A stretch of 27,776 nt of DNA from a virus. The first letter of the stretch is position 1. Each line of letters starts with the position of its first letter. A program made the translations under genes and the position numbers. Below, piece by piece: positions 1-27,776 of the stretch. Where the stretch lies: the IMG/VR virus record IMGVR_UViG_3300047444_000548, positions 1-27,776 of that record; one strand, 5' to 3'. A model generated the notes under the pieces. It had not been told where the DNA came from. It saw only the letters and a list, made by a program, of their open reading frames with translations, and did not search any database.

Positions 1-81
1 TGGCTGGCCGTGTGGCTGATGATCATCGCCGACAACACGATTCACCTCGCCATCAACGCTGCTGCCATCAACTGGCTCTGA
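1..81 (+). CDS. C-terminal end of a hydrophobic (membrane-type) protein, partial
   Basis: Frame 1 is open from the window edge to TGA at 79-81 and gives 26 residues ending in NAAAINWL. The visible stretch is mostly Leu, Ile, Val, Ala and Trp with few charges, which looks like a membrane-spanning tail end. The next gene starts 10 bases later behind a G-rich ribosome binding site, so the two are probably co-transcribed. Most of the gene lies outside the window and no function can be assigned. It could be a small membrane protein or the tail of a longer enzyme. Confidence 0.55.
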   Translation, partial: WLAVWLMIIADNTIHLAINAAAINWL

Positions 82-91
82 GGGGGTTCCC

Positions 92-958
92 ATGCGCGTC
101 CTCCTCAGCGGCCACCGAGGCTTCGTCGGCCGCCACCTGCACGCCGCCCTGAACGCCCGGGGCGACGACGTCACCGGCGTCGACCTGATCGACGGCCGGG
201 ACGCCCTCGATCTATTCCGCTTCGACCAGCGGCCCTACGACCTCGCCATCCACTGCGCGGCAGTCGTCGGCGGCCGGGCCAGCATCGACGGCTCACCGCT
301 CGGCGTTGCCACGAACCTCGCGTTGGACTCCTGGTACTTCCGCTGGCTGATCCGCACCGGCACCCCGCGCGCCGTGTACTTCTCCAGCTCGGCCGCCTAC
401 CCGGTCGAACTCCAGCAGCCCGGCGAGATTCACCGGCTCGCCGAGACGGACATCGACTACGAGCGGCCCGGACGGCCCGACGCGACCTACGGGCTCGCCA
501 AGCTGACGGGGGAGCATCTCGCCCGGTACGCCGAAGCCGAAGGCTGCCGCGTCCACATCCTCCGGCCGTTCTCCGGCTACGGCGAAGACCAGGACGAGAC
601 GTACCCCTTCCCCGCCTTCATCCGCCGCGCACGCGAGCGGCAGGACCCGTTCGAGATCTGGGGCGACGGCAGCTCCACCCGCGACTGGATCCACATCGAC
701 GACCTGGTCGGCGCCACCCTCGCAGCCGTCGACCAGGACGCCACCGGACCGATCAACCTCGGCTGGGGCAGGGCCACCAGCTTCGACGAACTAGCCGGCC
801 TCGTCACCACGGTCGCCGGCTACCGGCCCGAGCTGAAGCACCTCGACACCGCACCCCAAGGCGTCCACCACCGAGTCTGCGATCCGAAGCGGATGCTTGA
901 CGTCTACCAGCCGCGCGTGAGCCTGGAAGAAGGCATCGCGAGGGCGCTCGCCGCATGA
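92..958 (+). CDS. NAD(P)-dependent sugar-nucleotide epimerase/dehydratase (extended SDR family)
   Basis: This 288-residue protein has the features of the extended short-chain dehydrogenase/reductase family that acts on nucleotide sugars (GDP-fucose synthase or UDP-glucose epimerase type). The N-terminal Rossmann signature GHRGFVG spans residues 7-13. A Ser run at 98-100 and the YxxxK pair Tyr133/Lys137 supply the usual catalytic residues, and STRDWIHIDDLV near residue 200 is the typical C-terminal substrate-domain motif. Length is slightly short for the family (about 310-330) but all core motifs are present. ATG 92 follows a run of G (82-86). The stop overlaps the next start in ATGA. The substrate cannot be read from the sequence. 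Together with the glycosyltransferase at 9511 it suggests sugar modification of virion or host surface, which is an inference. Confidence 0.88.
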   Translation: MRVLLSGHRGFVGRHLHAALNARGDDVTGVDLIDGRDALDLFRFDQRPYDLAIHCAAVVGGRASIDGSPLGVATNLALDSWYFRWLIRTGTPRAVYFSSSAAYPVELQQPGEIHRLAETDIDYERPGRPDATYGLAKLTGEHLARYAEAEGCRVHILRPFSGYGEDQDETYPFPAFIRRARERQDPFEIWGDGSSTRDWIHIDDLVGATLAAVDQDATGPINLGWGRATSFDELAGLVTTVAGYRPELKHLDTAPQGVHHRVCDPKRMLDVYQPRVSLEEGIARALAA

Positions 959-1161
959 GCGGGCAGTGGCTGGCCAAGCAGACCAGCGGCACCGACGTGC
1001 ACGTCGTCCCGCTCGACGACCTGATCCTCCACGACCACACCGACCTCTGCCCCTGCGGACCCACACCACGCCGTGAGCCGCGCGGAGACGGATCCGACGG
1101 GTGGATCTACACCCACCACAGCCTCGACGCCCGCGAGACCGACGAAGGAGGCAGGTCGTGA
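955..1161 (+). CDS. Small conserved phage protein with CPCGP motif
   Basis: This 68-residue protein is translationally coupled to the epimerase by an ATGA overlap. It carries a central Cys-Pro-Cys-Gly-Pro motif preceded by an acidic/His segment (LILHDHTD) and followed by DGSDGW and a HHSLDARE segment. From memory, short proteins of this pattern recur next to terminase genes in actinobacterial phages, where they are left as hypothetical. The two Cys and several His could bind a metal, but this is not shown. A second, frameshifted copy of the same family lies at 2070-2229, which supports this being a real conserved family rather than a chance frame. Confidence 0.75.
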   Translation: MSGQWLAKQTSGTDVHVVPLDDLILHDHTDLCPCGPTPRREPRGDGSDGWIYTHHSLDARETDEGGRS

Positions 1162-1295
1162 CCCGCCGTACCCCGGAGCAGAAGCTCGCACGCAAGCTCC
1201 AAGCGGAATCAGGCAGGCCCTACACGGCGTGCCTCGTCGAGGCCAAGAAGTTGCTCGCCGAGCAGGGCAATCAGCCTGCTCGCCCCAAGGAGTAG
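1158..1295 (+). CDS. Small hypothetical protein (45 aa)
   Basis: The GTG at 1158 overlaps the preceding stop in GTGA, the coupling pattern used repeatedly in this window, with GGAGGCAGG just upstream at 1147-1155. The 45-residue product is basic and predicted helical (TRRTPEQKLARKLQAESG, then CLVEAKKLLAEQG). The frame is open further upstream, but a longer product would overlap the previous gene heavily, so the coupled start is preferred. No recognised domain. It may be a small nucleic-acid or structural accessory protein, which is speculation. Confidence 0.6.
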   Translation: MTRRTPEQKLARKLQAESGRPYTACLVEAKKLLAEQGNQPARPKE

Positions 1296-1297
1296 CT

Positions 1298-1591
1298 ATG
1301 TCCGGCGGATGGGCATCGTCCGACCGCAAGGCCCGGCTTCCGTCGAACTGGCGGACCATCCGAGCCAAGGTGCTCGCCCGCGACCCAGTCTGCAAGATCT
1401 GCGGCGTGCGGCCCAGTTCGCACTGCGACCACATCGAGGCCAAGACGGACGCCCATTCGGAGGACCGACTTCAAGGCGTCTGTGAACCCTGCCACCTGCA
1501 GAAGTCCAGCCGCGAGGGCAACGACGCACAGCGCGCCAACCCGTCAGCCGGACGGAAGCGACCGCCCGAGCAACACCCCGGACTGAGGTGA
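1298..1591 (+). CDS. HNH endonuclease
   Basis: This 97-residue protein has the HNH nuclease zinc-finger layout: CKIC at 32-35, the His-containing core SHCDHI at 41-46 and CEPCH at 62-66. Cys32, Cys35, Cys62 and Cys65 would bind the structural zinc and His45 is the likely general base. Single-domain HNH proteins beside terminase genes are known in HK97-type phages, where they work with terminase in cleavage at the packaging site. That role is inferred here from family knowledge and position. ATG 1298 was chosen because it follows AAGGAG (1288-1293) and begins just after the previous stop. The frame is open upstream but overlaps other genes. The basic tail after residue 70 may contact DNA. Confidence 0.85.
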   Translation: MSGGWASSDRKARLPSNWRTIRAKVLARDPVCKICGVRPSSHCDHIEAKTDAHSEDRLQGVCEPCHLQKSSREGNDAQRANPSAGRKRPPEQHPGLR

Positions 1592-1809
1592 CCATGGGCG
1601 CCTACCTCGTCGTCCACGCCGAACGACACGGCGACGACACCCTCATCGAAGACGACCAGCTCGAAGTCGAGTTCGTGCACGGCTGGGTCCTCTTCAAAGA
1701 CCGCCGCGTCATCGACGACAACCGTGTCGCCATCGCCATCCCGGCCGCGCAAATCCTCCGGGTGGAGCGGGTAGATGAAGACCAGGAGCCCGCGCCGCAG
1801 AAGGAGTGA
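1588..1809 (+). CDS. Small hypothetical protein (73 aa)
   Basis: The GTG at 1588 overlaps the HNH stop (GTGA). An in-frame ATG at 1594 is an alternative that would remove two residues. The product is acidic, with alternating hydrophobic and polar residues (LEVEFVHGWVLFKDRRVI, then VAIAIPAAQILRVERV) that predict a small beta-rich domain and a charged tail. No known family is recognised. It sits in a run of tightly packed small genes between the epimerase and the non-coding region, so it is likely expressed with them. Confidence 0.6.
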   Translation: MTMGAYLVVHAERHGDDTLIEDDQLEVEFVHGWVLFKDRRVIDDNRVAIAIPAAQILRVERVDEDQEPAPQKE

Positions 1810-1815
1810 CCGACT

Positions 1816-2073
1816 GTGGCCAGCAAAGGACGAGGCACGAGGCGCGGAGGCGGCAACGCCCAGACCCTGCGCAACTACTGGACCCGCGGCGCCGGCGCCG
1901 CCAAGATCCGCTGGGGTACCCCCGGCGACTGGTCTCGCTGCAACCGCATGCTCTCCAAGTACATGGGAGCAAGGGCCAAGGGCTACTGCCAGCTCAGGCA
2001 TATGGCTGCCACCGGCATGACGACGAGCGCGCACGCGAAGGCGATGCGAGGCGGAGCAGGCAAGAGGCGGTGA
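1816..2073 (+). CDS. Small basic conserved phage protein (YWTRGAGAAKIRWGTPGDW family)
   Basis: This 85-residue, strongly basic protein starts at GTG 1816, six bases after the previous stop, with AAGGAG upstream at 1801-1806. Its core contains the phrases YWTRGAGAAKIRWGTPGDW and a later ARAKGYCQLRHMAATGM. I recognise this pattern from actinobacterial phage genomes, where it is a conserved gene near terminase and normally has no assigned function. The high Arg/Lys content and the Gly-rich start suggest nucleic-acid contact, which is an inference. Its stop overlaps the next, damaged gene in GTGA. Confidence 0.75.
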   Translation: MASKGRGTRRGGGNAQTLRNYWTRGAGAAKIRWGTPGDWSRCNRMLSKYMGARAKGYCQLRHMAATGMTTSAHAKAMRGGAGKRR

Positions 2074-2229
2074 CCAACCACCTTCACGTCACGCCCATCG
2101 GAGACCAGGTCGACCACGACCACCGAAGCCGACTGCGTGTACGGGCCTGAGGTCAGGCCGGTCACCCAGGTGGACGGGGTGGTGGGCAGGCCGCTGGTGC
2201 ACGCCTCCCTCGCCGGCCGGGAGCGGTAG
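2070..2229 (+). pseudogene. Frameshifted second copy of the CPCGP-motif small protein
   Basis: The GTG at 2070 overlaps the upstream stop (GTGA). It reads NHLHVTPIGDQVDHD and then runs off frame to a stop at 2148-2150. Shifting by one base near 2116-2121 opens a frame that reads TTEADCVYGPEVRPV, then VDGVVG and LVHASLAGRER, to TAG at 2227-2229. Read together, the two halves match the 955-1161 protein segment by segment (HV.P..D...HD, C..GP, DG..G, H.SL..RE). The second Cys is replaced by Tyr and the Trp after DG by Arg, as expected in a decaying copy. No clear slippery heptamer is visible at the junction, so loss of function fits better than programmed frameshifting. A sequencing error is also possible. 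Confidence 0.7.
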
Positions 2230-2337
2230 GGGTAGGGCAGGCGCCGCCCCCACCCACCCAGGGTGCGTGCCGGCCGAGGGCAGGAGAGGGTGAGGCAGGC
2301 GATGTGGTCATGGTCAGTGTCGACTCGTCGAGCTGAG

Positions 2338-2393
2338 TGATCATCGAAGGTTGATCGAATTTCGTTCGATCGAATCGAATGATCATTCGATTT
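2338..2393. promoter_or_regulatory. AT-rich palindrome cluster, candidate operator or packaging-protein binding site
   Basis: Within GC-rich surroundings this patch holds a perfect 20-base palindrome (aatcgaatgatcattcgatt, 2373-2392), a perfect 10-base palindrome ttcgatcgaa (2365-2374), and a further TGATCA (2338-2343) followed by another TCGAA. The shared half-site is TCGAAT or its complement ATTCGA. Repeated dyads of this kind are typical of binding sites for dimeric DNA-binding proteins such as phage repressors or terminase-associated factors. Which protein binds is unknown. Confidence 0.45.
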
Positions 2394-2634
2394 GCGTAGC
2401 TCAAGATCCAGTAGACCTCAGCTCCATGATCAAGTCACCCCTTCAAGATCACGGAGGGGCAGGGTCGCCCCGGGGAGGGACCCCCTGCCGGCGCCCCTCG
2501 GGAGTCGGGGCCGTATAGCACCTGACATCGCCCCCGGGTTTCCAGGGCCGCTGACCTGCGGTGATGCCTATCCGGTCTAGTCCACTCGCCTGGGTCGGCC
2601 TGGTCGCAAGATGGTAACGGTGCAGGTCGGAGAT

Positions 2635-2663
2635 CTGTAGCCGTGACGTCGGTCGACTAGGGT
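2635..2663 (+). promoter_or_regulatory. Possible promoter before the late gene block
   Basis: TAGGGT at 2658-2663 matches the actinobacterial -10 pattern TANNNT. It ends six bases before ATG 2670, which would give a leaderless or nearly leaderless transcript. A weak -35 candidate, CTGTAG, is at 2635-2640 with 17-base spacing. The same bases (GGGTGA) could instead act as a ribosome binding site, so the promoter call is tentative. Confidence 0.3.
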
Positions 2664-2669
2664 GAAGTC

Positions 2670-3308
2670 ATGACCTCGACCGTCGCAGCCCGCCGCACAG
2701 TGTGCGAGCAGTGCGCCGGCCCGCTGCCTCTGATGGTGCGGGCCGATGCGCACTACTGCGGCGCGACCTGCAGGAAGCGGGCGAGCCGGTCTCGGATCGC
2801 CGCCCGTCAGGAGCAGGTGGCGGTCGAGCAGCAGGCCCGCATCCCGGCCGAGTTGACGTCGCGTCCGCGCTGGGTGCGGCACAAGGCCAAGGTCCCGCTC
2901 CGCACGGACGGTCGCTTTGCTTCGGTGAAGGACCCGTCGTCTTGGTCCGACTATCAAGCGGTCGCCTCGGCGACTGCGGGCGACGGCATCGGCTTCGTCC
3001 TCACGGCCGGCGACGGCATCCTGGTCGTCGACCTGGACCATGCGGTCGAGGACGGTCGCGTGCTGCCGTGGGCGCAGGCGATCGTGGACCAGCTGCCGCC
3101 GACGTACATGGAGCGTGGCCGGTCGGGTACCGGCCTGCACCTGTGGTTCCGTGGCGCGGCCCCGCATGGTCGGCGCATCCGCAAGGGGGAGTTGGCGTTC
3201 GAGGTGTACTCGGACCGCCGGTACATGATCGTCGGCGACCGGGTTCCGGGCACGCCACTCAGTCTTGCCGAGCTGCCTGACGTAGCCGGTTTGATCGCCT
3301 CGCTCTGA
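2670..3308 (+). CDS. Primase-polymerase (PriPol/AEP-like) catalytic-domain protein with N-terminal Cys motif
   Basis: The 212-residue product starts with a Cys-rich segment (CEQC near residue 12, then HYCGATC with Arg/Lys following) that resembles a zinc-binding knuckle. The rest shows the three archaeo-eukaryotic primase motifs in order. These are an acidic pair in ILVVDLDHA (Asp121, Asp123), the small-residue/His motif SGTGLHLWF (His157), and an acidic third site in AFEVYSD (Glu178). This matches the N-terminal domain of bifunctional DNA primase/polymerase proteins. There is no helicase or C-terminal primase domain, so it is a minimal form. It heads the structural operon just before small terminase rather than lying among replication genes. 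It may prime or extend DNA, or may have been co-opted for another late function; activity is inferred only from motifs. Confidence 0.78.
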   Translation: MTSTVAARRTVCEQCAGPLPLMVRADAHYCGATCRKRASRSRIAARQEQVAVEQQARIPAELTSRPRWVRHKAKVPLRTDGRFASVKDPSSWSDYQAVASATAGDGIGFVLTAGDGILVVDLDHAVEDGRVLPWAQAIVDQLPPTYMERGRSGTGLHLWFRGAAPHGRRIRKGELAFEVYSDRRYMIVGDRVPGTPLSLAELPDVAGLIASL

Positions 3309-3336
3309 CGCCCCGGCGGCGTCCCTTGCGGGCGTC
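3307..3336 (+). terminator. Stem-loop between primase-like gene and small terminase
   Basis: GACGCCC (3307-3313) pairs perfectly with GGGCGTC (3330-3336), and GTTGTTTCC follows. A shorter alternative pairs GACGCC with GGCGTC at 3318-3323. It overlaps the last codons of the primase-like gene and could attenuate transcription into terminase. Confidence 0.35.
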
Positions 3337-3391
3337 GTTGTTTCCAGCCCTCTGTGCGCCCTGGTGGCGTGCTCTGACCCTGGAGGTCGTC

Positions 3392-3832
3392 ATGGGCGCT
3401 CGTGGACCTATCGGTAAGCGCTCCGAGGAGCGCATGGGCCATCGCTCGAAGGAAGATCAAAACTCCGTCACGAAGGCTCCGTCGGGGGCGCCGGTGGATC
3501 TGCCGGATCTGCCCGACGCTGATCCTTTGTGGCATCCGATCGCCGCCGACTGGTACCTGTCGCTGCGGGAGTCCGGCCAGGCCGCGTTCTACCAGCCGTC
3601 GGACTGGGCGGTCGCCCGCTATGCCGCAGACCTGATGTCGAAGGTGCTGATGTCGGAGCGGGGTCCCAACGGTCAGTTGGTGGCGGCGCTGAACTCGGTT
3701 ATGTCGTCGCTGCTGACGACTGAGGGCGATCGTCGGCGCGCTCGCATGGAGTTGGAGCGGAAGAAGCCCGCTTCGCAGGGAGACGCTGGCGTGACGGTGC
3801 TCGATGACTACCGCTCCGCCTTCAGCGGCTGA
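3392..3832 (+). CDS. terS: Terminase small subunit
   Basis: This 146-residue protein begins with GARGPIGKRSEER, the Gly-Pro/Lys-Arg N-terminus seen in small terminases of HK97-like actinobacterial phages. It continues with an acidic hinge and a helical middle (DWYLSLRESGQAAFYQPSDWAVARYAADLMSK) and a charged C-terminal helix. Small terminase recognises phage DNA and feeds it to the large subunit. ATG 3392 is preferred over the upstream in-frame codons because TGGAGG (3381-3386) sits five bases before it. It overlaps the large subunit by 29 bases, which supports a paired function. The subunit is recognised by order and general pattern more than by a single diagnostic motif. Confidence 0.82.
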   Translation: MGARGPIGKRSEERMGHRSKEDQNSVTKAPSGAPVDLPDLPDADPLWHPIAADWYLSLRESGQAAFYQPSDWAVARYAADLMSKVLMSERGPNGQLVAALNSVMSSLLTTEGDRRRARMELERKKPASQGDAGVTVLDDYRSAFSG

Positions 3833-5576
3833 GGCCGACGAGTCTGTTCCGGATGTAGTCGAACCCGTCGTCATCGGCCCTACTTGGACGCGCGACGAGT
3901 TCGGGAACTTCATCGAGCCGCCGTTCACCCTTGGGCATCACGTCGCGCGGTGGGCCGAGGACAGCCTGCAGCACGGCGCTGGTCGGCTGTGGCGCTTCAC
4001 CTCGGAGCAGATCCGAATCCTCTTCTGGTGGTACGCCCTTGATCCCGATTCCGGGGAGTTCATCTACCGAGATGCGGTACTGCAGAGACTTAAGGGGTGG
4101 GGGAAGGACCCGTTCGGTGCGACGTTGTCTGCCACCGAATTCGTGGGTCCGTGTAGATGGCATGGACGGGTCGCAAAGCATGGAGAGATCCGTGGCGTTC
4201 CCGCGGGGCAGCCTGTAGGGGAGCCCCACCCGGAGGCCTGGGTGCAGATCGCTGCCGTGTCGAAGGATCAGACCCGCAACACGATGATCATCTTCGGCTC
4301 GCTGTTCACGAAGGAAGCCAAGGCCGAGTACGGCATCGAGGTTGGCAAGGAGATCGTCTACGCCCACAAAGGGCTTAGCCGCATCGAGGCTGTGACCTCA
4401 TCACCCCGATCCCTTGAGGGCGGCCGGACGACGTTCACGCTGCTCAACGAGACGCACCACTGGATCGAGTCGAACCAGGGCCACGAGATGGCCGCGACCA
4501 TCGAGCGCAACGCCACGAAGTCGGCGGACGGGGCGGCCCGAACTTTCGCGATCACCAACGCCTTCGAGCCGGGCGAAGACTCCGTCGCCGAGCAGACGCG
4601 GGACGCCTATGAGGCGGCCGAGGCGGGCCGGGCTGAGGACACCGGCATTCTGTACGACTCGCTGGAAGCCCCGCCCGAGGCGAAGCTGACGAAGCCGTGG
4701 CTGGAGAAGGTTCTGAAGGCGGTCCGAGGCGACTCGGTCTGGCTGAACATCCCGCGAATCATGAAGTCGATCCTCGACGTCCGCAACCCGCCAAGTCGGT
4801 CCCGCCGTTTCTGGTACAACCAGATCGCCGCGGCCGAGGATGCGTGGCTGTCTCGTTACGAGTGGGACGCCTGCAAGCGCGAGGATCTGGCGCTGGCGGA
4901 CGGCGACGAGATCGTCCTCTTCTTCGACGGCTCCAAGAGCGACGACGCGACAGGCCTGGCGGCCTGCCGGATGTCGGACGGGCTGGTGTCCGCGCTCGGT
5001 GTGTGGCAGAAGCCGGCGAACTGGCCGGCCCCGAACACGCCGGGCTTCGTTCCGTATCGGGTGCCGCGCGACGAGGTGCATGGCGTCGTCGAGAACGCGT
5101 TCAGCCGGTTCAAGGTGCTGGCGTTCTTCGCTGACCCGGGCTCCGGCCAGGATGATGACGACGGCGAAATGTACTGGGACACCTATATCGACACGTGGGG
5201 TCAGGCATGGGGTCCCAAGCTGACGCTGCGGTCCGTGCTGTCGGGTCCGAAGGCGCACGCAGTCCGCTGGGACATGCGCGACTCTCGCAACCAGGAGACG
5301 TTCACGGAGGCCGTGAAGCGCACCCACGCGGACGTGCTGGAGCGGACGCTGATCCATGACGGCCACAAAGTGCTGCGCACGCATGTGATCAACGCCCGGC
5401 GGCGGACGAACCGTTGGGGAATCACGATCGGCAAGGAGCACCGTGAGTCTGCTCGGAAGATCGACCTCGCGGTGTGTGCGATCGGGGCGCGAATGCTGCG
5501 CCGCATGATCCTCAACTCGCCGAAGCGGGCCAAGAAGAAGAGTCCAGGCAAGGGGAGGGTGGTGGTGCTGCGGTGA
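3804..5576 (+). CDS. terL: Terminase large subunit (packaging ATPase and nuclease)
   Basis: This 590-residue protein has the length and two-domain layout of large terminases. The ATPase half contains a Walker A-like segment KGWGKDP (Lys101) and a Walker B-type strand ending LLNETHHW (Glu216). Asn215 occupies the position usually held by Asp in DE, a variant I associate with this phage group. The nuclease half shows acidic sites expected of the RNase H-like fold: FFDGSKSDD (Asp375) and FFADPGS (Asp444). It powers DNA translocation into the prohead and cuts the concatemer. ATG 3804, inside the end of the small subunit gene, is the only good start. Its stop overlaps the portal start (GTGA). Confidence 0.95.
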   Translation: MTTAPPSAAEADESVPDVVEPVVIGPTWTRDEFGNFIEPPFTLGHHVARWAEDSLQHGAGRLWRFTSEQIRILFWWYALDPDSGEFIYRDAVLQRLKGWGKDPFGATLSATEFVGPCRWHGRVAKHGEIRGVPAGQPVGEPHPEAWVQIAAVSKDQTRNTMIIFGSLFTKEAKAEYGIEVGKEIVYAHKGLSRIEAVTSSPRSLEGGRTTFTLLNETHHWIESNQGHEMAATIERNATKSADGAARTFAITNAFEPGEDSVAEQTRDAYEAAEAGRAEDTGILYDSLEAPPEAKLTKPWLEKVLKAVRGDSVWLNIPRIMKSILDVRNPPSRSRRFWYNQIAAAEDAWLSRYEWDACKREDLALADGDEIVLFFDGSKSDDATGLAACRMSDGLVSALGVWQKPANWPAPNTPGFVPYRVPRDEVHGVVENAFSRFKVLAFFADPGSGQDDDDGEMYWDTYIDTWGQAWGPKLTLRSVLSGPKAHAVRWDMRDSRNQETFTEAVKRTHADVLERTLIHDGHKVLRTHVINARRRTNRWGITIGKEHRESARKIDLAVCAIGARMLRRMILNSPKRAKKKSPGKGRVVVLR

Positions 5577-7036
5577 CTGCCTACGCCCCCGAGTTGCCGC
5601 TGACGTTCCTGTCGGACGACGAACTCGCTCTCATCGCTCTGCTCAGGGGCGACATGCTGCGCGACCGGTACGCACTGAAACTGCGGGACGCGTACTTCAA
5701 CGGCGAGCAGCTGGTGCGGGATCTCGGCATCAGCATTCCTCCTCAACTCAAGGGCCTGCACACGGTCATCGGGTGGCCGCGTGTCGGAGTCGAATCGCTG
5801 GAGGAGCGCCTCGACCTGGAGGCGTTCCGGTGGGCTGACGGCTCAGACTCCTCCGACCTGGAGGAGATTGCCGACGCCAACGACTTGTTCGACGAGTCGA
5901 GCCTGGCCCACCTAGACGCCCTCGTGTACGGCCGCGAGTATCTGGCGATCGGCTCGGGGGACTGTGGCGACGACTGCCCGCCCCTGATCACTATCGAGTC
6001 GCCGCTGGACATGACGCTGATGTGGGATGCCCGTCTACGGATGGGCACGGCCGCCTTGCGTGAGTGCGCTATGGACAACTACGTCGAGTCCGGTTCGGAC
6101 GAGCGGATGATCGTGCTCTACCTGCCGGACCAGACGATCACGGCGCTGCCCTCAGATTCGGGCGGCTGGCAGGTCATCGACCGCGACATGCACGGGCTGG
6201 GGGTCGTGCCGGTTGTGCGGCTGGCGAACCGGCAGCGAACTGCAGACCGGGTCGGCAGGTCGGAGATCACCCCGGACATCATGTCGATCACTGATGCGGC
6301 GTGCCGCCGGTTGATGGGCATCGAGGTGGCCGCCGAGTTCTTCGGCGCCCCGCAGCGCTACATCCTCGGTGCGTCGGAGTCGGCGTTCCAGGACGCGGAG
6401 GGCAACGCCAAGTCGGCCTGGGAGACGTACATCGGCCGGGTGCTGGCGCTGGAGCGGGATGAGGACGGCAACGTCCCCGATGTGGGCCAGTTCGCCGCGC
6501 ATGACCCGTCGGGCCAGACGAAGATTGTCGACTTGTATGCCCGGATCATGTCGAGTCAGTTCGGGCTTCCGCCCCACATGCTCGGCTACACCACCGACAA
6601 CCCGGCCTCCGCAGATGCCATCCGGTCGACGGAGTCCAAGCTGGTCAAGCGCAGCGAGCGGCGGATCCGGCGCTTCGGCAGGGCGTGGCAGGACGCAATG
6701 CGCCTCGCCCTGTGGGTGCGCGACGGCGTGCCGCCGGACAAGACGCAGCGCATCGAGACCGTGTGGCGGAACCCGGCGACGCCGACTGTCGCGGCTGCTG
6801 CAGACGCCACCGTGAAGCTGGTCCAGTCCGGCATTCTCCCGGCCGACTCGGACGTCGCCCTGGAAATGGCGGGGCTGACGGAGGGCCAGCGCAAGCGGGT
6901 GCGTGCGGACCGGCAGCGTGCTGCCGGCCGCGCGGGAAGCACCGCGCTGATGGACCGGCTAGCCGCGCTCGACACGGCTGGTGGCGGCCGTAGTCCGGCG
7001 CCGTCGGAGGCCGACCTTGGCATCAACAACCTCTGA
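5573..7036 (+). CDS. Portal protein (SPP1 gp6-like)
   Basis: This 487-residue protein directly follows large terminase and precedes the MuF-like and scaffold genes, the standard place for the portal. Length and composition fit the SPP1 gp6-like family. The protein opens with helices, has an acidic stem region (DLEEIADANDLFDESSLAHLDAL), and a long helical portion with Ser/Ala- and Arg-rich segments (RSTESKLVKRSERRIRRFGRAWQDA) typical of portal crown and wing regions. The portal forms the dodecameric ring through which DNA enters. GTG 5573 overlaps the terminase stop and follows AAGGGGAGGG (5560-5569). The frame is open back to 5474, but that longer form would overlap terminase by 100 bases. 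Confidence 0.92.
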   Translation: MTAYAPELPLTFLSDDELALIALLRGDMLRDRYALKLRDAYFNGEQLVRDLGISIPPQLKGLHTVIGWPRVGVESLEERLDLEAFRWADGSDSSDLEEIADANDLFDESSLAHLDALVYGREYLAIGSGDCGDDCPPLITIESPLDMTLMWDARLRMGTAALRECAMDNYVESGSDERMIVLYLPDQTITALPSDSGGWQVIDRDMHGLGVVPVVRLANRQRTADRVGRSEITPDIMSITDAACRRLMGIEVAAEFFGAPQRYILGASESAFQDAEGNAKSAWETYIGRVLALERDEDGNVPDVGQFAAHDPSGQTKIVDLYARIMSSQFGLPPHMLGYTTDNPASADAIRSTESKLVKRSERRIRRFGRAWQDAMRLALWVRDGVPPDKTQRIETVWRNPATPTVAAAADATVKLVQSGILPADSDVALEMAGLTEGQRKRVRADRQRAAGRAGSTALMDRLAALDTAGGGRSPAPSEADLGINNL

Positions 7037-7808
7037 CGGCTCGGCCTCTGCTGACAGGTGGCGCTCGGCCCAGCGTGGACTGACGCGTCTACTCCTGCGG
7101 GATCTACTGGCACTGCGGCGGCTGATCAGCCAGAACCGCCTGCAGGCGACTGTGCCTCCGTGGATCGACGCAGTGACCGAAGTCGTGACCCGCTACTCGC
7201 AGACGTCGGCGACGCTCGCTGCCGACTTCTATGACGGTGAGCGGGAGGCGGCCGGCATGCCAGGCTCGTTCGCGGTGTCGCTGGCTGATCCGCCGCCGGA
7301 TGAGCAGGTGGACTCGTCGCTGCGATGGGCTACGAAGGATCTGTGGCCGCGTGACGAGGCGGACGCGACGGTGGCCCAGTTGGAGCCGCTCGACGTCCGG
7401 CTTGAAGCGGCGATGACCAAGGCGGATTCGGTGGCGCAGAAGTTGGTCGCGGAAGGTGGCCGGGAGACGCTGCGGCAGGCGGTGAAACAGGACCGGCAGG
7501 CGGTCGGCTACGCGCGGGCCGCAGCGCTCGGAGCATGCGCCTTCTGCCGCCTTATGGCTTCCCGCGGGATGGTCTATAAGACGGCCGGCACTGCAGGTCG
7601 GGACGCCAACGAGCGCTTCAGCGGCGATGCGAGCGTGGCCAAGTTCCACAACGACTGCCACTGTGCGATCGTCCCGGTCTTCCGCGGGCAGCGCTTTGAG
7701 CTGTCTCCGCATGCTGCCGAGTGGGATCGCCTGTACCGCGAGTACGCGCAGGGCCACCCCCGAGATCAACTCCGCCTGTTCAGGCGGGCCATAGCCGAGC
7801 ACGGCTAG
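7017..7808 (+). CDS. MuF-like minor capsid protein
   Basis: The 263-residue product is helical over its first two thirds and ends in a compact domain with CAFC (Cys174, Cys177), a conserved SRGMVY turn and FHNDCHCAIVPVF (His211, Cys214, His215, Cys216). This is the pattern of MuF-type minor capsid proteins found between portal and scaffold in actinobacterial phages. They associate with the portal inside the head and are sometimes ejected with DNA; some carry enzymatic C-termini. The paired Cys and His residues may bind a metal or form disulfides. TTG 7017 was chosen because GGAGG lies six bases upstream (7006-7010). An in-frame GTG at 6981 has no ribosome binding site and overlaps portal more. 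Confidence 0.8.
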   Translation: MASTTSDGSASADRWRSAQRGLTRLLLRDLLALRRLISQNRLQATVPPWIDAVTEVVTRYSQTSATLAADFYDGEREAAGMPGSFAVSLADPPPDEQVDSSLRWATKDLWPRDEADATVAQLEPLDVRLEAAMTKADSVAQKLVAEGGRETLRQAVKQDRQAVGYARAAALGACAFCRLMASRGMVYKTAGTAGRDANERFSGDASVAKFHNDCHCAIVPVFRGQRFELSPHAAEWDRLYREYAQGHPRDQLRLFRRAIAEHG

Positions 7809-7826
7809 TCCGCGCTCCCGTTCGAC

Positions 7827-7849
7827 AAGGTCGCCCTGGTGGCGGCCTT
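7827..7849 (+). terminator. Stem-loop upstream of the scaffold gene
   Basis: AAGGTCGCC (7827-7835) pairs with GGCGGCCTT (7841-7849) through nine positions including one G-T pair, with a five-base loop, followed by TCTCATTTCC. It occupies the gap between the MuF-like gene and scaffold and could be an attenuator or an mRNA end-protecting hairpin for the capsid messages. Confidence 0.5.
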
Positions 7850-7884
7850 TCTCATTTCCACAGCCCCTGGAGGGCCGATTCGTC

Positions 7885-8535
7885 ATGCCTGAAGAGACCG
7901 AGCAGACCGAGCAGCAGCAGGAGTCCGGCGTAGAGGGCACCGTCGAGGAGACGGCCACCGCGGAACAGGACGGTACCGAGTCGACGGACGACGCCCAGGA
8001 GGCGGACGCCGACGAGGAGAAGCCGTTCGACCGGAAGAAGTTCGAGGCGGCGCTGCGCAAGAAGAACAGCGAGGCCGAGAACCTCCGCAAGCGGCTCAAG
8101 GAGCAGGAGCCGCTGCTTGCTGAGCTCAAGAAGCGCAAGGAAGCGGAGCTGTCCGAGTCCGAGCGCCTCAACGAGCAGCTGACGGCGGCGCAGGAGCAGA
8201 TCGCCAAAACCCGACAGCGGCTGGTCCGCAGTCAGGTGCAGGCCCTTGCGGGCACCGCAACGGACGACCGGCCGGCGTTCGCTGATCCTGCCGACGCGTT
8301 CGGCGAGCTCGACCTCGACTCGTACCTCGACTCTGACGGCGACATCGACGAGGCGGCCATCGAGGCCGACCTCCAGGCGCTTCTGGAGCGCAAGCCGCAC
8401 TGGGCGAAGGCCCAGCCCCCGGAGGGCCCGCGGCGTCCCGCACCGGACCGCACACAGGCGTCCGGCGCCAACAAGACACGCCCCCTCACCCCCGAAGACG
8501 AGTTCTCCGGGTGGCTTAAGTCGCAGCTCACGTAG
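7885..8535 (+). CDS. Capsid scaffolding protein
   Basis: The 216-residue protein is highly charged. It has an acidic Glu/Gln-rich N-terminus, a central coiled coil (about residues 50-115, KNSEAENLRKRLKEQEPLL and onward), an acidic segment rich in DLDSYLDSDGD, and a Pro/Arg-containing tail ending DEFSGWLKSQLT. This composition and its place immediately before the major capsid gene are typical of scaffold proteins that template prohead assembly and then leave. No protease motif is seen, so a fused maturation protease is unlikely. ATG 7885 follows CTGGAGG (7867-7873), with spacing a little long. Confidence 0.85.
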   Translation: MPEETEQTEQQQESGVEGTVEETATAEQDGTESTDDAQEADADEEKPFDRKKFEAALRKKNSEAENLRKRLKEQEPLLAELKKRKEAELSESERLNEQLTAAQEQIAKTRQRLVRSQVQALAGTATDDRPAFADPADAFGELDLDSYLDSDGDIDEAAIEADLQALLERKPHWAKAQPPEGPRRPAPDRTQASGANKTRPLTPEDEFSGWLKSQLT

Positions 8536-8554
8536 CTGCTGAAAGCGAGAAGTC

Positions 8555-9514
8555 ATGGTGGCTACGGCCCCCCTCAAGCTGTCCGATGTCAACGCCTCAC
8601 TTCTGCCGCGCACCATCACGGCGCCGATCTTCGACAAGTCCGTCGAGCAGTCCGCGGTGATGACGCTGGCTCGCCCGGCGCCGCTCGCGATCGACGCGAC
8701 GACGTCGGTGCCGATCCCGATGGACGTGCCGCAGGCCGACTGGGTCGGACAGGCGCAGAAGAAGCCGCTGTCGACTTCCTCGGTCGGTATCAAGCAGATG
8801 ACGGCGAAGAAGCTCGCCGTGCTCATCCCGGTCGCCGAAGAGGTCGCGATGACCAACGCGGGCGGCCTGTACACGCAGCTCCAGCGGGACCTGCCGACCG
8901 CGTTCGCCCGCGCTTTCGACCACGCGGCGATCCACGGGCTCACCATGAAGGGCGCGGCCGGCCCGTTCTCCGACTACCTGGCGATGACCACCAACTCGGT
9001 GGTTCTCGGCACGTCCTCGCAGAGCACGGGCGGGATCTGGGCAGACCTGGTCAAGGGTATGGCGAAGGTGATCGACGACGACTTCGACTACACCGGTACG
9101 GTCGCCGACCACCGGCTGAAGCCGTCGCTGCTGCTGGCGACCGACACGACCGGCCGGCCGATCCTGGTCGACACGCAGACTCCGGGCACGAACATGGCCT
9201 CCGCGGGATCGCTGATCGGTGAGCCGCTGGCGTACTCCCGGTCGGTGTCGGGCAAGCAGCGCCGGCAGTCCACCAGCTCGGACTCGGGTCTGCGGGCGAT
9301 CGGTGGCGACTGGTCGCAGGCGGCCTACGGCGTGGGCATGGACATCACGGTGCGGATCTCGAAGGAGGCCACGTACATCGACGAGGACGGCGGCGTCCAC
9401 TCGGCGTTCCAGGAGAACCTGGTGCTGATCCTCGCGGAGGCCTACTACGGGTACGTGCAGGGGGACGCGTCCGCGTTCGTGAAGTACACCGGCACCCCGG
9501 CTTACGGGTCGTGA
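8555..9514 (+). CDS. Major capsid protein (HK97 fold)
   Basis: This 319-residue protein follows scaffold and fits the HK97-fold capsid family in size and pattern. It has an N-terminal arm, a hydrophobic beta segment (LAIDATTSVPIPMDVPQADWV), a spine-helix region beginning EEVAMTNAGGLYTQLQRDL with the following AFDHAAIHG, and a long C-terminal strand segment (GMDITVRISKEATYIDEDGG). It has no delta-domain beyond what scaffold supplies, consistent with a separate scaffold gene. The gene is spaced 19 bases from scaffold with GAGAAG before ATG 8555. Its stop overlaps the glycosyltransferase start. It forms the icosahedral shell and would be the obvious target if virions are glycosylated. Confidence 0.92.
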   Translation: MVATAPLKLSDVNASLLPRTITAPIFDKSVEQSAVMTLARPAPLAIDATTSVPIPMDVPQADWVGQAQKKPLSTSSVGIKQMTAKKLAVLIPVAEEVAMTNAGGLYTQLQRDLPTAFARAFDHAAIHGLTMKGAAGPFSDYLAMTTNSVVLGTSSQSTGGIWADLVKGMAKVIDDDFDYTGTVADHRLKPSLLLATDTTGRPILVDTQTPGTNMASAGSLIGEPLAYSRSVSGKQRRQSTSSDSGLRAIGGDWSQAAYGVGMDITVRISKEATYIDEDGGVHSAFQENLVLILAEAYYGYVQGDASAFVKYTGTPAYGS

Positions 9515-10539
9515 CGCAGGCCCGCGGCGGCGGGAAGGGTGGCCGGGCGATGCAGGTCGTCGCCCGGCTGCACGCCGCCCCGCCCCGGCACAACGCTGGG
9601 GCGGAGTGGATGGCCTGGTCGATGTTCCGTGCTCTCATCGAGCGCGGGCACGACGTCACAGTGTGGCTGTCGCGGTATGGCGAGGACCACCAGCCGTATG
9701 AACTGGACGGCGTGAAGGTGATCCCGTTGGAGTCGCGTCTGGACTGGGTGACGGCAGTTCGCCGGGCAGACGTTCTGGTGTCGCATCTGGAGAACGTGAA
9801 GCCGACGGCGGCCTTGGCGCGCGGCTACGGGAAGCCGTTCGTGGCGATCTGCCACAACACGTTCCTGCCGACATTCAAGGACATGGCGTCCGGCGGGACT
9901 GCCCTCGCGGTCTACAACTCGGTGTGGATGGAGCGGGAGGCTGAGCTGTACTTCGCGGACTATCCGAAGTCGGTCCGCCCTGACACGTCGATGATCGTGC
10001 GGCCTCCGGTGTTCGCGGAGGACTACGCGACGAAGCCGGGCGACCGGATCACGCTGGTCAACACCAACCCGGACAAGGGCGGCGGGCTGTTCCACGATCT
10101 GGCGCAGCGGATGCCCGACCGGAAGTTCCTCGCGGTGATGGGCTCCTACGGTGAGCAGGCCGACTACTCGGACCTGCCGAACGTCGAAGTCGTCCAGCAG
10201 GTCTCCGGCCACGAGATGCGGGAGGCGGTGTACAGCCGCACGAAGGTGCTGCTGATGCCGTCGTTCTACGAGTCGTGGGGTCGCGCTGGCGTGGAGGCTC
10301 TGGCGAGCGGCATTCCGGTCCTCGCCCACCCGACGCCGGGCCTGTGCGAGTCGCTGGCCGAGGGCGGGATCTTCCTGGAGCGGCAGGATCTCGACGGGTG
10401 GGAGGCGGTCCTGCGGAAGCTGCAGACGCCCGCCGAGTACCGGTTGGCGTCCAAGCGGGCGAAAGCCCGTAGCGCTGAGCTGGATCCGACGGCGGAGCTT
10501 GCCGCATGGTGTGATGCCGTGGAGGCCTTGGCCCGATAG
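9511..10539 (+). CDS. Glycosyltransferase (GT-B fold, GT4-like)
   Basis: This 342-residue protein has the two-domain layout of GT-B glycosyltransferases. The first Rossmann strand and Gly-containing loop are VVARLHAAPPRHNAGAEW, and the C-terminal donor domain includes LVNTNPDKGGGLFHDLAQRM, VLLMPSFYESWGRAGVEAL (the E-x7-E type site) and GIPVLAHPTPGLCESL. It would transfer a sugar from a nucleotide donor. The gene overlaps the capsid stop (GTGA at 9511) and precedes the head-tail adaptor, so it is expressed with capsid genes. An alternative start at ATG 9550, behind GGGAAGGG, would begin right at the first strand. Target and sugar are unknown. Virion protein glycosylation by phage enzymes is known in actinobacterial phages, and position makes that the favoured hypothesis. 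Confidence 0.88.
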   Translation: MTQARGGGKGGRAMQVVARLHAAPPRHNAGAEWMAWSMFRALIERGHDVTVWLSRYGEDHQPYELDGVKVIPLESRLDWVTAVRRADVLVSHLENVKPTAALARGYGKPFVAICHNTFLPTFKDMASGGTALAVYNSVWMEREAELYFADYPKSVRPDTSMIVRPPVFAEDYATKPGDRITLVNTNPDKGGGLFHDLAQRMPDRKFLAVMGSYGEQADYSDLPNVEVVQQVSGHEMREAVYSRTKVLLMPSFYESWGRAGVEALASGIPVLAHPTPGLCESLAEGGIFLERQDLDGWEAVLRKLQTPAEYRLASKRAKARSAELDPTAELAAWCDAVEALAR

Positions 10540-10547
10540 GAGGCGTC

Positions 10548-10964
10548 GTGACGTTCGTCCCGCCCACTGTTGAGCAACTCGGCCTGTTCCTGGCGCTGGA
10601 GGAGATCGACGGCAATCGTGGCGACTTGCTGATCGCGTCTGCGGTTTCCCTTGCCCAGACGATCGTGAAGCCGCTACCGGAGGGCGCGGAGGCTGTCGTC
10701 CTGTCGGTGGCGGGTCGCGCTTACGTGAACCCGCAGCAGGTGGCTTACGAGACGATCGGCCCTATGTCGGTGCAGCGCCCCAGCGGAAGCGGCGGCCTGT
10801 ATCTGACGAAGAACGACAAGGCCGCACTCAAGTCCCTCGCGGGGCGCGGCGGAGCGTTCACCGTTGACCCGACTCCCGCTACTGCGGACCCGTCGCCGAC
10901 GTGGCCGCTTGACCAGGTCACTGGCTGGTCGGAGGACTATGAGGCGGGCTGGGGGTATCCCTGA
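10548..10964 (+). CDS. Head-to-tail adaptor protein
   Basis: The 138-residue protein begins FVPPTVEQLGLFLALEEID, the helical opening common to head-to-tail adaptor (connector) proteins. It has a helix rich in Ala/Leu (ADLLIASAVSLAQTIV type segment), then a Gly/Ser/Pro-rich turn and a tail ending in WSEDYEAGWGYP. These proteins sit below the portal ring and link it to the stopper. GTG 10548 has a clear TAGGAGGCGTC site eight bases upstream of the start. It is one base short of the next gene (TGATG overlap). Assignment rests on order and general pattern. Confidence 0.75.
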   Translation: MTFVPPTVEQLGLFLALEEIDGNRGDLLIASAVSLAQTIVKPLPEGAEAVVLSVAGRAYVNPQQVAYETIGPMSVQRPSGSGGLYLTKNDKAALKSLAGRGGAFTVDPTPATADPSPTWPLDQVTGWSEDYEAGWGYP

Positions 10965-11326
10965 TGCCCGCCCCGTACCCCTTCGGGGAGACAGTGCGGA
11001 TCTTGCGGACCGGGCAGTCGACGGGTCGTGGGCCGCGCGGTCAGCCGCTGCCCGGCCCTGACGAGTCTTTTGATCTGGTGGGCTGCGTGGTCACGCCGCG
11101 GGCGGAGACGCCCCAGGTGGGAGGGGATCAGCAGCAGGCGAGAGACACCGTCATCGTCGGCTGGACCGTGTACGCCCCGGCCGGAAAACCGGTACGGACC
11201 ACGGATCAGGCGATGGTTCGCGGCGTGAGATGCGACATCACCGGCGAGCCAGGCGACTGGGGCCGCAGCCCGTTCACCGGCACACGTGGGCCGATTCAGT
11301 TCGCAGCCGACCGGGTGACCGGCTAG
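10964..11326 (+). CDS. Head-to-tail stopper / connector protein
   Basis: The 120-residue product follows the adaptor with a TGATG overlap at 10962-10966. It is rich in beta-forming segments (DTVIVGWTVYAPAGKPV, then MVRGVRCDITGEPG) with Gly/Pro turns, as expected for a small beta-barrel connector that closes the head after packaging. Position second after the capsid block fits the stopper role. Its stop codon overlaps the stop of the opposite-strand gene within the CTAG at 11323-11326, so the two genes converge without a gap. No catalytic motif. Confidence 0.7.
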   Translation: MPAPYPFGETVRILRTGQSTGRGPRGQPLPGPDESFDLVGCVVTPRAETPQVGGDQQQARDTVIVGWTVYAPAGKPVRTTDQAMVRGVRCDITGEPGDWGRSPFTGTRGPIQFAADRVTG

Positions 11327-11643
11327 CTGCGGGCCTGCTCGACAGCAGCAACCAGCTTCTCTGCCGCGTCGTTGCTCGTGCGCGGAATGGACAGGCTGTG
11401 CGGGTCCGTATAGGGCGGTCGTCCGCCGAGCATGAGGCCGGTCTTCTCGCCTGCGGCCGTGCTGCCCGGGAGGACGAACTGCACGTAACCGTGGACCAGT
11501 CGGGTGCCGGCCTTGAAGCGGGTTCCTGTGATGTCGGCTGCCCGGATGCGAACCGGCGCCGGGCGCGGCCCGACAGGTGTCTTGGTGATGGTGACCCATT
11601 CCCCGTCGAAGGTGATCGTTCCCAGTACGCCCTTAACGTCCAT
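11323..11643 (-). CDS. DUF4429-like protein encoded against the structural operon
   Basis: On the minus strand this 106-residue frame reads a compact beta-rich domain: VLGTITFDGEWVTITKTPVG, then RIRAADITGTRFKAG, LVHGYVQFVLPG and a C-terminal helix (NDAAEKLVAAVEQA). I recognise this order (G.ItFDG..VtI, a second strand pair, hGYiQFv.pG, Asp/Pro turn, helix) as DUF4429, a family frequent in Streptomyces and sometimes in their phages, with a PH-like predicted fold and no established function. ATG is at 11641-11643 with a G-rich site (GGGGGC) five bases ahead on the minus strand. Its own promoter must lie within the short divergent space or inside the next gene. It behaves like a cargo gene (moron), possibly expressed in the lysogen. 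Confidence 0.72.
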   Translation of the reverse strand: MDVKGVLGTITFDGEWVTITKTPVGPRPAPVRIRAADITGTRFKAGTRLVHGYVQFVLPGSTAAGEKTGLMLGGRPPYTDPHSLSIPRTSNDAAEKLVAAVEQARS

Positions 11644-11676
11644 GTCCGCCCCCAGTTGCGTGATGTTGGAGGGGCT

Positions 11677-12012
11677 ATGGGAGCACGGTTCAAGATGTCC
11701 CGTAAAGGCGTCGGCCAGTTGCTGCGTTCACCGATGGTGCAGGCGGAGATGCTCCGCCGCGCCGAGGTGATCAAGGGGATCGCCGTGGCGACGTCCCCGG
11801 TCGACATCGGCGGCCCGCACCCCGGCCTCTACGCGGGATCGTGGGAGGCGGACAGCACCTCCCGTGGCGGCCGGAATCGGGACCGCGCGGTTGGCTACGT
11901 CCGCAACGGCACCTACTACGCCCGCTGGGTGGAGTACGGCAACGGGCCTGGCGGCGGGCCCGCCCACCACGTGCTGCTGCGGGCGGCACTGCAGGGCGGG
12001 CGGAATCAGTGA
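11677..12012 (+). CDS. Tail completion / HK97 gp10-like protein
   Basis: This 111-residue protein has the features of HK97 gp10-like proteins. It has an N-terminal helix (MVQAEMLRRAEVIKGIAVATSPVDIGG), a Gly/His-containing beta turn and the YYARWVEYGNGPGGGPAHHVLLRA segment (the conserved A.wvEyG motif) near the C-terminus. Such proteins complete the head-tail junction. ATG 11677 was taken because TTGGAGGGG (11667-11675) precedes it. The frame is open much further upstream, but that region is covered by the antisense gene. The stop overlaps the next start (GTGA). Confidence 0.82.
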   Translation: MGARFKMSRKGVGQLLRSPMVQAEMLRRAEVIKGIAVATSPVDIGGPHPGLYAGSWEADSTSRGGRNRDRAVGYVRNGTYYARWVEYGNGPGGGPAHHVLLRAALQGGRNQ

Positions 12013-12401
12013 CCGCTCTCGTCGACATCGAGCTGGAGCTCATCACCCGCGCGACCGCTCGCTTTCCGGACGCGGTAGTACGGGACGAGTTGGACAACAA
12101 TCTCGCAAACGAACTGCCGACTATCCAGATCGAGCAGATCCCCGGCGGCAGCGACGACGGGCTGAAGTTGAGTCGGGCCATCGTCGACATCAACGTGTTC
12201 GCGGCGACCAGGGCTGACGCCATAGCCCTCGCCAACGAGGTGCACAGTTGGGTGACCGGCGAACTCCGCGGGTCGAGCAGCGCCCAGTCGGTGATCGGCC
12301 GAACCGGGAGTTTCGCACTGCCCGCGCCTCGTCCCTACGAGAACGTCTCGCTCCGCCGTGCCGGGGCGACCTACGAAATCTTCTGCCACCCGGTCTCCTG
12401 A
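12009..12401 (+). CDS. Tail terminator protein
   Basis: The 130-residue product starts at GTG 12009 overlapping the previous stop. It shows a helix (VDIELELITRATARFPD), a beta segment with PTIQIEQIPGG, a second strand with SRAIVDINVFAATRADAIALANEVHSWV and a C-terminal strand pair (YENVSLRRAGATYEIFCHPV). This alpha-beta order is typical of tail terminator proteins that cap the growing tail tube. The gene lies between the gp10-like protein and major tail protein, the standard place. Length (130) is normal. Confidence 0.8.
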   Translation: MTALVDIELELITRATARFPDAVVRDELDNNLANELPTIQIEQIPGGSDDGLKLSRAIVDINVFAATRADAIALANEVHSWVTGELRGSSSAQSVIGRTGSFALPAPRPYENVSLRRAGATYEIFCHPVS

Positions 12402-12412
12402 CGACCGGTTCT

Positions 12413-12452
12413 GGGCCCGCGCCGGACCCTGTACCCGCCCGTGCGCGGGCTC
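12413..12452 (+). terminator. Stem-loop upstream of the major tail gene
   Basis: GCCCGCGC (12415-12422) pairs perfectly with GCGCGGGC (12443-12450), extended by a G-T and a G-C pair, with a 20-base loop and TCTTCC after it. It sits in the 72-base gap before the major tail gene and may act as an attenuator or mRNA-stabilising end. Confidence 0.45.
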
Positions 12453-12473
12453 TTCCATGTCTGGAGACATCTC

Positions 12474-13061
12474 ATGGTCAACATCACCCGCGCCGCGGAC
12501 CTCGCTCTGGTGGGTGCGAACGGCGGCGGCTTCGTGGCCCCGGTCGGTTCGACCGCGCCTGCCTCCCCGCTGATCCAGCCCGTCTCGCCGTGGGAGCCGC
12601 TCGGTGCGATCAGCGACGACGGCCTGACCTACGGGTTCGACGAGGACTCCCAGGAGTTCACGCCGTGGGGCCTCACCAGCCCGTTCCGCACCCAGATCAC
12701 GAAGTCGGTGCGCACGTTCAAGCTGACGGTCTGGGAGACCAGCCGCACCGTGGTGCAGTCCCTGCAGTACCGGCTCGACAGCAGCGACCTGCTCCCGGAC
12801 GAGGACGGCCTCACCAAGTACGCGGAAACGTCGAGCCCGATCCCGGACCGGCGCGCGTTCTGGTTCATCGTCGTGGACGGTGAATCCTTCCGGGGCTTCT
12901 ACGTCCCCCAGGGCGAGATCAACGACCGCTCCGACGTCTCCTTCAAGCAGGACGAGATGTCCGGCTACGAGTGGACGATCACCACCTACCCGGACGAGTC
13001 CGGGAACACCGTGTACCACTGCGACAAGCTGCCCGCCACGCCCGTCTACTCGGGCTCCTGA
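12474..13061 (+). CDS. Major tail protein
   Basis: This 195-residue protein is placed between tail terminator and tail chaperone, the fixed location for the major tail (tube) subunit. It is acidic and beta-rich with a Gly/Pro loop early on (VGSTAPASPLIQPVSPWEPL), strand segments FRTQITKSVRTFKLTVWE and FWFIVVDGESFRGFYVPQGEI, and SGYEWTITTYPDESG near the end. ATG 12474 follows TCTGGAGAC (12460-12468); the frame is open to GTG 12441 but that lies within the stem-loop. It builds the flexible tail tube together with the tape measure. Confidence 0.88.
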   Translation: MVNITRAADLALVGANGGGFVAPVGSTAPASPLIQPVSPWEPLGAISDDGLTYGFDEDSQEFTPWGLTSPFRTQITKSVRTFKLTVWETSRTVVQSLQYRLDSSDLLPDEDGLTKYAETSSPIPDRRAFWFIVVDGESFRGFYVPQGEINDRSDVSFKQDEMSGYEWTITTYPDESGNTVYHCDKLPATPVYSGS

Positions 13062-13064
13062 ACG

Positions 13065-13115
13065 GGTGGGCGGGCTGGTATAGCCAGCCGGCGCGGGCCC
13101 GGCCCGCCCACCTTT
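13065..13115 (+). terminator. Strong stem-loop downstream of the major tail gene
   Basis: GGTGGGCGGG (13065-13074) pairs perfectly with CCCGCCCACC (13103-13112) and is followed by TTT. An alternative inner hairpin, GGCTGG (13073-13078) with CCAGCC (13084-13089), is also perfect. It lies between major tail and chaperone genes and would reduce readthrough, leaving more tail tube than downstream product. Confidence 0.65.
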
Positions 13116-13155
13116 GAACGATGCCCGCGCCGCCACAGGAAGAGAGGCCCGCGCC

Positions 13156-13590
13156 ATGGCCAACACGCCCCGCAAGACCACGGCCGCCAGCAGGAAGCCG
13201 CGCACCGCGGCCACGGCGGCGGCCCGCCCGGCAAGTCGTCGTGCCGTCGAGCAGGACGATGAGTTCGACGAGCCGGACGTCTCCGAGGCCGAGGCCCAGG
13301 AGATCGAGGCCGAGGGCCACTACGTCACCACCGACCTGTGCGGCCAAGAAGTACAGGTGATCCCGCCGGCGGCCTGGCGGTCGTCGTGGCAGCGCATGCT
13401 CAACCAGGGCAACCTGGACGGGTTCGCCGAGAAGGTGCTGCACCCGGACGACTACGAGCTGTACCTCGAACTCGACCCCACGATGGTCGAGTTCATGGAG
13501 TTCGCCCTGGATGCGGCCTCGCTGGCCGGTGAGAGCCTGGGGAAATCCAGTGGACCCGCTCCGTCGTCGAGGCGCACGCGGAGGCGGTAG
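13156..13590 (+). CDS. Tail assembly chaperone, upstream frame (G)
   Basis: The 144-residue frame has a basic N-terminal region rich in Arg/Ala/Thr (about residues 3-30), an acidic stretch (EQDDEFDEPDVSEAEAQEIE) and a helical domain (WRSSWQRMLNQGNLDGFAEKV, then MVEFMEFALDAASLAG). It lies between the major tail and tape measure genes, as expected for lambda G-type chaperones, which bind the tape measure until tail tube assembly. Near its end lies a GGGGAAA slip site. After it the frame continues for only about 14 codons of Ser/Arg-rich sequence. ATG 13156 follows GAGAGG; an upstream in-frame TTG at 13114 overlaps the stem-loop. Confidence 0.88.
   Translation: MANTPRKTTAASRKPRTAATAAARPASRRAVEQDDEFDEPDVSEAEAQEIEAEGHYVTTDLCGQEVQVIPPAAWRSSWQRMLNQGNLDGFAEKVLHPDDYELYLELDPTMVEFMEFALDAASLAGESLGKSSGPAPSSRRTRRR
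13539..13545 (+). promoter_or_regulatory. -1 programmed ribosomal frameshift site GGGGAAA
   Basis: The heptamer GGGGAAA reads as ctG GGG AAA in the upstream frame, matching the X XXY YYZ type slip pattern. Slipping back one base turns the reading from KSSGPAP into IQWTRSVVEAH, which continues as a full-length open frame to 14000. Dual-frame tail chaperones with such slips are conserved in tailed phages. Confidence 0.85.
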
Positions 13591-14000
13591 AGGCGGACCT
13601 GCTCCGCTACTACCAAGGCTGCGACCTGCTCGACGTGCACCGCGGTGCCATGTCGTGGCGTCGCCTGCGGGTCCTCATCGAGCACCTTCCGCCCGAGTCG
13701 GCGACGTGGACCGCCCTGCGTAATGGCATGTCGGACGAGGAACTGGCGCATCAGGCAGAGAAGGGCGAGCCCGAGAAGGGCCGCTGGTCCCAGCTGGAGC
13801 AACTTCTCGCCGTTGTCGCGGACCGTGTAGCAGACCTGGCCTACCTCTACGCCAGCGCGAACACCACGCCGAAGGGCACGAAGCCGACGCAGCCGACGCC
13901 AATTCGCCGCCCTGGCGCGAGACCGGTCAAACCGAAGCAGCAGATGACGGACGAGCAGGCCAACACCCTATTTGGCCTGATCAACGGAGGCGCCGCGTAG
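13545..14000 (+). CDS. Tail assembly chaperone, frameshift extension (T; product GT from 13156 to 14000)
   Basis: This is the -1 frame after the slip site. It adds 151 residues to the first 130 of the upstream frame, giving a GT fusion of about 281 residues. The joined region reads IQWTRSVVEAHAEAVEADLL and then helical, acidic sequence (YYQGCDLLDVHRGAMSWRRLRVLIEHLPPES) typical of T domains, ending in a Pro/Lys-rich tail. An internal ATG (13650-13652) exists, but no strong ribosome binding site is seen before it, so frameshifting is the better explanation. The GT form recruits the tape measure during tail assembly and is needed in a small ratio to G. Confidence 0.85.
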   Translation: MQWTRSVVEAHAEAVEADLLRYYQGCDLLDVHRGAMSWRRLRVLIEHLPPESATWTALRNGMSDEELAHQAEKGEPEKGRWSQLEQLLAVVADRVADLAYLYASANTTPKGTKPTQPTPIRRPGARPVKPKQQMTDEQANTLFGLINGGAA

Positions 14001-14019
14001 CGCTGAGGGGAGGCCCTCA

Positions 14020-17000
14020 GTGCCTGCAATCTCTGTCGGCTCCGTCGAGGTCGACATCGTCCCTAATACCACGGGGATCTACGCCCGGCTCAAGGCAGCC
14101 CTTGAGGAGGCCGGAGCTAAGGCGGGCAAAGACGCGGGCGAGGCCGCAGGCAAGGCATTCGGCCCTGCCATGCAGAGTGAGATCGGCTCGATCGGTACGA
14201 CGATCGGCGAGCAGATCGGCGCCCAGATCGCCAACCGCATCAAGGATGCGGTGAAGGACGCTCTGAAGACGGGCATCACGCTCGGCGGGCAGCAGGCGAG
14301 GCCGGCTGCGGCCAAGCAGGGCGAGCAGGCGGGCGGGGCTTTTGCGCGCTCTCTGCGGGCGAAGTTGCAGGAAGCATTTCGGTCGATGCCGAAGCTTGAC
14401 GTCCGGCTGTCGGACACGGGCGTCGACGCCGACCTTGCTCGCCTGCGCGCCCGTATGGAATCGCTGTCGGGCAAGACGGTCGGCATCGACATCGACGCCG
14501 AGACGGCTCGCGCGCAGGCGGCGGACATCGAGGAGCGGCTGCGCCGTATCGGTGCCGCTCACCCGAATGTGGCGGTGCGTGCCGACACGGCTCGCGCGAT
14601 CGCCCAACTGCAAGCTCTGCAGGCGCAGATCGACGAGATCACTGCCGATCCTGCCCGGATCCGTATCGAGACGGACGGGCAGCTCGGGACTCGCCTTCGG
14701 GCTGCTGTACAGCAGGCTGAGGCGTCCCTTCCCAATGTCAACATTGGGGCGGACACCAGCCCGGCCGAGGTCGAGATTGCCCGCCTCAGGGCTCAGCTGA
14801 CGTCCCTGCGGGACGCCCGTATCGGCGTCGACCTTGACGCCGGCACGGCATTGGCCCGGATCACCGAAATCCAGGCCCGCCTCGCACGCCTGTCGTCGCA
14901 GAACGCGAACGTCGCTGTGCGTGTGGACGCCGGGGCAGCAGCCGCCCAGCTGGCAGCGTTCCAGGCTGCGGTCAACCGGCTCGACGGGCAGACCGCCCGC
15001 GTGGACGTCGACACGACCTCTGCCGTCTCCGGCATGCAGTTGCTGATCACGGCGGCTATCGCGTTCGGTCCGGCGATCATTCCGGTGCTGCCGGTGGTGG
15101 CTGCCGGGCTGGGTGCGATCGCGGCGGCCGGCGTTGCCGCGGCGGCTGGCATCGGGTCGATCGCCCTGGTCGCGGTGCCGGCTTTCAAGCAGATCGGTGG
15201 TGTGCTGCAGGCGCAGAAGGCTGCTCAGGATGCGGCAACGGCCTCCACCTATCAGGGTGGCCAGGCGTCCTCGCAGGGCGCCTCGAAGGCTCTGCAGCTG
15301 GCTGGCGCTCAGCAGTCTCTGGCCACCGCGCAGCGCAATGCGGCCCGTCAGATCTCTGATGCCGAGCGTGGTGTCAGCGATGCGGTGCGGCAGTCGGCGC
15401 AGGCGAACGCTCAGGCCGCGGCGCAGGTGAAGCAGGCGCGGGTAGCCCTGTCGGATGCGTATGCGCAGGCCGCCGAGCGGATGCTGCAGGCGACCCAGCA
15501 GGTCGATCAGGCCGAGCGGGACCTCGCGCAAGCGCAGAAGAGCTCTCGTCAGGCGCAGTTGGACCTGACTGCGGCCCGCGTCGAGGCGTCGCGACAGCTG
15601 CAGGACATGAACAACCAGCTCACCGACTCGAAGCTGTCCGAGACGGACGCCGAGATCGCCCTGACCGAGGCGACCGCGGCACGTGACCGGGTACTGCAGA
15701 ACGCGAACGCGACCGAGCTGGACAAGAAGAAGGCGCTCCTCCAGTACGACCAGGCGGTGCAGCGGCTCAAGGAGCAACGGCAGGAGACGAAGCGACTGAC
15801 CTCCGACACGGCCGCCGCCAACAAGGCTGGCGTCGAGGGCTCGGCGACGGTCAAGTCGGCCCAGGAGCGGGTCGCTCAGGCGCAGCAGGACGTCGTCGAC
15901 AAGACGGCCGCGCTGAAGACGGCTCAGCAGGACGTTACCAAGACGCAGATCGCGAACACGCGCGCCATCGCGGATGCACAGAACAAGCTGTCGGAGGCGC
16001 AGAAGAACGTCACGGAGACGCAGCGCCAGGGCGCCGAGAACATCGCTCGTGCTCAGGAACGCGTCGTACAGGCCCAGCAGTCTGGTGCGGACTCCATCGC
16101 GTCGGCGCAGCGACAGATCGCCTCAGCGTCGATGTCGGCAGCCGGCGGTGTCGACCAGGCGGCCATCGCTCAGGCCAAATACCAGGCGGAGCTGGCGAAA
16201 CTGTCTCCGTCAGCCAGGGACACCTTCAAGGCGTTCCTGGATCTGCGCAGCGCGTTCGGCGACTGGTCGAAGTCTCTGCAGCCGACCGTGATGCCGATCT
16301 TCACGCGGGCGCTGGTGTCGTTGCGGAACACGCTGCCGACGCTGACGCCGTTCGTGAAGGGCGCGGCGGATGCGATCAAGAATCTGCAGGACCGGGCCTC
16401 GAAGTCGGTGAAGTCGCCGTTCTGGCAGGGCTTCAAGAAGGATCTGCAGGGCTCGGTGAAGCCCGCGATCATCGGCCTCGGCGTCGCAATCGGCAACCTG
16501 ATCAAGGGGATGGCGGGCATCGTCGACGGCTTCCTGCCGCACATGGACGGCATCTCGTCCCGGATGCAGCGCATCACCAAGCGGTTCGCTGACTGGGGCG
16601 CGGGGCTGAAGGGGTCCCCGGCGTTCGAGCATTTCCTGACGTTCGCCTCGGACAAAGCGGCCCTTCTCGGTAGCGCCCTTCGGAAGGTCGGTTCGGCATT
16701 CCTGCAGGTAGGGGAGGCGCTGTCGCCGATCTCTGGGCCGCTCCTGAAAGTCCTCGGCGGCGTCGCGAACTTCATTGCGATCGTCGCTGACAAGGCACCG
16801 TGGATGATCCAGTTGATCTACGGGATCATTGTCGCGACGAAGCTGTGGACGATCGCCCAGTGGGCGTTCAACGCCGCCTCCGACGCGAACCCCTTCGTGC
16901 TGCTCGGCATTGCGATCTTGGCCTTGATCGCCATCGTCATTTGGGCCTACAACAAGTTCGGCTGGTTCCGCACAGGGGTGCAAGCGGTCTGGTCCGCCGT

Positions 17001-18558
17001 GAAGACAGGGGCCAAGGCCGTCACCGACTGGTTCGCCGGCCCCTTCTCCGACTTCTTCACCAAGAAGATCCCCGCCATGTTCCGTGCGGCACTGGACTGG
17101 GTGAAGAAGAACTGGCCGTGGATCCTCGGCGCCCTGACCGGCCCGATCGGCCTGGCGACCGTCTATATCGTCAAGCACTGGTCCCAGATCCGGGGCGGGA
17201 TCTCCGACGCCTGGTCGTCGATCAAGCGGAATGTGCTCTCACCGATCGGCACGTTCTTCACCAAGACCATCCCCGGATGGGGAACGACGCTCCGCGACAA
17301 GATGGTCGGCGCCTTCGACTCGGCGCGCGCCGGGATCAAGACGGCCTGGGACAAGGTCAAGGCGATCGCCAAGGCGCCGGTCCAGTACGTCGTGGACGTC
17401 GTCTACAACAACGGCATCCGGAAGGTCTGGAATCTCGTCACCGACGCGTTCGGCGGCAAGCACCTCGCCCCCCTCAAGTTCGCAACCGGCGGCATCATGC
17501 CCGGCTACACCCCGGGCAAGGACGTGCACCTCGTACCGTCCGTGCGCGGCCCCGTCGCCCTCTCGGGCGGCGAGGCCATCATGCGCCCGGAATGGACGAG
17601 GGCAGTCGGCCCCGGCTACGTCGGCACGATGAACGCAGCCGCCCGCAGCGGCGGGGTCGCGGGAGTCCGCTCCCAGCTGGGCTTCAAGGACGGCGGCATC
17701 TTCTCCGGCATCGGCGATGCCCTCGGCGGCGCCTGGGACAAGGTGAAGGCCGGCGCCAACTGGCTGAAGGACACCTTCGGCAACGCGGTGAAATCCGGGG
17801 TGACGCACGTCGTCAACCCGCTCATCGACGCCATCCCCGGTGGCAAGATCGGGTTTGTCGGGCTACTCAAGGACTCCCTGAAGAACCTGGCGCTCAGCCT
17901 CGTCGGCGCAGGCAAGGAGGGCGACAAGCGGGCCACACCGAACATCGACTACCAGGCGTCGAAGGGCGTCGGACAGTGGCGGCCCGTCGTCCTCAAGGCT
18001 CTCGCCGAAGTGCACCAGTCCCGGAGCCTGGCAGGGTCGACGCTCCGCCGCATGAGTCAGGAGTCCGGCGGCAACCCGACGATCGTCAACCGGACCGACT
18101 CCAACTGGAAGGCCGGACACCCGTCCGTCGGGTTGATGCAGGTCATCGGCCCCACGTTCCGTTCCTACGCGGGCAAGTACCGCAAGACAGGCCCGTTTCT
18201 GTACGGGACGTCGGTCAACCCGATGGCGAACATCTACAGCTCCATGAAGTACGCCCTCGGCTCCTACGGCTCCCTGTCGAAGGCATACGACCGCAAGGGC
18301 GGATACGACTCGGGCGGCTACCTACAGCCGGGCCTCAACCTCGCCTACAACGGCACGGGCAGGCCCGAGCCCGTCTTCACGACAAGCCAGGCCAACGCCC
18401 TCACGTCGATGGCCGCCCGGGGCCCGTCGGGGCCCATGACCTTCGAGGGCGACCTCACGCTCGACTCCGGCGAATTCCTCGGCAGGGTCCGCGGCGAAGC
18501 CGTGGCCGTTATGCGCGAGGGCCAGCAGCAACTCATCTCCACCCTGAACGCGAGCTGA
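14020..18558 (+). CDS. Tape measure protein with lytic transglycosylase-like domain
   Basis: At 1512 residues this is the longest gene. GTG 14020 follows GGGGAGG (14007-14013). Residues about 125-339 hold roughly seven beta-alpha repeats of about 27-31 residues, each with a strand like VGIDIDA or VAVRVDA and a following helix. A hydrophobic Ala/Gly-rich block follows (about 341-390), then a long Ala/Gln coiled-coil region (about 420-720) and a second hydrophobic segment (about 928-983). Near the C-terminus, MSQESGGNPTIVN with Glu1348 as probable catalytic residue, then GHPSVGLMQVIGPTF, gives the SLT-type transglycosylase signature for local peptidoglycan cleavage during DNA entry. The protein sets tail length; with about 1.5 angstrom per residue as rule of thumb the tail would be near 225 nm. 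Confidence 0.93.
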   Translation: MPAISVGSVEVDIVPNTTGIYARLKAALEEAGAKAGKDAGEAAGKAFGPAMQSEIGSIGTTIGEQIGAQIANRIKDAVKDALKTGITLGGQQARPAAAKQGEQAGGAFARSLRAKLQEAFRSMPKLDVRLSDTGVDADLARLRARMESLSGKTVGIDIDAETARAQAADIEERLRRIGAAHPNVAVRADTARAIAQLQALQAQIDEITADPARIRIETDGQLGTRLRAAVQQAEASLPNVNIGADTSPAEVEIARLRAQLTSLRDARIGVDLDAGTALARITEIQARLARLSSQNANVAVRVDAGAAAAQLAAFQAAVNRLDGQTARVDVDTTSAVSGMQLLITAAIAFGPAIIPVLPVVAAGLGAIAAAGVAAAAGIGSIALVAVPAFKQIGGVLQAQKAAQDAATASTYQGGQASSQGASKALQLAGAQQSLATAQRNAARQISDAERGVSDAVRQSAQANAQAAAQVKQARVALSDAYAQAAERMLQATQQVDQAERDLAQAQKSSRQAQLDLTAARVEASRQLQDMNNQLTDSKLSETDAEIALTEATAARDRVLQNANATELDKKKALLQYDQAVQRLKEQRQETKRLTSDTAAANKAGVEGSATVKSAQERVAQAQQDVVDKTAALKTAQQDVTKTQIANTRAIADAQNKLSEAQKNVTETQRQGAENIARAQERVVQAQQSGADSIASAQRQIASASMSAAGGVDQAAIAQAKYQAELAKLSPSARDTFKAFLDLRSAFGDWSKSLQPTVMPIFTRALVSLRNTLPTLTPFVKGAADAIKNLQDRASKSVKSPFWQGFKKDLQGSVKPAIIGLGVAIGNLIKGMAGIVDGFLPHMDGISSRMQRITKRFADWGAGLKGSPAFEHFLTFASDKAALLGSALRKVGSAFLQVGEALSPISGPLLKVLGGVANFIAIVADKAPWMIQLIYGIIVATKLWTIAQWAFNAASDANPFVLLGIAILALIAIVIWAYNKFGWFRTGVQAVWSAVKTGAKAVTDWFAGPFSDFFTKKIPAMFRAALDWVKKNWPWILGALTGPIGLATVYIVKHWSQIRGGISDAWSSIKRNVLSPIGTFFTKTIPGWGTTLRDKMVGAFDSARAGIKTAWDKVKAIAKAPVQYVVDVVYNNGIRKVWNLVTDAFGGKHLAPLKFATGGIMPGYTPGKDVHLVPSVRGPVALSGGEAIMRPEWTRAVGPGYVGTMNAAARSGGVAGVRSQLGFKDGGIFSGIGDALGGAWDKVKAGANWLKDTFGNAVKSGVTHVVNPLIDAIPGGKIGFVGLLKDSLKNLALSLVGAGKEGDKRATPNIDYQASKGVGQWRPVVLKALAEVHQSRSLAGSTLRRMSQESGGNPTIVNRTDSNWKAGHPSVGLMQVIGPTFRSYAGKYRKTGPFLYGTSVNPMANIYSSMKYALGSYGSLSKAYDRKGGYDSGGYLQPGLNLAYNGTGRPEPVFTTSQANALTSMAARGPSGPMTFEGDLTLDSGEFLGRVRGEAVAVMREGQQQLISTLNAS

Positions 18559-18568
18559 GGAGGCCACC

Positions 18569-20797
18569 TTGGCAATCCCCGGGAACCTCCTCAGCTCGAC
18601 CACCGAGTCGGTCGACCCGAATGCGTCGGGGTGGACGAGCAAGCTCAACTGCACCACCACTCAGGGCACGGGCGGCCGGAACGGGAGCGGATGCCTCGAC
18701 GTCAAGTCGGTGGCTGCGGGCGAGATGCAGGCCCGCACCGTCTCCTCCTATCCGGTCACCGCAGGCACCGTGTACGAGGCGTTCTCCGATGTCGGCGGAT
18801 CCGTGGCCGAGCGCATCGGGATCCGCTGGCTGAACGCCTCCGGCACGGAGATCAGCGTCACCTGGTCACTGACCACGGCCGGATCATCCGGCGGCTGGCA
18901 CCGGGTGAGCGTGGCCGGGCCGGCACCATCGGCGGCGACACAGGCGCAGGTGCTGCTGTCATCGACCGAGACCGCCGCGAACATTCACCACTTCTGGGAG
19001 AACGTCTACCTCGGGCTCCCGATCCGCACGACCGGCAACCTGCTCAACTTCAACACGGAGTCGACCGAGGTCGACGCCTCCGGCTGGGCATCTGTCGTCA
19101 ACGCGACGCTGTCCCGCCAGGTCCCGGTCATGAACTGGGCCGTCGACAACTACCTCGCGGGCGGCCACACCCTCGCCATGACGGCTGTCGCGGCAGGCAA
19201 CGCGTCCGTCCTCGCCCTCGACCGGCCAGCAGTCACCCCCGGAACCGAGTACCTGGCTTACGCCTACCTGCAGCCGCCCACGCTGTCCTCGACCGCCTGG
19301 ATCGAGCTGCGGTTCTACGACACTGTCGGCAACCAGGTAGCCGCCCAGCGCTCAACACTTGCCGCCCCGGGCACGGGCATGTATCGGCAGCGGGCCTCCA
19401 TGGTCGCCCCAAGCAACGCCGCGAGCTGCTCTGTTGCGGCCGGCCTGGACACAGCCTCTGCCGGGCAGGTGCTGCGGCTAGAGACAGTCGTCGTCACGGC
19501 CGCCCCCAAACTGCAGGCCGGGTCGATCCTCTCCTATGCAGACTCGTCTTTCGAGCAGGGCATCGGAGGCTGGACGACAGGCTCCGGAGTGGCAACCCTG
19601 GCCCGGACCACGCCGTGGGGCGGCAGCTACTTCGACGGCTCCTACGCACTCGCCATCACCTCCAGCACGGCGACGCAGTCCTCGGTCCGGTCCGGCCGCT
19701 CCATCGGCATCACCGCAGGGCTGAACTTCCGTGCCCAGATCTTCGCTCACATCGCTGCAGGATCGTGGTCGTCCGTAGGGGTGAGGATCCGCTGGTACGA
19801 CGCGTCCAACGTCGACCTCGGCACCTCCACCGGAGTCTCGTGGGCCATCTCCGGCGGCGGCTGGTTCGCGCTGAACAGCGACGCCGTCGCCCCGGCTGGC
19901 GCCACCCAAGGGGCCATCGACCTGCTGGTCACCGCTTCGGCCACCAGCAGCGTCCTGCAGATCGACCAGGCCGTGCTGTGGCAAGTCCTGCCACAGACGG
20001 AAGCCGTGGCGGTCGACGAGGGCGGATACGTCAGCCTCACCCTGCGCGAACTGACCGTGGACGACGAAGTCTCTGTCTACCGGGTCACGACGGACGGCGC
20101 CCGCTCACTGGTACGCGGCAGCGCCGGCCTCATATATCACCAGCCCATCACCGATGATCTGCTCATCCTCGAAGACCACGAGGCGCCACTCAACACCCTC
20201 GTGCGGTACACGATCGAACAGAACGTGCCCGGCTCCCTCACCTCCACGAACCGCACCAGCAGCTACGTGAAGGTCACCCTCGCGGACGTCAACCAGTCCT
20301 GGCTGAAGGACCCGGGCAACCCGCAGAGAAACCTGAAGGTCGTCGTGCAGGCGGCGCCGGACTGGGATCAACCGATCACCCAGTCCGTGCAACGTGTCCG
20401 CGGCAGACGCAACGCGGTCATCCTCTCGGGGACCCGCGGCGGGCTGGAGGGCGACCTCGCCGTCTGGACCCGCACCGACGAGGAACGCAAAGCCCTCCGA
20501 CTCCTGCTCAGCTCCGGCAACGTCCTGCTGTGGCAGGCCGTACCCGGCATGGGGATCGACGACATGTACGTCTCCGTAGGCGGCGTGAAAGAAGGCCGCA
20601 TCGGCGGGCCCGCGCAGGAACCCTGGCGGACGTGGACGATGCCGCTCACAGAGACAGACATGCCAGTCACCACCGCCGTGAACGGAGCGGCCGGGCGGAC
20701 CTGGCAGGACGTCGTCACCGAGTTCGACACCTGCGCCGACCTGCTCGCCGTATACGCGACGTGTGAGGATCTCCTGCTCGACCGCCGAACGGGGTGA
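18569..20797 (+). CDS. Minor tail protein with repeated carbohydrate-binding-like modules
   Basis: This 742-residue protein follows the tape measure. Three related beta-sandwich-like modules occupy about residues 1-150, 153-315 and 319-480. Modules one and two both open with GNLL, a TES and a D/NASGW pattern, and all have late strand features (GIRWLNASG, ELRFYDTVG, RIRWYDASN) typical of galactose-binding-like or CBM domains. From about 485 the protein changes to a fibronectin-like region (SLTLRELTVDDEVSVYRVT) and a C-terminal part with WTRTDEERKALRLLLSSG and a Cys pair near the end. Placement suggests a distal tail-type protein with sugar-binding arms. TTG 18569 is supported by GAGGAGG (18556-18562). 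Target glycan unknown. Confidence 0.82.
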   Translation: MAIPGNLLSSTTESVDPNASGWTSKLNCTTTQGTGGRNGSGCLDVKSVAAGEMQARTVSSYPVTAGTVYEAFSDVGGSVAERIGIRWLNASGTEISVTWSLTTAGSSGGWHRVSVAGPAPSAATQAQVLLSSTETAANIHHFWENVYLGLPIRTTGNLLNFNTESTEVDASGWASVVNATLSRQVPVMNWAVDNYLAGGHTLAMTAVAAGNASVLALDRPAVTPGTEYLAYAYLQPPTLSSTAWIELRFYDTVGNQVAAQRSTLAAPGTGMYRQRASMVAPSNAASCSVAAGLDTASAGQVLRLETVVVTAAPKLQAGSILSYADSSFEQGIGGWTTGSGVATLARTTPWGGSYFDGSYALAITSSTATQSSVRSGRSIGITAGLNFRAQIFAHIAAGSWSSVGVRIRWYDASNVDLGTSTGVSWAISGGGWFALNSDAVAPAGATQGAIDLLVTASATSSVLQIDQAVLWQVLPQTEAVAVDEGGYVSLTLRELTVDDEVSVYRVTTDGARSLVRGSAGLIYHQPITDDLLILEDHEAPLNTLVRYTIEQNVPGSLTSTNRTSSYVKVTLADVNQSWLKDPGNPQRNLKVVVQAAPDWDQPITQSVQRVRGRRNAVILSGTRGGLEGDLAVWTRTDEERKALRLLLSSGNVLLWQAVPGMGIDDMYVSVGGVKEGRIGGPAQEPWRTWTMPLTETDMPVTTAVNGAAGRTWQDVVTEFDTCADLLAVYATCEDLLLDRRTG

Positions 20798-20800
20798 TCG

Positions 20801-21892
20801 ATGTACCCCGTCTCGGACCGCTTCCTGCCCCGTCTCGCCGAGTCCCATCAGGTCGCCACCAGGGTGCAGCTGTTCCTGACGACCGGACAGGTCATCGACC
20901 TGGACCACACAGGCGGGTCGGTGCCGGTGGCCCGCGGGCAGGCGATCCGCCGCACCTGCTCCGTCACCGTCGCCGACCCGGCAGCCATCCCCCGTAGCCC
21001 CTCCGATCAGCTCGCCACCTACGGCGCCCGACTGCGGATCGCCCGCGGCGTCCACTACGGGGACGGCAGCAGCGAACTGGTACCACTCGGCGTGTTCCGA
21101 CTCGACTCCGTCGACGGCGACATCAACGACGGACCCGTCACCCTGCAGGGCAAGGATCTCTCCGCAATCGTCGCGGACGACAAGTTCACCTCCGCCTACA
21201 CAGCCACCGGCACCGTTGTCGGCGCCGTGACCGCACTCATTCAGCGCAGCATCCCGACCGCCGACGTCATCAGCACCATCGTCGACGCACCCATCGGCTC
21301 ACGGACATTCGACATCGAAGCCGACCCGTGGGCAGGCGCCCAAGAGATCGCTGCCGCGGCCGGCGCCGAGGTGTACCCGAACGCAGACGGCGTGTTCATC
21401 ATCGCCACCCTGCCCGACCTCCTCACCGCCACCCCCGTGTGGGCGGTCGAAGCAACCGAGGGCGGCGTCTACATCTCCGGCAACAGGGGCATGAGCAGTG
21501 CGAACGTCTTCAACGGAGTCCTCGCCCGCGGAGAGAACACCGCCGACAACATCCCCCCGATCTCTTACCTCGCCACCGACTCCGACGTGAACTCACCGAC
21601 GTACTGGGGTGGCCCGTTCGGCCGACGGCCGATGTTCTACTCGTCGTCGACGCTCATCACGCTGGCAGCGTGCACGCAGGCCGGGAACCTGCAGCTCGCG
21701 CAGGCCAAGGCTCCGAACTCGGCTGGCGACTTCTCCAGCCTCCCCAACCCGGCGCTCGAACCCGGAGACGTGCTGCGCGTCATGCACGAGGACGGCACCC
21801 GTGAACTCCACCAGGTCGCTTCCTTCTCCGTCCCGTTGGACGAGGGCGGCGACTTCCCCATCACGACGATCTCCGCCAAGGAGGACTCGTGA
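20801..21892 (+). CDS. Minor tail protein (DUF5047-like)
   Basis: The 363-residue product starts four bases after the previous stop. It opens with YPVSDRFLPRLAESHQVATRVQLF and continues with strands (VIDLDHTGGSVPVARGQAIRR, LVPLGVFRLDSVDGD) and a long helix/strand region. This opening and order correspond to the DUF5047 minor tail proteins of actinobacterial phages, which I associate with the tail tip or baseplate hub. The middle contains ADPWAGAQEIAAAAGAEVY and the end ALEPGDVLRVMHEDGTRELH, also typical. It probably forms part of the tail tip with the gene before it. The stop overlaps the next start (GTGA). Confidence 0.8.
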   Translation: MYPVSDRFLPRLAESHQVATRVQLFLTTGQVIDLDHTGGSVPVARGQAIRRTCSVTVADPAAIPRSPSDQLATYGARLRIARGVHYGDGSSELVPLGVFRLDSVDGDINDGPVTLQGKDLSAIVADDKFTSAYTATGTVVGAVTALIQRSIPTADVISTIVDAPIGSRTFDIEADPWAGAQEIAAAAGAEVYPNADGVFIIATLPDLLTATPVWAVEATEGGVYISGNRGMSSANVFNGVLARGENTADNIPPISYLATDSDVNSPTYWGGPFGRRPMFYSSSTLITLAACTQAGNLQLAQAKAPNSAGDFSSLPNPALEPGDVLRVMHEDGTRELHQVASFSVPLDEGGDFPITTISAKEDS

Positions 21893-22629
21893 CGACCAAG
21901 AGTGATCACGCCCTCCGCAACGAACTCACGACCTCACTGCAACGCTCAGCTAAACGGGCCGGGGAACAGGCCCCTTCCGTGCGCGGAGCGGACTGGCGGC
22001 TCGCCACCGTCAGCGCCGTAGGGCCAGGAACGGTCACCGCGGACGGCATCGTGTGTCGCTGCCTCGCCTCCTATCCATCCCCGGCCGTCGGCGACGTCGC
22101 GGTCATCAGCCAGTCCAGCAGCGGCAACTGGATCGCCCTCAACCGGCTCGCCACCAGCGCTACTCCCCTTTACGCGCCCGTCTACCGGTACAAGACCGCG
22201 GCCACCGACCGGACGACGAGCACACTCGCCGACGACCCGGACCTGTCCATCCAGCTCGAAGCCAACGCCGCGTTCCACGTCGAGTTCCACCTGCACCACG
22301 CCGCCACGAACACGGCCCGATTCCGGACGCAGTGGACCGTGCCCGTCGGGGCGGGCGGCAATCGCAGCGCAATCGGCCCCGATCAGGGCGCCATCCTCTC
22401 CGGCACCTCCTCTGGCGGGCAAGGCCGCTTCGGCGTCCACGGCTACACCACCGCCTGCATCTACGGCAGCCGCGACGACAACACCCTGCAGTGCTACGCG
22501 CTGGAGACGGCCACCGTCACCACGACGGCGGCCGGCACGTGTGCTCTGCAGTGGGCTCAGGCCACCACCAACGCGTCCTTCACCCGCCTCGCCGCCGGAT
22601 CTTTCATGCGGGTCACCCGCATCGGATAG
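21889..22629 (+). CDS. Minor tail protein
   Basis: The 246-residue protein starts at GTG 21889 overlapping the previous stop. The N-terminal 85 residues include a helix and a small beta domain (WRLATVSAVGPGTVTADGIV, then PAVGDVAVISQSSSGNWIAL) like the OB-type domain of phage baseplate proteins. The C-terminal part is beta-rich with Thr/Ala/Gly repeats (TTAAGTCALQWAQATTNASF) and ends in FMRVTRIG, which resembles virion surface fibres that form beta-sandwich heads. A role at the tail tip is inferred from position between DUF5047-like and receptor-type genes. No enzyme motif is seen. Confidence 0.65.
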   Translation: MTTKSDHALRNELTTSLQRSAKRAGEQAPSVRGADWRLATVSAVGPGTVTADGIVCRCLASYPSPAVGDVAVISQSSSGNWIALNRLATSATPLYAPVYRYKTAATDRTTSTLADDPDLSIQLEANAAFHVEFHLHHAATNTARFRTQWTVPVGAGGNRSAIGPDQGAILSGTSSGGQGRFGVHGYTTACIYGSRDDNTLQCYALETATVTTTAAGTCALQWAQATTNASFTRLAAGSFMRVTRIG

Positions 22630-22637
22630 GAGACTGC

Positions 22638-23258
22638 ATGTCCACCGTCGACACCTACGGGCAGAACATCGGCCTCTGGTCGATGACCGACGCCCCGTCG
22701 ATCCCGGACGCCATCGCCCTGTTCGCCGCGGGCACGCTGCCCCGGCTGCGCTTGACGTTCGCATCGGCATCCACACGAGGCGCCACCCTCGTCGGCACCG
22801 CAGCACCCGTGCCCGGCATGATGACCTGGCTGACCGACGTCGGCCGCCTCGACGTGTACGACGGCACCGCATGGGTCACCATCTCCGTCGGGACCTCGTC
22901 GTGGACCACGATCGGCCTCGTCTCCGGATTCACCCAGAACGGCAACAGCAACGGCACCCTCCAGTACCGCCGACTGAACATCTCCGGCGAGGACAGCCTG
23001 CAGCTCCGCGGCGCAATCGCCCGAGCCTCGTACCCGGCATCACCCCCCAGCGGTTACATCATCAACCAGACCGCCCTGCCGTCCGCAGTCCGCCCGTCGA
23101 CGCTGCGCTCCGTGGTGATCCCCTGCTCAGACGTTTCCTCGGAGCGCATCGCCCTGAAGCTCGACGTGCAGACCGACGGCTACCTGCAGGTATTCGGGAT
23201 CGGCACCGACGTGAAACCGCCGTGGATCGGATTCAACGGCGTCACCGTCTCCCTCTAG
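22638..23258 (+). CDS. Minor tail / probable tail-tip fibre protein
   Basis: The 206-residue product starts at ATG 22638 behind TAGGAGA (22627-22633). The first 90 residues are a short tail-association type region (STVDTYGQNIGLWSMTDAPS, then DVGRLDVYDGTAWVTIS, the common linker that ends fibre stalks), and the remainder is a beta-rich head (TLQYRRLNISGEDSLQLRGAIAR, then KLDVQTDGYLQVFGIG). This resembles receptor-binding-type tip proteins in other siphoviruses. A longer open frame upstream runs through the previous gene and is a shadow. Receptor specificity cannot be read from the sequence. Confidence 0.65.
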   Translation: MSTVDTYGQNIGLWSMTDAPSIPDAIALFAAGTLPRLRLTFASASTRGATLVGTAAPVPGMMTWLTDVGRLDVYDGTAWVTISVGTSSWTTIGLVSGFTQNGNSNGTLQYRRLNISGEDSLQLRGAIARASYPASPPSGYIINQTALPSAVRPSTLRSVVIPCSDVSSERIALKLDVQTDGYLQVFGIGTDVKPPWIGFNGVTVSL

Positions 23259-23273
23259 CCCGCGCAACACCGC

Positions 23274-23294
23274 GCCCCGGCCCTGAAGCGGGGC
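23274..23294 (+). terminator. Stem-loop after the tail-tip genes
   Basis: GCCCCG (23274-23279) pairs with CGGGGC (23289-23294) over a nine-base loop, followed by CCTTCGTC. It falls in the 61-base gap before the cysteine peptidase gene and separates tail genes from the lysis block. Confidence 0.45.
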
Positions 23295-23319
23295 CCTTCG
23301 TCATGCCCGGGAGGGCTCC

Positions 23320-24291
23320 TTGACCACCAGTTCGCGCAGGTATGGCCGCCGCGCACCCAAGCGTGCCCGCGCCATCCCCTTCGCCCGCATCTTCAGCGGC
23401 GTTGTCCCCGACCACCCGGCAACCGCCGACTACGCCGCCCCCCTCAACGGCGGCTGGAAAATGCTCGGCAACGACGTCGCCGGCGTATGCGGCCCCGTCA
23501 CCTGGGCCAACTTCCGGCGCCTCGTCACCGCCATCGCGGGCGAGGAGAAGTACCCGGACCAGGATGACGTCTGGGAGCTGTACCGCACCCAGAACCCGGA
23601 CTTCGACCCCAACGGTGACGAGAACGCCAACGGTCCCGGCAGTGACGCCGACGGAGGCGTAGACCTCCAGACCCTGCTGGAGTACCTCGTCAAGCACGGC
23701 GGACCCGACGGCGTGAAGGCCATCGCCTTCGCCCGTGTCGACCCGTCGGCCCCCGAACAGGTGAAGGCGGCCATCGCGATCTTCGGCGCCGTGTGGACCG
23801 GCGTCACTGTGCAGGAGGCGAACCAGGAGGAGTTCGGGGCGAACAAGCCCTGGGACTACCACCGCAGTAGCCCCGACGAGGGCGGCCACTCGGTTCTCAC
23901 CGTCGGCTACGCGCCTCAAAGCAGCGCCAGGGGTGCGCTCGGCGGCGACGAACGCTTCCTGACCTGGGCCGACGAGACATCGTTCACTGACCGCTACTTC
24001 GGCCACAAGGTCGACGAGCTGTACGTGGTGATCTGGCCGGAACACCTGAAGCACCCGAACTTCCTCGTCGGCATCGACCAGGCCGCTCTCGCCGCCGCCT
24101 ACCAGGAGATCACCACCAGGCCGTTCCCCGTCACCCCACAGCCCGCGCCCACCCCGGCGCCCACCCCTCCTCCTTCGCCGGCTCCTGCTACGGATCCGCG
24201 ACTGGCTCAGGCGGCTGACCTGATCCAGGAAGCGGACGCTCTGATGCAGGCGCTGGTGAACGGCAGCCACACGAACGGGGGACGACCGTGA
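23320..24291 (+). CDS. Papain-fold-like cysteine peptidase (putative)
   Basis: This 323-residue protein has the arrangement of papain-like peptidases. Cys57 lies in NDVAGVCGPVTWANF at the start of a helix, and His190 lies in DEGGHSVLTVGY, followed by FLTWADE where Asp218 could be the third residue, and YVVIWPEH. The first 20 residues are basic. After about residue 265 comes a Pro/Ala/Thr-rich linker and a short helix. It lacks an obvious signal peptide. TTG 23320 follows GGGAGGG (23309-23315). It is placed between tail-tip genes and endolysin and overlaps endolysin (GTGA). It may be a virion-associated peptidase, a second lysin (peptide-bond cutting) or a host-protein peptidase. The fold is inferred from motifs, and activity is not established. 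Confidence 0.65.
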   Translation: MTTSSRRYGRRAPKRARAIPFARIFSGVVPDHPATADYAAPLNGGWKMLGNDVAGVCGPVTWANFRRLVTAIAGEEKYPDQDDVWELYRTQNPDFDPNGDENANGPGSDADGGVDLQTLLEYLVKHGGPDGVKAIAFARVDPSAPEQVKAAIAIFGAVWTGVTVQEANQEEFGANKPWDYHRSSPDEGGHSVLTVGYAPQSSARGALGGDERFLTWADETSFTDRYFGHKVDELYVVIWPEHLKHPNFLVGIDQAALAAAYQEITTRPFPVTPQPAPTPAPTPPPSPAPATDPRLAQAADLIQEADALMQALVNGSHTNGGRP

Positions 24292-25253
24292 CGAAGACGG
24301 GTCCGCAGAAATTTCCTGGCGCCAGCACCGCGTACTGGTATCAGACCGCCTGGGGCGGCGACCCCATGGAGTCCAACACCATGGTCTGGCACTCCACCGA
24401 AGGAACGTCCCTGCCGTCCTACGACGGCGGATCGATGGCCCCCAACTTCACCGCACTACCAGACTTCAAGAACAAGCGGCTCCTCTGGTACCAGCACTTC
24501 GACTTCGACGTCTCCAGTCGCGCCCTCGTGCACGCCGGCGCCGTTGCCACGAACACGCTGAACGTGTGCCAGGTCGAGATCGTCGGCACCTGCGACCCGT
24601 CGACCCACACGAAGTGGGCTCAGGCCGGTTACCAGCATCTCTACACGCCGGAGCTGCCCGACTGGGTCGTCCGGGATCTGGCGGCGTTCGCGAAGTGGGC
24701 GCACGACAACCACGGCGTGCCCCTGACCTCCGGCCTCACCTTCAAGCCGTACCCGGCCAGCTACGGGACCGGCAACGGCGTCCGCATGAGTAACAGCGCC
24801 TGGACCGCATTCAGCGGCCACTGCGGACACCAGCACGTACCCAGCGGCAACGTGCACGGCGACCCGGGCGCATTCCCGATGGCCGCCATCCTCACCGCCG
24901 CCCAGGGCGGCACCACCCCGCCCCAGGAGGACGACGTGGCCCTGACCACCGACGACATCAACAAGGTCGCCGCAGCCGTGTACGCGAAGCTGCTGAAGAC
25001 CGACGACGTACTGACCGCCCCTGCGGACGCCTCCGACTATGCGACGAACCGGTACTGGACGTGGCAGACCCACATCCAGGACGTCACCACCCGCGTGCGC
25101 GACCTCGGCAAGAAGGTCGACGGGCTGTCCGCGGTCGAGTTGACGGACTCGCAAGTCGCCACCCTGGCCGCCGCCGTCGCCGCCACCCCGGCGCTCGCCG
25201 AGCGGATCGCGGAACTGGTCGCCACCAAGCTCGCCGCACGACTCGCCCAGTAA
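24288..25253 (+). CDS. Endolysin, N-acetylmuramoyl-L-alanine amidase type
   Basis: This 321-residue protein starts at GTG 24288 overlapping the previous stop. The N-terminal region shows the amidase pattern: MVWHSTEG (His35) as first zinc ligand, then NVCQVEIVG, and GHCGHQHVPSG (His181/His183) with HGDPGAF (Asp192) supplying the second ligand and the active-site region. After about residue 205 a Gly/Thr/Pro linker leads to a C-terminal helical part (TTDDINKVAAAVYAKLL and the end helices) that may bind the wall or multimerise. No signal sequence or TM segment is visible, so export would need the neighbouring holin. It cuts the bond between muramic acid and the peptide to release phage. Confidence 0.9.
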   Translation: MTKTGPQKFPGASTAYWYQTAWGGDPMESNTMVWHSTEGTSLPSYDGGSMAPNFTALPDFKNKRLLWYQHFDFDVSSRALVHAGAVATNTLNVCQVEIVGTCDPSTHTKWAQAGYQHLYTPELPDWVVRDLAAFAKWAHDNHGVPLTSGLTFKPYPASYGTGNGVRMSNSAWTAFSGHCGHQHVPSGNVHGDPGAFPMAAILTAAQGGTTPPQEDDVALTTDDINKVAAAVYAKLLKTDDVLTAPADASDYATNRYWTWQTHIQDVTTRVRDLGKKVDGLSAVELTDSQVATLAAAVAATPALAERIAELVATKLAARLAQ

Positions 25254-25283
25254 CCCGGACCTTCCAGCAGAATCGAGATCATC

Positions 25284-25664
25284 ATGAAGTGGTTCGGTCG
25301 TGAGCCGGTCTACATCCTCGGCTTCATCGCCGCACTCCTGCAGGCGCTGTCGGCGTTCGGCGTCGACATCTCCGACGGAACGCAGACCGCGATCAACGCC
25401 GTCTCCGCCGCCGCCGTCGGCCTCATCTCCGCGATAGTCCTCAAGAATGGGGCGCTCGCCGCCGCGATCGTGCAGCTTGCCCAGACCGTGATGGCCCTCT
25501 GCGTCGGCCTCGGACTCGACTGGTCCGCCGCGGACCAGTCCAAGGTCATGGCCGCCATCGGCGCGCTCGTCACGCTGTGGCTGCGAGAGAAGGTCACCGC
25601 ACCCGTACCGGCTGTGGCGCTGGAGAGGTCCAGCCCCTTCAAGGCCGGTCCGGCGGGGGTCTGA
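25284..25664 (+). CDS. Holin
   Basis: The 126-residue protein has hydrophobic segments near residues 9-25 (VYILGFIAALLQALSAF), 37-55 (AINAVSAAAVGLISAIVL), 56-75 and 88-100, with charged residues at the N- and C-termini. It starts 30 bases after the endolysin stop. Position directly after endolysin and small size with two or more membrane helices are the usual holin features. It would form membrane lesions to let the endolysin out. The C-terminal tail is Pro/Lys-containing and probably cytoplasmic. Confidence 0.82.
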   Translation: MKWFGREPVYILGFIAALLQALSAFGVDISDGTQTAINAVSAAAVGLISAIVLKNGALAAAIVQLAQTVMALCVGLGLDWSAADQSKVMAAIGALVTLWLREKVTAPVPAVALERSSPFKAGPAGV

Positions 25665-25665
25665 C

Positions 25666-26088
25666 ATGCGGTGCCGTGCGGCCCGGCGGCTGATGCGGCT
25701 GCTGGGCCGCCGCGGCGCGATCCTCCTCAGCTACGGCACGGTGTGGGCCCTCTATGGGTACGGGCAGCTCGTTTCCCCGCAGCCCGACCAGCGCGGTCTC
25801 ACCCTGGCAACGCAAGTGCTGCCGCTGCATGTGTGGGGCTGGCTATGGATCGCCACCGGCATCCTGGCCCTCGGCGCAGCGTTCGTGCCACAGGGCGTGG
25901 ACTGGTTCGGCTTCGTCGCCCTCGTCCTCATCGTCCTGCCGTGGATGCTGTCCTATCTGGTGTCGTGGCTCCTAGGCGACTTCCCGAGAGGCTGGGTGGC
26001 CGCCGCAGTCTGGGCTGTGATCGCTGTACCGGTGATCGTCGCTGCCGGGTGGCGAGAGGTACCCCGGCCCAAGAGAGTTGAGGGCTGA
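25666..26088 (+). CDS. Integral membrane protein, possible second lysis protein
   Basis: The 140-residue product begins two bases after the holin stop, with a basic N-terminus (MRCRAARRLMRLLGRRG), and shows about four membrane helices (AILLSYGTVWALYGYG, WGWLWIATGILALGAAFV, WFGFVALVLIVLPWMLSYLVSW and VAAAVWAVIAVPVIVAAGW). Its stop overlaps the next start (TGATG). Four-helix membrane proteins next to holin genes are common in actinobacterial phages and may act as a second holin or antiholin, but no specific family is recognised. Confidence 0.75.
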   Translation: MRCRAARRLMRLLGRRGAILLSYGTVWALYGYGQLVSPQPDQRGLTLATQVLPLHVWGWLWIATGILALGAAFVPQGVDWFGFVALVLIVLPWMLSYLVSWLLGDFPRGWVAAAVWAVIAVPVIVAAGWREVPRPKRVEG

Positions 26089-26420
26089 TGGGCGCGGACA
26101 CCTGGGTGCAGGCGGGAATGGCCGTCGTCGCGGCAGCTGGCGGTGTGGTTTCGGCAAGGTCGGCACGTCGCACCAAACGGCAGGAGAAGCGCGACGACTT
26201 CACCGAGATCAAAAAGGCCCTCAACGAGCGGATCGATGACCTGAAGGACGACCTGACGGGCCAGCAGGAACAGATCACCGGCCAAGGCGCCGCGATCTCC
26301 TGGCTCGTGGTCGACCGGCGCGGCCTTGTCTCCTACATCCGCACGGCCGGCCTCGAACCGCCGGCACCCCGCCCCATCCCGGACCGGGCCAAGCCATACC
26401 TCGACTCCATCGACGTGTGA
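26088..26420 (+). CDS. Small membrane-anchored coiled-coil protein (DUF2746-like)
   Basis: The 110-residue protein has a single N-terminal membrane segment (WVQAGMAVVAAAGGVVSA), then a basic Arg/Lys segment and a helical coiled coil (DDFTEIKKALNERIDDLKDDL) with a short conserved-looking C-terminus. The pattern resembles phage DUF2746 proteins in lysis cassettes. It may be a holin regulator or spanin-like anchor, but Gram-positive hosts lack an outer membrane, so a regulator is more likely. Starts in TGATG overlap with the previous gene. Confidence 0.68.
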   Translation: MGADTWVQAGMAVVAAAGGVVSARSARRTKRQEKRDDFTEIKKALNERIDDLKDDLTGQQEQITGQGAAISWLVVDRRGLVSYIRTAGLEPPAPRPIPDRAKPYLDSIDV

Positions 26421-26434
26421 AAACTGGAGTACGC

Positions 26435-26599
26435 ATGCCGGATCCGATCCCGCGGTTGCCGCGCCGCGACAACGCGGCGGCAGACGCCACCTCCCTCTTC
26501 TCCTTCGGGAGGATCGAGGAACAACCGGTGCCGGCCGAGGCGCCGCCGCCGAGCACCGACCCGTTCCAGGAACCCGACCCAGGCGACGAGCCTGCATGA
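26435..26599 (+). CDS. Small hypothetical protein (54 aa)
   Basis: ATG 26435 follows CTGGAG (26424-26429). A GTG at 26417 in the same frame overlaps the previous stop (GTGA) and is an alternative adding six residues. The product is Pro- and acid-rich (PVPAEAPPPSTDPFQEPDPGDE) with SLFSFGRIEEQ in the middle, so probably unstructured. No family is recognised. It is the last rightward gene before the strong hairpin. Confidence 0.55.
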   Translation: MPDPIPRLPRRDNAAADATSLFSFGRIEEQPVPAEAPPPSTDPFQEPDPGDEPA

Positions 26600-26601
26600 C
26601 A

Positions 26602-26642
26602 CCGCCCCCGCTGCCGCCCTCCGAGGGTGGCAGCGGGGGCGG
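26602..26642. terminator. Strong stem-loop at the end of the late region
   Basis: CCGCCCCCGCTGCC (26602-26615) pairs perfectly with GGCAGCGGGGGCGG (26629-26642), and the inner part (GCCCTC-C-GAGGGT) extends the stem, so it is nearly continuous. It lies between two genes that converge on it (26599 and 26653), so it could terminate from both sides. No U-tract follows, but actinobacterial terminators often lack one. Confidence 0.85.
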
Positions 26643-26652
26643 CTTCGTCGTT

Positions 26653-26835
26653 CTAACGGTTCTCGCGCATCGCCTGCGCGAGATCTCGGATGGCAGCGCT
26701 GAACGCCAGCAGGGAATACGTCTGGGCCCTCGCGAGCGCTGCCGCCTGCTCGCTGGAGCCGTCGTCTCCCGAGTAGCTGTTGTCCAGGTTGTTAACCGCC
26801 CGCGCCTGCAGTTGCTCGTAGGTTCGCTCCGCCAT
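26653..26835 (-). CDS. Small conserved phage protein (60 aa) on the minus strand
   Basis: The minus-strand frame reads AERTYEQLQARAVNNLDNSY, then SGDDGSSEQAAALARAQTYSLL and AAIRDLAQAMRENR. I recognise the opening YE.LQARAVNNLDNSYSGDD as a recurring small protein of actinobacterial phages that has no assigned role. ATG at 26833-26835 has AAGGGG upstream on the same strand. The open frame extends much further, but that part is the shadow of the recombinase and the best start is here. It is transcribed away from the recombinase gene and towards the late-region hairpin. Confidence 0.72.
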   Translation of the reverse strand: MAERTYEQLQARAVNNLDNSYSGDDGSSEQAAALARAQTYSLLAFSAAIRDLAQAMRENR

Positions 26836-27072
26836 GCCCACCCCTTCATCGGCCGTCAGGGGCGAGAGTCTGCCGAAGGAGGGGCTGGCTGTCAGTAGTG
26901 CCTCCGCAGTTGCTGGCGTGCAGGGTCGACTCACGTGCCGCTTGGAGGGCGTCCGGAAACGAACGATTGACGGGCAGCCGTACTGCAACCACGTCTCCGC
27001 AGGCCGCATTTGACGAAAACTCGTGTCCTTAACTATGTAGCGCAAACGCTCTTCAATCGATACGCTAGGCCC
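26836..27072. promoter_or_regulatory. Divergent intergenic region with candidate promoters and recombinase site
   Basis: No coding frame is convincing in these 237 bases. Rightward, TTGACG (27010-27015) is a good -35 match with TATGTA at 27034-27039 after 18 bases as a weak -10. A second option, TACGCT (27061-27066), is six bases before ATG 27073 and would give a leaderless message. TAGCG (27038-27042) and CGCTA (27063-27067) form an interrupted inverted repeat spanning 30 bases, about the size of a serine recombinase crossover site. All are visible words; function is inferred. Confidence 0.35.
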
Positions 27073-27645
27073 ATGAGAATCGGATACGGGCGGGTCTCCA
27101 CCCGCGACCAGAACCTCGACGCACAGGAGGACGCGCTCCGCTCCGCCGGATGCGACCAGATCTACGTCGACAAGGCCTCCGGGAAGCTCGCCTCCCGCCC
27201 TGAGCTCGACAAGGCGCTCATCGCCGCCCGCGATGGAGACGAGTTCGTCATCACCAAGCTCGACCGGCTCGGCCGCTCCACCAAGAACCTCCTGGAGCTG
27301 TCCGAGCGGCTGCGCGGCAACGGCATCACGCTCGTCGTCCTCGACCAAGGCATCGACACATCGACCCCCGCGGGCCGGATGTTCTTCACAATCCTGGGCG
27401 CCATCGCCGAGTTCGAGCACTCAATGATGGTGGAGCGCACCCACGACGGCCTCGCAGCGGCCCGCGCCCGCGGACGGGTCGGTGGCAGGAAGCAGGCCCT
27501 CAAGCCCCGCCAGGTGAAGCTCGCGCAGGAGATGTACGACGAGCTCGGCGGCGACGGCAAGCGCAAGCACACCGTGCAGGACATCGCCGACGAACTCGGC
27601 GTCGCCCGCACCACCATCTACCGGTACCTCGAAAGGGAGAAGTGA
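27073..27645 (+). CDS. Small serine recombinase (resolvase/invertase family)
   Basis: The 190-residue protein has the N-terminal catalytic domain of Tn3-type resolvases and DNA invertases. GYGRVSTRDQNLDAQ includes the nucleophilic Ser near residue 9, KLDRLGRSTKNLLEL carries the conserved Arg residues, and AEFEHSMMVERTHDGLAAARARG is the dimer helix. The C-terminal part (VQDIADELGVARTTIYRYL) is a helix-turn-helix. It is far too short for a large serine integrase, so it is not an integration enzyme of the phiC31 type. It may resolve dimers or invert a segment. ATG 27073 follows TAGGCCC without a strong ribosome binding site, so the start may be used on a leaderless message. GAAAGGGAG lies at its end before the next gene. 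Confidence 0.92.
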   Translation: MRIGYGRVSTRDQNLDAQEDALRSAGCDQIYVDKASGKLASRPELDKALIAARDGDEFVITKLDRLGRSTKNLLELSERLRGNGITLVVLDQGIDTSTPAGRMFFTILGAIAEFEHSMMVERTHDGLAAARARGRVGGRKQALKPRQVKLAQEMYDELGGDGKRKHTVQDIADELGVARTTIYRYLEREK

Positions 27646-27647
27646 CC

Positions 27648-27776
27648 ATGGGCCGAGAGATTCGCCGCGTACCGCTCGACTTCGATTGGCCGCAGAACGA
27701 GGTCTGGAAGGGGTTCCTCAGTCCTGACAGGTTCGACGAGGTCCCTTGTCCTGACTGTGAGCGCGGCTACTCGGCG
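27648..27776 (+). CDS. Small phage protein, partial (runs off the window)
   Basis: ATG 27648 is three bases beyond the recombinase stop, behind AAAGGGAG (27632-27639). A GTG at 27642 in the same frame overlaps the stop and is an alternative. The 43 visible residues begin GREIRRVPLDFDWPQNEVWKG and include a Cys-x-x-Cys pair in VPCPDCERGYS, which may be a zinc-binding motif. I recognise GREIRRVP with a tryptophan-rich opening as a common small phage protein in actinobacteria. The rest of the gene lies beyond the window edge. Confidence 0.65.
   Translation, partial: MGREIRRVPLDFDWPQNEVWKGFLSPDRFDEVPCPDCERGYSA

Follow-up and report, generated by a model that had tools for sequence, protein, structure and literature searches.

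A position antisense to the lytic genes has been described as characteristic of phage morons (PMC7067206). The tab gene (tail assembly blocker) of Pseudomonas phage JBD26 is a small moron on the minus strand between the terminase genes of the late operon, at a constant junction; it has its own promoter, is expressed from the prophage and blocks tail assembly (PMC10884400). Tab is described as accompanied by anti-tab and without similarity to proteins of known function. The tai genes belong to non-contiguous operons, in which they are oriented against the late genes; overexpression of Q lowered their expression (PMC11364771). In phage phi80, tai is an accessory gene opposite to the late operon and is expressed in the prophage state, and the tai genes covered in the same source mostly lie upstream of the packaging module in phages. 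Furthermore, PH-domain proteins sit in phage lysogeny modules (PMC2817789), one of them carrying the name sie285 (PMC6127208). These PHb proteins, i.e., ORF2/sie285 of Lactococcus bIL285, ORF124 of ul36 and ORF77 of Min1, come from temperate phages and belong to or resemble PF08000. We found no paper naming DUF4429 in open-licence PMC full text.

Here we analysed a DUF4429 (PF14472) gene in a viral stretch of 27,776 nucleotides (IMG/VR record IMGVR_UViG_3300047444_000548), called the window below. Like tab, it is a small minus-strand gene at a constant junction of the late operon, and like tai of phi80 it is an accessory gene that runs opposite to the late genes inside their operon, which is the non-contiguous operon layout. 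However, it is located between the head closure gene Hc1 and the neck gene, not between the terminase genes as tab or upstream of the packaging module as most tai genes; its product has a predicted PH fold, and no partner is inserted with it. A PH-like domain and a temperate phage are what it has in common with the PHb proteins, whereas those are PF08000 or similar proteins of the lysogeny module and the DUF4429 gene belongs to the head-tail operon. Antisense morons in late operons are a known kind. What is new is the presence/absence pattern at one junction and in one orientation, together with the DUF4429 family, the slot and a shift in the start codon of the neck gene.

Layout of the locus

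The original prediction had described a minus-strand DUF4429-like gene, carried as antisense cargo among head-tail genes of the opposite orientation, which shares a CTAG with the stop of its upstream neighbour and leaves 33 bases to the next plus-strand start. Our analysis bore out all of this (Table 1). Pfam returned DUF4429 at 35.1 bits against a cut-off of 25 (positions 2-95 of 95), the PHROG-matched neighbours were all on the plus strand with the gene on the minus strand between Hc1 and neck, and the neck ATG at 11677 follows a spacer of 33 bases (11644-11676). The Hc1 stop TAG occupies 11324-11326 and the DUF4429 stop is the complement of CTA at 11323-11325. In the copies collected from relatives (see below), the overlap with Hc1 was 4 nt in 63 of 78 and 11 nt in 14, and one copy was clear of it. 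GGGG was found no more than 16 nt upstream of the aligned DUF4429 start in 76/77 copies, and the neck start of the carriers was preceded by G at -9 (78/78) and at -6 (77/78). The window is GC-rich and holds many meaningless minus-strand reading frames besides the DUF4429 frame; a chance frame was ruled out here by conservation, codon-position pattern and Pfam score.

Table 1. Features at and around the Hc1/neck junction, in window coordinates
Feature	Position	Strand	Basis
Single-domain DUF4429 (bacterial PH-like) protein gene, 106 aa	11323..11643	-	ATG start; Pfam; conservation; PH-fold model (predicted)
CTAG common to the convergent stops of Hc1 (+) and the DUF4429 gene (-)	11323..11326	.	sequence
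Ribosome-binding-like GGGGGCGG, 5' of the minus-strand ATG	11646..11653	-	sequence
Divergent spacer, 33 bases, with both ribosome-binding sites and without recognisable promoter	11644..11676	.	sequence, promoter scans
Neck-gene ribosome-binding site GGAGGGG	11668..11674	+	sequence
Head closure Hc1, left flank of the optional cassette	10964..11326	+	phrog_501 4.7e-17
Neck / tail completion protein, right flank of the cassette	11677..12012	+	phrog_5 1.6e-9, phrog_387 8.9e-9
Head-tail adaptor Ad1	10548..10964	+	phrog_137
Tail terminator	12009..12401	+	phrog_123
Major tail protein	12474..13061	+	phrog_117
Major head protein	8555..9514	+	phrog_10

Among the junctions compared, Hc1/neck is the variable slot: the interval between the major head protein and Ad1 measured 1029-1668 nt in 99/99 junctions having both genes, and that between Ad1 and Hc1 measured 3-19 nt in every junction listed. 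The gaps between neck and tail terminator were also short, with 2 exceptions among 185. In the window, the space between the major head protein and Ad1 is filled by a GT4-type glycosyltransferase gene (9511-10539, plus strand). Its identity is known from the window only; it looks like a core gene because an interval of similar size was kept in all 99 junctions, and it perhaps serves capsid glycosylation. A gene for an NAD-dependent epimerase/dehydratase (92-958, plus strand) lies near the left contig end and may be linked to the glycosyltransferase or be host-derived cargo.

Distribution among related phages

The DUF4429 protein as query retrieved 63 viral-contig loci and nine genome loci, eight of the latter from Streptomyces; the ninth (L073), which is alphaproteobacterial and 29% identical, was excluded. 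Both flanks were present in 69 of these 71 rows, and the gene was antisense at Hc1/neck in 69/69. Loci were added by querying with Hc1 (80 kept of 164) and with the neck protein (80 kept of 148). The whole set, to which the locus of the window itself and three phage records also belong, comprised 230 loci, and the 223 with both flanks gave 125 distinct junctions. The gene was carried at 78 of the 125, a share inflated by the DUF4429 query; rows with both flanks that came from flank queries only had carriers in 43/79 (Hc1) and 39/80 (neck). In every carrier it was antisense and exactly between Hc1 and neck, with an Hc1-neck interval of 340-362 nt, while the 47 empty junctions had 8-70 nt. The original prediction had proposed looking for relatives without the gene at exactly this junction, and these 47 are such relatives; an extra gene is thus found in some close relatives only, at the same place. 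An assembly artefact or a one-off insertion was ruled out by the 78 distinct junctions.

A second set was drawn from 392 Streptomyces genomes, 16 of which matched a phage-type profile. Four of the 16 (G001, G002, G004 and G006) were already in hand, and stretches from the other twelve were examined. Seven of the twelve showed the order of the window, i.e., major head protein, Ad1, Hc1, antisense DUF4429 gene, neck and tail terminator; in one of the seven (L273) the DUF4429 gene was split between frames. Four of these seven loci lie in contigs longer than 7 Mb and are therefore integrated in chromosomes. In the remaining five stretches (28-50% identity), none of the flanking genes was detected within the stretch examined. 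At L272, a single-domain relative (5956-6309) is 50% identical, none of the flanking query genes occurs in 12.3 kb, and the neighbours tested had no Pfam or PHROG match.

The 50,697 phage records searched contained no match to the neck protein, and among the isolates of that collection this phage group therefore appears to be unrepresented; Hc1 had two weak matches there.

DUF4429 genes were also found in Arthrobacter phages. Among the matches listed, 27 of 29 Arthrobacter phage records gave an alignment that spans most of the protein, with 33-39% identity, and the other two matched over 45% of it with E near 1. The two proteins that we tested, gp27 of phage Andrew and CDS0026 of phage Cupello, exceeded the DUF4429 cut-off (34.3 and 34.1 bits). 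Like the window protein, both have a single DUF4429 domain with the GY-x-F and DPH motifs and come from integrase-bearing phages; unlike the window gene, which is inside the head-tail operon, they lie outside the structural genes. In Andrew, a series of leftward genes, among them the immunity repressor and integrase genes, converges with the endolysin region, and the DUF4429 gene is the penultimate member of this series; in Cupello it closes a similar leftward series with an integrase. These distant Arthrobacter phage genes (L074, 9992-10303; L075, 5773-6306) adjoin a small gene whose annotation is DNA binding protein. In a Streptomyces locus (L268), a DUF4429-SHOCT gene (5911-6465) is upstream of a large terminase gene (7201-8493) on the same strand. 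Together with the Arthrobacter placements, this indicates that DUF4429 occurs in several unlike contexts in actinobacterial phages.

Selection, gain and loss

Purifying selection acts on the conserved protein that the DUF4429 gene encodes. Mismatches between copies were distributed as 0.21/0.18/0.41 over the three codon positions, and the median NG86 dN/dS was about 0.29 (398 of 400 sampled pairs). No internal stop was found downstream of the matched start in any of the 78 copies; the L062 copy extends upstream only in another frame and was counted as broken, leaving 77/78 intact. The frame recovered from the 63 viral-contig and eight Streptomyces loci is conserved, in support of the original prediction.

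Slot and orientation are fixed, and presence changes repeatedly at exactly Hc1/neck. In a 125-row tree built from Hc1, neck and tail terminator, the presence state changed at least 26 times, 17 of these changes being forced by supported branches, and shuffled presence labels needed 37.9 changes on average. A tree of the major head protein (96 rows) gave at least 24 changes, 17 forced; in both trees the counts comprise gains and losses together, and recombination between the flanks would give the same pattern. Searching 27 of the phage records with an empty junction (47 empty junctions in all), we found DUF4429 elsewhere in none, so the gene is dispensable; relocation in empty phages was not seen in these 27 records. 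Remnants at empty junctions were few. L117 has an in-register copy of the first 11 bases of the cassette, above the shuffle maximum, and L210, with a 70-nt junction, retains pieces of both gene ends, namely an in-register suffix of 16 bases and, close to the start of the cassette, a match of 14 bases, which looks like the result of a recent internal deletion. In L148, L094 and others, end-piece matches were not clearly beyond those in shuffles, and for this reason most empties are not callable as losses.

Family and predicted fold of the protein

The phage protein had no match in PHROGs, in PADLOC or in a sequence search of the PDB. A structure model from 56 sequences (mean pLDDT 85.5, pTM 0.78; residues 65-72 unsure) predicted strands at 2-4, 8-12, 16-21, 31-34, 40-44, 52-57 and 83-86 and a helix at 88-105, which is the seven-stranded sandwich capped by a C-terminal helix of PH-like proteins. 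The top Foldseek matches in the PDB were PH domains, led by bacterial 3hsa (probability 1.00, E 5.4e-3), though E-values were modest and none was <= 0.001. Structural alignment with VIA gave Z 9.5 for MTMR6 (2yf0; residues 4-100, rmsd 2.1, 81 aligned) and Z 8.3 for 3hsa (rmsd 2.5, 87 aligned). As to PF08000, a Pfam scan at E up to 10 returned only PF14472, and the fold search ranked 3hsa and the DUF1696 protein 3dcx high. The model thus strongly suggests that the product is a single PH domain.

DUF4429 was present beyond the phage copy in 8/8 Streptomyces genomes searched, mostly in tandem-domain proteins, in agreement with the Streptomyces association predicted for the family. The two host proteins that we examined have two DUF4429 domains (161-172 bits) and a SHOCT match at the C terminus just under the cut-off. 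PF14472 is common to the chromosomal and the phage proteins, but the phage protein, with its 106 aa, one DUF4429 domain and no SHOCT, is not of the host tandem type.

Start codon of the neck gene

The neck gene started with ATG in 78/78 carriers, while the 47 empties were divided between ATG (24) and GTG (23). Among 17 independent pairs on supported branches, ATG went with presence in 7.2 and against it in 0 (median p 0.016). The start codons of Hc1 and the tail terminator showed no such trend with cassette presence, and that of Ad1 showed a weak one in the same direction (5.3 pairs for and 1.3 against, median p 0.22). Empties would rely on translational coupling from the Hc1 stop, at a distance of 8-70 nt, and this coupling would not be available to carriers; we propose that the constant ATG of the carriers arose because the cassette breaks the coupling to Hc1 translation. 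The association may partly reflect the cassette and the neck start moving together. The neck codons behind the start were not more conserved in carriers overall.

Promoter and expression signals

No sigma70-type promoter was found in 10900-12500 by a scan that covers actinobacterial promoters poorly, no terminator consensus was found for the DUF4429 gene, and there was no terminator-like site between the convergent stops. Neither the position-by-position comparison of carriers and empties nor motif counts gave a DNA-level promoter motif common to all carriers. TANNNT occurred in 23/78 carriers and 4/47 empties; with a spacer the count was 24/78, below the shuffled expectation of 44.6. TTG-N16-18-NANNNT was found in 19/78 carriers and 2/47 empties, against 8.0 in shuffles. 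In 18 carriers with GATG at the neck start (e.g., L050, L060 and L119), TTGGAC-N17-CATCAT lies on the minus strand upstream of the DUF4429 gene in the sequences read. It is a possible candidate promoter, not common to the other carriers.

Possible role of the DUF4429 protein

We consider it moderately probable that the gene is a moron, i.e., an optional antisense accessory gene at a fixed late-operon slot, expressed in the lysogen, whose PH-fold product would act there and would most likely be protective. The protein is probably made during lysogeny, as are the products of known anti-phage cargo genes. Transcription of the gene from the repressed prophage would not depend on the late genes, and, in a non-contiguous operon such as that of tai, late transcription after induction would run through it and turn it down. 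The PH protein might then act by binding the membrane, a phage component or a host partner; protection against other phages would be its most likely effect, and an effect on the host envelope the next choice. This lysogen and anti-phage reading is our best inference because tab and tai have the same architecture. No counter-gene travels with the DUF4429 gene, unlike in tab and some tai systems, and the 340-362 nt cassette holds nothing else; self-sparing would therefore need another route.

The envelope could also be the whole story. As a moron without anti-phage action, the DUF4429 domain would imitate or pair with the tandem DUF4429-SHOCT proteins of the host and change its envelope or stress response. 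This is consistent with the host DUF4429 proteins in all eight genomes, with the two domains and near-threshold SHOCT of the two examined, and with the link of bacterial PH proteins to envelope stress (PMC2817789). However, the distance between the phage protein and the host domains is large (35.1 bits vs 161-172 to the DUF4429 model), and we regard this explanation as unlikely.

Less probable still is that the protein arrests the assembly of other phages at the neck stage while a matched neck allele spares its own phage. The tab-like architecture fits it, and in the 58 of 78 carriers used for distance correlation, DUF4429 distances correlated best with the neck protein (r 0.35, permutation maximum 0.23), ahead of Hc1 (0.20), tail terminator (0.20) and Ad1 (0.08). 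However, the same correlation would result from simple linkage between neighbouring genes, the C-terminal half of Hc1 is close behind (0.26), and the 47 empty junctions have similar neck proteins. It would be a long shot to see in this protein a new PH-domain anti-phage factor that binds the neck protein of other phages and stops head-to-tail joining, in Hc1/neck an undescribed immunity slot of actinobacterial phages, and in the neck ATG a compensation for broken coupling.

A lytic-cycle role, in which the gene would have its own minus-strand promoter and aid particle assembly or DNA entry in an accessory capacity, agrees with its location among assembly genes and its strong ribosome-binding site. 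It is quite improbable to us, as the gene runs against the late operon and is absent from 47/125 junctions and from 27/27 searched empty records, and its Arthrobacter phage relatives run in the repressor/integrase direction. Finally, overlapping convergent stops without a terminator-like site mean that the transcripts probably overlap, but that the minus-strand RNA is the important product, as an antisense regulator of Hc1 or neck with the protein incidental, is very improbable given the codon-position pattern and dN/dS of 0.29, which show selection on the protein.

If the DUF4429 gene is a protective moron as we favour, it belongs with the lysogen-expressed genes antisense in late operons that are a source of prophage defences, and to our knowledge few of these are known in Streptomyces phages. 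Close relatives with and without it at one junction are numerous and serve as natural controls, so that the function of this uncharacterised PH-like family can be tested directly. Likewise, the changed start codon of the neck gene lends itself to studies of how a phage copes with an insert that interrupts translational coupling.
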